In this document: positions 1 to 64,000 of the stretch, in pieces
Numbering within the stretch: the first letter of the stretch is position 1
Layout: every line of letters begins with the position of its first letter
DNA from: Corynebacterium aurimucosum ATCC 700975
GTDB taxonomy: Bacteria > Actinomycetota > Actinomycetes > Mycobacteriales > Mycobacteriaceae
DNA: 64,000 nucleotides
Reading direction: 5' to 3'
Assembly: GCF_000022905.1 (NCBI RefSeq)
Contig: NC_012590.1
Location: 1,736,001 to 1,800,000 of the forward strand
The notes under the pieces: model-generated
What the model saw: only the letters and a program-made list of their open reading frames with translations
Databases searched by the model: none
Told to the model about the DNA's origin: nothing
Translations under genes and position numbers: made by a program

Positions 1-453
1 GGCCAAAACACTGGCCGCAGCGATGCAGCGTGCGGCGGTATCGCCGCCGATGATGGGCAGCTGCGGGGCGGGCAGGCCCGGGACGAAGAGGGCGTCGCTC
101 AGCACGTAGCCCGGACGGATCCCCAGCTGTGCCACCGCGCGGCGCATCCCTGACAGGTTGGCGTGCTGAATACCAAAGGCATCGATGCCCTTCGCACCTA
201 TGTGCACCACCGACCAGGCCAGCGCACGGCGTTTGATCACCGGCTCCAGCTTTTCCCGGGCCGCCGGCGTGAGCTTCTTCGAATCATCAAGCCATTCCAA
301 GCCGGGCAGGATGCGGTCCGGAAGGATGCACGCGGCGATGGTCACTGGCCCGCAGCATGCCCCGCGCCCGGCTTCATCCACCCCGGCAACAGGCCCCAGC
401 CCTGCTTTGGAGAGCGCGACCTCATAGGTCCTCTTCTGCTTCAAACGGCGCAT
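1..453 (-). CDS. rnhB: Ribonuclease HII, 5' part (3' end outside window)
   Basis: RNase HII cuts the RNA strand of RNA-DNA hybrids and removes misincorporated ribonucleotides from DNA. Reading leftwards from the ATG at 453, the protein starts [12 protein letters not shown] and carries the family signature GVDEAGRG at residues 24-31, whose Asp26 and Glu27 bind the metal. It continues with DDSKKLTP and a later VLSDAL that holds another acidic residue. The frame is still open at base 1 after 151 codons, so roughly the last quarter of a normal protein lies outside. The start is 5 bp after the stop of the signal peptidase gene, so the two are probably co-transcribed. The rplS-lepB-rnhB order is usual in actinobacteria. 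Confidence 0.93.
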
Positions 454-458
454 AGCGG

Positions 459-1160
459 TTAGAGGGACATGTCCTCGACAGTGTGCGCACGGCTAATCGG
501 CACCACCACGGCAGCGACCTTCCCGCGCACGTTCTCTACTGGAACGGTGCCCTGGAGCTTATCGCCTAGGTGTGCGCGCGAATCCAAGGAGTTTGTGCGG
601 TTATCCCCCATAACCCACAGGTGCCCCTCGGGAACGGTGACGGGCCCAAAGTACGCGCCTCCACAGGCCTGCGATCCCACCCGCTCATCGACGGGTATCT
701 CCGGAGGATCGAGGACAAACTCCTGGTTGGTGGGTCGGCCGTCCACCATGACGGCCGGATCGCCCTCCTGGCAGGACACGGTCTGACCACCGGTAGCGAT
801 AACCCGTTTGACCAAAATGTTATCGCCGTTGGGAGCCAGACCTACAACAGCCGCCATGTTCTGGATACCGCGAAGCAACACATTGCGGGAACGCTTGACC
901 TCAAAGGAGGTGTTCCACGATTCCGGACCAGCAAAGACCACAACCTCTCCCGGGCGCGGGTCGCTGAAGTAATAACTCACCTTCTGCACCGCGATGCGAT
1001 CATTCGTGCACCCCGGACAGCCATGCAGGGTGGGCTCCATGGAGGAAGACGGGATGAGATACAGCCTTCCCACGAAAGCCTGAATCAACGCCAGCGCCAC
1101 GAAGGTGACAGCCAGCGCCGACAGAACATCGCGGACTCTAGGACTGGATGTCCGGGTCAT
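459..1160 (-). CDS. lepB: Signal peptidase I, second tandem copy
   Basis: Type I signal peptidase is a membrane serine protease that removes signal peptides from exported proteins. The 233-residue protein has one N-terminal membrane segment (about residues 11-30) followed at once by [11 protein letters not shown], which carries the nucleophile (Ser40). The general-base lysine is Lys118 in [10 protein letters not shown], and the GDNR box is in [15 protein letters not shown] chose the ATG at 1160 because the longer frame from 1247 would add 29 residues that are an out-of-frame reading of the upstream gene. The start overlaps the end of the upstream copy by 23 bp and has a GGCGGAG ribosome-binding site inside it, which suggests translational coupling. 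Confidence 0.9.
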
Positions 1161-1926
1161 CGACTCCGCCAATACGGTTGAAGGGGAAGAAGATGAACAT
1201 GACCTTGCCGCGAACATTCTCCAGAGGGATCGTTCCCTGGTACTCATCCTGCATGTGATAGCGCGAGTCCGCGGAGGCCGTACGGTTATCTCCCATTACC
1301 CAGATATTGCCCTCCGGTACAGTCACGGGGCCAAAGTACGCGCCGCCGCAGGCATAGGAACCGGTGGTTTCATCAACGCGATAGGTCGGTGGATCCTGTA
1401 CATAGTCCTGCTCAATGGGCTTGCCGTCCACCATGACCGCCGGATCCCCTTCTTGGCAGGACACCGTCTGGCCACCGGTGGCAATGACGCGCTTGACCAG
1501 GGTGTTCTCATCGGGCGGGGTGAGGGACACGTAGCTCAGTGCATCCTGAATGCGGTGGATGACCGGGTTATCGGAACGCGGGGAAACCCAATTGCGGTCC
1601 CAGTCCGGGGTGCCCTTGAATACCACGACATCACCGGGCTCAGGGCTGTTGTCGCCGTAGTAGGAAATCTTTTCGGTAAAAATCCGGTCGTTATTGCAGC
1701 CTTCGCAGCCATGCAATGTCGGCTCCATGGAACCGGAAGGGATCACGTACTGCCGGCCTACAAAGTTCTGGAAAATGCCGACGACTGCGAGCACGGCGAC
1801 CACTACGAGGGCGGTCTCCAGCAACCAGGGCATCTGCTTCTTTTCTTCAGCTGGGGGCGCCGCGCTTTCCGACGCCTCTCCCCCAACCCCCTGGGAACCT
1901 TCAGTAATGTCGTTTTCTTTTTCCAC
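1138..1926 (-). CDS. lepB: Signal peptidase I, first tandem copy
   Basis: This 262-residue protein is a paralogue of the gene just downstream. It has a longer, acidic, Pro/Ala-rich cytoplasmic N-terminus (residues 1-32), a membrane segment at about 35-52, the catalytic [11 protein letters not shown] (Ser66), [10 protein letters not shown] (Lys145) and the GDNRTASADSR box. The two copies share near-identical blocks such as [14 protein letters not shown] and [15 protein letters not shown], which points to a local duplication. The canonical SGSM catalytic motif here, against SSSM in the other copy, makes this the more typical enzyme. It lies about 130 bp downstream of rplS, beyond a hairpin that looks like a terminator. 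Confidence 0.92.
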   Translation of the reverse strand: MEKENDITEGSQGVGGEASESAAPPAEEKKQMPWLLETALVVVAVLAVVGIFQNFVGRQYVIPSGSMEPTLHGCEGCNNDRIFTEKISYYGDNSPEPGDVVVFKGTPDWDRNWVSPRSDNPVIHRIQDALSYVSLTPPDENTLVKRVIATGGQTVSCQEGDPAVMVDGKPIEQDYVQDPPTYRVDETTGSYACGGAYFGPVTVPEGNIWVMGDNRTASADSRYHMQDEYQGTIPLENVRGKVMFIFFPFNRIGGVDDPDIQS

Positions 1927-1996
1927 GGGCTAAATCCTAGCAATGTGCGCCGACATCCCGGTATGCGGCTCGGCCGGAGGACCGCTGAAAGCACAA

Positions 1997-2040
1997 AGCC
2001 CTCCGCTTTAGCCACAAGAATCGGTGGCAAGCGGAGGGCT
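1997..2040 (-). terminator. Probable terminator of rplS
   Basis: A perfect 12-bp inverted repeat, AGCCCTCCGCTT (1997-2008) and AAGCGGAGGGCT (2029-2040), lies 15 bp beyond the rplS stop. On the minus strand it is followed by a TTTGTGCTTTC stretch. This fits an intrinsic terminator, although the T-run is short. Confidence 0.6.
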
Positions 2041-2055
2041 GAAGAGCAGCTAGAA

Positions 2056-2400
2056 CTAGCGGCGCTCCTTGATGCGGGCCTTCTTGCCGCGCAGGTCGCG
2101 CAGGTAGTACAGCTTGGCGCGGCGAACACGACCGCGACGAACTACCTCGATGGAGGCAATGTTCGGGGAGTGAACCGGGAAGGTACGCTCAACGCCGATG
2201 CCGAAGGAGACCTTACGCACGGTGAAGGTCTCGCGGATGCCATCGCCCTGACGGCGGATGCAGACACCCTTGAAGAGCTGGGTACGCTCGGTGGTGCCCT
2301 CGATGACCTTGACGTTGACGTCAAGGGTATCGCCCGGGCGGAAGGACGGGATATCGTCGCGCAGCGAAGCTGCATCAACCTTGTCAATGAGGTTTGCCAT
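2056..2400 (-). CDS. rplS: 50S ribosomal protein L19
   Basis: L19 sits at the interface of the 30S and 50S ribosomal subunits. The 114-residue protein has the normal family length and hallmark segments: [54 protein letters not shown] and, near the end, [17 protein letters not shown]. The ATG is preceded by an AAAAGGAAAAC ribosome-binding site. It is transcribed away from the thi operon, so the 283-bp gap upstream holds both the rplS promoter and the thiC riboswitch. Confidence 0.97.
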
Positions 2401-2469
2401 TGGTGTTTTCCTTTTCAGTTTAAGACAGAGGACCCTGGCGCCACCTCGCGGCAGCTGACCGGTTCGTGC

Positions 2470-2498
2470 CTATTACACAGAACATCGCCATCTTTCCA
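2470..2498 (-). promoter_or_regulatory. Candidate rplS promoter
   Basis: On the minus strand TGGAAA (2493-2498) and TAATAG (2470-2475) are spaced 17 bp apart, about 70 bp upstream of the rplS start. The hexamers fit a housekeeping promoter only loosely, and this was judged by eye. Confidence 0.3.
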
Positions 2499-2533
2499 CA
2501 CCCCACCCCGGAAGAACAAATTCCCTCAAACGC

Positions 2534-2563
2534 CTGACATCTCCTCACTGCGGGCTCTAAGGT
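2534..2563 (+). promoter_or_regulatory. Candidate promoter of the thi operon
   Basis: CTGACA (2534-2539) and TAAGGT (2558-2563) are separated by 18 bp and end just upstream of the TPP riboswitch. A transcript starting about 7 bases further on would carry the whole aptamer. Confidence 0.35.
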
Positions 2564-2580
2564 GGGTGACGCACTGATAC

Positions 2581-5125
<2,545 letters not shown>

Positions 5126-5126
<1 letters not shown>

Positions 5127-6271
5127 TGAGTACTAGCTCTGATTCTTCAGTCATCGTCGTCGGCGCGGGCGTCATTGGTCTGGCCACCGCCGTGGAACTA
5201 GCCGCGCGGGGTCATGAGGTCACGGTCTTGGATCCGGCCCCGGCCTCTGGGGCTTCGCACTATGCCGGCGGCATGCTCGCCCCCGCCGCCGAGGTGGTCT
5301 ACCAGCAGGATCCTCTCTTCCCGCTGATGCGTGCCTCCGGCGCGTGGTATCCAGAGCTTATCGATCTCGTGGTTCAGCACACCGAGGTCCCAACTGGATA
5401 CCGCGCCGAAGGAACCCTCGTCGTCGCCGCTGATCGTGCAGATGCCCAGCACCTCGCCGAGCTGGCGGATTATCAGTCCCTCCACGGTATGGAGGTCGAG
5501 CGCATCACCGTGCGCGAAGCCCGGCGCGCCGAACCTTTGCTCTCACCACGTCTAACTGCTGCGGTGAGCATCCCGGGTGACACACAGGTCCTCCCCCGCC
5601 AGTGGACAGCTGCCCTCATCAGCGCAGCCCAAGCGCTCGGTGTGCGTTTCTTCCGCACGGCAGCACAGTCAATCAATGCTGACACGGGCGTGGTCACCAC
5701 GGCCGCCGGCGAGTTCGAAGCTGAACAGGTAGTGCTCGCAGCAGGCCTGGGAGCACGCGATATCGAGTGGGCTGCCTCGGCCGGGCTTGAAGAATCTCCG
5801 CTCCACCTGCGTGCGGTATACGGCGATATCCTCCGCCTTCGCGTGCCTGACGAGCTGCAGCCGCTGCTCACCCGCGTGGTGCGCGGCTTCGTGGAGGATC
5901 GCCCCATCTACCTCATCCCCCGCAGCGATGGAACCTTGGCGGTTGGCGCTACAACCCGCGAGGACACTCTTGCCACGGCCCAAGCGGGCGGTGTCTACTC
6001 ACTGCTTCGCGACGCCACCCGTGTGCTGCCCGCCGTCGAAGAATGCGAATTCCTCGAGGCCAGCGCGGGGGCTCGCCCCGGCACGCCAGATGATCTGCCG
6101 TATCTCGGCCGCGTAAGCGACAAGCTCGTCATCTCTACCGGCTATTTCCGCCACGGCATTCTGCTCACGGCCCTGGCCGCGCGCTGTACACGAGAGCTCA
6201 TCGAAGGCACTGAACCGAGCATTGATCTCGCGGCCTGCAGCCCCCTACGACACCTCAAGGAGCAACCATGA
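5126..6271 (+). CDS. thiO: Glycine oxidase ThiO (FAD-dependent)
   Basis: ThiO oxidises glycine to iminoglycine, the two-carbon and nitrogen donor for thiazole formation in aerobes that lack ThiH. The 381-residue protein opens with the dinucleotide-binding fold IVVGAGVIGLA (residues 10-20) and ends with the DAO-family segment ARPGTPDDLPYLGR and ISTGYFRHGILL, which contribute to flavin and substrate binding. The ATG at 5126 shares one base with the thiE TGA. A GTG one codon upstream is possible but less likely. Its place between thiE and thiS fits the thiazole branch. Confidence 0.93.
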
Positions 6272-6465
6272 TTCTGATTCTCAACGGCCAGCCTTGTGAC
6301 ACGGCAGCAGGCACCGTCGCTCAGCTGCTGGATGAAAAAGGCATAGACGCTGATGGCACCGCCGTGGCTGTGTCCGAACAGGTCGTTCCCCGCTCACAGT
6401 GGGAGTCCACCCCACTCACAGAGGGCGTAGCCGTGGAAATCCTCACCGCAGTCCAAGGAGGTTAA
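6268..6465 (+). CDS. thiS: Sulphur carrier protein ThiS
   Basis: ThiS is the small ubiquitin-like carrier that delivers sulphur as a C-terminal thiocarboxylate to ThiG. The 65-residue product begins MILILNGQPCD and ends VQGG. The terminal Gly-Gly is the site adenylated by ThiF. Its ATG overlaps the thiO stop (ATGA), and its stop is immediately followed by the thiG ATG, so the stoichiometry of the thiazole proteins is probably set by coupled translation. Confidence 0.95.
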   Translation: MILILNGQPCDTAAGTVAQLLDEKGIDADGTAVAVSEQVVPRSQWESTPLTEGVAVEILTAVQGG

Positions 6466-7245
<780 letters not shown>

Positions 7246-7280
7246 ACCAATAGCACTGATCGCCGCGACAAGAGGGACCC

Positions 7281-8339
7281 ATGCTCAGCAAAGATGAACT
7301 CGCTCGCACCGCGCGCCAACGCCTTCTACCCGGCTTCGGTGACGCGGCCCAGGAGCGGCTTCATGCCGCGCACGTGCTCGTCGTGGGCACCGGCGGGCTG
7401 GGCTGCCCGGCCCTCCAGCAGCTCGCCGCGGGAGGCATCGGGCGGATCACGATTATTGATTCCGATACCGTCGATCTCAGCAACCTGCACAGGCAGGTGC
7501 TGTTTGGTGTGGGAGACGTCGGCAAGCCCAAGGCGGAAGTAGCCGCCGCGCGCGCCCGCGAGCTTTCCCCCGAGCTCACCATCACCGCACTTAAAGAACG
7601 CCTCGATTCCTCCAACGTCCTCGACCTGTGTTCGGAGGCCGACCTCGTCCTCGACGGTTCCGATACCTTCGACACGAAATACCTCGTCGCTGATGCATGC
7701 GAGCTCACCTCTACCCCGCTGGCCTGGGGTACCGTGCTGCGCTACGGCGGGCAGGCCGCGCTGTGGCACTCCGGCAATGCATGTGCCGACGGGCGCGGGG
7801 TCGGCTTGCGCGATCTCTTCCCCGCCCCGCCTAATGGCGAGGCTCTCGAGTGCTCAACTGCTGGGGTCCTGGGGGCTACGACATCGGTCATCGCGGGGCT
7901 CATGGCCACCGCTGCGGTCGCCACGCTCGGTGTACTCCCAGATCATCGAGACATGATCGGGCGCGTAACCTCCTACGACGCGCTCCCCGGAAGCTTCCGC
8001 ACGCTCAAGGTCGGCCCGGATCCCGAACGCCCGCTGATCAGTGCCTTGCCCGGTGAGCGCAGCCTTCCGCCGGAGCTTCGCGACGGCCACGCCGCCCTCC
8101 TCGATATCTCCGAGGAGCCCAACTTCTTTGCGGACGCGGTGACGCTGCCCTGGCATACCGTCACCGATGATGATTCCGTGCGCCGAGCACTATCCGCCTG
8201 CGCCTCCGAACTGATCTACGTGGCCTGCCCCTCCGGTGGGCGCAGCGCTGGCTTTGTCCTGCGCTACGCGGATCTCGCCGCAGACATGGGCATCGAGCTG
8301 CGCAACCTTCCCGGTGGGCTCGCAGCGCACGACTATTAG
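7281..8339 (+). CDS. thiF: ThiF/MoeB-type adenylyltransferase fused to a rhodanese-like domain
   Basis: ThiF-family E1-like enzymes adenylate the C-terminal glycine of ThiS before sulphur loading. The 352-residue protein has the ATP-binding VVGTGGLGCPALQQLA (about residues 34-49), DSDTVDLSNLHRQVLF and DGSDTFDTKYL, then ECSTAGVLGATTSVIAG. The paired CxxC zinc motifs of MoeB and E. coli ThiF are absent: where CYxC is expected the sequence reads GVGLRDLFPAPP. Residues about 255-352 resemble a rhodanese domain with an active loop ACPSGGRSA, suggesting that sulphur delivery is in the same chain. Position at the end of the thi operon supports ThiS as partner, though MoaD-type partners are possible. 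Its last 4 bp overlap the convergent gene. Confidence 0.85.
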   Translation: MLSKDELARTARQRLLPGFGDAAQERLHAAHVLVVGTGGLGCPALQQLAAGGIGRITIIDSDTVDLSNLHRQVLFGVGDVGKPKAEVAAARARELSPELTITALKERLDSSNVLDLCSEADLVLDGSDTFDTKYLVADACELTSTPLAWGTVLRYGGQAALWHSGNACADGRGVGLRDLFPAPPNGEALECSTAGVLGATTSVIAGLMATAAVATLGVLPDHRDMIGRVTSYDALPGSFRTLKVGPDPERPLISALPGERSLPPELRDGHAALLDISEEPNFFADAVTLPWHTVTDDDSVRRALSACASELIYVACPSGGRSAGFVLRYADLAADMGIELRNLPGGLAAHDY

Positions 8340-10525
8340 GCGCCAGCCACCGCCGGCGTGCGGAAGAGGTGCTCGTCGAGGATGCGCGCGGTGCCATGGT
8401 GGCGGGCCCGGAAAATCACGCAGGAGGCCACCAGTGCCAGAGCGGTCACGATGAACAGCACCGCAATACCCGCCCAGAAGGTCCCATCGTGGATGCCGTC
8501 GGTGGCGCGAGTAAAGGCGTTTTTCGCATAGGTCATCGGGTGGAAAGGATGCAGCATGCTCAGCGGCCGCGGAATAGCCGCCACCGGCCACACGCCGCCG
8601 AAGACCATGACGCCTAAGGCAAAAGCACCGACGGCGAAGACGGCACCAATCTTGCGGCCAAAAGTTACGAGGAAGAACTGGTAGGTCGCCGCACCCACGG
8701 CCGCGATGGCGGCGATGACGAGCAGCATCATCGGCCAGCTGGCGGGGCTCCACCCCATCGTGGAGGACATCAGCCCCATGAAGGCCAAGACTAAGAAGTT
8801 CAGGCCCGCCACCACGCCAAAGGCTGCCAAAATGCCACGCACTGGGCTCGTGGCCGACTCGCCGCGACGGCCCAGGTAATACGGCAGTGTCATCGCCAGA
8901 AGCAGCATGACGAGGAAGCCGAAGACCAGAACGAAGAGTAGTGAGGCGCCACCTGTGATGTTCTTCTCGGTCGGGTCAACCGGGCTGACCACCGTCTGTA
9001 CGGGGTGAAGGTTGGAGGAGGTGAAGTTGATGGGCACGGCCATGTTCTGTGCGGACGTATCTGGCTGGGTAATGGAGGGGGCTTTGGCGGCGCCGTCGGC
9101 AAGCTTGGTAGCCAACTCGTTGGATCCCGCCTTGAGCTGGTCCATGCCATCCTTCAGCTCCGTGCCACCGGCGGCCAGCTGGCTCGTGCCGTCCTTCAGT
9201 GTGCCGGTGCCCTCATACAAGCGGGAAGCACCGTCCTGCAGCTGGGCGGCACCGTCGCCCAGTTCGCCAACGCCCGCGCGCAGCTGCTGGGAACCATCGG
9301 ACAGCCGGTGTGCACCGTCATTGAGAGCCATCATGCCGCCGAGGTACTCCGAGTTGGGATCGGACAGGTTGTAATAAAGCTGGCCGGTGCCGTCAGAGAG
9401 TTTCTCCAGTTGCGCCACCATGTTTCCGCTGGCTGCTGGGTCCAGCTTGGACACCAAGGAATAGAGTTGGTCGGCTTGTTGGTGCATGCCGAGGCCCCGG
9501 AGGACGTCGACAAGCTGCAGCAGCGCCGGGGCCACTGACTGCGCCTGCTTGAGCACCGGGATGAGCATGCCCGTCAGTTGGTTGACGCCGCCATCGATCT
9601 GGCCCGCACCATCCGCTAGGCGGCCGGTTCCGGCGAGCAGTTTGTCGGAGCCGTCGGCAAGCTGCGCGGCGCCATCATCCAGCTGCGCGGCACCATCGCT
9701 GAGTCGCCCGACCCCGTCATTCAGGCGGTTCGTGCCGTCCAGCAGCTGGCCCGTACCGTTGTTGAGATCGCCCGCACCGGCGTCCAGCTTGGCAATTCCC
9801 TCGACCGCGCGCCCGCCGCCTTCCTGCAGCCTTCCAGCGCCTTCGTCGATCCGGCCCGTGCCCTCAGCCGCGGTGCTCAGGCCATCGCTGAGTTTATTCA
9901 GCCCCTCGATGACCTGGTCGGCGTATTTCTTGGAAATCGCATTTTCCACGCTGGTCTGGACCTGCGGGATGAGGCTGGAGGAAATCACCGAGCCATTCGT
10001 GCCGTAATAATCATTGGTGGCGAAATGAATCTCCGGTTTGACTGGTTTATCGCTGATGATGGTGACGGCCTGCTCCGAGAAATTCTTCGGGATGGTCACG
10101 ACCATGAGGTACTTGCCCTTGAGCAGACCCTCATCCCCGTCGCCCTTGCTGACTTCAGCGAAATTCAGATACTGCGTCTCCATCAGGCCTTCCACAACCT
10201 GGTCACCGTAGTTGGTGTAGGTGCCCTGCTTCTCGACGCCCACGTCCTCATTCACCACCGCCAAGTCAATGTTGCGCATGTACTTGGAGGGGTCCCACAT
10301 CGCCCACATCATGGTGCCGGCGATAACGATGGGCGCTACGAGAAGGAAGACGATGAGCACGCGCGACAAGGTACTCGTGGGGCGCCAATCGAGGACGCGG
10401 TGCCACCCCATCGCCTCACTGTCATGGCCTACCGCGCTCTGGGTAGCAGCGCTCCCCTCGTGCGGCGTTCCTCGCGAAGCACTATTCGCCCCCGCTTCCC
10501 GGTTGGATTCAGCCTCACGGCTCAT
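8336..10525 (-). CDS. YhgE/Pip-family membrane protein with L-x-D-G coil repeats
   Basis: The 729-residue protein has one N-terminal membrane segment (about residues 55-75), an extracytoplasmic domain starting near DPSKYMRNIDLAVVNEDVG, a long region of 7-residue repeats of the form LxDGxxx (for example RLSDGAAQLDDG), and about six C-terminal membrane segments resembling an ABC-2 permease. Members include the phage infection protein Pip and ESX-linked YueB-type proteins. The repeats probably form a long extracellular coiled stalk. I chose the ATG at 10525 because AAGGAGG lies 5 bp upstream. The longer frame to 10597 lacks such a site. There is no ATPase gene beside it. Its substrate is unknown. 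Confidence 0.82.
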   Translation of the reverse strand: MSREAESNREAGANSASRGTPHEGSAATQSAVGHDSEAMGWHRVLDWRPTSTLSRVLIVFLLVAPIVIAGTMMWAMWDPSKYMRNIDLAVVNEDVGVEKQGTYTNYGDQVVEGLMETQYLNFAEVSKGDGDEGLLKGKYLMVVTIPKNFSEQAVTIISDKPVKPEIHFATNDYYGTNGSVISSSLIPQVQTSVENAISKKYADQVIEGLNKLSDGLSTAAEGTGRIDEGAGRLQEGGGRAVEGIAKLDAGAGDLNNGTGQLLDGTNRLNDGVGRLSDGAAQLDDGAAQLADGSDKLLAGTGRLADGAGQIDGGVNQLTGMLIPVLKQAQSVAPALLQLVDVLRGLGMHQQADQLYSLVSKLDPAASGNMVAQLEKLSDGTGQLYYNLSDPNSEYLGGMMALNDGAHRLSDGSQQLRAGVGELGDGAAQLQDGASRLYEGTGTLKDGTSQLAAGGTELKDGMDQLKAGSNELATKLADGAAKAPSITQPDTSAQNMAVPINFTSSNLHPVQTVVSPVDPTEKNITGGASLLFVLVFGFLVMLLLAMTLPYYLGRRGESATSPVRGILAAFGVVAGLNFLVLAFMGLMSSTMGWSPASWPMMLLVIAAIAAVGAATYQFFLVTFGRKIGAVFAVGAFALGVMVFGGVWPVAAIPRPLSMLHPFHPMTYAKNAFTRATDGIHDGTFWAGIAVLFIVTALALVASCVIFRARHHGTARILDEHLFRTPAVAGA

Positions 10526-10620
10526 GTCCGCCTCCTTGACGTGATGGTTCAGGTCCGCTTTTATTCGTTTATCCAGCCATTTAATCCAGACACCCAAACG
10601 TGAGCGAGGCCACTAAGTCA

Positions 10621-10668
10621 TTTGTTTCAACAAACATACCACCGAATAAGTTGGCATTGTGAACTTAT
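10621..10668. promoter_or_regulatory. Two operator-like inverted repeats upstream of the YhgE/Pip gene
   Basis: TTTGTT (10621-10626) and AACAAA (10629-10634) form a short palindrome. ATAAGTT (10646-10652) and AACTTAT (10662-10668) form a second with a 9-bp spacer. Both sit in the AT-rich 259-bp gap between the divergent YhgE/Pip and HNH genes, 95-145 bp upstream of the YhgE/Pip start. They resemble binding sites of dimeric repressors such as TetR types. The rest of the gap shows no gene. Confidence 0.35.
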
Positions 10669-10856
10669 ACCCATTCGTCACGTTGTGCCGCGCGGCGAAC
10701 CACCTGAGCTACACCTCCCCTACTCCCCTGCGTCGGGCGAGTGAGTGCATTCGAATCGGGCTTTCATCCAGCAAGCCCCTGCCCTTTACAGCCTGCAGCC
10801 AGGGCGTTTTCTTCTCCGGTTGCGGGGCCGCGTGGCCTGTTTTAGGCTCTGTGCAC

Positions 10857-11966
10857 ATGGGGGATATTGAAACCTACATCCGCCTTCGCAACTCGGGGAT
10901 TGCGCTGGTGGAAGCAGCAACCAGCGCACCCGAAAGACTGCGCGCGCTGGGCGCCTCGCGGGGTGATGCGGTAGAGCTGGCGTCGCTTCATGCCATTTAT
11001 TTCGGCGATACCCGCTTCACCGGCAAGCAGCGCACAGCCCGCCAGGCGGCGCAACGTCAAGGCCACGACCTGGCCACGCTGAGCCTAATTGAGACTTATA
11101 CCGCCAAGTTGAAGAAGCAGCTTGACGTCTGGGATTTGCGCGTCGCGCTCGCATCCACACCTTCAGAGCGGGTGCCTTCAGTGGCGGCGGAGCGTTTGAA
11201 GGAACTCAAACCGAAACGCGTGCCGTCGCCAGGGGTGCGCCTTACCTACCGCAAGAATGGCCCGCACTCGCTCACGGTTACTGACTCCGCGCTCAACATC
11301 TCCACCATGCGCAGCACTCTGGAGTCCATTAACCCCACCGACCTCCTGGACGCCACCCGTCAGGTCTTCTTCAAAGAGGATGTGGGGTCTCGGCCGGCGG
11401 TGGGAACAAACGTCGTGATAACACTCGACGAGCTTGACAAAATCATCCGCCACGACGGCGACGACATCGAGCTCGAACTCACCAACGGCGGGCGCATGAG
11501 CGGCGCAGAGTTTCTCACCTACAAATTCGCCGAGACTGGCTACGCCACATTGGTCCACCCCACCATCGGCCCGGTGTGGTTGCACCGGCTTTCGCGCTTT
11601 GCCAGCCTCGAGCAGCGCATCATGGCCAGTGCGGAGCACCCCACCTGCGCTATCGAGGACTGCAATAAACCAGCGGACTACTGCCAAGTCCACCACATCA
11701 TTCCCTGGCAGGCGGGTGGAGAAACGAATCCGCCCAACCTGACCATGCTGTGCGCCTACCATAACGGCATCAACGACGATGACCCCACCAGCCCGACCGG
11801 CAGAGGCTATGTCTTTCGGCTGAAAGGACCGGTTGACTACATCCCGCCCTGGGGAACACCGATTACCGCGCAGCCGTCCTACCAAGAAGCGGCCAACCGG
11901 CTCGCGAAAGCCACACCCCCTGCCCAACCGCCAGATCCACCAAACGGTAGCCCACCGCCTGGGTAG
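10857..11966 (+). CDS. HNH endonuclease domain protein
   Basis: The 369-residue protein has an N-terminal region rich in alpha-helix-like sequence and a C-terminal HNH nuclease domain. That domain contains CAIEDCNKPADYC (about residues 263-275), VHHIIPWQAGG, then PPNLTMLCAYHN, giving the His-Asn-His order and two Cys pairs for a structural zinc. Such proteins, some with DUF222, occur in many copies in corynebacteria and mycobacteria and their role is unknown. The frame is open back to 10659, but I chose the ATG at 10857 (MGDIETYIRLRNSG) because upstream residues look non-coding. A GTG two codons earlier is an alternative. The C-terminus is Pro-rich. Confidence 0.75.
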   Translation: MGDIETYIRLRNSGIALVEAATSAPERLRALGASRGDAVELASLHAIYFGDTRFTGKQRTARQAAQRQGHDLATLSLIETYTAKLKKQLDVWDLRVALASTPSERVPSVAAERLKELKPKRVPSPGVRLTYRKNGPHSLTVTDSALNISTMRSTLESINPTDLLDATRQVFFKEDVGSRPAVGTNVVITLDELDKIIRHDGDDIELELTNGGRMSGAEFLTYKFAETGYATLVHPTIGPVWLHRLSRFASLEQRIMASAEHPTCAIEDCNKPADYCQVHHIIPWQAGGETNPPNLTMLCAYHNGINDDDPTSPTGRGYVFRLKGPVDYIPPWGTPITAQPSYQEAANRLAKATPPAQPPDPPNGSPPPG

Positions 11967-12019
11967 CTCACCCGCCAGAGCAGCTCGCCGCAGCATGGTG
12001 CCGCCCGAGTAGCTTTCCT

Positions 12020-12078
12020 ACCTGACTGGCTCACCGACTCCACGCGGAAGCCCCGCAGAACCGTCAGGTTTTCCGCGT
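12020..12078. terminator. Convergent intergenic region with two interlocking inverted repeats
   Basis: ACCTGAC (12020-12026) pairs with GTCAGGT (12063-12069), and ACGCGGAA (12042-12049) pairs with TTCCGCGT (12071-12078). The pairs interlock, so they could form alternative hairpins or a pseudoknot. The element lies between the stops of the HNH gene (11966) and tex (12184), so a termination role is plausible. No T-run follows. The remainder of this 217-bp gap shows nothing else. Confidence 0.4.
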
Positions 12079-12183
12079 CTTCGGTGATCCCTCAACTAGA
12101 TCTCATCCCGCCGAACAAACACACCCGCCGTCCGCACTGAACGTTCTCCCGGAAAACGCGCGAACGCCGAACCGTTTGAACGC

Positions 12184-14463
12184 TTAGAAGCCGGCCTTCT
12201 TGAGGGCATCGGCCATCGAGCCACCGCCGGAACGGCCACGGCCGCCCTTGCGGTTCGAGTCACGGCGGGAGTTCTGTCCCCCACCGTTGTTGTTGCGGCG
12301 CTTGGGCGCGGGCTTGCCGGGTTCGTCGTCAAGCCGCAGCGACAAACCAATGCGCTGGCGCTCCACATCGACCTCCATGACCTTGACCTTCACCACCTGG
12401 CCCGAACGAACCACATCGTGCGGGTCAGAGACGAACTTGTGACTCATCGCGGAGACATGCACAAGGCCATCCTGGTGCACTCCGATGTCAATGAAGGCGC
12501 CAAAGGCCGCAACGTTGGTCACGGTGCCCTCCAGAATCATGCCCGGTTTCAAGTCCGAGACCTTGTCCACGCCTTCCTTGAAGGTAGCCGTCTTAAACTC
12601 TGGGCGCGGGTCGCGGCCAGGTTTGTCCAGCTCCGCGATGATATCCGTCACCGTCGGCACACCGAAGGTGTCGTCAGCAAAGTCCGCCGGAGACAGCTTC
12701 GTCAACACCCGCGAATTGCCGATGAGCTCCGAAACCCCCAGACCGGTCTTCTCCGCGATGCGCGCCACCACCGGGTAAGCCTCCGGGTGCACAGCTGAAG
12801 CATCGAGCGGATCCTTGCCACCATTGATGCGCAGGAAGCCCGCCGCCTGCTCGAAAGCCTTCGGCCCCAAGCGCGGCACCTTCTTCAACTCCTTGCGCGA
12901 GGCAAACGTGCCATTCTCATCGCGGTAGGCCACGATGTTGGCCGCAATCGTGGAGTTCACACCAGCCACGCGCTCCAGCAGCGGAGCCGACGCCGTATTC
13001 AGGTCCACGCCGACGCCATTCACGGCATCCTCCACCACGCCATCAAGGGTGCGGGCGAGCGCGACCTGGTTGACGTCGTGCTGGTACTGCCCCACGCCAA
13101 TCGCCTTCGGGTCAATCTTCACCAACTCCGCCAGCGGATCCTGCAGGCGGCGCGCGATCGACACCGCGCCGCGCAGGGAGACGTCCATATCGGGGAATTC
13201 ATCGGCTGCCAGCTGCGAAGCCGAATACACTGACGCGCCGGCTTCCGAGACCACGACGGGGTTCGGCCGCTTCCCACCCGCCTGCGCGATAAGGTCCGCG
13301 ACTTCACCGGCAAGCTTCTCCGTCTCACGCGACGCGGTGCCATTACCAATCGCCATGAGATCCACCGAATGCGCCGCGCTTAACGACGCCAACTCTCTCA
13401 CCGCCTCAGCCCACTTCTGCTGCGGCTGGTGAGGGTAGACGATGGTGGTGGCAAGGACCTTGCCCGTCGGGTCGACGACCGCGCACTTGACACCGTTGCG
13501 GTAGCCCGGGTCCAAGCCCAGCGTCGCGCGCTGGCCCGCCGGGGCCGCCAGCAGAACGTCGCGCAAGTTGGTGGCGAAAACCTTGAGTGCGCCTTCCTCG
13601 GCCTTCTCCTTGAGTCGCATGCGCACGTCGAGTCCCGAGGAGATGGAGAGTTTGGTGCGCCAGCCCCAGTGGACGGCGTCGGCAAGCCAGCGGGACGTAG
13701 ACACGTCCAGGTCGAAGCGGTCTGCGATCATGCCCTCATACATGGCGTCATCGCCGGCATCGAGGTTGAGCTGCAGCACGCCTTCATTCTCGCCGCGCAA
13801 CAGCGCCAGGATGCGGTGCGAAGGAAGCTTGTCGAAAGGTTCAGAGAACTCGAAGTAGTCCTTGAACTTCGCGCCCTCGGTTTCCTTTCCTTCCACCACG
13901 CCGGCGTTCATGGAACCGCTGGTGTACATGCGCTCGCGCACCTCGCCGACGAGATCCGCGTCCAGCGCAAAACGGTCCACCAAGATAGCGCGAGCACCCT
14001 CGAGGGCCTTCTTCGCTTCCTCGAAACCTTCGGTGAGGTACTCCCCTGCCAGTTCGGTCGGATCCGCCGAAGGGTTCTCAATGAGCTTGTCGGTCAGCGG
14101 CTCTAGGCCGGCCTCACGTGCGATATCCGCCTTGGTCTTGCGACGCTTCTTATACGGCAGGTACAGATCCTCCAGGCGCGCCTTGGTTTCGCAGCCTTGG
14201 ATGAGGGCACGCAACTCGTCGGTCAGCTTGCCCTGCTCCTCAATCGCGGCAAGCACCGTTTCCTTGCGCTCCTCCAGTTCCTGCAGGTAGGTCGAGCGTT
14301 CCTCGATGATACGCAGCTGCGAGTCATCCAGCCCGCCGGTGGCTTCCTTGCGGTAACGGGCGATGAACGGAACGGTGTTACCCTCCGCCATGAGCTTGAG
14401 GGCGGCTTCGACAAACTGTTCTTTGACGCCCAGCTCTCCAGCGATGGTGGCTGCGATATTCAC
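12184..14463 (-). CDS. tex: Tex-like RNA-binding protein (YqgF/HhH/S1)
   Basis: Tex proteins bind RNA and are linked to transcription and RNA turnover. Their exact biochemical job is not settled. The 759-residue protein shows the family architecture: a helical N-terminal domain, a YqgF/RNase-H-like domain beginning [17 protein letters not shown], a helix-hairpin-helix region with [15 protein letters not shown] and [14 protein letters not shown], and an S1 domain starting [16 protein letters not shown]. The C-terminus is a basic Gly/Arg/Asn-rich tail after the S1 domain. It starts with GTG at 14463 behind an AAAGAGG ribosome-binding site. The gene stands between trmD and the HNH gene on the minus strand. 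Confidence 0.92.
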
Positions 14464-14503
14464 AAAACCTCTTTTTGGGTCGGGGACTTAAGACCTTCTC
14501 ACC

Positions 14504-14872
14504 CTATACCCCGCCCTGCCACGCGCAGGAAGTGCCCAGGCCAAACTCGGTGTGACCAATCTCTGAGGTTCCGTACCAGAGCGTGTGCGGCGGCAAGCAC
14601 TCCGCGACGGCGGCGGTGACCTTGGTCAGCGGCAGGTCAGAGGTGCCGTTGACGATGACGCGCCACACGTGTTCGCTCACCGGCGGCTGGCCGTGCTTAT
14701 CCATGTACTCGTTGACCAGAATGTTGTCGGGTTCGCAGGTAAATGACACGACCTCGGCGTTGATGTCCTGTGGCTCGACACCGCCTTCACGCAAACGCTG
14801 CGGCATACCTTCGAGGACCTTGTTCCATTCAGCTTCGGTCATAAGTATTGACAAGTCAGTGCTCACGTCCAT
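14504..14872 (-). CDS. Conserved-looking hypothetical protein after trmD
   Basis: I do not recognise this 122-residue protein. It begins MDVSTDLSILMTEAEW and ends with CAWQGGV. It is acidic, has no membrane segment or signal peptide, and contains three cysteines with no clear metal motif. The coding case is good: the ATG is preceded by AGGAGG within the end of trmD, only one base separates it from the trmD stop, and no competing frame is convincing. It is probably co-transcribed with rimM-trmD. Confidence 0.7.
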   Translation of the reverse strand: MDVSTDLSILMTEAEWNKVLEGMPQRLREGGVEPQDINAEVVSFTCEPDNILVNEYMDKHGQPPVSEHVWRVIVNGTSDLPLTKVTAAVAECLPPHTLWYGTSEIGHTEFGLGTSCAWQGGV

Positions 14873-14873
14873 C

Positions 14874-15716
14874 TCAATCCTCCTCTAAGGTTTCCAGGTA
14901 AGCGCGATCGGCGTCACTTAGCTCCGCTGCATCCAGCAACTCGGGGCGGCGCTGCCACGTCCGCGCCAGCGACTGCTCGCGGCGCCACCGGTCCACACGG
15001 GCGTGGTCACCGGAGGTCAGCACGTCCGGAACCTGAAGGTCGCGCCACTCGCGCGGTTTGGTGTAGCTGGGTCCCTCCAGCAGGCCATCGGAGAAGGAAT
15101 CTTCTTCGTGCGAGCGCCGGTTCCCCAACACACCAGGAATGAGGCGCACGACGGCTTCTGCGATGACGAGAGCAGCTACCTCGCCGCCTATGAGCACGTA
15201 GTCACCGATAGAGACTTCACGTACGCGGTAACGCTGCTGCGCATCGTCGACGACGCGCTGGTCGATGCCCTCGTAGCGCCCGCACGCAAACACAATATGC
15301 TCCTCCGCGGACCACGCCTGTGCATCGGCCTGAGTAAAAGGCTTTCCCGCGGGAGTCGGCACGATGAGCAGCGGCTTGTCCGAATCCTCGCTCTCGCCAT
15401 AGGAGCGCGCCTCGACGCCATGGATATCGTCGTGGCGCGGCTTGCTTAGGTGCGGCAAAGCGCTCTGTAGGTCCTGGGTGGAGGCGGTGCCGGAGGAGAC
15501 GTCGTCAAGCGCGGGCCCCCACACCTCGGGCTTCATCACCATGCCGGGGCCGCCCCCATAAGGGGAATCGTCGACGGATTTATGCGCGTCGGTGGCCCAC
15601 TGGCGCAGGTCATGCACGCCCACCGCGAGCTTTCCCTGCTCGATGGCCTTGCCCAGCAGCGCGTGGCGCAGCGGGTCGAGATACTCCGGAAAAATGGTGA
15701 GAACGTCAATCCTCAT
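14874..15716 (-). CDS. trmD: tRNA (guanine-N1-)-methyltransferase TrmD
   Basis: TrmD methylates G37 at N1 in tRNAs that read CNN codons and prevents +1 frameshifting. The 280-residue SPOUT-fold enzyme shows [30 protein letters not shown], the trefoil-knot SAM-binding segments [13 protein letters not shown] and [15 protein letters not shown], and PGVLGN. It is longer than the common 240-250 residues because of an insertion near residues 85-110 rich in Ser, His and Asp. The ATG overlaps the rimM stop by 4 bp, so the two are translationally coupled. Confidence 0.96.
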
Positions 15717-16213
15717 AAGTCGAGCAGCCCTTCCGGCGGGGTGATGGTGCAGGTCCCCGCGTCCAGATCGATCTCCGGCACGATCTCCTCCACGAAGGGA
15801 ACGAGCGCTTCCTTGCCTTCGGCGAGAGTGACTTCAAGGAGGGACTGCGTGGGGCCGTGCGTCACGCCGGTCACCTCGCCCACCTCCTTTCTGTCGAGGA
15901 GAACGCGCAGGCCTTCCAACTCGTGGTCGTAGAAGCCGTCATCCTCGGGATCATCCAGAGGCTCGGCGAAGAACTGCGTGCCACGCAGGGAATCCGCAGC
16001 CGTGCGGTCCGGGATTTCCTTAAACGTGATGAGCAGGCGCCCCTTATGGGCGCGCACCGCAGCGATGGTGAGTTCGTGTTCCTTCTTGCCTTGTGTGCCG
16101 TGGAGAACCTCGCCGACGGCGAATCGTGTCTCAGGGGAATCGGTGGTCACCTCGACGGAGACCTCGCCTTTAATGCCGTGGGATTTCACCACGCGACCAA
16201 TGAGTAGTTCCAT
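15713..16213 (-). CDS. rimM: 16S rRNA maturation factor RimM
   Basis: RimM binds S19 and helps assemble the head of the 30S subunit. The 166-residue protein begins [20 protein letters not shown], typical of the RimM N-terminal barrel, and its C-terminal PRC-barrel contains [17 protein letters not shown] and [15 protein letters not shown]. The length is normal. It starts 33 bp from the divergent cupin gene, so promoters for both must overlap. A KhpA-type KH-domain gene, which often lies between rpsP and rimM, is missing here. Confidence 0.95.
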
Positions 16214-16246
16214 GCCTGCTAGCTTAACGGGCTACGCTGGGGCGGC

Positions 16247-16645
16247 ATGACTGAGCTTCCGATCAATGATGCGACCACCTTTGGTGCCGCCTCCCATGGC
16301 AGCGCCGCGCTCACAGCGCTGAACCTGCTCGATGAGGCCCCTAAGCCAAACCCATCGCGCCCCAGACCAGCGGTTAAGCGGGCCCTCAGTGCCGATGGCG
16401 CGAACCTCATCCTCTTCTCCTTCCTGCCTGGACAAGACCCGCCTGACCACAAAGCCGCGCACCCTATCACTGTCCAAGTACTACAAGGAGCGGTGACTTT
16501 TAGTTGCGGAGAAGAAGAGCACGTGCTCACTCCCGGACGCATAGTGCACCTTCCGGCGTACGTGCCACATGCGGTGTCCTGCAGCGATCAACCTGCACTC
16601 ATGCTGCTCACCATGTTTACGCCAAACATTGGCGCGAATGTCTAG
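16247..16645 (+). CDS. Small cupin-domain protein
   Basis: The 132-residue protein is a single-domain cupin. After about 60 residues it shows FLPGQDPPDHKAAHPITVQVLQG style sequence, where His residues near 66 and 70 could bind a metal, then the second cupin motif PGRIVHLPAYVPHAV. Small cupins of this kind bind metals or small ligands. The substrate is not predictable. It precedes a TetR-family gene by 23 bp on the same strand, so the two may form a unit inserted between rimM and rpsP. Confidence 0.75.
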   Translation: MTELPINDATTFGAASHGSAALTALNLLDEAPKPNPSRPRPAVKRALSADGANLILFSFLPGQDPPDHKAAHPITVQVLQGAVTFSCGEEEHVLTPGRIVHLPAYVPHAVSCSDQPALMLLTMFTPNIGANV

Positions 16646-16668
16646 ACTTTTAGTACGATACTTTTATT
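16646..16668 (+). promoter_or_regulatory. Candidate promoter/operator of the TetR gene
   Basis: Two direct copies of ACTTTTA (16646-16652 and 16660-16666) flank a TACGAT -10-like hexamer (16654-16659). The GTG start lies about 10 bases further on without a ribosome-binding site, so the transcript may be leaderless. This is inferred by eye only. Confidence 0.3.
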
Positions 16669-17337
16669 GTGACTAGTTCGAAGCCGTATCACCATGGAAA
16701 TTTGCATGAAGAGATCCTCCGGGAGGCCATCAAGCTCGGCCGGGAAGGTGGACCGGAGGCGGTGACGATTCGCGCCGCAACGCGCGCGGTGGGCGTCTCC
16801 CCCACCGCCGCATACCGTCACTTCAAGGACCAAGCCGCGCTTCTCGACGCCGTCGGGGCCGTCGCCACCTCCGAACTCATCACCAAGCTCGGCGAAACCT
16901 TCGAAGCGACGGAGGGAAATATCGTCGACAAAATGGTGGCGGCTGGCTTTGCTTACTACCACTACGCCCTTGAGGAACGGAACTTCTTCGAGTGCATGAT
17001 GGCCACGAGCGGCTTTGATATTCCGGCTGGACTCGCGGCCGCGACTGAAGGGCCCGGCGAGGACCAACGCGTCCAGGCCGCCTTCAATTTCTACGGCTAC
17101 ATGGAGCAGTATGCACGGTCCATTGGCCAAGAACCTAACAGGCAGAACATGATGCAGAATTGCTTGGCTGGATGGTCCACGGTGCACGGCTTCACGGTCT
17201 TGTGTCTCAGCGGACACTTGGCTTCGCTGTCCGAGGAAAGGATGGAAAAGATGGCGCAGTCGGTCATCGCTTCCGCTGTCCGCGGTTTGGACTTCGAAAA
17301 CCCTCTAGAAGCCCAGCCCACTGCCCCAACGATTTAA
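16669..17337 (+). CDS. TetR/AcrR-family transcriptional regulator
   Basis: The 222-residue protein has an N-terminal helix-turn-helix: HHGNLHEEILREAIKL, then AVTIRAATRAVGVSPTAAYRHFKDQAAL (residues about 28-55), which is a typical TetR DNA-binding domain. The C-terminal ligand domain contains two Cys residues and a hydrophobic helix pair similar to WHG-type TetR regulators. It starts with GTG at 16669. It probably regulates itself and perhaps the cupin gene 23 bp upstream. The ligand is unknown. Confidence 0.88.
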   Translation: MTSSKPYHHGNLHEEILREAIKLGREGGPEAVTIRAATRAVGVSPTAAYRHFKDQAALLDAVGAVATSELITKLGETFEATEGNIVDKMVAAGFAYYHYALEERNFFECMMATSGFDIPAGLAAATEGPGEDQRVQAAFNFYGYMEQYARSIGQEPNRQNMMQNCLAGWSTVHGFTVLCLSGHLASLSEERMEKMAQSVIASAVRGLDFENPLEAQPTAPTI

Positions 17338-17352
17338 CCGTACAGACGCAAA

Positions 17353-17383
17353 AATCCCCGCGACCAACAGGTCAGCGGGGATT
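17353..17383. terminator. Bidirectional terminator between TetR gene and rpsP
   Basis: AATCCCCGC (17353-17361) and GCGGGGATT (17375-17383) form a perfect 9-bp stem with a 13-base loop in the gap between two convergent genes. An A-run precedes the stem, giving a T-run on the minus strand, so it should act best for rpsP. Confidence 0.65.
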
Positions 17384-17403
17384 GCCTCTTCGGCGAGTAG
17401 GAA

Positions 17404-17922
17404 TTACTCTGCGGACTCCTCAGCGGAGTCAGCCTCTTCAGCCTTAGCAGCCTCTTCCTCGGCCTTAGCAGCCTCAGCGGCAGCAGCTTCCTCAGCAGCC
17501 TTCTCGGCGGCAGCCTTAGCCTCAGCCTCTTCCTTGGCCTTGCGCTTCTTCTCGGTGATGGCCTCGATAGTCGGGCCGTTGTTGGCCTCAGCCAGAGCAG
17601 CGTTGAAGAGATCCAGCTTGGACGGCTTCTCCTCAGCAACCTTCAGGGTGCCCTCTGCGCCCGGCAGACCCTTGAACTTCTGCCAGTCACCGGTCACCTT
17701 GAGCAGTGCGAGAACCGGCTCGGTCGGCTGTGCACCGACACCCAGCCAGTACTGAGCGCGCTCGGAATCGATCTGGATCAGGGACGGTTCCTGCTTCGGC
17801 TGGTAGATACCGATGTTCTCGATAGCCTTGCCGGAGCGGCGGGTGCGTGCATCAGCGACGATGACGCGGTACTCAGCGTTGCGGATCTTACCCATACGCT
17901 GCAGCTTGATCTTAACGGCCAT
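17404..17922 (-). CDS. rpsP: 30S ribosomal protein S16 with Ala/Glu-rich tail
   Basis: S16 is needed for assembly of the 30S subunit body. Residues 1-80 are the conserved S16 fold ([51 protein letters not shown]). Residues about 110-172 are a low-complexity tail of Ala, Glu and Lys repeats, giving 172 residues against about 80-90 in E. coli. Such tails occur in actinobacterial S16. Their function is not known to me. The ATG follows an AAAAGGAG ribosome-binding site. It is transcribed away from the acyltransferase gene. Confidence 0.95.
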
Positions 17923-18214
17923 GATTGGCTCCTTTTCTAGTCACCGGGCAGTTCAGACACGCGCCGTTTGGTGGCGCGCCGGTTCAACCCTTGGATTTAT
18001 CCTGCGCGTGACGTGCCGGCCGTCCGTAGGCGGTACCGGCGTTACGCAGAGATGAAGTTTTAAGTCCTCCACGCTGTGCGTGAACAACCTCAACAACTTT
18101 AGCGGAACCCACACGAGATAGGAAATTCCCTTTAGCTCTTGCAGAGTTAGGCCTTACCCCGCGAAGGGGGTAGTCTGTAATGCGGTTATTTCGACGCCAC
18201 ACAACCCTCTTTTT
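17923..18214. other. Divergent intergenic region rpsP / acyltransferase
   Basis: This 292-bp gap holds the 5' regions of two divergent genes. Near rpsP it contains GC-rich inverted sequence around GGCGCGCC that could fold in the rpsP leader. An 80-codon frame on the minus strand (17984-18226) has no recognisable sequence and I do not call it a gene. No confident promoter hexamers were assigned. Confidence 0.4.
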
Positions 18215-20467
18215 ATGAATAAACAAGCCCCCTCTACATTCCGCTACCGGTACGATCTAGACGGCCTCCGCGGCATCGCAATCGCTTTGGTTGTTCTGTA
18301 CCACGTCTTTGTTGGTCGTGTCTCAGGTGGCGTCGATGTCTTCCTCCTGCTTTCCGGATACTTCTTCTTAGGCTCGCAGCTGCGCTATGCAGCGCGGCCG
18401 AATGCCTCCCTGAACCCGTGGTGGCCCATCTGGCGCACGCTCCGCCGGCTTGTGCCTTCCCTCGTGCTCGTCATCGGCGTGAGCTATGTGCTTGTCCGGC
18501 TCTTCGCCCCGAAGCTCATGAACACGGAGCTCACCAAGCAGATCACTGCGACGGTCTTCTACTACCAGAACTGGGAATTAGCACGGCAGAACGCTGACTA
18601 CGCCGCCGCTTCAGCAACAACATCGCCTCTGCAGCACATGTGGTCCATGGCAGTGCAGGGGCAGTTCTACCTGCTGGGCATCTTCTTCGCGCTCGGCCTG
18701 GCCGCGTTCATGCGCCTGCGCCCGAAGAACACGGGTTTGCGAGAACAGCGCTTCTCTTCCATTAATTCCATCGCTGGCCCGATTCTCCTCGTAGTTACCG
18801 TCGCCTCTTTTGCCTACGCCTCCCGCGACGGCCTCTTTGGCACCCCCGAAAATTACTACTCCACATGGTCGCGCGCCTGGGAGCTGACTTTGGGCGCGGT
18901 GCTCGTCATCTATGGATCGCACCTGCGCATGCCGCAGCGCCTGTCCAACCTTGCCACGGCTCTCGGCTTGGCGGCTCTGGCTGGTACCGGCCTACTTATT
19001 TCCGATAGCTTGGCCTTCCCTGGCCCGCTGTCTCTTCTGCCCATCGGCGGTGCAGTACTCATCATCATTGGTTCCGGCGGGTCTTTCTCGCGAGTGCTCA
19101 CCACCCGGGTATCTCGCTGGCTCGGTGATATCGCCTACCCGCTCTACCTGTGGCATTGGCCGCTGCTCATCATTTCCATCGCCGCCCTCGGCCTTGAGAC
19201 TCCACCGTGGTGGCTCGGGGCCATCATCATCGTGGTGTCGCTGGGCTTGGCGGACGTGACGCACCGTTTCGTCGAGAAGCCCCTGCGCCAGCACCGCAAA
19301 CGCCCGCTTGCCGACGACCTCCCCGTCCACCGCGGTCTCGCCGACCTTCGCACGCGCACCGGCGCTCTGCGCGGCGTTGGCGGAGTCGTCGTCGCCACCT
19401 GCACCGTTGCGCTCGTGGCCGTTCAACCGCTGTGGCTGCGCAGCCTGCAGGAGGCGAACCACGAAATCCTCGACCCGAGGCTCTACCCAGGAGCGACGAC
19501 CTTCGTCGAGAACATCACGCCGCCTGAGAACGTGGAGATCAAGCCTGACCCGATTCTCGCGCGCGGCATCCAGCCGCCAGTCGCCGACAACTGGTGCTTC
19601 ATCCCGGAGCAAGAGCCAACGGACTACTTCATCGAGACCCAGAAGGACGGCGAGACGCCGTGCATCTTCGGTGATGTCAACTCCGATGTCGAGGTCTACT
19701 TGGTAGGAGGTTCGCACGCGGAGCAGTATTCCTCGGCCTTGGACCACTTGGGCCGCGAGATGGGCTTCAAGCTGGTTCCGCTCACCCGCGTGGGTTGCCC
19801 CATCGAGCTCGGTGAAGAGCTGAGCGTAAAGCCTTCCTGCGCCGAATGGAGCAAGGAAGTGGTCAAGCGCATCATCGACGCAGACCCGGCCCTCGTGGTC
19901 TCTAATTCAACGCGCCCCGGCCAACCCTTGGGTCACGGCCCGGACGCCGTCCCGCCCGGCTATAAGGCCTTCTGGGACGAGTTGGCCAAGCACGATATTC
20001 CCTTCTTGGGTTTCCGCGATAACCCGTGGGGGTTCGATGAGCACGGCAACGGCCTCCAGTTTGATGAGTGCTACGTAGCAACCCAGGATTCTCTCGGCTG
20101 CGGCATGCGCTTCGAAGAGGTCTACGCCCCCTATGACCCCGGCGCCGAAGTCCTCTCCCAGTACAAGAACATGCTGGCAGTGGACACCTCGAAATGGTTC
20201 TGCGATGCCAATGGCGATTGCCCGGTCATCATCGGCAACATCATGGTGTACCGCGATATGCACCACTTCACCAAGGCCTTCGCGGATTCGGCTATCCCGC
20301 TCATCCGTGAAGCCATCACCCCCTTCCTCAAGGGCGAGACGGTGCAGCAGCAGCCCCCGCAGATTCCGACGGACAGCCCCATGGTGCCCCAGACCGCTGA
20401 GACGTCACCGGCCACACCCGCGGAGCCTATCCCCTATCCTGCATATCCGGCAGATAAAGCCATTTAA
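18215..20467 (+). CDS. Membrane acyltransferase (OafA/YrhL type) with C-terminal SGNH domain
   Basis: The 750-residue protein begins with the acyltransferase-3 domain: RYDLDGLRGIAIALVVLYH, where the motif histidine is catalytic, followed by about ten membrane segments to residue 420. A linker leads to an extracytoplasmic SGNH-hydrolase-like domain with VYLVGGSHAEQY (block I, GGSH in place of GDSH) and RDMHHFTKAFA (the Asp-His of block V). Such fusions O-acetylate cell-surface sugars, taking the acyl group across the membrane and transferring it outside. In corynebacteria the acceptor could be an arabinogalactan, lipoglycan or mycolate-related molecule. The sequence does not say which. The last 30 residues are Pro-rich. 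Confidence 0.85.
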   Translation: MNKQAPSTFRYRYDLDGLRGIAIALVVLYHVFVGRVSGGVDVFLLLSGYFFLGSQLRYAARPNASLNPWWPIWRTLRRLVPSLVLVIGVSYVLVRLFAPKLMNTELTKQITATVFYYQNWELARQNADYAAASATTSPLQHMWSMAVQGQFYLLGIFFALGLAAFMRLRPKNTGLREQRFSSINSIAGPILLVVTVASFAYASRDGLFGTPENYYSTWSRAWELTLGAVLVIYGSHLRMPQRLSNLATALGLAALAGTGLLISDSLAFPGPLSLLPIGGAVLIIIGSGGSFSRVLTTRVSRWLGDIAYPLYLWHWPLLIISIAALGLETPPWWLGAIIIVVSLGLADVTHRFVEKPLRQHRKRPLADDLPVHRGLADLRTRTGALRGVGGVVVATCTVALVAVQPLWLRSLQEANHEILDPRLYPGATTFVENITPPENVEIKPDPILARGIQPPVADNWCFIPEQEPTDYFIETQKDGETPCIFGDVNSDVEVYLVGGSHAEQYSSALDHLGREMGFKLVPLTRVGCPIELGEELSVKPSCAEWSKEVVKRIIDADPALVVSNSTRPGQPLGHGPDAVPPGYKAFWDELAKHDIPFLGFRDNPWGFDEHGNGLQFDECYVATQDSLGCGMRFEEVYAPYDPGAEVLSQYKNMLAVDTSKWFCDANGDCPVIIGNIMVYRDMHHFTKAFADSAIPLIREAITPFLKGETVQQQPPQIPTDSPMVPQTAETSPATPAEPIPYPAYPADKAI

Positions 20468-20474
20468 AACAAGA

Positions 20475-20507
20475 GGGCCGGCGCTTACTTAGCGCCGGCC
20501 CTTTCTT
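20475..20507 (+). terminator. Intrinsic terminator of the acyltransferase gene
   Basis: GGGCCGGCGCT (20475-20485) and AGCGCCGGCCC (20491-20501) form an 11-bp GC-rich stem with a five-base loop, followed by TTTCTT. It lies 8 bp beyond the stop codon. Confidence 0.85.
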
Positions 20508-20535
20508 AACGAAGAATGCTGCTGCATTCTTCGTT
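20508..20535 (-). terminator. Intrinsic terminator of ffh
   Basis: AACGAAGAATGC (20508-20519) and GCATTCTTCGTT (20524-20535) form a perfect 12-bp stem with a TGCT loop. The stem overlaps the ffh TAA stop codon (20534-20536). It is placed back to back with the plus-strand terminator. On the minus strand it is followed by TTAAGAAAG, so termination strength is uncertain. Confidence 0.6.
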
Positions 20536-22129
20536 ATTTCTTTTTGCCCTGCCCAAAGTCCAGGTTGTTGAGGTCGATATTCTCCATGCCCTTGGGCATC
20601 TTGATATCCCCTAGCCCGGGCATGCCGCCGCCGAGCTGTTCCTGCATCTTCTGCAGTTCCTGCATCGACGGCATTCCACCCGGCATACCGCCGCCACCAC
20701 GACGCTTCGGCGGCTTGCGCTTGCCGTTCTTGCCCTTACGGCCCTTCGGCTTCTTCTTGGTAGCAGAACGCCCTCCACCCATGCCCGGCATGCCAAAACG
20801 GCCGGCCATCTGAGACATCATCTTCTTGGCTTCGGTGAAGCGCTCGATGAGCTGGTTGACGTCAGACACGCTCACGCCAGAACCGAGGGCAATACGCTTG
20901 CGGCGCGAGGCGTTGAGAATCTTCGGGTTCTCACGCTCCTCCGGCGTCATACCGCGGATGATGGCCTGAATACGGTCGAGCTGCTTTTCGTCGACCATGT
21001 CGGCGATCTGGTTCATCTTGTTGCCGCCCGGCATCATCTTGAGCAGGTTGCCCATCGGGCCCAGGTTGCGCACCATGAGCATCATGTCCAAGAAGTCATT
21101 GAGCGTCATCTCGCCGGAGCCCATCTTCTTGGCGGCTTCCTCCGCCTTGGACTGATCCAGCTTGGATTCCGCCTGCTCAATAAGTGTCAGCAGGTCACCC
21201 ATGCCCAGAATGCGCGAGGACATGCGCTCCGGGTGGAAGACATCGAAGTCCTCGAGCTTCTCACCGGTAGAGGCGAACATGATGGGCTTGCCCGTGACCT
21301 CACGAATGGACAGCGCCGCACCACCGCGGGCGTCACCGTCCAGCTTGGTCAGGACGACACCGGTGAAGTCCACGCCATCGCGGAAGGCCTCGGCGGTCTG
21401 CACGGCATCCTGGCCGATCATGGAGTCGATGACGAAGAGGACTTCGTCCGGGTTGACGGCATCGCGGATGTTGCGTGCCTGCGTCATCAGGGTTTCATCG
21501 ATGCCCAGGCGGCCGGCGGTATCGATGATGACGATATCGTGCTGCGTGCGCTTGGCTTCCTCAATGCCGCGCTTGGCGACGTCAACCGGATCCCCGTGCG
21601 AGGTACCCATCTCATGCTCGTGGGAATCCAGGGAGGTACCCGGATCCGGAGCGTAGACGTCTACCCCGGCGCGCTCGCCGACGATTTGGAGCTGCTGCAC
21701 CGCGCCCGGGCGCTGGAGGTCACAAGCTACCAGCATCGGGGTGTGCCCCTTGGCGGCCAGATGCTTAGAAAGCTTGCCCGCCAAGGTCGTCTTACCAGCA
21801 CCCTGGAGGCCGGCGAGCATGATGACCGTCGGCGGGTTCTTCGCCAGGTTCAGGCGGCGGGTCTCGCCGCCGAGAATCTCGATGAGCTCCTCGTTGACAA
21901 TCTTGACTACCTGCTGCGCCGGGTTCAGCGCCTCGGAAACCTCGGCGCCTGCCGCACGTTCCTTAATGCGCTTAATAAAGCCGCGCACGACGTTGAGCGA
22001 GACGTCCGCCTCCAGCAACGCCAGACGGATTTCGCGTGCTGTGGCGTTGATGTCCGCCTCGGTCAGCTTGCCCTTGCCGCGCAGGCCGGACAGGGCTGAT
22101 TGCAAGCGGTCAGACAAAGACTCAAACAC
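20534..22129 (-). CDS. ffh: Signal recognition particle protein Ffh
   Basis: Ffh binds 4.5S RNA and nascent signal sequences and docks with FtsY at the membrane. The 531-residue protein has the N domain, then the GTPase motifs LAGLQGAGKTTLAGKL (G1), DTAGRLGIDE (G3) and TKLDGDARGG (G4/G5 region). The M domain from about residue 320 contains LNDFLDMMLMVRNLGP and a methionine- and glycine-rich C-terminus with runs of basic residues, which binds RNA and signal peptides. It starts with GTG at 22129. It is followed upstream by glnD on the same strand with a 50-bp gap. Confidence 0.97.
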   Translation of the reverse strand: MFESLSDRLQSALSGLRGKGKLTEADINATAREIRLALLEADVSLNVVRGFIKRIKERAAGAEVSEALNPAQQVVKIVNEELIEILGGETRRLNLAKNPPTVIMLAGLQGAGKTTLAGKLSKHLAAKGHTPMLVACDLQRPGAVQQLQIVGERAGVDVYAPDPGTSLDSHEHEMGTSHGDPVDVAKRGIEEAKRTQHDIVIIDTAGRLGIDETLMTQARNIRDAVNPDEVLFVIDSMIGQDAVQTAEAFRDGVDFTGVVLTKLDGDARGGAALSIREVTGKPIMFASTGEKLEDFDVFHPERMSSRILGMGDLLTLIEQAESKLDQSKAEEAAKKMGSGEMTLNDFLDMMLMVRNLGPMGNLLKMMPGGNKMNQIADMVDEKQLDRIQAIIRGMTPEERENPKILNASRRKRIALGSGVSVSDVNQLIERFTEAKKMMSQMAGRFGMPGMGGGRSATKKKPKGRKGKNGKRKPPKRRGGGGMPGGMPSMQELQKMQEQLGGGMPGLGDIKMPKGMENIDLNNLDFGQGKKK

Positions 22130-22179
22130 GTTAAAAGTGCTCCCTCAACTATCGTGGATAAATTTATAACTTCCCCAGC

Positions 22180-24279
22180 TTAGCCGTTGACCAGTGCTTG
22201 GGTCACATTCCGGACCAGGGTGGCACGGGGGACGTCGCCAAGCGGCACGGCGTGAAGCACCATCGTGGCACCCGGTGTCGTGGTGGATAGCCACTCGCAC
22301 TCCGGAAGCAGCGCCAGCACGTGGCCCAGGGTACCTGGGTAGTCATCGATTCGAACCTCGAAGACTCCCCTGGTCCACATCGCAGTCGCGGGCCCTGGTA
22401 CAAAATCTGGCAGCACCGTGTAGGTTCCGGATTTATAGGACTGCACGAGGCGTTCCTCCACCGTTGCGAGATCAATGGCGCCGTGGAGGGCGCGGATATC
22501 GAATTCGCCGGCATAGCCCTCCTCGGTGCGCACGAGGCGCGAGGATAGGATGTTCCAGCCCAACGCGGCGATGAGCGCCAGCGCGCGCACTGCCTCCCGC
22601 TGGTAGCTGCCGCGCCACAGGACGGTAAAGCTGTCATCCTCGGGATTGTGGCGCAATCCGATGTCGCGGTCGGCGGCAACCAGAGGACGAACTGGGCGAA
22701 GTGCTTCCAGTTGTGCGAAAGCGCGGCCACTGACCGTTTCGATTCCTTGCTCCAGCCTGTGGTTCCACACGCCTGGACCAGTGGACTCGGCATCGGTACG
22801 GGCGAGTACCACGAGGAGCGCCAGGGTCAGGTAGTCATAACGCACGGCTTCGAGGAGCTCGTCACGGGCCTCATCGGATAAGGGGTCCGTGCGGGAGACG
22901 ATGCGCGCTAGAGTGGTGTGCTCTGCGACCACGGTTTGCACGCGGGAGCGATCCGCCAGGTCGAGACCGAGCTTGGCCGCGGCACGCGCCACTATCTCCG
23001 CCCCTACTAGCTCGTGCGGGCGGCCATAGCCTTTCCCGATATCGTGGTAGAGCCCCACCAAGAGCAGCAGATCGGGCCGGGCTACGGAGGTGCGGGCTTC
23101 TGCGCAGCGCGCGACGGTAAGGATGGAGTGGTAATCCACGGTGTGAGCGTGCGTGCGCTCGCGCGGCAGCAATCCTCGAATGTGCTCCCACTCTGGGACG
23201 ATTCGCTCCCACAGGCCATGGGCGTCCATCTCTTGGATAAGGCGCGGGGTATTGAGAGGTGAGGACAACAGGCTGAAGAAGGCATCCGTCGCTCCCGCGG
23301 GCCAACGTTGAGGCAATTCTGGTAGCTCGCGTAGCTGTTCCCAGACGTGGGGCGGCACGCTTCTACCCGAGCGTGCTGCTGCGGCGGCGACGCGCAAAAG
23401 CAGCCACGGCTCATCCAAGTCGGCGGTGCGTGCGAGGCGGATCTCGCCCCCGGCATCGACCACCCCGATATCGAGGGGTTTGCGTGTGCGGTTGTGGCTG
23501 CGTTTGGATACGACTCCCCGGGCAGTTGCCAATGCCCTCTCCACGGCTTTGTCTACCGCGGTAGCAGCGGTGACGACGGCCGCTGACAGGTCATAACGGT
23601 CAGCAAAGCCCAGTTCATGTGCGATCTCCGCGGCGAACTCTGGGTCGAGGACGTCGCGGTGGCGGCGGGCGGTGACATGGAGGAGCGTGCGGACGTCGAG
23701 AAGCAGCGCTTGTTCCTTCTCGAGCGCTGGGGCGTCGGCGAGGTTTCCTAAGGCGAGGGCCCGGAGGAATTGGATATCGCGCAGACCGCCGCGCCCATTC
23801 TTGATGTCCGGGTGGGTCATCGTGGCCAAGGTGCCGGAGCGACGCCAGCGCGCAATGGCGAGGTCGACGAAAGCATCAAAGTTGCTCTGCAGCAGGCGGC
23901 GCCACGAGGCATAGACCTGGGCGCGGGTGGAATCCACCAGCTGTTTATCTCCGGCAACGAAAGCCAGGTCCAGCTGCGCGAAACCGGCGGCGGGATCGGA
24001 ACCGGCGATAGCGCCGAATTCGCGCGGGGTGCGCACCGCATAATCGAGCCGATACTTGGCGTCCCAAATCGGATACCAGACCCCGGAAACGACGTCCTCG
24101 GGTAGCTCCGTGTCATCAGGGTGAAGGAGGATGAGGTCGAGATCCGAAAAAGGAGTCATCGCCCGGCGGGCAAAAGATCCCGTGGCGGCAAGGGCGCAGC
24201 CAGGCGGAAGCTGCAAGGACTGCGTGAGGCGCATCGCCGAGGCATAGGCGTCCTCACGCAGTTGAGCGGCCGTAGACAC
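22180..24279 (-). CDS. glnD: PII uridylyl/adenylyltransferase GlnD
   Basis: GlnD modifies and demodifies the PII protein GlnK according to nitrogen supply. In corynebacteria the modification is adenylylation. The 699-residue protein has the nucleotidyltransferase motif ATGSFARRAMTPFSDLD near residues 30-48, an HD hydrolase domain with LYHDIGKGYGRPHELVG around residue 410, and C-terminal ACT-like regulatory sequence (VRIDDYPGTLGHVLALL). It is shorter than the roughly 890 residues of E. coli GlnD, as in other corynebacteria. It begins with GTG at 24279, just after the glnK stop, so the two are coupled. Confidence 0.93.
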   Translation of the reverse strand: MSTAAQLREDAYASAMRLTQSLQLPPGCALAATGSFARRAMTPFSDLDLILLHPDDTELPEDVVSGVWYPIWDAKYRLDYAVRTPREFGAIAGSDPAAGFAQLDLAFVAGDKQLVDSTRAQVYASWRRLLQSNFDAFVDLAIARWRRSGTLATMTHPDIKNGRGGLRDIQFLRALALGNLADAPALEKEQALLLDVRTLLHVTARRHRDVLDPEFAAEIAHELGFADRYDLSAAVVTAATAVDKAVERALATARGVVSKRSHNRTRKPLDIGVVDAGGEIRLARTADLDEPWLLLRVAAAAARSGRSVPPHVWEQLRELPELPQRWPAGATDAFFSLLSSPLNTPRLIQEMDAHGLWERIVPEWEHIRGLLPRERTHAHTVDYHSILTVARCAEARTSVARPDLLLLVGLYHDIGKGYGRPHELVGAEIVARAAAKLGLDLADRSRVQTVVAEHTTLARIVSRTDPLSDEARDELLEAVRYDYLTLALLVVLARTDAESTGPGVWNHRLEQGIETVSGRAFAQLEALRPVRPLVAADRDIGLRHNPEDDSFTVLWRGSYQREAVRALALIAALGWNILSSRLVRTEEGYAGEFDIRALHGAIDLATVEERLVQSYKSGTYTVLPDFVPGPATAMWTRGVFEVRIDDYPGTLGHVLALLPECEWLSTTTPGATMVLHAVPLGDVPRATLVRNVTQALVNG

Positions 24280-24282
24280 GTG

Positions 24283-24624
<342 letters not shown>

Positions 24625-25739
24625 TTACTCCTTAGCTCCGGCGGTGTCGACCCGCGGCTGGACGGTTGGTGCAGGACTAATCCTAGCGTCGTGGGTGTGG
24701 CGACGGTGCGACGCCACGGATTCGCGGAAATCATAGGCGGTCTCGCGGTGCTCACCCAGGTCGATCCCCTTCGCTTCATCTTTGATTCGCCAGCCCATGG
24801 TGGCGCGGATGAGGAGCGCCGCAAGAAGTGTGACCAGCCCCGACACCAGCATCGCCACAACCGCAATCAGCGTTTGAACGACGAGCAGCTTAAGTCCTTC
24901 AGAAAAGTGACCGGTGAGGATGCCGTTATCCGTAGCAAAGAAGGCTAGGCCAATCGTGCCCCACAGTCCTGCGCACAGGTGCACGCCGACGACGTCCAAG
25001 GAATCATCGAAGCCCCAGCGGTACTTCAGGCTGATGCACAGGCAGGCGATAATCCCACCGAGGAAGCCGAGGGCGATGGAACCGAGCGGGCTGAGCGCTC
25101 CTGCAGCCGGGGTGATGGCCACGAGGCCTGCGATAGCGCCCGATGCAGCGCCGAGTGAAGTGGCGGCACGGTCACGGATTCGCTCCACCAACATCCAGCC
25201 GAGCATCGCGGCTGCGGCCGCAACGGTGGTGTTCAACCACGCCACACCTGCAAGGCCATCCGCGGCGAAGGCGGAACCGCCATTGAAACCGAACCAGCCA
25301 AACCACAGCAGCGCGGCACCGAGCATCACCATCGGGAGGTTGTGCGGCCTATCGACGTGCTTCGGAAAACCCGCGCGTGGGCCCACGACGATGGCCAGAA
25401 CTAAGGCAGCTGCGCCAGCGGAAATGTGCACGACGGTACCGCCGGCGAAGTCGATGGGAGCAATGAGGGCCTCACCGTTTGATACACCGAAGAGCCACGC
25501 CGCGAGGGAGTGTGGGGCGTGGGAGAGCACTCCCCCGCCCCACACCATGTGGGCGAGCGGGAAGTAGGCGAAGGTCACCCAGATACCCGCGAAGGTTAAC
25601 CAGGCCGAGAACTTCACACGGCCGGCGATGGCACCGGAGATAATAGCCGTCGAAATAATGGCGAAGGTGGCTTGGAAGCCGATATCGATGACGTTGGGAT
25701 AACCAGCACTGTCCTCACCGCTTTCCTCAAGCTTTGCCC
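24625..25739 (-). pseudogene. amtB: Ammonium transporter gene truncated at its 5' end
   Basis: From about NVIDIGFQATFAII to the C-terminus this frame is a clear Amt ammonium transporter. It has the gate phenylalanine in GFQATFAI, FAGGTVVHISAG (first pore histidine), GWFGFNGGSAF and VVGVHLCAGLWG (second pore histidine). The first two membrane segments, roughly 85-100 residues, are missing. Upstream the Amt frame runs straight into mrpG, whose TAG stop is at 25740-25742. The only way to extend it is a GTG at 25911 that reads mrpG out of frame and gives nonsense. No ATG with a ribosome-binding site opens the Amt part. The remaining 371 codons have no stop or frameshift, so the loss looks recent. 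Confidence 0.85.
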
Positions 25740-26108
25740 CTAGATTTCCTCCTCGGAAGCTTCCACAGTCTGCGCTTGCTGGCGCATACGTTTGGCGTAC
25801 TTCACATCCGTGACGGTCACGCCGTAAATGGAACGGCCCATGTAAAAAGAGCCCACCGAACCGATGATCCACACGCCGAAACAAGCAATGAGGACACGGA
25901 CCAGCGACCACAGCGAGAACCCGTTCTCGGCAAAGTCAACGACCAGCTTCGCCACGAGCAGAAGAGGAACGGCCAACCCGACCGTCGGCCCCAGCAGGTT
26001 GACTCGGGTCAGAGCATCGGGCGCGCGCCACAAAGCGATGGCCGTCGCGATAACCAGGAGCGTGGCCACAACCAGCAAAACCGAAGCAATAATCTCCGCG
26101 ATAGTCAT
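25740..26108 (-). CDS. mrpG: Na+/H+ antiporter subunit MrpG
   Basis: MrpG is a small subunit of the Mrp multisubunit Na+/H+ antiporter. The 122-residue protein has three hydrophobic segments: MTIAEIIASVLLVVATLLVI, LLGPTVGLAVPLLLVAKL and VRVLIACFGVWIIGSVGSFY. The family segment FYMGRSIYGVT follows. I start it at the ATG at 26108, since the longer frame adds a basic out-of-frame reading of mrpF. The end EASEEEI looks like a natural C-terminus, so the junction with amt did not remove mrpG sequence that I can see. Confidence 0.93.
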   Translation of the reverse strand: MTIAEIIASVLLVVATLLVIATAIALWRAPDALTRVNLLGPTVGLAVPLLLVAKLVVDFAENGFSLWSLVRVLIACFGVWIIGSVGSFYMGRSIYGVTVTDVKYAKRMRQQAQTVEASEEEI

Positions 26109-26112
26109 GGTT

Positions 26113-26403
26113 TTACCTCCTGCCCTTCGAGATGATGCGGGCCATCGACAACGTCGGCAGCACGCCCGCCGCGATGCCAGCGAGCATCGCGATGTCATAG
26201 ACGATGGACGCGTGATTGGTCATGGCCCACGCAAAGTACATGCACATCATGCCGTAGAAGACCATGTCACTCATCACGGTGCGGGTGAGCTCATCGCGAG
26301 ACCGCAACGCCAGCACCAACGCCGAGCACACCGATGCACCAATGAGGAACACACAGACAAAAACAACCCATTGAAAGGCGCTCATCGAGGAAAAATCAAT
26401 CAC
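26113..26403 (-). CDS. mrpF: Na+/H+ antiporter subunit MrpF
   Basis: The 96-residue protein is predicted to have three membrane segments and is a core small subunit of the Mrp antiporter. The segment VLALRSRDELTRTVMSDMVFYG corresponds to the conserved DR-x-D loop in MrpF families, and it ends LPTLSMARIISKGRR. The ATG overlaps the mrpE stop by 4 bp and the stop is 4 bp before mrpG. Confidence 0.92.
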   Translation of the reverse strand: MIDFSSMSAFQWVVFVCVFLIGASVCSALVLALRSRDELTRTVMSDMVFYGMMCMYFAWAMTNHASIVYDIAMLAGIAAGVLPTLSMARIISKGRR

Positions 26404-26954
26404 TTCTTATCATCCTTTCGGGCGTCCTTGCCCGGCACGACCTGACGCAGCGGCCACACGGAATACTTCTCCACGTCGTTCGCTGCCAACGGGGTATCGT
26501 CCGCCTTCGCGATATCGGGGGCGCGCATATGACGTCCCAGCGTATCCAGCGGATACTCGTAGAACGTCGGGGCGAGCTCCTCCGTCGGGCCCTGGCCAGG
26601 CACGCCATAGTCAATGCCCTTCACTCGTGGCGCGAGGCGCTCCTCCATGTCCGCGAGGTCCACCATGACGCTGGACGGGTCATCCCCCATCACGGCTTGG
26701 ACCAGCACGATGCGCGGAAGGCCTTCGGCAACCGGCTCGCGCAAGCCCAACGACAAGGTGCCCGGCGTTGCTGTAATGGACGAGGTGAACCAGAAGATCT
26801 CCCAGGCGCTCGTCACACGCAAGGGGTACCGAAGCACCACGGGGCGGTAATTGTTCTGCGGCTTGAAGGATTCCATTGCGAGCGAAAAGCCCGCGACGAA
26901 GATCTCCTTAATGAGCCACAGCGCGTAGACAACTGCATGCACAGCACTCTTCAT
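26400..26954 (-). CDS. mrpE: Na+/H+ antiporter subunit MrpE
   Basis: The 184-residue protein has an N-terminal hydrophobic segment (AVVYALWLIKEIFVAGFSLA) followed by the MrpE core YRPVVLRYPLRVTSAWEIFWF and SITATPGTLSLGL, whose T-P-G-T motif is characteristic. The C-terminal 60 residues are charged and probably cytoplasmic. It starts directly after the mrpD stop with no spacing. Confidence 0.93.
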   Translation of the reverse strand: MKSAVHAVVYALWLIKEIFVAGFSLAMESFKPQNNYRPVVLRYPLRVTSAWEIFWFTSSITATPGTLSLGLREPVAEGLPRIVLVQAVMGDDPSSVMVDLADMEERLAPRVKGIDYGVPGQGPTEELAPTFYEYPLDTLGRHMRAPDIAKADDTPLAANDVEKYSVWPLRQVVPGKDARKDDKK

Positions 26955-28496
26955 TTAACGGCCCTCCTGAAGGGAGTCGATGTCGGGTAGGGCTACGGGG
27001 TCGTCGCCAAGCACTGCGTGTGCATAAGCTTCCGTATCCAACAAGTCCGCTGAGGCTTCCATGGTGAGACTGATGACTGGTCCGGAGAGGATGAACATGG
27101 TCAGCGAGCCCAAGATGAGGGCCGCCGAGGGAGCCATCAACTTCTTGCGGATCACCAGCTCATCGGGCACCTTCTCCTTGGGCAAATCCTTGCCCCAGAA
27201 GACGCGACGCCACACGCGCAGCATAGCCAGGAACGCCGCGAAGGAGGCGATGATAATCACCGCGATGACCGTCCACGCCCATGCCCCGCCGGTTCGGGCG
27301 ACCTCCGCGACGATGAGCACCTTGCCCCACATGCCGGAGAAGGGCGGGAAGCCCACGACGGAGAAGGCACCGGCGGCGAAGATCCACGCGATGATGGGAT
27401 CGCGGCGCGCCAGGCCGGAAAGCTTATTAAGCCTGCCCGTGCCGTACGTCTCCTCGATGGCACCGGAGGCCAGGATGAGGGAGCCCACCGTGAGCATGTG
27501 GTGAATCGTGTAGAGAATGCCGGCGGCCAACGCGCGCTGCGCATCATGGGTGGTGAAGGCCATCATCACGAGGATGAAGGGCATACCGTTGAGCATTTGG
27601 TAGCCCAGCACACGGCGGATGGAGTTCTCAGCCAAGCCGCCGAAAGCGCCCACCACCATGGAGATGATCATGATAACGATGATGAGTGTCCCCCAGCGCT
27701 GGTCCATATCGAAAAGCTGGACCCACAGGCGGTAGAGCATGTACACCGCAACCTTGGTGTGCAGACCGGAGAACAGGCCCATGACGGCGGCCGAAGTACC
27801 AGGGTAGGTACGCGGCAGCCAGGACTGCACGGGGAATACGCCGGCCTTCGCGGCGATGGCGATAACGATGATGCCGGACGCCACCGTCACCGGACCGTTG
27901 CCGGCGGCAGCACCCGTGAGCGCAGCCAAGTTGACCACCCCGGCCACCGAGTAGATATAGCCCACGCCAACCACAAGCAGCGTGGAGGCAAACAGATTGA
28001 CCAACACGAAAGCGCGGCCGGCCGCCAAGCGCGACCACGTGCCCGACATCGTGATGAGGCCATAGGACGGCAAGAGCATGACCTCAATGAACACGAAGAA
28101 GTTAAAGAGGTCAGCGGTCAGCAGGGCGCCGCACACGCCGGTGATCAGGATAAGGGTCAGCGACGGGTAATAGCGCGACTTGGTCTCACCGCCAACGATG
28201 GCGAACCAGTTAGCGCCGAAGGCCACGATCATCGTCGTGATGAGCATGAGAGCCGAGAAGGTATCGGCCGCAAAGGCAATACCCGCGTTGCCCACGTAAT
28301 TACCCACGCTGTGCGCCACAACGCCGTTATTCATGGTGTAGAGCAGCAGCGCAAAGGAGGCGAAGATACCCACGCCCGGAACGATGAGCATGATGGCATC
28401 GCGCACACGATGCCACGGCGCGAGCAGTGCGAGCGCCGCCGAAACGAGGGGAACCGCTGGGAAGAGCGGGAGGAGGGCACTTACGGTGTCATACAT
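26955..28496 (-). CDS. mrpD: Na+/H+ antiporter subunit MrpD
   Basis: MrpD is a large proton-translocating subunit homologous to NuoM/NuoN of complex I. The 513-residue polytopic protein shows the conserved loop FIEVMLLPSYGLI with its membrane glutamate, AKAGVFPVQSWLPRTYPG with the key lysine, and GLFSGLHTKVAVYMLYR. It lies directly after mrpC and before mrpE with no gaps. Confidence 0.95.
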   Translation of the reverse strand: MYDTVSALLPLFPAVPLVSAALALLAPWHRVRDAIMLIVPGVGIFASFALLLYTMNNGVVAHSVGNYVGNAGIAFAADTFSALMLITTMIVAFGANWFAIVGGETKSRYYPSLTLILITGVCGALLTADLFNFFVFIEVMLLPSYGLITMSGTWSRLAAGRAFVLVNLFASTLLVVGVGYIYSVAGVVNLAALTGAAAGNGPVTVASGIIVIAIAAKAGVFPVQSWLPRTYPGTSAAVMGLFSGLHTKVAVYMLYRLWVQLFDMDQRWGTLIIVIMIISMVVGAFGGLAENSIRRVLGYQMLNGMPFILVMMAFTTHDAQRALAAGILYTIHHMLTVGSLILASGAIEETYGTGRLNKLSGLARRDPIIAWIFAAGAFSVVGFPPFSGMWGKVLIVAEVARTGGAWAWTVIAVIIIASFAAFLAMLRVWRRVFWGKDLPKEKVPDELVIRKKLMAPSAALILGSLTMFILSGPVISLTMEASADLLDTEAYAHAVLGDDPVALPDIDSLQEGR

Positions 28497-28934
28497 CTAG
28501 TTGTCCTCCTCTTGTTCAAGTTCTTTCAATCTGTCCATCTTGTTCGCTGAGCGCTCCAGAATCTCCCTGTTCTGGGTGTCTCGTCCCAGCGTGGAGAAGG
28601 CGTGGTCAATAGTGTTGTCATCCACGGGTTCAACAACATCCGTGTCATCGTTGGCACCCATCGCCGCCATGGTCAGCAGGATGGTCGAGGTAGCCATGGA
28701 AATCACCACGGCGGTCAGAACGAAGGCCTGCGGCAAGGGGTCAGCCATCTGGTCCATGCCCACCTGCGATGGGAAGGACTCACCGCGGTAGGAGTACACG
28801 CCGGTGGCCAAGAGCATGAGGTTTGCGCCATGTCCAAAGGCCATCATGCCCAGCACGATGTGCACGAGGCCGCGCTGCTGGATGAGGTAGACGGCGCTAC
28901 CAATGAGCAATGCAATGGTCAGTGCGAGGATCAT
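28497..28934 (-). CDS. mrpC: Na+/H+ antiporter subunit MrpC
   Basis: MrpC resembles NuoK of complex I. The 145-residue protein has three hydrophobic segments, with VLGMMAFGHGANLMLLATG matching the NuoK/MrpC core and PLPQAFVLTAVVISMA the last segment. A charged tail of about 45 residues is longer than in many homologues. Its start overlaps the mrpA stop by 4 bp. Confidence 0.94.
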   Translation of the reverse strand: MILALTIALLIGSAVYLIQQRGLVHIVLGMMAFGHGANLMLLATGVYSYRGESFPSQVGMDQMADPLPQAFVLTAVVISMATSTILLTMAAMGANDDTDVVEPVDDNTIDHAFSTLGRDTQNREILERSANKMDRLKELEQEEDN

Positions 28935-31912
28935 GAGTTCTTCTCCTCTTGAGCCGAAGTGTGGTGGGGCGAAGACGCGCGGTGTCGTGCCTCGGATTCA
29001 TTGAGCAATGCCAGCGGATCCGAGGAGGGGTTGATCGATTCGGGGTACGGGTCATCGACATCCTCCAGCACCACGCGCGGGGTGTTTGGCAGCGCGGAAT
29101 CATCATCGTGGACCCATGGCAAGAAGTCCCGCTCGGTACCCGGGCGCAAGTAGCCGCCCAAAGCATTTATGGCCATGGTGAGCATGCCCAACACCGCGAG
29201 GTAGATGCCCAAGTCGAAGATGAGCGACGTCGTCCAGTGCTGCCCCAGGGCGTGGCCATGGATGGCCGTCAGGAAACCGCCAGAGCTATGCGACGTCGGG
29301 ATGTAGCCAATGAAGCCAGCCACCAGCGCCACGATGATGCCCACGCCGGTGAGGTGAATCGGAGTCATGCGCCCGAAGACAATCTCATCGGTACCGCGCG
29401 ACAGATAGGTCAGGCCGATAGCCGCACCCATGATGAGCGCCGCCGGGAAGCCGCCGCCGGAAGCCTGGTGGCCGCGGTAGAAGACGATGAAGGACATGAC
29501 CACCAGGATCGGGATGGCCACAGCAATACCCTTGCGCAGCGGCACCGAGTTGAGCTGTGATTGGCCAAACGGCGCTGGGCGCGTACCGGAGGTAAACGGG
29601 AAACGCGGCAGCGTCGAGGTGACCGCAGCGATAACCACGGCGGCCATGCCCAGCACTGACAGCTCGCCCAGGGTATCGAGTGCACGGAACTCCACGATGA
29701 TGGTGGCCACCACGTTGTCGCCACCAGTAATATCCGGTGCGTTGTTGAGGTACCACATGGCCAGATCCGAGCGCTCGTGACGGCCCATCAGCGCCCACAC
29801 GCCCAGGAATGCGGTAAGCCCAGCGAGCACGGCTACGACGATGGAGCCCACCTTGCGGTTGTTGTTTTGTACTGGGTGGAACTTCTCCGGCAGGTAGCGC
29901 AGGACCATCATCATGACGATGACGGACAGCGCCTCCACCGTGAACTGGGTCAGGGCCACGTCGGGTGCGCCGAGAAGGAACATCTGCAAAGTCACGCCGG
30001 TTCCCGCGGTACCAATCATCACCGCACCTGTGAGGCGGTTGCGTGTACGCACCAAACCAAACATGGACAGCGCCACGATGCCCAGCGGCAGCAGGTCCCA
30101 CGGATTATCAAGGCCGTCCACGCGTGGGTTGAGAGCCACACCGTCGACACCCGTGGACACCAGCGTGGAGCCCGCAAGGATGATGACGAGGAGGACGATC
30201 GGCAGGATCAACTTCGACGGGTTGTGGGTATCGGACATGCGGCCAACGAAACGGCCGAAGGCTGCGCACACATCCTGGATCCACTTCAGGATTTGGTTAC
30301 CGGTGCGCGGCAGGAGCTGGCGCTCCTCCATCGCGGTCCACAGCGGCCCGCGGAAGAACAACGCAACGATGCCAGCGATCAGCACCACCACAGAAATGAG
30401 CAGCGGAACGTTCAGGCCGTGCCACAGCGCGAGGTGGGAATGGCCCTCCATGCCGATAGCCGCCACGATATTATCGAGCGGCTTATCGAGCGCTCCCATG
30501 ACGAAGATGATCGGCACCGACATCACACCGGGCAGCGCTGCGGGCAGCCACAACCGCACCGGTGCCTCATGAACATGCGACATGTTGCGCGGGCCATCGA
30601 AGAAGGCACCGAAGATGATCTTGGCGGAGTAAGTAAAAGTAAAGAACGCACCCACACCGGCGACGATGAGCAGCAGCGCCTGGCCGGTTGAACCGATTGG
30701 TGCCTCCTCGAAGGCGGTGAGCATTCCTTCCTTCGATACGAAGCCAAACAGCGGCGGGACCGCTGCCATGGAGGCAGCACCAATGAGCATGGAGCCAAAG
30801 GTCCACGGCATCTTGTTCCACAGCACACCAAGGCGGCGGATATCGCGGGAACCAGCCTCGTGGTCGATGACGCCAATGAGCATGAAGATGGAAGACTTAA
30901 ACAGTGCGTGCGCCAGTGTGTGGACGAGGGCCGCTGCGATGGCGAAGGGGGTGCCAACACCAATCGTGGCCACAATCCATCCCAGGTGGGACACGGTGGA
31001 GTACGCGGTCAGCTTCTTCAGGTCCGTCTTCTGAACGGCGAAGACCGCCGACATCACGGCGGTACCCATACCGGCGACGATGAGCAGCCAATTCCACGCA
31101 GCAACATCATGGAAGATGGTGGAGAAACGAATCAACAGGTAAACGCCGGCCTTCACCACGGCCGCTGCGTGCAGGAAGGCCGAGACCGGCGTGGCGGCCG
31201 CCATGGCCTCCGGCAGCCAGAAGTGGAAGGGGAACTGCGCGGACTTGGTAAACGCCGAGACCGCAATGAGAATGGCAACCCCGGCGGTCAGGCCCGTGCG
31301 CTCGGCCCACACGTCGGAGGCGAGGATGCCCTCGAGGCTCGTGGTCCCCGCAGCCGTTGCGGCAATCGCCACGCCGGACAGCAAGGTGAGGCCGCCGATG
31401 AAGGTCAGGATCAACGTGCGCTGCGAACCGGCCTCGCCGGACTTACCGCTGCGTGCGATGAGCATGAAGGACGCCAGCGATACCAGCTCCCACGCCAGGA
31501 AGAGCACCACGACATCGTTAGCCAGCACCAGCAGGAGAATCGACAGCGTAAACGCTGTCATCAGCACATAGAAACTGACGTTTCCTTTACCTTTGGGCAG
31601 GTAGGCCGCAGAGTAGGTGAACACCACTGCGCCGATGACGAGAGCCAGCATGGCAAAGAAGATGCCCAGCGCATCGCCCCGGAAGGCGAGATTAACGTCG
31701 ACGCCTGGAGCGATGACATCGCGCACCCACGTCACGGAATAGGACAGTTCTTCGCCACGGGCCAGTGCCGGAAATTCTTTAGCCAACAGTGCCGCGGCGA
31801 CAATAAAAATGCCGGCTAGGGGGTAGCCGGCTGCGCGATCAGCAACCTTGACGGCTACTGGTGCTAGCGCCACTGCGACAGCTGCGAGGAGGACGACATA
31901 CAAGAGTGTCAC
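28931..31912 (-). CDS. mrpA: Na+/H+ antiporter subunit MrpA, fused A-B type
   Basis: The 993-residue polytopic protein contains a NuoL-like antiporter core (FLAWELVSLASFMLI, TKSAQFPFHFWLPEAM, VSAFLHAAAVVKAGVYL, LVHTLAHALFKSSIFMLIG) and a C-terminal extension with MrpB-like sequence (ALDTLGELSVLGMAAVVIAA, GVGIIVALVAGFIGY). No separate mrpB is present, which fits the fused form known in corynebacteria. The start is a GTG at 31912. The set A, C, D, E, F, G is complete, so the antiporter should assemble and support Na+ tolerance and alkaline pH homeostasis. The operon lies between ftsY and the amt remnant. Confidence 0.95.
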   Translation of the reverse strand: MTLLYVVLLAAVAVALAPVAVKVADRAAGYPLAGIFIVAAALLAKEFPALARGEELSYSVTWVRDVIAPGVDVNLAFRGDALGIFFAMLALVIGAVVFTYSAAYLPKGKGNVSFYVLMTAFTLSILLLVLANDVVVLFLAWELVSLASFMLIARSGKSGEAGSQRTLILTFIGGLTLLSGVAIAATAAGTTSLEGILASDVWAERTGLTAGVAILIAVSAFTKSAQFPFHFWLPEAMAAATPVSAFLHAAAVVKAGVYLLIRFSTIFHDVAAWNWLLIVAGMGTAVMSAVFAVQKTDLKKLTAYSTVSHLGWIVATIGVGTPFAIAAALVHTLAHALFKSSIFMLIGVIDHEAGSRDIRRLGVLWNKMPWTFGSMLIGAASMAAVPPLFGFVSKEGMLTAFEEAPIGSTGQALLLIVAGVGAFFTFTYSAKIIFGAFFDGPRNMSHVHEAPVRLWLPAALPGVMSVPIIFVMGALDKPLDNIVAAIGMEGHSHLALWHGLNVPLLISVVVLIAGIVALFFRGPLWTAMEERQLLPRTGNQILKWIQDVCAAFGRFVGRMSDTHNPSKLILPIVLLVIILAGSTLVSTGVDGVALNPRVDGLDNPWDLLPLGIVALSMFGLVRTRNRLTGAVMIGTAGTGVTLQMFLLGAPDVALTQFTVEALSVIVMMMVLRYLPEKFHPVQNNNRKVGSIVVAVLAGLTAFLGVWALMGRHERSDLAMWYLNNAPDITGGDNVVATIIVEFRALDTLGELSVLGMAAVVIAAVTSTLPRFPFTSGTRPAPFGQSQLNSVPLRKGIAVAIPILVVMSFIVFYRGHQASGGGFPAALIMGAAIGLTYLSRGTDEIVFGRMTPIHLTGVGIIVALVAGFIGYIPTSHSSGGFLTAIHGHALGQHWTTSLIFDLGIYLAVLGMLTMAINALGGYLRPGTERDFLPWVHDDDSALPNTPRVVLEDVDDPYPESINPSSDPLALLNESEARHRASSPHHTSAQEEKNS

Positions 31913-32030
31913 GAAAGAGTAGCCTCACGAACCGTTGTTAGGGCTGTTTAATCAGCCTCACATAGACAGGACTGTCCTAGACTACCATTGTGACCTCCCC
32001 CAAAGCACATCTTTAATGGGACGAAGACGA
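31913..32030 (-). promoter_or_regulatory. Upstream region of the mrp operon
   Basis: The gap between mrpA and the ftsY terminator carries an 11-bp palindrome AGGACTGTCCT (31968-31978) and two direct copies of AGCCTCAC (31921-31928 and 31954-31961). The mrp promoter must lie here. I could not assign hexamers with confidence. The palindrome is a candidate operator. Confidence 0.35.
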
Positions 32031-32034
32031 CGAA

Positions 32035-32056
32035 AGCGCCCCGCAAAGGAGGCGCT
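32035..32056 (-). terminator. Probable terminator of ftsY
   Basis: AGCGCC (32035-32040) and GGCGCT (32051-32056) form a short GC-rich stem 45 bp beyond the ftsY stop. On the minus strand it is followed by TTTCGTCGTC. It separates the smc-ftsY unit from the mrp operon. Confidence 0.5.
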
Positions 32057-32100
32057 GCGTCTCGAAAGAACTTAGGTCTAGCCCAGAGATCTATAAGGTC

Positions 32101-34011
32101 TTACTTCTCCCCCAGCAAGGCATCCACGAAGCCCTCAACCTCAAACGGTGCAAGGTCGTCTGCGCCTTCGCCAAGGCCCACGAGCTTGACCGGCACGCCC
32201 AGTTCCTCCTGAACTTGGAAGACGATGCCACCCTTGGCGGTGCCATCCAGCTTCGTGAGGACAACGCCGGTGATGTCAACAACATCGCGGAAGATGCGGG
32301 CCTGGGTCAGCCCGTTCTGCCCCACCGTCGCATCCAACACGAGCAGGACCTCATCGACGTCCGTCTTCTTCTCCACCACGCGCTTGACCTTGCCCAGCTG
32401 GTCCATGAGGTCCACGGAGGTGTGCAGACGGCCAGCGGTGTCAACGAGAACAACGTCCACGCCTTGGTCAACGCCAGCAGCCACGGCGTCGAAGGCCACG
32501 GAGGCTGGGTCCGCGCCTTCCTTGCCGCGCACGGTGGTAGCGCCCACGCGGCGGCCCCAGGTCTCCAACTGGTCCGCAGCCGCTGCACGGAAGGTATCTG
32601 CCGCGCCGAGCAAGACGTTGTGGCCCATGGAAACGAGCACGCGTGCCAGCTTGCCGGTCGTGGTGGTCTTGCCAGTGCCGTTGACGCCGACAACCATGAT
32701 GACGGCCGGCTTGCCCTCATTCGGCATGGCCTTGATGGAACGGTCCATCTCCGGGTGGCCCACCTCGATGAGGGCCTCGCGCAGCATGGCGCGGGCTTCC
32801 GCCTCGGAGCTCACTCCGCGCTCCGCAATCTTGTCGCGCAGGGAGTCTGTAACCTGCATCGTGGACTTCGTACCCAAATCCGCCATGATGAGGGTGTCTT
32901 CGATTTCCTCCCAGGCATCATCATCCAGGTCACCTGCGGAGAGAATACCCATGAGGCCTTGGCCGATGGCATTCTGCGAGCGCGACAGGCGCCCGCGCAG
33001 CTTGCCCAAGCGGCCGGCAGCCGGCGCAATATCCTCCTGCGGCTGGGCTGCCGGAGCCTCGACAACCTCAGCGTCGTCGGATACCTCTAGCTCCTCGGGC
33101 TCAGCCTCGAGCGCCGCGCTTGCCGACGCCGCCTGGGCCCCCGCCGCCGCGGCAGCCTCCTCAGCTTCTGTTTCCGTTGCATCCGCACCTGCTTCTGCAT
33201 CGGTATCGGCTTCTACGTCTTCTGCTTCTGCCGCGGTTACTTCTTCGGCCTCAACCTGGACGGAAGGCTCCTCCTCTGCCTTCGGGGCTTCGACTATCGG
33301 CTCCGGTTCAGCAATCTCTGGTTCAGCGTTCTCTGGTTCGGTGGCCGGGACAGCTTCCTCCGTGTCCTCTTTATCCTTATCAACAGCAGCGGCACCGGAT
33401 ACGGCAGCACCAGCGGCTGCGGCGCCCGCGGCACCTGCCGCGACAACGCCAGCGGAGGAATCCTTATCCTCTTCTTCCTTTGCCGGCTCCTTCTGTGCAG
33501 CCGGTTCCGGCTCGCTCACGGGCTTCGCATCGGCAACAGGCTCCGGCTTGGGCTCTGCCTGAGGCTTCGGTTCCGGCTTAACCTCAGGCTTAGCCTCCGC
33601 CTCGGACTTGGCATCTACCGTTGGTTTTGGCTCCGCCTTAGGCTTCGTATCCTTCGGTGTTTCCTCGGCGCCCTCTAACTGCGCATTCGCTAGCTCAGTG
33701 GCATCACGCTGCTCAGACCTCTTCTCCGCTTGCGGCTGAGCTTTGGGCTCGGCCGGTGCGGGCTTCTCAGCCTTAGCCGCAGGCACAGGTTCCTTGGTAG
33801 CGCCGCCGCCAGCCGGGGCAAAATTAAAACCAGACTTGGCCTGGTAGTTGCCGGACTTCTGCTGCTGGGTCAGCTCCTTCGGCTCCTCCGCGGGCTTTTC
33901 GAAGGAGACCTTCTTTGATTCGCCGCGCTTCTTGCCCAGAACAACGAACAAGACCACCAACAGAATCAGGACGATGACTGCTATTGCAATCCACAGAAAA
34001 GTAGTATTCAT
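32101..34011 (-). CDS. ftsY: Signal recognition particle receptor FtsY
   Basis: FtsY is the membrane receptor for Ffh-ribosome complexes. The 636-residue protein has an N-terminal membrane anchor (about residues 4-25), a roughly 300-residue linker rich in Ala, Glu, Pro and Lys repeats, and a C-terminal NG domain with GVNGTGKTTTTGKLA, DTAGRLHTSVDLM and TKLDGTAKGG. The linker contains an Ala/Gly/Val-rich hydrophobic patch near residue 200. I chose the ATG at 34011 because GGAAAGC lies just upstream. An ATG at 34020 is the alternative. The neighbour smc ends 74 bp upstream on the same strand. Confidence 0.94.
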   Translation of the reverse strand: MNTTFLWIAIAVIVLILLVVLFVVLGKKRGESKKVSFEKPAEEPKELTQQQKSGNYQAKSGFNFAPAGGGATKEPVPAAKAEKPAPAEPKAQPQAEKRSEQRDATELANAQLEGAEETPKDTKPKAEPKPTVDAKSEAEAKPEVKPEPKPQAEPKPEPVADAKPVSEPEPAAQKEPAKEEEDKDSSAGVVAAGAAGAAAAGAAVSGAAAVDKDKEDTEEAVPATEPENAEPEIAEPEPIVEAPKAEEEPSVQVEAEEVTAAEAEDVEADTDAEAGADATETEAEEAAAAAGAQAASASAALEAEPEELEVSDDAEVVEAPAAQPQEDIAPAAGRLGKLRGRLSRSQNAIGQGLMGILSAGDLDDDAWEEIEDTLIMADLGTKSTMQVTDSLRDKIAERGVSSEAEARAMLREALIEVGHPEMDRSIKAMPNEGKPAVIMVVGVNGTGKTTTTGKLARVLVSMGHNVLLGAADTFRAAAADQLETWGRRVGATTVRGKEGADPASVAFDAVAAGVDQGVDVVLVDTAGRLHTSVDLMDQLGKVKRVVEKKTDVDEVLLVLDATVGQNGLTQARIFRDVVDITGVVLTKLDGTAKGGIVFQVQEELGVPVKLVGLGEGADDLAPFEVEGFVDALLGEK

Positions 34012-34085
34012 GCTTTCCATAGTGCCAGGGTTGTCCACGTACGGCACGATAAGGAGGGTGAAAAGTGCTGGGCGCAAGCCCCGCC

Positions 34086-37000
34086 CTAGCGCGGGGCATC
34101 CACGCCGAGACGCGTGGCGTCCTCCGCCGCCTGAGCCGTGCCCGGCGCCTCACCCGCACGGGTCATGCGCTGCGAAATCACGCGCGTGACACCATCGCCG
34201 CGCATCGTCACACCATACAGCACGTTGGCCACGTCCATCGTCGGCTTCTGGTGGGTAATGACGATGAGCTGAGAATCCTTACGCAGCTCCTCGAAAAGTG
34301 CGATGAGGCGGCGCAGGTTGACGTCGTCAAGCGCGGCTTCCACCTCATCCATGACGTAGAACGGTGAGGGACGCGCACGGAAAATCGCCACGAGCATGGC
34401 CAGGGCCGTCAAGGACTTCTCGCCGCCCGAGAGCAGTGACAAGCGCTTCACCTTCTTACCCGGCGGGCGGGCCTCCACCTCGATGCCGGTGGCCAGCATG
34501 TCATCCGGCTCCGTGAGGATGAGACGACCCTCGCCGCCCGGGAACAGCGTCTGGAAGACCTTGGGAAACTCCGCTTCCACGTCATGCCAGGCATCCGTGA
34601 ACAGCTGCAAGATTTGCGCATCCACATCTTCGATAACGCCAGTCAGATCCTTGCGGGCCTGAATCACGTCATCTAATTGCGTGGACAGGAAACTATAGCG
34701 CTCCTCCAGAGCCTTGTACTCCTCCAAGGCCAGCGGGTTGACCTTGCCCAAGGAGTTGAGGTCCTTCTCGGCTTGCTTCAACCGCTTGGTTTCGGCGGAG
34801 CGATCGAAGTCCTCACCCGGTGTGTACTCCTTGAGCAGATCGGGGATAGCAATGCCGAGCTGCTCCACGATCTTGCCCTCGGCCTCATCCACGCGCACCT
34901 GCGCCTGGCTGCGAGCGATCTCGGAGTTATGCGCGGAGTCGGTCAGGCGATCGAGCTGCTGGCGGGTCGAGGAGACCGCTTGCTTCGCCGATTGTGCACG
35001 GCCTTGCAGCACGCCGCGCTGGGTGACCAGCTCATCGCGTTCCTCGGCGGCCCGCTCGAGTGCCTGCGCGGTGCGGGCGGCCAGATCCTGGGCATGCTTG
35101 TCGACGGCCCCCGCCAACCGCGCCTGCGCCTGCCGGCGGGCCATCGCCTGATCGTGGCGCGCCTTGGCTTGGCGCTCGTGCTGGGCTTGGCGCCGCAGAG
35201 CCTCTCCCCTGCCGGCCGCCTGACCGACCTTTTCCTCCGCGCTACGAGCAGCCATCTGGGCCTCTACCTCCATGGCCTTGACCTGCTCGAGGGCGGCCGA
35301 GGCCGCATCGCGTTCCACCGAGGAAGGCTCATCCGCCTGCTCCTCAGCGTCCACGCGGGACAAGCGGTCACGCGCCTCCGCTAGTTCTTCGCGTAGGCGG
35401 GCCAACTGCACCTCGATATCCGTGGCGCGGGCGGCGGCCTTTTCGTGTTCGGCTTTGTTCGCCTCATACTGCTTGAGCAAGCGCTGGTGGTCGCGCTTCC
35501 ACGCCTCAAGCTCGTGATCATGCTCCCGCAGTGCGGCCTTGGCGCTCGCCGCGCCTACCCGGGCATCATCGGCGGCTAGCTTCGCGCCTTCCAGCGTGCC
35601 TGATAGCTCCTCCAGCTCATGGGTGGCGGTTTCCAGCTGTTGCTCGGCCTCTGCAATCTGACCGCTCACCTCAACCGTGGAGACGGCACCGGTTCCGGCT
35701 TCGACCCAGCCTTCGCCGACGAGCAACCCCTCGGCGGTGACGGCCCGCAGGCGCGGATCCTCGGCAATGAGTTCACGGGCGGCAGCATAGTCATCCACCA
35801 GAACGACGTCGGAGAGCAACCGCGTCACCGCCGCCGATACTTCCGGGACCAAGACCATCTGGTCGAGCAACCAGTTAGCGCCGGAAGGCAGATCGGCGTC
35901 AAGGCGCCAGGCTGAACCGGTAGGTTCAGCAGAGACGTCGATCAGCGGCGTGCGGCTCGCCGCAGCAAGATCGCGCACGATGTCCCCGCTCACCGCGCCG
36001 GCTTGGGCTTCCGCGAAGGAGCCGAGTGCCGCCGCAACGGCCGTCTCATAGCGAGTAGAAATGAACTCCGCGAGAGGCTTAAATCCTTCCCCCAGCTCTA
36101 ATGCTTCCGGAACGGTCTGGCCCAGGGTATCGATGCGCGCGCGCAAACTGTACACGGTGCGCTCGTGCTCCCGCTGGGCATCGCGCAGCTGCTCCAGGCG
36201 CTTATCGGCCGCGGCGGACTCGCTGGCCGCGCGCACATGCGCTTCCTCCAGTGGCTCACGCTCAGCAGCCAAGTGCTCCAGCTTGTCCGCCACCTCATCG
36301 GCTTCCGCCTGCGCTCCCCTAGTGCGCGACTTCGTATTCGCTAAGGTCTCTTCCTGTCGCGCCAACTCGGACTCCGCGGAGCTTACCTGGCCGGCAAGGT
36401 TCTCCTCGGCGGCGATGAGGCGAACCACGCCTTCACGGCGATCCGCAATGGCGCGCAGTTGCGCCATGTGTTCTTTATCAGCAGCCTCGAAAGCTTCCCG
36501 GCGCTCAGCCACTTCCTCCCGAATCGATTCCAAGCGCTCCGCTGCTTCTTCGGCGGCGGCCAGCAACTCTTCGTGTTCCTCGTCGGCACGCTGAGCGCGC
36601 GCCTCCAGCTCCTCCGGAGCCTGGCCCGCGTAGGCCACCTGGGAACCAACATTGCTGGCGCGCTCGGCCGCAATACGCTGCGTGGCAGAAATGCGTTCGC
36701 TCAGCGTCGATAGCTCGAACCACAACTTCTGCGCGGCCTCCGCGCGCGGGGTGACATCCCCCAACTCGGCTTCTACCTCGAGTTGGATTTCAGTGGCCTC
36801 TTCCAGCTGTGCTGTCACTTCCTCAACCTGTTCGGCGAGCACCGCCGCGCGCTTCTCCGCATCATCAAACGTGGCGCGCAGCCGCACCACGCGGTCACCT
36901 GCCAAGCGCAGGCGGGCATCCCGCAAATCGGCTTGCACGGTGGCTGCGCGCTGGGCGGCCTCCGCCTGGCGGGCCAGCGGCTTGAGCTGTTTACCCAGCT

Positions 37001-37589
37001 CATCGGTCAAATCCTGCAGGCGGTCCAGGTTGGCCTGCATGCCAGTGAGCTTGCGCTGCGCCTTTTCTTTGCGGCGGCGGTGCTTGAGCACGCCCGCGGC
37101 TTCTTCGATATAGGCTCGGCGATCCTCTGGCCGGGATTCCAGGATTTCCGCCAGCTTTCCCTGCCCCACGATGATGTGCATCTCGCGGCCAATGCCGGAA
37201 TCAGATAGCAGCTCTTGAATATCCATGAGGCGCGCCTTCGCCCCATTTATCTCATATTCGCTCGCGCCATCCCGGAACATGCGGCGGGTGACGGAAACCT
37301 CTGAATAGTCGATGGGCAAGGCACCATCGGAGTTGTCGATGGTGAGCGTGACCTCGGCGCGGCCGAGGGCCTTGCGGTCACCGGCACCGGCAAAGATGAC
37401 GTCCTGCATCTTGCCGCCGCGCAGAGTCTTAGCGCTGCCTTCACCCATGACCCACGCGAGCGCGTCGACGACATTAGATTTACCCGAGCCATTCGGGCCC
37501 ACAACGGCGCAGATACCGGGCTCGAATTTCAGGTTCGTCGCGGACGCGAAGGACTTGAATCCTTTGAGCGTGAGCGATTTGAGGTGCAT
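34086..37589 (-). CDS. smc: Chromosome segregation protein SMC
   Basis: SMC dimers with ScpA/ScpB entrap and compact DNA. The 1167-residue protein has the Walker A GPNGSGKSNVVDALAW at residues 31-46, long coiled coils, a hinge around residues 500-640, the ABC signature LSGGEKSLTALAML and the Walker B FYVMDEVEAALDD near the C-terminus. I start it at the ATG at 37589 (MHLKSLTLKGFKSF). The longer frame to 37625 would overlap acyP and adds non-homologous residues. The end carries about 25 extra residues after SQRMTRAGE. Confidence 0.97.
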   Translation of the reverse strand: MHLKSLTLKGFKSFASATNLKFEPGICAVVGPNGSGKSNVVDALAWVMGEGSAKTLRGGKMQDVIFAGAGDRKALGRAEVTLTIDNSDGALPIDYSEVSVTRRMFRDGASEYEINGAKARLMDIQELLSDSGIGREMHIIVGQGKLAEILESRPEDRRAYIEEAAGVLKHRRRKEKAQRKLTGMQANLDRLQDLTDELGKQLKPLARQAEAAQRAATVQADLRDARLRLAGDRVVRLRATFDDAEKRAAVLAEQVEEVTAQLEEATEIQLEVEAELGDVTPRAEAAQKLWFELSTLSERISATQRIAAERASNVGSQVAYAGQAPEELEARAQRADEEHEELLAAAEEAAERLESIREEVAERREAFEAADKEHMAQLRAIADRREGVVRLIAAEENLAGQVSSAESELARQEETLANTKSRTRGAQAEADEVADKLEHLAAEREPLEEAHVRAASESAAADKRLEQLRDAQREHERTVYSLRARIDTLGQTVPEALELGEGFKPLAEFISTRYETAVAAALGSFAEAQAGAVSGDIVRDLAAASRTPLIDVSAEPTGSAWRLDADLPSGANWLLDQMVLVPEVSAAVTRLLSDVVLVDDYAAARELIAEDPRLRAVTAEGLLVGEGWVEAGTGAVSTVEVSGQIAEAEQQLETATHELEELSGTLEGAKLAADDARVGAASAKAALREHDHELEAWKRDHQRLLKQYEANKAEHEKAAARATDIEVQLARLREELAEARDRLSRVDAEEQADEPSSVERDAASAALEQVKAMEVEAQMAARSAEEKVGQAAGRGEALRRQAQHERQAKARHDQAMARRQAQARLAGAVDKHAQDLAARTAQALERAAEERDELVTQRGVLQGRAQSAKQAVSSTRQQLDRLTDSAHNSEIARSQAQVRVDEAEGKIVEQLGIAIPDLLKEYTPGEDFDRSAETKRLKQAEKDLNSLGKVNPLALEEYKALEERYSFLSTQLDDVIQARKDLTGVIEDVDAQILQLFTDAWHDVEAEFPKVFQTLFPGGEGRLILTEPDDMLATGIEVEARPPGKKVKRLSLLSGGEKSLTALAMLVAIFRARPSPFYVMDEVEAALDDVNLRRLIALFEELRKDSQLIVITHQKPTMDVANVLYGVTMRGDGVTRVISQRMTRAGEAPGTAQAAEDATRLGVDAPR

Positions 37590-37599
37590 TCGACTAAGT

Positions 37600-37905
37600 T
37601 TAGCGCTCGATGAAGCCCGACTCACCGCGCGGTGCGGCCCACTGCTCCACCACGGCGTTCACCACGCCCGGGCGGCGGGTGGTCGACGGTTCTTCACGCA
37701 ACAAGGCCAGCAGCTTCTCGCAGTCAGCACGCGGGCCTTCAGCAACCACCTGGACGCGACCATCCTGCAGGTTCGTCGCGTGTCCTGCCAGCCCTAGTTC
37801 AAGGGCCCGGGAACGCGTCCACCAACGAAAGCCCACGCCTTGGACATGGCCGTGGACGAAAGCTGTGAGCCGTTCATTCCCTGTGGCTGCTGCCTGCTGC
37901 GCCAT
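37600..37905 (-). CDS. acyP: Acylphosphatase
   Basis: Acylphosphatase hydrolyses carboxyl-phosphate bonds. The 101-residue protein has the catalytic loop VHGHVQGVGFRWW, with the arginine that binds phosphate, and the second motif NLQDGRVQVVAEG with the catalytic asparagine. The length fits the family, with an N-terminal extension of about ten residues. It lies 10 bp upstream of smc, an order also seen in mycobacteria and other corynebacteria, and starts immediately after the stop of the AGCS symporter gene. Confidence 0.94.
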   Translation of the reverse strand: MAQQAAATGNERLTAFVHGHVQGVGFRWWTRSRALELGLAGHATNLQDGRVQVVAEGPRADCEKLLALLREEPSTTRRPGVVNAVVEQWAAPRGESGFIER

Positions 37906-39432
37906 TTAGTACTCCCTCAAGTTCGTGCGGTCACCCAAGTCGTGCTCGTGCTTGAGACGGCGGCGATCCTCCGCGCTGCGGCGGGTTACCGGATCCGTGC
38001 CATCCCAGCACTCAACATTCTGCAGTTCCGGCAGCATATCACGGTGGAAGACGGGATCCAGGCCCTTGCGGCGCTGCTCGTTGTAGTTCTTCAGCAGCTT
38101 GATGGCCACGCCCGACAACGGCACGATGGCGCACACGTTGAGCAGAACCATGATGGCAGCGCCGGTATCGGCTAGGTCGAACACGGTGCCCAGCGGGGCG
38201 ACCGCGCCGTAGAAGACAAAGGCCAGAACGATGAGGCGGAAGGTCCACAGCACCCACTTCTTCTCCGAGAGGTATTCCACGTTGGACTCGGCAAGGTAGT
38301 AGTTGCCCAGAATCGAGGAGAAGGCCAGGAAGAACAGGATGAAGGTGACGAAGTGGATGCCCCACTCGCCCACCACGCCGGAGAGCGCATTCTGGGTCAG
38401 GGTCACGCCCTCAATCGCATCAGAGCCGAAGCGCTCGAAATCAGTACCCAAGAGAATGATGAAGGCGGTGATCGTACACACCACCAGGGTGTCGAAGTAC
38501 ACGCCAAGGGTCTGCACGAGGCCCTGCTTGACTGGGTGGGACACCGTCGCGGTAGCTGCTGCATTCGGTGCGGAGCCTTCGCCCGCTTCGTTGGAGAACA
38601 AACCACGCTGGATGCCCTTGAGCATCGCCATGCCCACGGTCGCGCCGGCAGCTTCGCGGAAGCCGAAGGCCGATCCAATGATGGAGACAAACATGTCCGG
38701 CACCTTGTCAAAGTTCAGCACCACCACGATGAGGCCCATGATGAGGTAAGCACCAGCCATGAAGGGCACGATGAACTGAGTCATCGAGGCAATGCGCTGC
38801 ACGCCGCCGATGATGATGAGACCGGATACTGCGACGACGGCGATGCCCACGCCTGCCTTGAAGGCACTGGAATCCTGCCCGAAGGAGGCCGCCAAGGAAT
38901 CGGAGATAGCGTTGGTCTGGAAAGCGTTGTAGAACCAGCCAAAAGTAATGGCGATGGCGACGGAGAAGATGGTCGCCAGAGGCTTCCAGCCCAAGCCGCG
39001 GGACATGTAGTAGGCGGGGCCACCACGGTAGGTATCCCCCTCGCGGACCTTCCACAGCTGCGCCAGCGTGGACTCGACGAATGCAGTCGCACCACCAAGA
39101 ATGGCGATGAGCCACATCCAGAACACCGCACCGGGCCCGCCCACGGAGATGGCCACGGCCACGCCCGCGACGTTGCCGGTGCCCACGCGGGAGGCAGCCG
39201 AAATGGTGAATGCCTTGAAGGCGGAGATGCCGCCATAATCGGCATCCTCATCGGCGCCGACGCCCTTGGGCTTTTCGACGACCGCCTTGAACATGTCCGG
39301 AAGCATACGGATCTGCACCAAGACGGTGCGGATGCCGAAGAAGAGGCCCGCGGCAATGAGCAGCCATGGCAGGACATAGGACCACAGGCTGTCGTTAATG
39401 ACACCGATCACGGTGCTGAAGATTTCTTGCAT
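37906..39432 (-). CDS. Alanine/glycine:cation symporter (AGCS family)
   Basis: The 508-residue polytopic protein has the AGCS signature region GTGNVAGVAVAISVGGPGAVFWMW. It also shows GGPAYYMSRGLGWK, RGLFSNEAGEGSAPNAAA and LGTVFDLADTGAA, typical of Na+- or H+-coupled alanine/glycine carriers. About eleven membrane segments are visible. The C-terminal 50 residues are charged. It separates acyP from mutM, which are usually closer, and probably joined this operon by insertion. Confidence 0.92.
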   Translation of the reverse strand: MQEIFSTVIGVINDSLWSYVLPWLLIAAGLFFGIRTVLVQIRMLPDMFKAVVEKPKGVGADEDADYGGISAFKAFTISAASRVGTGNVAGVAVAISVGGPGAVFWMWLIAILGGATAFVESTLAQLWKVREGDTYRGGPAYYMSRGLGWKPLATIFSVAIAITFGWFYNAFQTNAISDSLAASFGQDSSAFKAGVGIAVVAVSGLIIIGGVQRIASMTQFIVPFMAGAYLIMGLIVVVLNFDKVPDMFVSIIGSAFGFREAAGATVGMAMLKGIQRGLFSNEAGEGSAPNAAATATVSHPVKQGLVQTLGVYFDTLVVCTITAFIILLGTDFERFGSDAIEGVTLTQNALSGVVGEWGIHFVTFILFFLAFSSILGNYYLAESNVEYLSEKKWVLWTFRLIVLAFVFYGAVAPLGTVFDLADTGAAIMVLLNVCAIVPLSGVAIKLLKNYNEQRRKGLDPVFHRDMLPELQNVECWDGTDPVTRRSAEDRRRLKHEHDLGDRTNLREY

Positions 39433-39466
39433 GCGTTACACATTAATAACTCACACCAGAATCGTC

Positions 39467-40315
39467 CTAGTTGGCCGCCGACTTCCTCCCCACGCCGCGG
39501 TTCTGACAGGAAGGGCAATAGTGGGTCCCACGCCCGCCTAGCACGGTTTTCAGGATTTCCTCGCCGCAGCGCTCGCAGGGTTGACCACCCCTCCCATATA
39601 CGTGCAGGGAACGGTCAAAATATCCGGATTCGCCGTTGACGTTGACGTACAACGCATCAAAGCTGGTTCCGCCAACCGCGAGGGCGGCGCGCATGACATC
39701 GGCGGCCGCGGAAATCACAGCGACAGCATCGCGCTGCCGCAGAGCACTAGCCTTCTTCAGCGGAGAAATCTGGACCGCCCACAGCGCCTCATCGGCATAG
39801 ATATTGCCTACTCCGCTGAGCACCGTTTGGTCGAGCAAAGCCGCCTTCACTACTGTACGTTTCGCGCGCAAGCGCCGTCCTGCCGCAGTCAGATCGAAAT
39901 CTGTTTCGAGAGGATCCGGAGCGATATGCGCCATGCTCAGCCACGGCCCGAGACGCCAATAGCCGAAGGTGCGCTGGTCCACGAAGCTGAGACGGGTGGT
40001 GTCATCAAGCACGGCGGCGATGCGCACATGCGGCGAATCTACCTCACCGATCCGCACCTGCCCCGACATACCGAGGTGGATGAAGAGCACATCGCGTGCC
40101 GGGTCGCTGTGGTCCTCGTCGGCGAACTCCAGCCACATGAACTTGCCGCGGCGCGCCACCGCGGCAATCTTCCTGCCCACCAGCAGCGCGGACAGCGGCG
40201 CTTCCTGGCCCCGGTTAGCGCGCGGGTGGTGAACCTCTACTGCTGCGAAGGAGCGCCCCACAACATAGGGCTCGAGCCCGCGGCGGACGGACTCAACTTC
40301 GGGAAGTTCTGGCAT
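39467..40315 (-). CDS. mutM: Formamidopyrimidine-DNA glycosylase (Fpg/MutM)
   Basis: MutM excises 8-oxoguanine and formamidopyrimidines and cuts the abasic site. The 282-residue protein begins MPELPEVESVRRGLEP, in which Pro2 is the nucleophile and Glu3 the acid. It has the catalytic lysine in VARRGKFMWLEF, VGNIYADEALW, and a C-terminal zinc finger of the CxxC-x16-CxxC type (CERC and CPSC). The ATG at 40315 is fixed by the need for Pro2. The frame extends to 40390 only as out-of-frame rnc sequence. Confidence 0.97.
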   Translation of the reverse strand: MPELPEVESVRRGLEPYVVGRSFAAVEVHHPRANRGQEAPLSALLVGRKIAAVARRGKFMWLEFADEDHSDPARDVLFIHLGMSGQVRIGEVDSPHVRIAAVLDDTTRLSFVDQRTFGYWRLGPWLSMAHIAPDPLETDFDLTAAGRRLRAKRTVVKAALLDQTVLSGVGNIYADEALWAVQISPLKKASALRQRDAVAVISAAADVMRAALAVGGTSFDALYVNVNGESGYFDRSLHVYGRGGQPCERCGEEILKTVLGGRGTHYCPSCQNRGVGRKSAAN

Positions 40316-40329
40316 CGAGTCCTCGTGGT

Positions 40330-41100
40330 TTAGCTCTCTTTGCCGGCGGTGCCCTGCACCAGCAAGGGCGTCTCGCGCAATGCTTGGCACGCTTCTTCCG
40401 CTGCCTGCTGCTCCGCAAGCTTCTTGTTGTGTCCCGTTCCCCTGCCCACGGTCAAACCGGCCACGGTGGCCACGGCGTTAAAGGTCTGATCGTGCTCAGG
40501 CCCCGTCGAGGTGGCCGAGTAGACCGGCATCGCTGCCTTCAGCTCCGCGCACAGCTCCTGCAAGGTGGTCTTCCAGTCCATATGGCGGCCGGACACCACG
40601 GCGTTGTCAATCTTGGCGGCGAACAGCTTCAGCACCACCCCGCGGGCAACCTCAAAGCCATGCTGGCGGTAGATAGCCCCCAAGATGGCCTCGGTGGTAT
40701 CAGCCAAGATGGAATCCTTATCGCGGCCGCCAGTAGATTGCTCGCCCTTGCCCAACAGGACGTGCTCGCCCACGCCGATTTCGCGGGCAACATCGGACAG
40801 GCCATAGCGCGACACGATGGAGGCGCGCATCTTGGAAATATCCGATTCAGGGCGCGAGGGGTACTTCTCGTAAAGCTTGGCCGCGATGGACAAGCCCAAG
40901 ACGGCATCCCCCAGGAACTCGAGGCGCTCGTTATTGGGCAGGTGCCCGTTCTCATTGGCAAAAGAGCGGTGGGTCAGCGCCAAGCACAGCAGCTCATCAT
41001 TGATCTCCACGCCGAGCGCCTTCAGCAGAGGGGCGTGATCTACCTCCGCGAATGCCGCGGCTAGTGCCTGTTCACCGGTGAGTTTCTTCTTCTTGCTCAT
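40330..41100 (-). CDS. rnc: Ribonuclease III
   Basis: RNase III cuts double-stranded RNA and processes rRNA precursors. The 256-residue protein shows the signature NERLEFLGDAVLGLSIA, the second catalytic cluster DTTEAILGAIY and a C-terminal double-stranded-RNA-binding domain (TTLQELCAELK to AEQQAAEEACQAL). The ATG at 41100 overlaps the stop of the DUF177 gene by 4 bp (ATGA), which fixes the start. Confidence 0.97.
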   Translation of the reverse strand: MSKKKKLTGEQALAAAFAEVDHAPLLKALGVEINDELLCLALTHRSFANENGHLPNNERLEFLGDAVLGLSIAAKLYEKYPSRPESDISKMRASIVSRYGLSDVAREIGVGEHVLLGKGEQSTGGRDKDSILADTTEAILGAIYRQHGFEVARGVVLKLFAAKIDNAVVSGRHMDWKTTLQELCAELKAAMPVYSATSTGPEHDQTFNAVATVAGLTVGRGTGHNKKLAEQQAAEEACQALRETPLLVQGTAGKES

Positions 41101-41636
41101 AGGAACTTCTCCAGCCCGGACCACCGCGGATCCACGCGCTCTTCTTCCCCAGAGACCCCCGTGGTCACTCCGTCAGGAGCGTCCACCTCACACCCCTCCT
41201 CGCACGTTGGCGCAAAGGGAAGGGATAAACCTGCCTCATCGATCACGGTCTGTAGGAGGTTGAGGATTCCATCCTTGATCTCGGGCACCTCATCACCGGA
41301 ACCGCGATCCTCCTCCTCGGCCTCATCCCCGCTGACGAAGGATTCATCTGCGGAAAACACCTGGGATACGTGGAGATCCAGTTCCGGGTGCAGCTCTGCC
41401 AGGCAACGGGCGCATTCGCCGCTGAGGGTGCCGGTGACATCAGCGTCCACCAACACGCCGGAGCCCAACGGGGTCAAGGTGGCGTCCACCTTAACCTCAG
41501 TTCCTTCCGGGATGCCGATCATTTCCACGCCGATGCGCTCTGGCGCGGGTCCGGTCTGCACGCGGTGCTCAGGCAGCGCGTCGGTTCCTTGGCTGCGGAG
41601 CAATTCCGTCACGTCGAACTTCAATGGTGATTTCAT
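41097..41636 (-). CDS. YceD/DUF177-family protein
   Basis: The 179-residue protein belongs to the YceD (DUF177) family, linked to rRNA metabolism and often next to rpmF or rnc. It has the family cysteines in GECARCLAEL and CEEGC, and an acidic stretch of Glu and Asp between them. The ATG at 41636 gives MKSPLKFDVTELLR, a typical start. No rpmF gene follows here: rnc does, as in mycobacteria. Confidence 0.88.
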   Translation of the reverse strand: MKSPLKFDVTELLRSQGTDALPEHRVQTGPAPERIGVEMIGIPEGTEVKVDATLTPLGSGVLVDADVTGTLSGECARCLAELHPELDLHVSQVFSADESFVSGDEAEEEDRGSGDEVPEIKDGILNLLQTVIDEAGLSLPFAPTCEEGCEVDAPDGVTTGVSGEEERVDPRWSGLEKFL

Positions 41637-41710
41637 AGCGCCCACCAGCTTACCCTGTGCTGGCCCGCGCGCCCTAGACTGGCAAAGACCTGAATGCTGG
41701 GTCATAGGCG

Positions 41711-41760
41711 CTTAAGCACTTGGCCTAAAAGCTCGATTCTTGTGCTTGAGGCTTTTAGCC
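41711..41760 (+). promoter_or_regulatory. Structured leader with interlocking inverted repeats
   Basis: Two stems interlock just upstream of the gene at 41770. CTTAAGCAC (41711-41719) pairs with GTGCTTGAG (41742-41750), and CTAAAAGC (41725-41732) pairs with GCTTTTAG (41751-41758), with flanking GG/CC pairs. The order of the four arms is that of a pseudoknot or of two mutually exclusive hairpins. The start codon has no clear ribosome-binding site. Confidence 0.4.
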
Positions 41761-41769
41761 TAAAGCCCC

Positions 41770-42351
41770 ATGAGCTACACCGCTACCGATACGGCGTCCC
41801 TGAGCGTCACGGCACGCGAGCTCGCGCTCAGCTACCCCTTGCAGTGCCTCGCCCCCGCTGTGGCGCTAGCCCTCGCGGGAATGGCGTGCCGCCACGTTTT
41901 CACGCGACACCGCCCCAGTATCTTCGGCAACGCTGGCTATTCCTTGCATCGCGTGGCCCTCGCCAGCACGCTCGCCGGTTTAATGGTCGGGGCAGTGTCT
42001 TTCCTACCCCTGCACTTTGAGCCGATCCTGATCCTGTCTTCGGCCTTGTTCTCGCTTTTTGCTGCGCTCATCGCCTGGCGCGCACGGGAATCTTTTTCCG
42101 CCGCGGGTATGGGAATTGGTCTGATGATGCTGACCGTCGGCGCAGTCGATGTGGCGCTACTGCTTGCCGACGCCGCCTGGGGCCCCATCTCCGAGCCCCA
42201 CACCCCGGGGACGGATTTCGGCATCATGTGGGTGCTCTATGCGCTGCCAGGCTTAGTCTCCGCCGGTCTTGCGGCCGCCTTCAGCACCATGCCAGCCAAG
42301 GAGGCCGCCCGGATCCGCCGCGCAGAGCGGCTGAGTATTAGTCCCCTTTAG
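41770..42351 (+). CDS. Small polytopic membrane protein of unknown function
   Basis: I do not recognise this 193-residue protein. It has about four hydrophobic segments (residues about 22-40, 58-76, 85-105, 112-135) and probably a fifth near 155-172, followed by a basic C-terminus. It is the only plus-strand gene in this stretch and converges on the SepIVA-like gene with a 4-bp overlap. Its leader carries unusual inverted repeats. Confidence 0.7.
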   Translation: MSYTATDTASLSVTARELALSYPLQCLAPAVALALAGMACRHVFTRHRPSIFGNAGYSLHRVALASTLAGLMVGAVSFLPLHFEPILILSSALFSLFAALIAWRARESFSAAGMGIGLMMLTVGAVDVALLLADAAWGPISEPHTPGTDFGIMWVLYALPGLVSAGLAAAFSTMPAKEAARIRRAERLSISPL

Positions 42352-43094
42352 TAGTCGCGGGGCGCTCGCGGCGCGCGACGTGCCGGTTCCCGGGTCTCGC
42401 GCGCAGCGCCGCGTCCCTCGCCACGCGCTTCCCCACGAGAGCGCACACCGGCGCCTCGGCGCAGAGCGGAGCGATCGTTATTCACGGTGCGCAGGAGGTC
42501 AGACAAGGTGGTCTCGAATTCCCCGAGCTTGGCGTCAACGAATTCATCGCACTCGGTGCGCAGACGGTTGGACTCAGAGTGCGCGGTCTCTACGATGCGG
42601 TGCGCCTCATCATCCGCGCGGCGCACGACCTCGGATTCGGAGACCAAGCGGTCTTGCTCAGCCTGACCTGCAGCGACAGCGCGCTGGTATTCCTCATCTG
42701 CTTGGGCGCGGGTGCGCTCGGCGTCGGAGCGCGCATTATCCACCAGGTTGCTTGCCTCGTCCTCTGCCTGGGCAACCAGGGTGGTGGCGCGATGTTGGGC
42801 GTCGGCCAGCATGGCGTCCGAATCCTCACGCGCACGAGTCACGGTGTCATCAGCTTCAGCATTAGCCTCAGAAATAATCTGCTCCGCGCGTTCTTCAGCG
42901 CCCTGCAGGATCTCATCCTGCTTGTCCAAGACGTCCTGGGCGTCATCCATTTCCACGGGGAGGGCGTTGCGGAGATCGTCGAGAAGCGCCAGCATCTCGT
43001 GGCGCGGAACCATGCAATTAGAGGTCATGGGAACGGCATAGGCCTGTTCCAGGTTGCGAACAAGTTCATCGAGGGACTCAAATACGCGGTACAT
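42348..43094 (-). CDS. DivIVA/SepIVA-like coiled-coil protein
   Basis: The 248-residue protein starts MYRVFESLDELVRNLEQAYAVP, similar to the N-terminal part of DivIVA-like septum proteins. It then forms a long charged coiled coil (residues about 60-205) with many Ala, Glu, Asp and Arg. The last 35 residues are Arg/Gly/Ala-rich and basic. Its place beside DUF177-rnc-mutM-smc matches mycobacterial SepIVA, which is essential for septation. I infer a similar role in cell division or envelope growth, with moderate confidence. Confidence 0.75.
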   Translation of the reverse strand: MYRVFESLDELVRNLEQAYAVPMTSNCMVPRHEMLALLDDLRNALPVEMDDAQDVLDKQDEILQGAEERAEQIISEANAEADDTVTRAREDSDAMLADAQHRATTLVAQAEDEASNLVDNARSDAERTRAQADEEYQRAVAAGQAEQDRLVSESEVVRRADDEAHRIVETAHSESNRLRTECDEFVDAKLGEFETTLSDLLRTVNNDRSALRRGAGVRSRGEARGEGRGAARETREPARRAPRAPRDY

Positions 43095-43157
43095 GGCACC
43101 AGCCTAACCAAGCACATACGCACCGCGACGTATCCCACGCGGGAAGAAACGGCGAAA

Positions 43158-43180
43158 ACCTCCCCACTGAGTGGGGAGGT
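43158..43180 (-). terminator. Intrinsic terminator of gdhA
   Basis: ACCTCCCCAC (43158-43167) and GTGGGGAGGT (43171-43180) form a 10-bp GC-rich stem with a three-base loop. On the minus strand TTTTCGCC follows. It lies about 40 bp after the gdhA stop. Confidence 0.75.
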
Positions 43181-43218
43181 CAAACCAAGGCATAGAGAGG
43201 TGTAGAGAAAGGCCGGGG

Positions 43219-44688
<1,470 letters not shown>

Positions 44689-44723
44689 TCAGGGTGCGAA
44701 AATTTTTTCTCACATCTCTGCCA

Positions 44724-44729
44724 TATACT
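44724..44729 (+). promoter_or_regulatory. -10 hexamer for a leaderless glycerate kinase transcript
   Basis: TATACT (44724-44729) lies 7 bases before the ATG at 44737. That spacing places the transcription start at the ATG itself, and no ribosome-binding site is visible. No good -35 was seen. Confidence 0.4.
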
Positions 44730-44736
44730 CATGGGC

Positions 44737-45855
44737 ATGCGCATTCTTGTTGCCCCCGATTCCTTTAAAGGCACCGCCACCGCAGCCGAAGCTGCCGCCG
44801 CCATTGCATTGGGCGCGCGGCGTGCTCTCAGCTCCTCGCCCCACGCCGACACGGCGAAGGTAACGACCCTGCCTATGGCCGATGGCGGCGAAGGCACCGC
44901 GGAGGTGCTCGCCAGCGCCGCTGTTCATCGCCATGGCACGGCGGGGCAGACCATTACGCTGCCTACCACCGATGCCATCGGGCGCTTGACCGAGGCCAGC
45001 TACCAGCTCGTTGGTGACACAGCCTTCATCGACGTTGCCGCTGCCACCGGCCTTCCTGCCGTTTCCGACGCCCTCGATCCACTCCATGCGGATTCCTATG
45101 GAACTGGCGTGCTGGTGGCCGACGCCGAATCGCGCGGCGCCAAACACATCGTTCTCGGCCTCGGCGGCAGCGCCAGCATCGACGGCGGTCTCGGCATCCT
45201 CGCTGCACTCGGAGCCGCCGCCCACGATGCCCGCGGATACGCCCTGCCCAAGGGCGGTGCACCTTTGGTCAACCTCGACCACATCGACACCGCGCAACTC
45301 AACATGAAAGCGGCCATGCTGGACTACACCTTGGTCACCGATACTCGCGCCGTGCCCGTCCAAGCCGCGACGATGTACGGCCCACAAAAAGGTGCTGAGG
45401 GCGAACAAGTAGCGCTACTGGCGGGCGCGATGCTGCGACTCTGCGAAGTCACGGAGACCGACCCGCAGGCGGAATTCTTCGGTGCCGCGGGCGGCATTCC
45501 CATCGCCCTGAGCTGGCTTTCGCGCACGCTGTGGGGCACCTCGGAGCACTGCCACATCGTGCCGGGCGGCCAGTATGTAGCCGAAGCACTCGACCTGCCC
45601 GCGCGTATCGCCGAGGCGGATCTCGTCCTTACCGGAGAAGGGCGCTTCGACGAACAATCGCTTACCGGAAAGGTGGTGGGCACACTGGCGGACATGACTA
45701 GCCCGCCAACCCTGGGCATCATCGCCGGCTCCTCAACCGCACCGGCGCCGCAGGGCACACTGCTAGAAGAACTCGACGGGAAGGAAGAGGGGGACGTCGC
45801 CCAGCACTTAAGCAATGCGGCCGAACGCCTCGTCCGCACCGTTCTGCAGAACTAA
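44737..45855 (+). CDS. glxK: Glycerate kinase
   Basis: Glycerate kinase phosphorylates glycerate, feeding glyoxylate- or serine-derived carbon into glycolysis. The 372-residue protein begins MRILVAPDSFKGTATAAEAA and shows PMADGGEGTAEVL, VLGLGGSASIDGGLGIL and LTGEGRFDEQSLTGK, all hallmarks of the GarK/GlxK family. I start it at the ATG at 44737. An ATG two codons upstream (44731) is also in frame. It is divergent from gdhA. Confidence 0.92.
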   Translation: MRILVAPDSFKGTATAAEAAAAIALGARRALSSSPHADTAKVTTLPMADGGEGTAEVLASAAVHRHGTAGQTITLPTTDAIGRLTEASYQLVGDTAFIDVAAATGLPAVSDALDPLHADSYGTGVLVADAESRGAKHIVLGLGGSASIDGGLGILAALGAAAHDARGYALPKGGAPLVNLDHIDTAQLNMKAAMLDYTLVTDTRAVPVQAATMYGPQKGAEGEQVALLAGAMLRLCEVTETDPQAEFFGAAGGIPIALSWLSRTLWGTSEHCHIVPGGQYVAEALDLPARIAEADLVLTGEGRFDEQSLTGKVVGTLADMTSPPTLGIIAGSSTAPAPQGTLLEELDGKEEGDVAQHLSNAAERLVRTVLQN

Positions 45856-45861
45856 AGCTCT

Positions 45862-45881
45862 CTGAGGGCTCTAGCTCTCAG
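45862..45881. terminator. Hairpin between glycerate kinase and a convergent small gene
   Basis: CTGAG (45862-45866) pairs with CTCAG (45877-45881) with AGCT-containing inner pairs. Outside it, GTTCTGC (45841-45847) could pair with GCAGAAC (45881-45887). It sits in the 31-bp convergent gap and probably stops transcription from both sides. Confidence 0.4.
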
Positions 45882-45886
45882 CAGAA

Positions 45887-46285
45887 CTACGGGGTTACCT
45901 GCACCGCCCACGGGAAAATTGCCGGACGTTCGTGGGCGAGCTCATCCTCCAGCAACACGTGGTCCTTCGGCAGAACCGAATGGGGTGTCAACAAGCGCGC
46001 GAGGACCATGGTCAGTTGATTGACGGAGCCCTTCACACCATCGACATCGATGGCATAGCGGTAGACATTGGCGTCCTCTAAATCACGCTCTTCATGCTCA
46101 TCGCGGTAGGTCTGGCGCAGCTGTTCTTCCAGCCCCTCCGGGAGGTCAGGATCGGGCACACGGGTAACCTCAGCAGAAGCTAAGGAGCCGTTATCCACCA
46201 GCTTGTGGGTAGCAGCGTTAAAGATTTCGGCCACGCGCTCGGCTTGAGCATCCGGCACCAGAACATCAAAGTGAATCAATGGCAT
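45887..46285 (-). CDS. Small hypothetical protein
   Basis: I do not recognise this 132-residue soluble protein. It begins MPLIHFDVLVPDAQAERVAE and ends FPWAVQVTP. The N-terminal half resembles a small alpha/beta fold, and residues 55-75 are rich in Glu, Asp and Arg. I chose the ATG at 46285. The frame extends to 46471, but that part is antisense to the amidohydrolase gene. It is divergent from that gene with 36 bp between the starts. Confidence 0.65.
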   Translation of the reverse strand: MPLIHFDVLVPDAQAERVAEIFNAATHKLVDNGSLASAEVTRVPDPDLPEGLEEQLRQTYRDEHEERDLEDANVYRYAIDVDGVKGSVNQLTMVLARLLTPHSVLPKDHVLLEDELAHERPAIFPWAVQVTP

Positions 46286-46321
46286 GTAGGTAACCCTACC
46301 CAAACTTGAAGGACAGTAACT

Positions 46322-47530
46322 ATGGCAGATCCCACACTTTCTCGGCTGAGCTCGCTCCTCCTCGAAGATTCCGTCGATCTCAGCTGGCAGCGCGCCTTCT
46401 ACGAAGACATGCACGCCCACCCAGAGCTGTCCCACCAAGAGGAACGCACCGCCGGGCGGATTCTGGAGCAACTATCTAAGTACGATTGCGAGCTCGTCAC
46501 CGGAATCGGCGGCCACGGCATCGTCGCTATCTTCCGCAATGGGGACGGCCCAACCGCACTGATGCGGGCGGATTTTGATGCCCTCCCCGTGGCCGAGGAA
46601 ACCGGCGTCCCCTTCGCCGCCACCAATGGCGCGATGCATGCCTGCGGGCACGATATACACACCACGGCATTGCTCGGCGCGTGCGCGATTCTCGATGCCC
46701 ACCGCGACGCCTGGCACGGCACCTTCCTAGCACTGTTCCAACCCGCGGAGGAATCATCCATGGGTGCCAAATACATGATTGCGGACGGGCTCACCCAGCG
46801 CGTTCCCACACCCGATGTCTGCTTTGGTCAACACGTCATGCCGGGCCCCGCCGGCCAGGTGCAGTCCACCGCCGGCCCCATCCTGGCCGGCTGCGATTCC
46901 CTTCGCATCCGCATCACGGGGCGCTCCGCGCACGCCTCCATGCCGCACGAGGCCATCGATCCTTCCTACGTGGCTGCCATGGTGGTCACCCGCCTGCAGG
47001 CCATCGTCGGCCGCGAGGTTCCTCCCCATGACTTCTTCGTCATCTCGGTGGGCGAGCTGCATTCGGGCGATAAAAACAACATCATTCCGGGCAGCGCCGA
47101 ACTCGTGCTTAACACCCGCTATTACAAGCCGGAGTTGGCGGAGCGCGTCTACGCCTCCCTCGAGCGCATGGTGCGCGCCGAGTGCGAAGCCTCGGGATGC
47201 CCAGCAGAGCCCACCTTCGAGTACTTCGCCCACGGCGAAGTCACCGATAATGACGCTTCCACGCATGAGACCGTTCGCTCGGCCTTCGACGCGGTCTTTG
47301 CCGATCTCTCCGTGAGCGCCACCCCGTCCACCGTCTCCGAGGATTTCTGTTACCTCCCACAAGCCTGGGGCGTGCCTTATAACTTCTGGTTCATCGGCTC
47401 CACCCCGGAAAACCTCCTGGACAACCCGCCAGTCAACCACCAATCCATTTTCCTGCCGGATTATGAGCCCACCATGCGCTCGGCCACCCACGCCGGGGCT
47501 GCAGCCGTCCTGTCTTTTCTAGGGCGCTAA
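46322..47530 (+). CDS. M20-family amidohydrolase (peptidase)
   Basis: The 402-residue protein is an M20D metallo-amidohydrolase related to N-acyl-amino-acid hydrolases and hippurate hydrolase. It has the metal ligands in MHACGHDIHT (Cys and His, residues about 105-114) and FQPAEES (Glu), the dimerisation-domain segment GRSAHASMPHEAIDP, and a C-terminal VNHQSIFLPDYE with the last metal histidine. The substrate is probably an N-acylated amino acid. Some corynebacterial relatives release odorants from glutamine conjugates in axillary sweat, but I cannot assign that here. Confidence 0.88.
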   Translation: MADPTLSRLSSLLLEDSVDLSWQRAFYEDMHAHPELSHQEERTAGRILEQLSKYDCELVTGIGGHGIVAIFRNGDGPTALMRADFDALPVAEETGVPFAATNGAMHACGHDIHTTALLGACAILDAHRDAWHGTFLALFQPAEESSMGAKYMIADGLTQRVPTPDVCFGQHVMPGPAGQVQSTAGPILAGCDSLRIRITGRSAHASMPHEAIDPSYVAAMVVTRLQAIVGREVPPHDFFVISVGELHSGDKNNIIPGSAELVLNTRYYKPELAERVYASLERMVRAECEASGCPAEPTFEYFAHGEVTDNDASTHETVRSAFDAVFADLSVSATPSTVSEDFCYLPQAWGVPYNFWFIGSTPENLLDNPPVNHQSIFLPDYEPTMRSATHAGAAAVLSFLGR

Positions 47531-47604
47531 CCTTCCCCGCATAGTCCTTTCGCCGCGTGTGATGATTAACGCATGGCGGCTGGCAGTGCTCTCGCCTGCA
47601 GCTG

Positions 47605-47648
47605 AATGCGGAACTGGTTAAGCTTGGGTATTGGTATTTTTCCGCATT
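47605..47648 (+). promoter_or_regulatory. Perfect 9-bp inverted repeat upstream of glgP
   Basis: AATGCGGAA (47605-47613) and TTCCGCATT (47640-47648) are exact complements separated by 26 bases and end 27 bases before the glgP start. The second arm lies in an AT-rich stretch suitable for a -10. It may be an operator pair or a leader hairpin. A weak CRP-type half site TGTGA-N6-ACGCA is further upstream at 47558-47573. Confidence 0.4.
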
Positions 47649-47674
47649 TTTATGCCTAAGGTGAAGGGATTCTC

Positions 47675-50065
47675 ATGAGTCAACCCCAGCACTCCGATTT
47701 TCAGACCGCAGTTCCCGGACACGTCCGCGCCGCTGCTGGTGTCTCCCCCTCTGCCGCGACCAACCGCAAGTTCTGGTCCGGCTTGTCTTCTTCAGTAATG
47801 GAGCAGATTGCTGACAACTGGGAGGCCACCCGCAACGCCTACTCCGCCGCCCGCCAGCAGCACTACTTCTCTGCTGAGTTCCTCCAGGGGCGCGCCCTGC
47901 TCAACAACCTCACCAACGTCGGCCTCGTCGACGAAGCCCGCGCCGCCTCCAAGGCCGCCGGCCACGAGCTCTCCGATGTTCTTGAAGCCGAGCACGATGC
48001 CGCGCTAGGCAATGGCGGCCTGGGCCGCCTCGCTGCCTGCTTCCTCGATTCTGCTGTCACCCAGAACTACCCAGTCACGGGCTACGGCCTGCTCTACCGC
48101 TACGGCCTCTTCCGTCAGTCCTTCGACAACGGTTTCCAGCGCGAGGAGCCGGATGCCTGGATGGAAAATGGCTACGACTTCATCATTCGCCGTGCCTCCG
48201 AGCAGCGCTTGGTCCACTTCGATGACATGGATGTACGTGCTATCCCCTATGACATGCCGATTACCGGCTATGGCACCGACAACGTAGGTACGCTGCGCCT
48301 GTGGAAATCCGAACCCATCGATGAATTCGATTACGATGCCTTCAACTCGCAGCGCTTCACCGAGGCCATCGTGGAGCGCGAGCGCGTCATGGACATTTGC
48401 CGCGTGCTCTACCCCAACGACACCACCTACGAAGGCAAGGTTCTGCGCGTTCGCCAGCAGTACTTCTTCGTCTCGGCCTCGCTGCAGCAGATGATCGATA
48501 ACTACATCGAGCACCACGGCGAGGACCTCACCGGCTTCGCCGAGTACAACTGCATCCAGCTCAACGACACCCACCCGGTGCTGGCCATCCCAGAATTGCT
48601 CCGCCTGCTTCTCGACGAACACGGGATGAGCTGGGATGAAGCCTGGAAGGTTGTCACCGAGACTTTTGCCTACACCAACCACACGGTGCTGGCTGAGGCT
48701 TTGGAGAGCTGGGAAGTATCCATCTTCCAGAAGCTGTTCTGGCGCATCTGGGAGCTGGTGGAAGAGATCGACCGCCGCTTCCGCGAAGACATGGCCCAGC
48801 GCGGCCTGGATCAAGGGCGCATCGACTACATGGCCCCGGTATCCGACGGCCACGTCCACATGGCGTGGATCGCCTGCTATGCCGCGTACTCCATCAACGG
48901 CGTCGCTGCCCTGCACACCGAAATCATCAAGGCGGACACGCTCTCCGAGTGGCACGAGCTGTGGCCGGAGAAATTCAACAACAAGACCAACGGCGTGACC
49001 CCGCGTCGTTGGCTGCGCATGTGCAACCCGCGCCTGTCCGACCTGCTCACTGAGCAGGCTGGTTCTGATGCCTGGGTTACCGATCTGACCGAGCTGGCCA
49101 AGCTGGCTCCTTTGGCTGAGGATGAGAAGGTGCTGCGCCAACTCATCAACATCAAGCGCGCCAACAAGCAGGACTTCGCCGCATGGATTGACGCACACCA
49201 GGGCGCTACCGTGGACCCGGATTCCATTTTCGATGTCCAGATCAAGCGCCTGCACGAGTACAAGCGCCAGCTGATGAATGCGCTTTACATCCTGGACCTG
49301 TACTTCCGCATCAAGGTCGACGGCGAAAACGTTCCGAAGCGCACCTTCATCTTTGGTGCGAAGGCAGCGCCGGGATATGTCCGCGCGAAGGCCATCATCA
49401 AGCTCATCAACACCATCGGTGACCTGGTCAATAACGACCCGGCTACCAAGGACCTGCTCAACGTGGTCTTTGTTGAGAACTACAACGTCTCCCCTGCTGA
49501 GCACATCATTCCGGCTGCTGATGTCTCCGAGCAGATCTCCGTGGCGGGCAAGGAAGCCTCCGGTACCTCCAACATGAAGTTCATGATGAACGGTGCCCTG
49601 ACCTTGGGCACGATGGACGGGGCCAACGTAGAGATCGTCGAGGCAGTGGGCGAAGACAACGCCTACATCTTCGGCGCCCGCAACGAAGACATCCCGCAGC
49701 TGCGCGCCGAGTACAACCCGGGCGAGCTCTACAACACGGTTCCGGGCCTGGCGCGTGTCCTCGATGCCTTCACCGATGGCACGCTGGGTTCGGAGAATGC
49801 AGGCATGTTCGGTGATCTGCGCTCCTCGCTGCTCGATGGCTTCGGCGAAAATGCGCAGGACACCTACTACGTTCTCGGGGACTTCGCCGACTACCGCGAG
49901 ACCCGTGACCGCATGGCGGCCGACTATGACGCCGACGAGCTGGCATGGGCCAAGAAGGCCTGGCTCAACATCTGCTACTCCGGGCGCTTCTCCTCTGACC
50001 GCACTATCGCTGACTATGCCAACGAGGTGTGGAAGCTAACCCCGACCCCCATTTCCCACGTCTAG
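47675..50065 (+). CDS. glgP: Glycogen/maltodextrin phosphorylase
   Basis: The enzyme releases glucose 1-phosphate from alpha-1,4-glucans with phosphate and PLP. The 796-residue protein has the family length. Segments seen are SAEFLQGRALLNNL, ALGNGGLGRLAACFLDS, NKTNGVTPRRWL, VQIKRLHEYKRQLMN and the PLP-lysine region SGTSNMKFMMNGALTLG. Close relatives in corynebacteria are annotated GlgP or MalP. Sequence alone does not separate glycogen from maltodextrin preference. The start is at an ATG behind GAAGGGA. Confidence 0.94.
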   Translation: MSQPQHSDFQTAVPGHVRAAAGVSPSAATNRKFWSGLSSSVMEQIADNWEATRNAYSAARQQHYFSAEFLQGRALLNNLTNVGLVDEARAASKAAGHELSDVLEAEHDAALGNGGLGRLAACFLDSAVTQNYPVTGYGLLYRYGLFRQSFDNGFQREEPDAWMENGYDFIIRRASEQRLVHFDDMDVRAIPYDMPITGYGTDNVGTLRLWKSEPIDEFDYDAFNSQRFTEAIVERERVMDICRVLYPNDTTYEGKVLRVRQQYFFVSASLQQMIDNYIEHHGEDLTGFAEYNCIQLNDTHPVLAIPELLRLLLDEHGMSWDEAWKVVTETFAYTNHTVLAEALESWEVSIFQKLFWRIWELVEEIDRRFREDMAQRGLDQGRIDYMAPVSDGHVHMAWIACYAAYSINGVAALHTEIIKADTLSEWHELWPEKFNNKTNGVTPRRWLRMCNPRLSDLLTEQAGSDAWVTDLTELAKLAPLAEDEKVLRQLINIKRANKQDFAAWIDAHQGATVDPDSIFDVQIKRLHEYKRQLMNALYILDLYFRIKVDGENVPKRTFIFGAKAAPGYVRAKAIIKLINTIGDLVNNDPATKDLLNVVFVENYNVSPAEHIIPAADVSEQISVAGKEASGTSNMKFMMNGALTLGTMDGANVEIVEAVGEDNAYIFGARNEDIPQLRAEYNPGELYNTVPGLARVLDAFTDGTLGSENAGMFGDLRSSLLDGFGENAQDTYYVLGDFADYRETRDRMAADYDADELAWAKKAWLNICYSGRFSSDRTIADYANEVWKLTPTPISHV

Positions 50066-50071
50066 ACAGAC

Positions 50072-50107
50072 AGGGGTTAATAGACGCACTAGTGCCTATT
50101 AGCCCCT
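50072..50107 (+). terminator. Terminator-like hairpin after glgP
   Basis: AGGGGTTAATAG (50072-50083) pairs with CTATTAGCCCCT (50096-50107) with one G-U pair, and the loop region contains the palindrome GCACTAGTGC. It begins 6 bp after the glgP stop. No T-run follows. Confidence 0.6.
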
Positions 50108-50129
50108 AGACGGGCTTTCCCACAGACAA

Positions 50130-50199
50130 AGCGCCGCCTCACCCACGGTTGCTTCCTTACCCACTAAGTGGGAAGGAGGAACGGTGGTGAGGCGGCGCT
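50130..50199 (-). terminator. Large nested hairpin terminator of pyk
   Basis: AGCGCCGCCTCACC (50130-50143) pairs with GGTGAGGCGGCGCT (50186-50199), a perfect 14-bp stem. A second hairpin sits inside it (CCCAC at 50160-50164 with GTGGG at 50168-50172, extended by CCTT/AAGG). AGACAGG (50068-50074) and CCTGTCT (50201-50207) add an outer layer. On the minus strand TTTG follows the main stem, 18 bp beyond the pyk stop. Confidence 0.65.
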
Positions 50200-50216
50200 G
50201 CCTGTCTGCGACGGTA

Positions 50217-51641
50217 TTACTTGTCGCGCAGAGTCTGGCCCAGCTCGTGGACCTGAATCATATTGGTGTTACCAGAGATTCCGGGAGGGGTACCAGCGAT
50301 GACGACGATCATGTCGCCTTCCTTGTACTTATCCATTCCCAGCAGAGCCTCATCAATGGCGGCCATCATGTCATCGGTGGACTCGACCGAATCACTCAAG
50401 AAGGTCTCTGCACCCCAGGTCAACGCCAGCTGCGAGCGCACCGCCGGGTGCGGGGTGAAGGCAAGGAGTGGCAGCGCGGAGTGCAAACGAGCCACGCGCT
50501 TCGCGGTATCACCAGAGGTGGTGAAGGCGACGATGGCTTTCGCATTCAGGCGCTCAGCGATATCGCGTGCGGAGTAGGACACAACACCGCGCTTGGTGCG
50601 CGGCACGTGCGACAGCGGAGGAACCTGGCCTCCCTGCTCAGCGTTCGTCACGATGCGGGACATCGTGCGCACAACATTCTGCGGGTCGATGCCGACGGAG
50701 GTCTCACCGGAGAGCATGACGGCATCGGCACCATCGAGCACTGCGTTAGCCACGTCGGAGGCCTCCGCGCGAGTCGGGCGCAGGTTGGAGATCATGGAAT
50801 CAAGCATCTGCGTTGCCACGATGACCGGCTTGGCATTCTCACGCGCGATCTGGATAGCGCGCTTCTGGAACAGCGGAACCTGCTCCAGCGGTACCTCGAC
50901 GCCGAGATCACCGCGCGCAATCATGATGGCATCAAAAGCCAAGACGATGGATTCGAGGGCATCGACTGCCTCCGGCTTCTCGAGCTTCGCGATGACCGGG
51001 ACGCGGCGGCCTTCCTCATCCATGATTTCGTGGACCTTGTCCACGTCCGCAGGGGAACGAACGAAGGATAGGGCAACCATGTCCACGCCGAGCTTCAATG
51101 CGAAGCGAAGGTCAGCGATGTCCTTCTCCGACAACGCCGGCACAGAGATGTCCATGCCCGGCAAGGACACGCCCTTGTTGTTGGAGACCGGTCCGCCCTC
51201 GGTGACCTCACAAACAACGTCATTGCCGTCGACTTCCTTGCAGACGACGGCGACCTTGCCGTCGTCGATCAGCAGGCGGTCACCCGGCTTCGCATCCTTC
51301 GCCAGGTTCTTGTAGGTGGTGGACACGCGGTCGTGCGTGCCTTCGACGTCTTCGACGGTGATGCGGACGATTTCGCCGTCCTTCCACATCTCTTCACCGT
51401 TGACGAAGCGACCCAGACGGATCTTCGGCCCCTGAAGGTCCGCCAGGACGCCGACTGCGTGGCCGGTCTCATCGGTAGCCTCACGGACCCAGCGGTAGTT
51501 CGCCTCGTGGTCCGCATGCTCGCCGTGGGACATGTTCAGACGCGCCACGTTCATGCCTGCTTCAACGAGGCCAAGGATTCCTTCCTTGCTTGCTACAGCA
51601 GGACCCAACGTACAAACAATTTTGGTTCTTCTATCCAACAT
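50217..51641 (-). CDS. pyk: Pyruvate kinase
   Basis: Pyruvate kinase makes pyruvate and ATP from phosphoenolpyruvate and ADP. The 474-residue protein has the normal length: RTKIVCTLGPA, MNVARLNMSHGEH, LADLQGPKIRLGRF, VIAKLEKPEAVD with the catalytic lysine, AIMIARGDLGVE with metal ligands, and VMLSGETSVG. The C-terminal allosteric domain is present. Its position before lgt on the same strand matches mycobacterial and corynebacterial order. Confidence 0.97.
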   Translation of the reverse strand: MLDRRTKIVCTLGPAVASKEGILGLVEAGMNVARLNMSHGEHADHEANYRWVREATDETGHAVGVLADLQGPKIRLGRFVNGEEMWKDGEIVRITVEDVEGTHDRVSTTYKNLAKDAKPGDRLLIDDGKVAVVCKEVDGNDVVCEVTEGGPVSNNKGVSLPGMDISVPALSEKDIADLRFALKLGVDMVALSFVRSPADVDKVHEIMDEEGRRVPVIAKLEKPEAVDALESIVLAFDAIMIARGDLGVEVPLEQVPLFQKRAIQIARENAKPVIVATQMLDSMISNLRPTRAEASDVANAVLDGADAVMLSGETSVGIDPQNVVRTMSRIVTNAEQGGQVPPLSHVPRTKRGVVSYSARDIAERLNAKAIVAFTTSGDTAKRVARLHSALPLLAFTPHPAVRSQLALTWGAETFLSDSVESTDDMMAAIDEALLGMDKYKEGDMIVVIAGTPPGISGNTNMIQVHELGQTLRDK

Positions 51642-51938
51642 GGAGTGCCTTATTCACATCGGGAGTTTCTAACGGTTCCCAAACTACCCCGCTTTGCTGG
51701 TCTCGGCCACCACGAATGAAGCTCACACCATGTTTTGGCCCTTGAATCAGGCTTCCCCGGCGACTGTTGCAGCCCGTTCCAATTCGGCAACAACCGGGAA
51801 TAACCGGGCACATCTGGGCATTTTGTGTCCTTGCGCCCGAAACTCGAGACTCTCGGTCAAGGCGTCTTAAAACCCTGTGTGATCCCGGCTACTTCCCGAA
51901 ATCTCAGCGCCTAAATCTGTCGCTAGGCGCTGCGGCTG
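51642..51938. other. Intergenic region lgt-pyk
   Basis: This 297-bp gap contains no convincing gene. It holds the lgt terminator at the right end and the pyk promoter region on the left, which I could not resolve into hexamers. Repeated ACCGGG and CCGAA words near 51780-51810 have no evident meaning. Confidence 0.5.
51905..51932 (-). terminator. Terminator-like hairpin after lgt
   Basis: CAGCGCCTA (51905-51913) and TAGGCGCTG (51924-51932) form a perfect 9-bp stem with a ten-base loop, 7 bp beyond the lgt stop. On the minus strand AGATTTCG follows, a weak T-run. Confidence 0.6.
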
Positions 51939-52847
51939 TCACCTTTGTGAGTCAGCGGTTCCGACGCTGTCACCGGCGTCGGTGCTACGGGCCGGGTCCA
52001 CCTCTTCTGGCGTTTCCTGGCCTCGCGGCAACCGGATGTACACGATGAGCGCTACGACAAAGCAGACCACCGATACGATGACGTTGACACGCAGACCAAA
52101 GATGAGCGTGGCATCGTCAGCACGCATGTTTTCTACAACGAAGCGCCCCGCTGTGTATCCGGCGACGTACAGCGCAAACACACGACCATGACCGAGCTTG
52201 AATGCCTTGTGGGCCCACAGCAAGAACACGCACACCGCCACGTTCCACAGCAGCTCATAGAGGAATGTCGGATGCACCGAGGCGATTACTTCCCCGGTCG
52301 AGCGGCCACTAATCGGCGCGTATTCACCGCTTTCATTCACGCGATAATAAATGTCGAGAGCCCACGGGACGGTGGTCTCACGACCATAGAGTTCCTGGTT
52401 GAACCAATTGCCTAGGCGGCCGATAGCCTGCGCCAAAATGAGTCCAGGCGCGACGGCATCCGCAAACGGCCCCAAAGGGATGCCCTTAACTTTGAACATG
52501 AGCCACACGGCGACCGCCCCCAGGGCCACCGCACCCCAAATACCCAGTCCGCCGTTGGTGATTTTCAGTGCGTCGAGAGGATCACACGTGGAACAGAAAT
52601 ACTTATCATTATCCGTAATCACGTGATAGAGGCGGCCGCCAATGATGCCGGCCGGGATCACCACCAAGGCAGCATCCCAGACCACATCCGGGTTTCCACC
52701 CCGGGCGGTATAGCGGCGCAAAGTCATCCACAGCGCGACGAGGATGCCGACGATAATGCACATGGCATACGCACGAATAGGGACTGGACCGAGATGCCAC
52801 ACGCCTTGTGGCGGAGAGGGAATGTTGGCGAGGTAGTAAATCTGCAC
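51939..52847 (-). CDS. lgt: Prolipoprotein diacylglyceryl transferase
   Basis: Lgt attaches diacylglycerol to the lipobox cysteine of prelipoproteins at the membrane. The 302-residue polytopic protein has [28 protein letters not shown], the signature [17 protein letters not shown] with the essential arginine, and [11 protein letters not shown]. About seven membrane segments are visible. The C-terminal 30 residues are acidic and hydrophilic. It follows the IGPS-like gene by 41 bp and is probably co-transcribed. Confidence 0.96.
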
Positions 52848-52888
52848 GGGAAATAGTGTGCCTGAAAAAGACGGCCACTACAACGCGC

Positions 52889-53716
52889 TTAGCTTCTGCG
52901 CGAAGGGCACGCCGGATGCTGGCCGGCGGCCACTAAGGAGCGGGCCAAAGCCATCGGGTCCTGGGCCGCCATGATGGACTCACCAACAAGGATGGCATCG
53001 GCTCCCTGCGAGGCATAGGACAGCACGTTACGCGGACTATTAACGCCGCCCACCGCAATACGTGTGATGCTCTCAGGAAGACCCGGTGAAATAGTAGAAA
53101 AGGCCTCCCGATTAAGTGCATCGGAGGCCAAAGACCACGCATTGATCGCCACGACAGTACCCCCTGCTTTGATAACGCGATCCACCTCAGCGCACGTGCG
53201 CACTTCCAGGATGGCTGTCATCCCGAGGGACTCTACGCGGTCGAGGAGCGACTCGAGGCGAGCTTGATCAAGTAACTCCACCTGCAAGGGAATCGCATCT
53301 GCCCCATAACACCGCGCTTCATGAATCTGATAGGGATCAACAATGGTGTCGCGGCACAGCATAGGAATGTCGATCGCAGCGCGGGCAACACGCATGTCCT
53401 CCAGGGAGCCATGAAAGCGGCGCCTGTCTGTCTGGCAGGCCATGACATGCACGCCTGCTTCCTCCAGCTTTCGTGCCAGGGTCGCGACGGAGTGCGGCCC
53501 GTCTAGGTGGACGATTTCTCCCCCATAAGGCACGGCGCGCTTGATTTCGGTGATGATAGAACACCCCGAGCGCAGTAAGGCCTGGGCGGCATCGCGCGGT
53601 GCGTCCATGTCTCGAGACCGCGCTTTAACTTCCTTGAAGGGGACGCGTGCCTCCCGTGCGGCTACATCAGCTAGTACGCCGGCCACAAGGTGATCGACGG
53701 CAATCGGGGTAGGCAT
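52889..53716 (-). CDS. Indole-3-glycerol-phosphate synthase-like protein, catalytic residues altered
   Basis: The 275-residue TIM-barrel protein is clearly an IGPS (TrpC) homologue: TEIKRAVPYGGEI, IVDPYQIHEARCYGAD, AILEVRTCAEVD and the phosphate-binding GADAILVGES. Compared with the known active site, Glu57, Lys59, Glu171 and Asn192 are kept. The general-acid lysine is Arg122 (LCRDTIVDPYQ), the arginine of the NxR motif is Trp194 (INAWSL), and the Glu-Ser-Gly loop reads VGG (222-224). It is therefore probably not a normal tryptophan enzyme. Mycobacteria carry trpE-trpC-trpB-trpA at this place between hisI and lgt. Here only this gene remains, beside the TIGR02234 gene. Confidence 0.8.
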   Translation of the reverse strand: MPTPIAVDHLVAGVLADVAAREARVPFKEVKARSRDMDAPRDAAQALLRSGCSIITEIKRAVPYGGEIVHLDGPHSVATLARKLEEAGVHVMACQTDRRRFHGSLEDMRVARAAIDIPMLCRDTIVDPYQIHEARCYGADAIPLQVELLDQARLESLLDRVESLGMTAILEVRTCAEVDRVIKAGGTVVAINAWSLASDALNREAFSTISPGLPESITRIAVGGVNSPRNVLSYASQGADAILVGESIMAAQDPMALARSLVAAGQHPACPSRRS

Positions 53717-53858
53717 GGAGCACCTCCCTTCCCCGAAGGAAACTCAAAGAAAGAAACAGGGGCGTTTGAGATCACACTTAGGCTAGCGCGCCCTTGCCTC
53801 TAACAAGAAATCCGGGGCACCCGATTCGGTGATAGAACCACTCTCTGAAGCAGGAAAT

Positions 53859-53881
53859 GCAGCCACGGCTCACGTGGCTGC
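53859..53881 (-). terminator. Terminator of the his operon / TIGR02234 gene
   Basis: GCAGCCACG (53859-53867) and CGTGGCTGC (53873-53881) form a perfect 9-bp stem with a five-base loop, 5 bp after the stop of the upstream gene. ATTTCCTGC follows on the minus strand. The rest of the 170-bp gap to the IGPS-like gene should contain that gene's promoter. Confidence 0.65.
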
Positions 53882-53886
53882 CATGC

Positions 53887-54546
53887 CTAGGTAGAGCGGG
53901 GATCGGTGGGGTCAATATCGGCGTCCAAGGCATCCCACATCACGCGGCCGGAGTCCTGGGAGGTTTCGAGATCTTCCTGCAGGCGTTCCTGGCGCACAGC
54001 CGGGGTTTCATATTTTGCAGAGCGGGGCTTATCGCCCCCCGGATTGCTCGCCACCATGACCGCGCCGAAGAGGGCCAGTGCCGCACCGACGATAGCGAGC
54101 ACAGGGCCAGCGGTCGATGCATCAGCAGTGAGAACAGTGGCCCAATCCGAAATGGTTGCAGAATCCACGGAGGTATCGTTCGTTCCTCCCTGCAGTAACT
54201 CTTGAGCACGCTCCGCCTCGGCGCCGGCAGTCAACAGCGCAACCGGGCGCCATCCGGCAGCCGCTGCGGCGAGTGCGGTGAGGACAGAGACAATTCGACG
54301 ACCCGCGCGTCGCAGCGCAAAGGCTGCCACACCGCCAGCGAGCACCACGACGCTGAGTGCAATGAGTTCGAGGGACCACAAGGAACCAGATAGTTCCGCA
54401 ACACTCGAGCCGGCCTTATCGTCTTCGACCGCCGCCGTCACCCACGTCATGCGGGAAGACAGCCACAACAGGATGGCGCCAGCGAACATCAGCACGGGTC
54501 CGATGCGTTTAGCTCCACTGCGCTTTGTTTCAGTGCGCTTAGCCAT
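53887..54546 (-). CDS. TIGR02234-family (Trp-region) membrane protein
   Basis: The 219-residue protein has four hydrophobic segments (about residues 15-32, 55-78, 85-100, 150-170) and a charged C-terminal tail. Similar proteins are annotated as the tryptophan-region membrane protein (TIGR02234) in mycobacteria, where they sit beside trpC. Its function is not known to me. I chose the ATG at 54546 ([14 protein letters not shown]), which overlaps the hisI end by 8 bp. The frame extends to 54648 only as out-of-frame hisI. Confidence 0.75.
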
Positions 54547-54949
54547 TGTTCTCCTCTCTGAAGAGATTGCGTGCATCGAAGCACGTCCGGTCCCCGGTAT
54601 GGCACGCGCCGCCGTGCTGACGCACGGTAAGCAAGACGGTGTCTCCATCGCAGTCTAAGCGCGCACCCACCACCTCTTGGGTATTGCCGGACGTCAGACC
54701 TTTAATCCAATACTCGCGGCGCGAGCGTGAATAATACGTTCCACGACGCGTCGCCAGTGTATAGGCCAAGGCATGATCATCCATCCACGCCAGCATAAGC
54801 ACTTCTCCACGCTCCGATTGCACAATGGCCGGAACCAAGCCCGCCTCGTTGCGCTTAAGCTGCTGAGCAATCTCTTCACTCAGCTCATAGTCCCCTACGG
54901 CCTCTGAATCAGTGCTTCCGTGTCCGCTGTTTTCCTTGTGTTCCTTCAC
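54539..54949 (-). CDS. hisI: Phosphoribosyl-AMP cyclohydrolase
   Basis: HisI opens the purine ring of phosphoribosyl-AMP in step 3 of histidine synthesis. The 136-residue single-domain protein shows [23 protein letters not shown] and [16 protein letters not shown] followed by [11 protein letters not shown], which holds zinc and magnesium ligands. There is no fused HisE domain. The first 25 residues are an acidic extension. Its ATG overlaps the hisF stop by 4 bp. Confidence 0.96.
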
Positions 54950-55710
54950 TGGCGGACCTCCTTCCCTGCTGCCGCGAGCGCCTCCTTAACCTCAGAGATC
55001 TCTACCTCACCGAAGTGGAAGATGCTGGCCGCGAGCACGGCATCTGCCCCAGCATCAACAGCCGGTGGGAAATGCTCGGCCTTACCCGCTCCGCCAGAAG
55101 CGATGATCGGCACGGACACTGCCGCACGCACCGCCTCGATCAGTTCGATATCAAAGCCCGCCTTGGTGCCGTCTCCATCCATGGAGTTCAGCAGAATCTC
55201 ACCAACCCCCAATTCCTCACCGCGCTTGGCCCACTCCACGGCGTCAAGCCCCGCCGAGCGCGTTCCGCCATGCGTGGTGACCTCAAAGCCACTGGGAAAA
55301 TCTGCTGCGCGGCGAGCATCCACCGAAAGCACAATGCACTGGGAACCAAAGACATCTGCCAGTTCGCGCAGCAACTCCGGGCGCGCGATAGCAGAGGAAT
55401 TTACCGAGACCTTGTCCGCGCCGGCGCGGAGCAGCTCACGGACATCATCCACAGACCTGACGCCACCACCAACGGTCAGCGGGATGAAAACTTGATCGGC
55501 TGTACGGCGCACCACATCGAGCATGGTGCCGCGACCATCCTTTGATGCGGAGACGTCGAGGAAGGTCAGCTCATCAGCGCCGACCTGTCCATAGCGGGCA
55601 GCCAACTCCACTGGGTCACCGGCATCACGCAGGTTTTCGAAGTTCACGCCTTTGACCACGCGGCCATTATCAACGTCAAGACACGGGATCACGCGAACGG
55701 CAAGTGCCAT
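54946..55710 (-). CDS. hisF: Imidazole glycerol phosphate synthase cyclase subunit
   Basis: HisF with HisH makes imidazole glycerol phosphate and AICAR. The 254-residue barrel begins [21 protein letters not shown], with the first catalytic aspartate, and has [29 protein letters not shown] with the second aspartate, and [13 protein letters not shown] start it at the ATG at 55710, 9 bp after AGGAGG. The ATG at 55719 abuts that site and is too close to be used. It follows impA by 120 bp, a gap that could hold an internal promoter. Confidence 0.96.
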
Positions 55711-55830
55711 GGTGACCATCCTCCTAAAACTAAAGGTCAGATGAGAGGCAGTCCGTATGGAAACTGCCGAATACTAAAACTACGTCCGGTTTCAGCGCCC
55801 AATTCCAACGCTGGGGTCTAGTGCCGAAGC
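55711..55830 (-). other. Gap in the his operon between impA and hisF
   Basis: This 120-bp gap is the largest inside the his cluster. It carries a small inverted repeat, GGCAGT (55747-55752) and ACTGCC (55763-55768), and AT-rich stretches (TAGTAT on the minus strand) that could serve a secondary promoter for hisF-hisI. Confidence 0.35.
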
Positions 55831-56634
55831 CTAGCGCGCCCCACGAGGATTTCGGGCGATGGCATCCAGAATTGTGGCATGGACCTGCGGGGTCCCTCCC
55901 ACAAAGCCCTTCGAATTGGCGGTCCACTCATTTCCTTCTGGATCGCTCACGCGGCCACCGGCGGCCTTGATCATGAGCGCACCCGCCGCGTTATCCCATG
56001 GGTGCGGCGAGAAATTCACCGCCCCATCAAACACGCCTTGGGCCACGAAGGCGTTGTCCAGCCCCACCGACCCAGTCATGCGGGGACGCAGGCCGGTCTC
56101 TCGGAGGTCATTGAACAGGCCGGTTGGCAGGTGTGAGGAACAGCCCACGTGGCCGCGAGCCTCGTCGAAGCCCTGAGCTTCCTCGCCGCCCCCGAAACCG
56201 GTTGAGGGGCCGCCGCTGGTGCGCAGCGGCATGCCGTGGGCCGCGACGACGCGACGGTTCAGCAAAGGAAAATCTGCAACGGCGACGACTGGCTTTGCTT
56301 CGTGCAAGAGCGTGACAAGAATTCCGCAGCACGGATTTCCCGCAGAATAGTTCGCGGTTCCGTCCACTGGGTCCACGACCCAGATCGTTTCTTGGAGGTC
56401 TCCCCCGTACTCCTCGCCGAGCACCGGAATTCCGGTGAGCTGACTTAGCGTTTGGCGCAGCTGCTGCTCAATGACCAGATCTACCTCGGTGGCAAAATCC
56501 CCCTCGCCCTTGAAACGCGCGGGCGCTGCACCGAGGCCCCTGCGAAAGAGATCATCAACGTGGTCCACCGCTGCTTCCGCAAAGGCAACAAGCTCGCGTG
56601 GGTCCGACGCTGAAGGTCCTGTCATCGGGGCCAT
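55831..56634 (-). CDS. impA: Inositol monophosphatase-family protein (ImpA)
   Basis: The 267-residue protein is a Mg2+-dependent phosphatase of the IMPase family. It shows EEYGGD, WVVDPVDGTANYSAGNP (metal-binding DPxDGT) and HPWDNAAGALMIKAAGG (second metal motif WDxAAG). The corynebacterial gene between hisF and hisA is named impA. Histidinol-phosphate phosphatase HisN belongs to the same family, so a role in the missing histidine step is possible but unproven. I start it at the ATG at 56634, behind GGAGAGG. The frame to 56913 is antisense noise from hisA. Confidence 0.87.
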   Translation of the reverse strand: MAPMTGPSASDPRELVAFAEAAVDHVDDLFRRGLGAAPARFKGEGDFATEVDLVIEQQLRQTLSQLTGIPVLGEEYGGDLQETIWVVDPVDGTANYSAGNPCCGILVTLLHEAKPVVAVADFPLLNRRVVAAHGMPLRTSGGPSTGFGGGEEAQGFDEARGHVGCSSHLPTGLFNDLRETGLRPRMTGSVGLDNAFVAQGVFDGAVNFSPHPWDNAAGALMIKAAGGRVSDPEGNEWTANSKGFVGGTPQVHATILDAIARNPRGAR

Positions 56635-56638
56635 AGGC

Positions 56639-57421
56639 CTACCTCTCCTCGATCGGGTCGATGTATTCCTCTTCCGGCAGCGGGGTAACCTCTGCGACAG
56701 CAGCGAGGGCCTCCTCCAAAGTGAAGCGCTCCTCATAAAGAGCCTTACCAATGATGGCGGAATCAATTCCCTCGTTTTCGTAGAGGGCCAACTCACGCAG
56801 GTCATCCAAGGTGGAAATTCCTCCGGAAGCAGTGATCTTGGCTTCCGTGGCGGCCGCGACCTCACGCAGCAGCTCAATGTTGGGGCCCTGCAGCGTACCG
56901 TCCTTGGACACATCCGTTACTACAAAGCGAGTACACCCAGCCGCGTCGAGGCGCTCGAGGACCTCCCAAAGGTCGCCGCCATCGGATACCCAGCCATTAC
57001 CTCGAGTACGCCACTCGCCATCCACCAGGCGGACCGCCAAGTCCACTGCGATACGGTCACCGTGTTCTGCCAGGGCCTTGGCAATCCAGTCGGGGTTCTC
57101 CAAGGCCGCGGTACCAATATTGACGCGGCGCGCACCGGTAGCGAGAGCCCGGGCCAGGGTCTCATCATCTCGAATCCCACCGGTCAGCTCCACGTTCAGG
57201 TCCACGCTCGTGGTGATTTCGGCAAGCAGTTCATGGTTGGATCCGCGGCCGAAGGCAGCGTCCAAATCGACTGCATGCAGCCACTGCGCACCCTGGGCCT
57301 GCCACTTCAGGGCAGCCTCACGCGGCGAGCCATAGGATTTCTCGGATCCGGCCTCTCCTTGATCAAGGCGAACTGCCTGACCATCAACGACATCAACCGC
57401 GGGCAACAGTGTAAAACTCAT
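56639..57421 (-). CDS. hisA: Phosphoribosylformimino-AICAR-P isomerase HisA
   Basis: HisA isomerises ProFAR to PRFAR in histidine synthesis. In actinobacteria lacking TrpF it can act in tryptophan synthesis as PriA. The 260-residue barrel has [20 protein letters not shown] with the catalytic Asp, [32 protein letters not shown] with the second Asp, and [16 protein letters not shown]. The C-terminal [16 protein letters not shown] extension is longer than usual. I chose the ATG at 57421. Another frame start at 57442 adds seven residues. Confidence 0.95.
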
Positions 57422-57451
57422 GGTGGGTAGTCTACCTTTCACGCGGGCTCT

Positions 57452-58087
57452 TTAAAGCGTTCCTATCCAGTTCTTCAACAGCTGCGAACCAACGTCACCA
57501 GATTTCTCTGGGTGAAATTGGGTGGCCCACAATGCGCCATTGTCTACCGCAGCGACAAAACGGTCACCGCCGTACTCAGACCACGCCACCTTCGGCGGCT
57601 CCGTAATTTCGGTCTCGAGCTCCCAGTTCCGCGCGGCATAGGAATGCACGAAATAAAAGCGATCCTCTGCGCTCACGCCTTCAAACATGCGGCTTCCGCT
57701 AGGAAGCTCCACGGTATTCCATCCCATGTGCGGGAGGACGGGAGCCTGCAAGCGGGTGACCTCCCCCGGCCACTCGCCGCAACCTTCGGTGTGCACGCCG
57801 TGTTCAGTGCCGGACTCAAAAAGAATCTGCATGCCTACGCAAATCCCCAGAACCGGGCGACCACCAGCCAACCGCTGACCAATGATTCGCGGGCCCTGTG
57901 CGGCGCGCAGCCCTTCCATGCAGGCAGCGAAGGCGCCGACGCCGGGTACCAACAGGCCATCGGCTTCTACAGCGAGTTTCGGGTCTGCGGTCACCGTGAC
58001 GGTGGCACCAACCCGCTCCAGAGCGCGCACTGCCGACCTGACATTGCCAGCGCCATAATCCAAGACTACTACGTCGTGTGAGCTCAT
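57452..58087 (-). CDS. hisH: Imidazole glycerol phosphate synthase glutaminase subunit
   Basis: HisH releases ammonia from glutamine for HisF. The 211-residue class I amidotransferase has [13 protein letters not shown], the nucleophile region [15 protein letters not shown] and the catalytic His-Glu in [11 protein letters not shown]. Its ATG overlaps the MFS gene stop by 4 bp (ATGA). Confidence 0.96.
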
Positions 58088-59358
58088 CGTGCTTCCTTTC
58101 CAGGCCTCCTCGGCCTTCTAATCATGCGCAGGCGAGTCTGAATGTCATTCAGCTCGCTCACACGGGTCTTGCCCAAGGCGCGGTCAGCCGTGGACATGAG
58201 CAGGCCCACCGCGATGATGGCAGCGCCGGAGGCGAAGGCGCCATCATATCCAGACATAGCCACGACGGCGCCGAGAACCGTCGAACCAAGGCCGGTTCCA
58301 CCGTCATAGAAGATATTCCAGACCGCAGAGCCCTCCGAGAGACGCTCGCGCGGGAGACGGTCGAACATCGACAACAAGGCCTCGTTTTGCACGATGCCGA
58401 AACCCGCACCATAGATGACAGTGCCGAAGACGAGCAGCCATACCGACCATTCTTGCCACAGCACGGCAGCGATGAGACCCACACCAAAGACTGAGAAAGC
58501 CTGGGCGGGAATCATCAGCGTGCCTGGCTGGCCCACTCGGTCCGCCACCACACCGGCCACATAGCGAGCGATCATGGCCGAGCCACCGATCACCGACAGC
58601 ATGAGACCGCCCAAGACAGCGCCGCGCTCAGGGTCCAGCTCGCGCACCGCCGGGGAAATGAAGTTGGAGGCCACGCCGTAGCTCACGGAGAAACTGGTCA
58701 GGGCCAGCGCGGGGACGAGCACGAGCTTCCACATTGGTGCCCGCGGAGTGGTGTCCGTGGGGTCCGGCAAGCCCACTGGAGCTGCCTTGATTTGGGGTAC
58801 CAGAATGCACGTGAAGAATCCCAACAGGCCAAGGCCAGCGGCCAGAAGATACACCGTGTTGTAATTAAACGCTGATGCCACCGCGAGGCCCAAAGGCAAG
58901 AAAGCCATCTGGGCCGCACCGATGAACAACCCGAAGATTCCGGTGGCCTTGCCCAGAAGGCGCCGTGGCGTGATTTCCGCGATGAGCGCGTTCTCCGCCA
59001 CCGTGAGCGCACCGAAGCCGATGCCGCGCAGGGCGGAGAAGCCCAGGGCGATCGGGGCGGCGTCGCCCAGCATGTGGCCCAACGCCGGCAGCCCCAGCAA
59101 CAGCGCCGAGGCCGCCATAATCGGGCGATAGCCAAAGATGCGCAGCAACATCGGAGTTGCCATCTGGGTAAGTACTGTGGCCAGCATGAACACGCCGGTG
59201 GTGGCGCCAGCCAACGTGGCGGAGCCACCGGAGTCCAGCACGGCCAGGGGCACCACTGGAAGCAGGACCGACCAGGCACCGAAGGCGGAAACCACCGCGA
59301 TCATGGTTTCCTTAAAGCCGGCGACCTTCCATACGCTCTGAGGGGTCTTTTCTGTCAC
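58084..59358 (-). CDS. MFS transporter embedded in the his operon
   Basis: The 424-residue protein has twelve hydrophobic segments and MFS-type loops ([35 protein letters not shown]). The substrate is not shown by the sequence. It starts with GTG at 59358, overlapping the 60-aa gene by 4 bp, and ends overlapping hisH by 4 bp. This tight coupling implies that it is made with the histidine enzymes. A similar gene is present at this place in C. glutamicum as I recall. Confidence 0.85.
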
Positions 59359-59537
59359 TTCGCCGCCAATCCTGCTGAGAAGATGTCAAGGAACCACACC
59401 AAGGCGGCAGCCACGGAGACCGCCGCGAGCGCACCCGCGACCACGGTCATCAGCACCGACCCATTCTGATATGCCGCCCACGCACCACCGACGAGCAATC
59501 CGGCGACCAGAAAGAGAACGAGAACCATTACATTCAT
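59355..59537 (-). CDS. Small membrane protein (60 aa) in the his operon
   Basis: The 60-residue protein has two hydrophobic segments (about residues 3-22 and 29-50) and no known domain. It starts 5 bp after the hisB stop and overlaps the MFS gene by 4 bp. Translational coupling at both ends supports it as a real gene, perhaps working with the MFS transporter. Confidence 0.7.
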   Translation of the reverse strand: MNVMVLVLFLVAGLLVGGAWAAYQNGSVLMTVVAGALAAVSVAAALVWFLDIFSAGLAAK

Positions 59538-59542
59538 AAGTC

Positions 59543-60175
59543 TTAGAGCGCTCCCTTCGTCGAAGGAACTCCGTTCACGCGCGGATCCCGCTCAGTAGCC
59601 TGGCGCAGAGCACGGGCCACCGCCTTGTACTCGGCCTCCGTGATGTGGTGCGGATCGCGGCCATAGCGCACGTTGACGTGCAAGGTCGTCGCCGAGTGCG
59701 TGGCAAAGGTTTCGAAGAAGTGTCGGTTGATAACCGTGGCGTAATGGCCACCGATAATCTGCCACTCCATGTTCTCCGGCTCGCCGTTCATCACGAAGTA
59801 GGGGCGCCCTGAGATATCGACGACGGCCTCCACCAGCGCCTCATCCATGGGCAGAAGCTGGGACCCGAAGCGGCGGATTCCGGACTTATCCCCCAGCGCT
59901 TCCAGAAAGGCGCGGCCCAGCACGATAGCGGTGTCTTCGACCGTGTGGTGAGCATCGATGTCAATATCGCCCTCAGCGTGAACGCGAAGATCGAAGGAGC
60001 CGTGGGTGCACACAGCGTTGAGCATGTGATCAAAGAACGGCAGCCCCGTCGAAATATCCGCCTGGCCGGTGCCATCGAGGTTTATTTCTACAGAGATCTT
60101 TGTCTCCCCGGTGACGCGCTCTGCGCGGCCAATGCGGTCGCCATGGTTGTGACGTACGGCGTCGCCAGCACTCAT
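59543..60175 (-). CDS. hisB: Imidazoleglycerol-phosphate dehydratase
   Basis: HisB removes water from imidazole glycerol phosphate. The 210-residue monofunctional enzyme has [34 protein letters not shown] with manganese-binding histidines, DISGRPYFV and the repeat [14 protein letters not shown] segment [14 protein letters not shown] start it at the ATG at 60175 with an AAGGAG site. The frame to 60211 crosses a leader hairpin and is unlikely. No HisB-N phosphatase domain is present. Confidence 0.96.
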
Positions 60176-60200
60176 TGCCCCACGCTCCTTCTTCAAGTCA

Positions 60201-60221
60201 TGGGCCCACAATGTGGGCCCA
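60201..60221 (-). promoter_or_regulatory. Perfect inverted repeat in the hisC-hisB gap
   Basis: TGGGCCCACA (60201-60210) and TGTGGGCCCA (60212-60221) are exact complements around a single A. The RNA would fold into a 9-bp GC-rich hairpin with a 3-base loop, 25 bp upstream of the hisB start and 14 bp after the hisC stop. It may attenuate or stabilise the mRNA, or be a protein-binding site. Confidence 0.45.
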
Positions 60222-60234
60222 ATTCATCATCGTT

Positions 60235-61338
60235 TTAGTTAGTCATCTCTACTGTATCTGCCAAATCCGCCGCGGCCGAAAGGAAGGCATCATTCTCTTC
60301 AGGCAGACCAATCGTGGCGCGCAAGAGACCCGGTACACCGTTATCACGAATCAGGACATCGCGGTCCAGGAATCCTTGCCACACCGCGTGCTGATCGGCA
60401 AAGCGTCCGAAGGACACGAAGTTGGATTCGCTCGGCACGACGTAATACCCAAGCTCCTTAAGCCATGCGACAACCCGGTCCCGCTCCGCCGATAGTTTGG
60501 CCACGGTTCCCAAAGTCTCTTCCTTATGAGCAAGGGCAACGGTAGCCGCGATCTGGGAGAGAACCGACAGGTGATAGGGCAAACGAACGAGCATGACGGC
60601 TTCCACGAAGGCCGGATCGGCCACGAAATAACCCAAACGTCCGCCGGCGAAGTCGAAGGCCTTGGACATCGTGCGCGAGACCACGAGCTTGGTCGGATAC
60701 TTCTCCAACAGCGTGGTGGCAGAAGGTGAAGGAGAGAATTCCATGTAGGCCTCGTCCACGATGACGATGCCCGGCGCGGCCTGCACAATCTTCTCCACCA
60801 CATCAATCGGGGTGACATCACCGGTGGGATTGTTCGGGGTGGTGATGAAGACAACGTCGGGGCTGTGCTTGGCGACGGCCTCCAACGCCTCCTTTTCATC
60901 AATACGGAAATCCGCATCGCGCGGGCAGGCGATGAATTCGGTTTGGGTGCCCGCGCACAGGATGGGGTGCATGGAATAGCTCGGTGTAAATCCCAGCGCG
61001 CTGCGCCCCGGCCCGCCAAAGACCTGCAGCAGCTGCTGCAGAACCTCATTGGAACCATTGGCCGCCCACACGTTCTCCACGCTGACAGCCACCCCGGTCT
61101 GCTCGCTGACGTACTCGGCCAGTGCCGTGCGCAGCTCCACGGCATCGCGCTCTGGGTAGCGGTTGAGCTCCCGTGCGTGCTTCTCGACGGCCGCCACCAT
61201 GTCCTTCACCAGCGCCTCAGAGGGCGGATAGGGGTTCTCGTTGGTGTTGAGCTGGTTGGTCACCGTCAGCTGCGGGGCTCCATAGGCGCTGGAGCCGCGC
61301 AATTCTTCGCGGAGGGGAAGATCCTTCAACTCAGCCAT
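60235..61338 (-). CDS. hisC: Histidinol-phosphate aminotransferase
   Basis: HisC transfers an amino group from glutamate to imidazole acetol phosphate. The 367-residue PLP enzyme has [47 protein letters not shown] and [17 protein letters not shown], with the PLP lysine in SK. It starts 3 bp after the hisD stop. Such transaminases may also act on aromatic keto acids. Confidence 0.96.
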
Positions 61339-61341
61339 TGC

Positions 61342-62691
61342 TTAAGCCTCTTCTTTCTGGGTATCGGTGTCATCAGCGAATCGTGCCGCAATTGCTTCAC
61401 CATGGGCGGGCAAGTCTTCCGCAGTGGCGAAGGCAATGACATTCTGTGCTACCTCGCCGAGTGCTGCGCGGTCATACTCGATGAGGTTGACCGGGCGTAG
61501 GAAGGTGTGCGTCGACAGCCCGGCGCTAAACCGCGCGGTTCCCGAGGTAGGCAAAACGTGGTTGGAGCCGGCGGAGTAATCACCGAGCGGCACGGGCGAG
61601 TATTCACCAACAAAGATGGCGCCGGCGTGGCGGATACGCTCCGCAACTGCCCGGGCATTCTTCGTGTGTACCTCCAAGTGCTCAGCGGCATAGGCATCCG
61701 CAACAGCGATACCCGCTTCGAGGTCATCGACCACGACGATGCCGGACTGTTCGCCGCGCAGCGCCTCAGCCGCGCGCTCGGCGTTAGCGGTAGCGGTAAA
61801 GCGCTGCGCTACCTCCGCGTTCACGGCAGCGGCAAAGTCCTCAGAATCGGTGATGAGCACGGAGGCAGCCATGGGATCGTGCTCCGCCTGAGAAATGAGG
61901 TCATAGGCCACGTAGACGGGGTTAGCGGTCTCGTCGGCCAGGATGGCGATCTCGGTAGGACCAGCTTCCGCATCAATGCCCACCGCTCCCTGCACCGCGC
62001 GCTTAGCGGCAGCGACAAAGACGTTGCCGGGGCCGGTGATGATATCGACTGGCTCCAGTGCTTCTTCACCAGTGACAGGTTCATCATCGCCGTAGGCCAG
62101 AAGCCCGATGGCTTGCCCGCCGCCGACGGCCCAGACATCGTCGACGCCCAGCATGTGGCACGTGGCCAGCACCGTCGGGTGCGGCAGTCCGCCGAATTCC
62201 TTCTGTGGCGGAGAAGCCACGACCATCGCCGCAGCGCCCGCTTCTTGGGCGGGGACGGCATTCATAATGACGGAAGACGGATACACCGCCTTGCCTCCCG
62301 GGACGTAAAGCCCTACGCGCTCGATGGGCTGGAAGACCTCGGTGACCGTCGCGCCTGGTGCCAGCGTCGTCGTGTGCGAAGCCGGCTTCTGATCAGCGTG
62401 AACGGCGCGCACGCGCGCGATAGATTCTTCTATGGCTGCTCGCACACTCGAGTCCAGCTCCTCGGCAGCCTTCTTCAGCTCCGCCTTAGGCACTCGCACC
62501 GCGGCGGGGCGGATTCCGTCGAATTTTTCGCCGAAGTCGAGGGCCGCGGCCGCACCGCCCTTGCGTACCTTCTCCACCATGGGGATGACGGTGCCCATCA
62601 CTGAGGACACATCCGTTCCCCCTCGCGGCAAGACTCGGCGCAACCGGGAGGTGGTGAGTTCCTCTCCACGCAGGTCGATGGTTCGTAGCAT
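61342..62691 (-). CDS. hisD: Histidinol dehydrogenase
   Basis: HisD oxidises histidinol to histidine in two NAD-dependent steps. The 449-residue enzyme has [61 protein letters not shown] and the zinc-binding [19 protein letters not shown] region. It is the first gene of the his operon. It starts at an ATG behind AAAAGGGG. Confidence 0.97.
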
Positions 62692-62723
62692 GCTCAGACC
62701 CCTTTTATAATATGCAGCGGTTT

Positions 62724-62746
62724 CTATACCTTCCCATTACTATACC
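62724..62746 (-). promoter_or_regulatory. Direct repeats in the hisD promoter region
   Basis: Two copies of CTATACC (62724-62730 and 62740-62746), 16 bp apart, give TATAGA and TATAGT -10-like words on the minus strand upstream of hisD. They may be two promoter starts or an operator. Confidence 0.35.
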
Positions 62747-62785
62747 TGGACCGAAAAGCCAGCGAGCCGGCAGGTAGGGGTTATA

Positions 62786-62809
62786 GAATGTGCCACTAGT
62801 AACACATTC
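62786..62809. promoter_or_regulatory. Operator-like inverted repeat between hisD and the YbjN-like gene
   Basis: GAATGTG (62786-62792) and CACATTC (62803-62809) are exact inverted arms with a ten-base spacer. They lie 34 bp upstream of the plus-strand gene start and overlap a TTATAG -10-like word. A dimeric regulator could bind here. Confidence 0.35.
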
Positions 62810-62842
62810 CGGGGCCCCGTATCGGTGAAGGGAGGCGGCGAG

Positions 62843-63766
62843 ATGAGCAACGGCGCCGATGGTCTGGACAGCCAGTCTCCTTCCAGCCTGCTCGCCCGCG
62901 TCGAAAACCTCGCGCACCGCGAAGGCCTCGACTGCATTCGAGTCACCGCACACGAGCTCCTCTTCCCCCACCCACCGCTTGGGGAAACCCGCGCTTTCAT
63001 GGACACCGAGGGCGAACCAATCCTGCGTTTCTACACCACGCACCACGGCGTTCTAGGTTTCAGCGACATTCCCGCTCTCAGTGAATTCGTCAATGACTGG
63101 AACCATGACTGCCTCTCGCCACACCTCATCCTCAACTATTCGGCACCTACCGAAGTAGAAGTGTGGGGGCATTCCTTCCTTGTGGTCCACCAGAAACCTA
63201 CAACGTCCCAGCTTTCCGCTTCGGTTCTGCCAGCACTCCACAACGCCGCGGCCTGCCTCGAAGAACTGGCCGATCACTTCCCGGTCCTCACTTTGCCCCG
63301 GCCGACGACTCCGGAAGAGCAGACAGAACTAGACGGCCCCGTCTCCACCGTGGACACAGCCCGTCTTGGGGAGATCCTTCCTACCCTGGGGATAACGCGC
63401 TTCCAATCGGATGCCGACGAGGCCGTCTATGCCTGGATCAATGATGTCCTTTTTGCTTTCACCATCGATTCCGGCCCCAGCCTCATTATCAAAGGCCATT
63501 GGGATCCCAACCTGCCGGGCACTGAGTTCTCCAAAATCTTTCTCATTTGCAATGACTGGAACCGCACCAATCACTCGGCCTCAGCCTTCTGCCACTCAAA
63601 CATTGATGGGCTGCAGGTGCGCATTGATTACGCGATCATGACGGGCGCCGGGCTTTCCGACGCCCAACTGATCACCGCCCTCGGCCGCGGCATCAAGCAC
63701 GTCCTCCACGGGATCGATGACATCTCACGCGATGCGGTGGGCTCCTCCCCCGTCGCTTGGCCCTAG
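62843..63766 (+). CDS. Protein with two YbjN-like halves
   Basis: The 307-residue protein appears to contain two YbjN-type domains. Each half has a DWN motif: FVNDWNHDC (residues 85-87) and ICNDWNRTN (238-240), preceded by phenylalanine-rich strands. YbjN-like folds resemble secretion chaperones, but no function is established. I chose the ATG at 62843 because GGGAGG lies 8 bp upstream. A GTG at 62825 is the alternative. It is divergent from hisD and overlaps the last gene in the window by 42 bp. Confidence 0.75.
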   Translation: MSNGADGLDSQSPSSLLARVENLAHREGLDCIRVTAHELLFPHPPLGETRAFMDTEGEPILRFYTTHHGVLGFSDIPALSEFVNDWNHDCLSPHLILNYSAPTEVEVWGHSFLVVHQKPTTSQLSASVLPALHNAAACLEELADHFPVLTLPRPTTPEEQTELDGPVSTVDTARLGEILPTLGITRFQSDADEAVYAWINDVLFAFTIDSGPSLIIKGHWDPNLPGTEFSKIFLICNDWNRTNHSASAFCHSNIDGLQVRIDYAIMTGAGLSDAQLITALGRGIKHVLHGIDDISRDAVGSSPVAWP

Positions 63767-64000
63767 CGCATCATCGACCGCCGCCTCATCGTCTACCGTT
63801 TCGCTTTCGTGCCAAACGCTGGGCGGATCAAAGAACAGCGCAGACCAATAGGCAAACATGGCCATAAATGGCCCTACGAGCCAGGCGATGCCAGGTGAGA
63901 AATTCGGGACAAACTCCACAAACTCCCCGGGGTTTTCTGGAATATCAGTGGCTGTCGCCCCACCGAAGACATAGAAGGACGCCGCACCAGCCAAAGCTGC
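63725..64000 (-). CDS. Membrane protein, 3' end only
   Basis: The minus-strand frame is open to the right edge and ends at 63725, so only the last 91 residues are seen. They contain two hydrophobic segments (ASFYVFGGATATD and FSPGIAWLVGPFMAMFAYWSALFF) and an acidic hydrophilic C-terminus. The family was not recognised. It overlaps the convergent YbjN-like gene by 42 bp. Confidence 0.6.
   Translation of the reverse strand, partial: AALAGAASFYVFGGATATDIPENPGEFVEFVPNFSPGIAWLVGPFMAMFAYWSALFFDPPSVWHESETVDDEAAVDDALGPSDGGGAHRIA

What the first reader, a model, noticed from the sequence alone, without database searches (positions are those of the whole stretch)
24625..26108. Ammonium transporter gene truncated exactly at the mrpG stop codon
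The Amt frame is intact from about the third membrane segment to the C-terminus, but the first two segments are gone and replaced by mrpG, whose TAG is at 25740-25742. The Amt and MrpG frames differ, so no simple fusion is made. The order ffh-glnD-glnK-amtB-ftsY-smc is, from memory, the C. glutamicum arrangement. Here the whole mrp operon stands between amt and ftsY, so insertion of the operon, or a deletion joining it, probably destroyed amtB. The lack of stops in the remnant suggests a recent event or a retained truncated product.
Basis: partly seen in the sequence, partly recalled or inferred. Interest (0 to 1): 0.75.

Follow-up and report, generated by a model that had tools for sequence, protein, structure and literature searches.

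The report
Recent deletion beheading an ammonium transporter gene
In this bacterium a small, apparently recent deletion removed the start, the control sites and the first fifth of its only ammonium-transporter gene, and probably left the nitrogen-sensing genes behind it to be read from a neighbouring sodium-pump operon; close relatives carry the whole gene, so this is mainly gene decay, though similar losses recur in the genus.

Summary
The truncation is real, but mrp did not cause it. The window is Corynebacterium aurimucosum ATCC 700975. Sister species have mrpG directly before a full-length amt of about 461 codons. This strain lacks 425-429 bp. The break lies not at the mrpG stop codon but about 36 nt beyond it, in what relatives show is the mrp terminator hairpin, at the word AGTGCTG. 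Lost are the terminator's 3' arm, the AmtR-type operators, the leader, the start codon and about 100 codons (two membrane segments). The remnant is the genome's only Amt match and has no plausible start site, yet shows 11 silent and 0 replacement private changes: most likely a recent pseudogene. Inferred, not shown: glnK-glnD left AmtR control and are read through from mrp. Such loss recurs: 7 inferred events (6 if one weak node is wrong) in the mrp-linked clade; 30 of 201 genomes have glnK without amt. Of the 29 of these examined, 1 keeps an exact AmtR box before glnK; 21 of 27 amtR-bearing genomes with amt have one before amt. Ordinary decay with an interesting regulatory by-product.

The parts
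24625..25703 (-). amt remnant, from about codon 103 to 461 of an ammonium transporter plus stop (24627-24625); codons 101-102 lie in the junction word; probable pseudogene
   Evidence: PF00909 match to the end of the profile; aligns with 461-aa relatives from SAGYP on
25704..25710 (-). deletion junction: AGTGCTG, probable microhomology
   Evidence: word present in G209 terminator DNA and in G154 and G124 amt; none of four relatives has both copies
25714..25724 (-). left-over 5' arm (AAAGCGGTGAG) of the mrp operon's intrinsic terminator
   Evidence: complete hairpin with T run in relatives, z -5.0 in G080, -4.4 in G209, -2.0 in G124, -1.3 in G154; in the window z +0.5 to +1.5
25740..26108 (-). 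mrpG, intact; stop TAG at 25742-25740
   Evidence: 99% identical to G080, 92% to G154
26113..31912 (-). mrpF, mrpE, mrpD, mrpC, mrpA, rest of the Mrp antiporter operon; gene names recalled, not from a family search
   Evidence: ORFs; same order in relatives
24283..24621 (-). glnK (PII protein), intact, own Shine-Dalgarno-like AAGGAG, Tyr51 present; name recalled
   Evidence: 97-99% identical to four sister species; dN/dS 0.02-0.03 against them; sequence
22180..24279 (-). glnD (PII-modifying enzyme), intact; name recalled
   Evidence: ORF; 96-97% in four sister species; dN/dS 0.03-0.04 against them
20534..22129 (-). ffh, conserved flank; name recalled
32101..34077 (-). ftsY, conserved flank upstream of mrp; name recalled

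Best explanation
An ancestral locus ftsY-mrpACDEFG-[terminator][AmtR boxes]-amt-glnK-glnD-ffh suffered one recent deletion of about 427 bp between a point in the mrp terminator hairpin and a point about 100 codons into amt. Shown by comparison: the 3' arm of the terminator, the operators, the leader, the start codon and about 100 codons are gone, and this was the only amt in the genome. Inferred: the remnant makes no transporter; the deletion was a slipped-pairing event aided by AGTGCTG and the hairpin; transcripts of mrp now read through the amt remnant into glnK-glnD; and AmtR no longer controls glnK. The amtR gene has an intact frame, so AmtR's other targets could still respond to GlnK.
For: Full-length amt directly behind mrpG in sister species. 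Deleted length 427, 429, 425 and 428 bp against G080, G154, G124 and G209. Intergenic DNA on the left of the junction and amt on the right. 441 bp of the matching G080 stretch have no convincing copy elsewhere in the genome: best E 0.09 over 30 bp. Terminator hairpin in relatives, none found at the junction here. Exact AmtR box between mrpG and amt in 9 of 9 mrp-linked amt loci and none here; control in 38 loci with a scorable amt start: 21 of 27 amtR-bearing and 0 of 11 amtR-less genomes. AmtR ortholog present, 67% identical to the recalled C. glutamicum sequence; in the PDB search the fourth and fifth best matches are named AmtR protein, the top three TetR family transcriptional regulator. 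11 silent and 0 replacement private changes in 360 remnant codons; chance 1.5e-7 to 8e-7 if 72-76% of neutral changes are replacements, an assumed figure. No in-frame start with a Shine-Dalgarno-like sequence, judged by eye.
Against: None of the four relatives carries AGTGCTG at both ends, so the microhomology is reconstructed. No transcript data: read-through is inferred; 1.1 kb of untranslated remnant could end transcripts before glnK, or an unseen promoter may exist (the sigma-70 scan found 0, but corynebacterial promoters are poorly covered). The 11:0 pattern would also fit a retained, selected short protein. Two predicted short Amts of other corynebacteria, P0015 (363 aa) and P0064 (366 aa), begin near the same place. 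The original reads could not be checked.
Confidence: 0.82

Rival explanations
1. One reading: the mrp operon inserted into amtB and destroyed it.
For: In several other corynebacteria amt follows ftsY without mrp, e.g. G210, G121, G111, so mrp may have entered this locus at some time.
Against: Seven genomes (G080, G124, G011, G205, G161, G074, G013) show mrp between ftsY and an open amt frame; an eighth, G154, shows mrp-amt on a contig that starts inside mrpA. The left side of the junction is mrp-amt intergenic DNA.
Confidence: 0.02
2. The remnant is a functional shortened Amt made from an internal start or by reinitiation after mrpG.
For: Frame open over 371 codons; no private replacement changes. 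The protein database holds predicted short Amts of other corynebacteria that begin near the same place: P0015, 363 aa, 69% identical, and P0064, 366 aa, 67% identical, 12 member sequences.
Against: The first in-frame GTG or ATG codons (25617, 25578, 25548) lack a Shine-Dalgarno-like sequence; two transmembrane helices of a fold whose PDB relatives align from the first residues are missing; G080, G154 and G124 keep the full length. The held genomes nearest to P0064 (G030, 98%) and P0015 (G117, 88%) have full-length open frames of 445 and 465 codons, so those short forms may be gene-calling or private losses; their own DNA was not seen.
Confidence: 0.07
3. Assembly or gap-closure artefact in the 2010 pyrosequenced genome.
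For: 454 data, 70 chromosomal contigs closed later (PMC2830990, passages seen).
Against: Single-copy region; only a 7-bp word at the junction; both sides align with sister species; related G108 shows an independent, larger loss at the same place.
Confidence: 0.07
4. glnK-glnD are expressed from a promoter of their own inside the remnant, as the spacing suggests for the eight genomes of the G006-G132 group, so no fusion with mrp exists.
For: In that group 225-234 bp of spacer follow mrpG; by eye they hold terminator-like hairpins and a GCTAGAAT-like -10.
Against: The mrp terminator hairpin is destroyed here and no promoter-like site was found at 24560-25900.
Confidence: 0.25

Closest known systems
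Amt/MEP/Rh ammonium transporter family (PF00909), corynebacterial AmtB
   Same: Residues 101-461 match closely; gene lies directly upstream of glnK and glnD
   Different: TM1-TM2, start codon and leader deleted; not expected to make a channel
AmtR-controlled amtB, glnK and glnD of C. glutamicum (PMC2723105, passages seen)
   Same: amt, glnK and glnD adjacent; amtR present; relatives carry CTAT-N6-ATAG boxes
   Different: Operators deleted here; terminator separating mrp also cut
Pseudogenes formed by short-repeat deletion in bacteria (recalled)
   Same: One 0.4-kb deletion with a short, probably shared word at the junction, rest of frame intact
   Different: Also removes a terminator and operators, so it probably rewires downstream genes

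Membership tests
Amt/MEP/Rh transporter (PF00909) | Profile match over the curated cut-off | tested here: met
   307.5 bits against 23.2
Amt/MEP/Rh transporter (PF00909) | Complete transporter core including TM1 and TM2 | tested here: not met
   Profile positions before 71 or 76 absent; 461-aa relatives start 100 residues earlier
Amt/MEP/Rh transporter (PF00909) | Start codon with ribosome-binding site | tested here: not met
   All in-frame ATG, GTG and TTG listed; none with a Shine-Dalgarno-like sequence, judged by eye
Amt/MEP/Rh transporter (PF00909) | Ammonium transport | not testable with these tools
   needs uptake assay
AmtR-regulated operon | CTAT-N6-ATAG operator in front of the amt-glnK genes | tested here: not met
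   No box with up to 1 mismatch on the minus strand of 25000-25745. Elsewhere the genome has 5 exact CTAT-N6-ATAG sites, against 19 for the reversed control, and no CTATN6ATAGAAA
AmtR-regulated operon | amtR gene present | tested here: met
   G000:C2:898728-899441, open frame
Single mrp-amt remnant-glnK-glnD transcription unit | No terminator between mrpG and glnK | tested here: inconclusive
   Main hairpin destroyed; the scan of 24560-25900 lists 2 weak candidates against 1.1 in shuffles, one of them inside the remnant at 25321-25309; no RNA data

The most novel reading that the evidence does not exclude
In Corynebacterium, loss of amt repeatedly rewires nitrogen sensing: the deletions take the AmtR operators with the transporter, so the PII signal pair glnK-glnD, which is kept together with amtR, leaves AmtR feedback and becomes the tail of the mrp sodium/proton antiporter operon or of another constitutive unit (7 inferred losses in the mrp-linked clade, 6 if one weak node is wrong). 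C. aurimucosum shows an early intermediate, G108 a 29-codon remnant, and G191, G214 and G088 the finished mrpG-glnK neighbourhood with a 22-bp gap.
Probability: 0.4. Interest if true: 0.5.

Novelty: new member of a known kind. Interest (0 to 1): 0.33.

Why it matters
It explains an odd gene junction as simple decay, and it offers a natural series (whole amt, beheaded amt, 29-codon scrap, none) for how a PII regulator outlives its usual partner transporter. Across 201 corynebacterial genomes the repressor amtR follows glnK rather than amt: 29 of 30 genomes with glnK but no Amt match have amtR, and 0 of 26 with Amt but no glnK match do. That makes the idea testable that GlnK-AmtR signalling, rather than GlnK-Amt gating, is what selection keeps in this genus.

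Tried and rejected
Rejected: insertion of mrp as the cause; truncation at the stop codon itself; the missing part having moved elsewhere in the genome; a second amt. Short Amts in relatives: of 7997 protein matches only the best 120 were listed. The nearest short one, P0008 (330 aa, 92%, from a 1.6-kb contig), starts at an internal codon and cannot show the junction. P0015 and P0064 start near the same place in less related corynebacteria; the nearest held genomes have the full length. G200 looked N-terminally cut; its N-terminal part lies next to it in another frame.

Results against or weakening my reading: none of four relatives has AGTGCTG at both ends. Genes disagree locally (dS between this genome and G080 is 0.13 at mrpG and 0.21 at amt, but 0.57 at glnD), so recombination could have moved amt states. 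The count of 7 losses assumes irreversible loss on one tree; it falls to 6 if G076 does not group with amt-bearing G161 (support 74), and two nodes inside the large amt-less group have support 45 and 50. The 28 tree taxa were picked for carrying or lacking amt, not at random, and G006, G166 and G194 have an amt elsewhere, so theirs is loss at this locus only. Gaps of 13 nt cannot hold an AmtR box. 6 of 27 amtR-bearing genomes with amt also lack an exact box; the 38 loci scored were best matches at hand, out of 162 of 242 genomes with a match. G022 keeps an exact box before glnK although amt is gone, and G188 one with a mismatch. Boxes were sought in the mrpG-glnK gap only for 14 of the 29 genomes and in 600 nt for 15. 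G127, counted as without Amt, has a weak match with the full-length query. The weak amtR matches of G029, G103 and G184 were dropped. The Fisher test ignores relatedness. The G154 and G124 hairpins are weaker than those of G080 and G209.

Full report
Identity of the window. The window lies in a contig of 2,790,189 bp of a two-contig genome whose other contig has 29,037 bp. These are the chromosome and plasmid sizes given for Corynebacterium aurimucosum ATCC 700975 in PMC2830990 (abstract and passages seen). In that paper's main text the words ammonium and AmtR do not occur, and its Table 1 lists 4 chromosomal pseudogenes. A search for papers holding both aurimucosum and amtB listed two, on other subjects (listing only).

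The observation. Reading the minus strand, mrpG ends with TAG at 25742-25740 and an open frame of a different phase continues to the stop at 24627-24625. It matches PF00909 from profile position 71 or 76 to the end and is the only such match in the genome. So the gene is truncated. It is not truncated at the stop codon, however: the next 36 nt resemble the mrpG-amt intergenic DNA of relatives.

Sister species. A genus search with the remnant found 97%, 93% and 92% identical open frames in G080, G154 and G124, and a 93% identical but frameshifted amt in G209. In all four, mrpG lies upstream and amt starts 159-161 nt after it. More distant genomes G011, G205, G161, G074 and G013 have the same order with an open amt. 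The order mrp-amt-glnK-glnD-ffh is thus older than the damage, with smc-ftsY seen before mrp in all of these but G154, whose contig begins inside mrpA (the fetched stretch of G074 stops inside glnD). Mrp did not break amt. Some corynebacteria have ftsY-amt without mrp (G210, G121, G111 and others), and G117, G134 and G030 have a more distant mrp-like set there, 39-48% identical.

The deletion. Measured between mrpG's stop and a conserved amt motif, this genome is 427, 429, 425 and 428 bp shorter than G080, G154, G124 and G209. On the left of the junction stands the 5' arm of a hairpin that in the relatives is a terminator-like stem followed by a T run (z -5.0 in G080, -4.4 in G209, -2.0 in G124, -1.3 in G154). 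The break falls at AGTGCTG, which in G209 lies in the hairpin's loop and the pairs next to it, and in G154 and G124 lies in amt at the matching place; none of the four relatives has both, so slipped pairing between two copies is an inference. The lost stretch has no convincing match elsewhere in the genome. Lost with it are the AmtR-type boxes CTAT-N6-ATAG that stand before amt in 9 of 9 mrp-linked loci with amt, in agreement with the published AmtR box tttCTATN6AtAGat/aA (PMC2723105, passage seen).

State of the remnant. In 360 aligned codons this genome has 11 private silent and 0 private replacement changes; G080, G154, G124 and G209 have 13.5 and 8.5, 12 and 3, 27 and 5, 9 and 2. If 72-76% of neutral changes are replacements, 11 to 0 has a chance of 1.5e-7 to 8e-7, so the gene was under selection until recently, or the remnant still is. 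In-frame starts at 25617, 25578, 25548 and later have no Shine-Dalgarno-like sequence (judged by eye), which favours a young pseudogene. Against this, two predicted short Amts of less related corynebacteria begin near the same place (P0015, P0064), though the nearest held genomes have the full frame. Pairwise dN/dS of glnK (0.02-0.04) and glnD (0.03-0.05) among the five genomes shows strong constraint, and Tyr51 of GlnK, the adenylylation site in C. glutamicum (PMC7919409, passages seen), is present.

Consequence. The amtR frame is intact and its protein matches solved AmtR chains. The box before amt is a good marker of control: exact boxes occur within 300 nt of amt in 21 of 27 amtR-bearing and 0 of 11 amtR-less genomes among 38 with a scorable amt start, and a control motif in 0 of 38. 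With boxes and terminator hairpin gone, glnK-glnD most likely depend on read-through from mrp. There are no RNA data, and the scan found no promoter-like site and only weak terminator-like sites.

A recurrent outcome. In one sample of 201 of the 242 genomes held for the genus, 138 have an Amt match and 142 a glnK match; 30 have glnK without an Amt match, 33 have neither, 112 both, 26 Amt only. AmtR is found in 29 of the 30, in 86 of the 112, in 0 of the 26 and in 12 of the 33 (three weak matches dropped). Of the 30, 29 were inspected upstream of glnK, all but the fragmentary G127; one, G022, keeps an exact box. In the mrp-linked clade 18 fetched loci have mrpG followed by glnK: G108 retains the last 29 codons of amt, and G191, G214 and G088 have 22 bp between mrpG and glnK. 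G006, G166 and G194 among them have an amt elsewhere. On a tree of nine proteins from 28 genomes, irreversible loss needs 7 events, with this genome and G108 separate, or 6 if one node of support 74 is wrong; taxon choice was not random and recombination is visible.

Verdict. A recent, single-step pseudogenisation of amt by a deletion of about 427 bp: real, explained, and ordinary in kind. The part worth following is the repeated release of glnK-glnD from AmtR control. The papers listed by the searches (one search showed 10 of 100) do not describe it in title or abstract start, but I read none of them for it in full and most subscription papers are not held.

Noticed in passing
L178 (G209) 12016-13399: The amt of this sister species is split into two frames near codon 160: an independent break or a sequencing error.
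   Followed up: partly
L155 (G108), just after mrpG: Only the last 29 codons of amt remain before a 99% identical glnK: an independent, larger deletion in a very close relative.
   Followed up: partly
G006, G128, G176: Two glnK genes: one 88% identical to this window's glnK (in G006 it follows mrpG), the other 67-68% identical and next to an amt elsewhere.
   Followed up: no
G173:C1:2024242-2026520: Two glnK copies flank one amt gene.
   Followed up: no
201 corynebacterial genomes: amtR presence follows glnK, not amt: 29 of 30 genomes with glnK but no Amt match have amtR, 0 of 26 with Amt but no glnK have it.
   Followed up: partly
L183, L187, L190 (G117, G030, G134): A different mrp-like set, 39-48% identical, also stands between ftsY and amt, so mrp genes may have entered this place more than once.
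   Followed up: no
L207 (G200) and L209 (G164): Two other corynebacterial amt genes are split between reading frames, G200 at about codon 100 and G164 near codon 150-160: further decay or sequencing errors.
   Followed up: no
P0015 and P0064: Predicted Amt proteins of 363 and 366 aa from other corynebacteria start near the point where this remnant starts; whether these are real short genes was not settled.
   Followed up: partly
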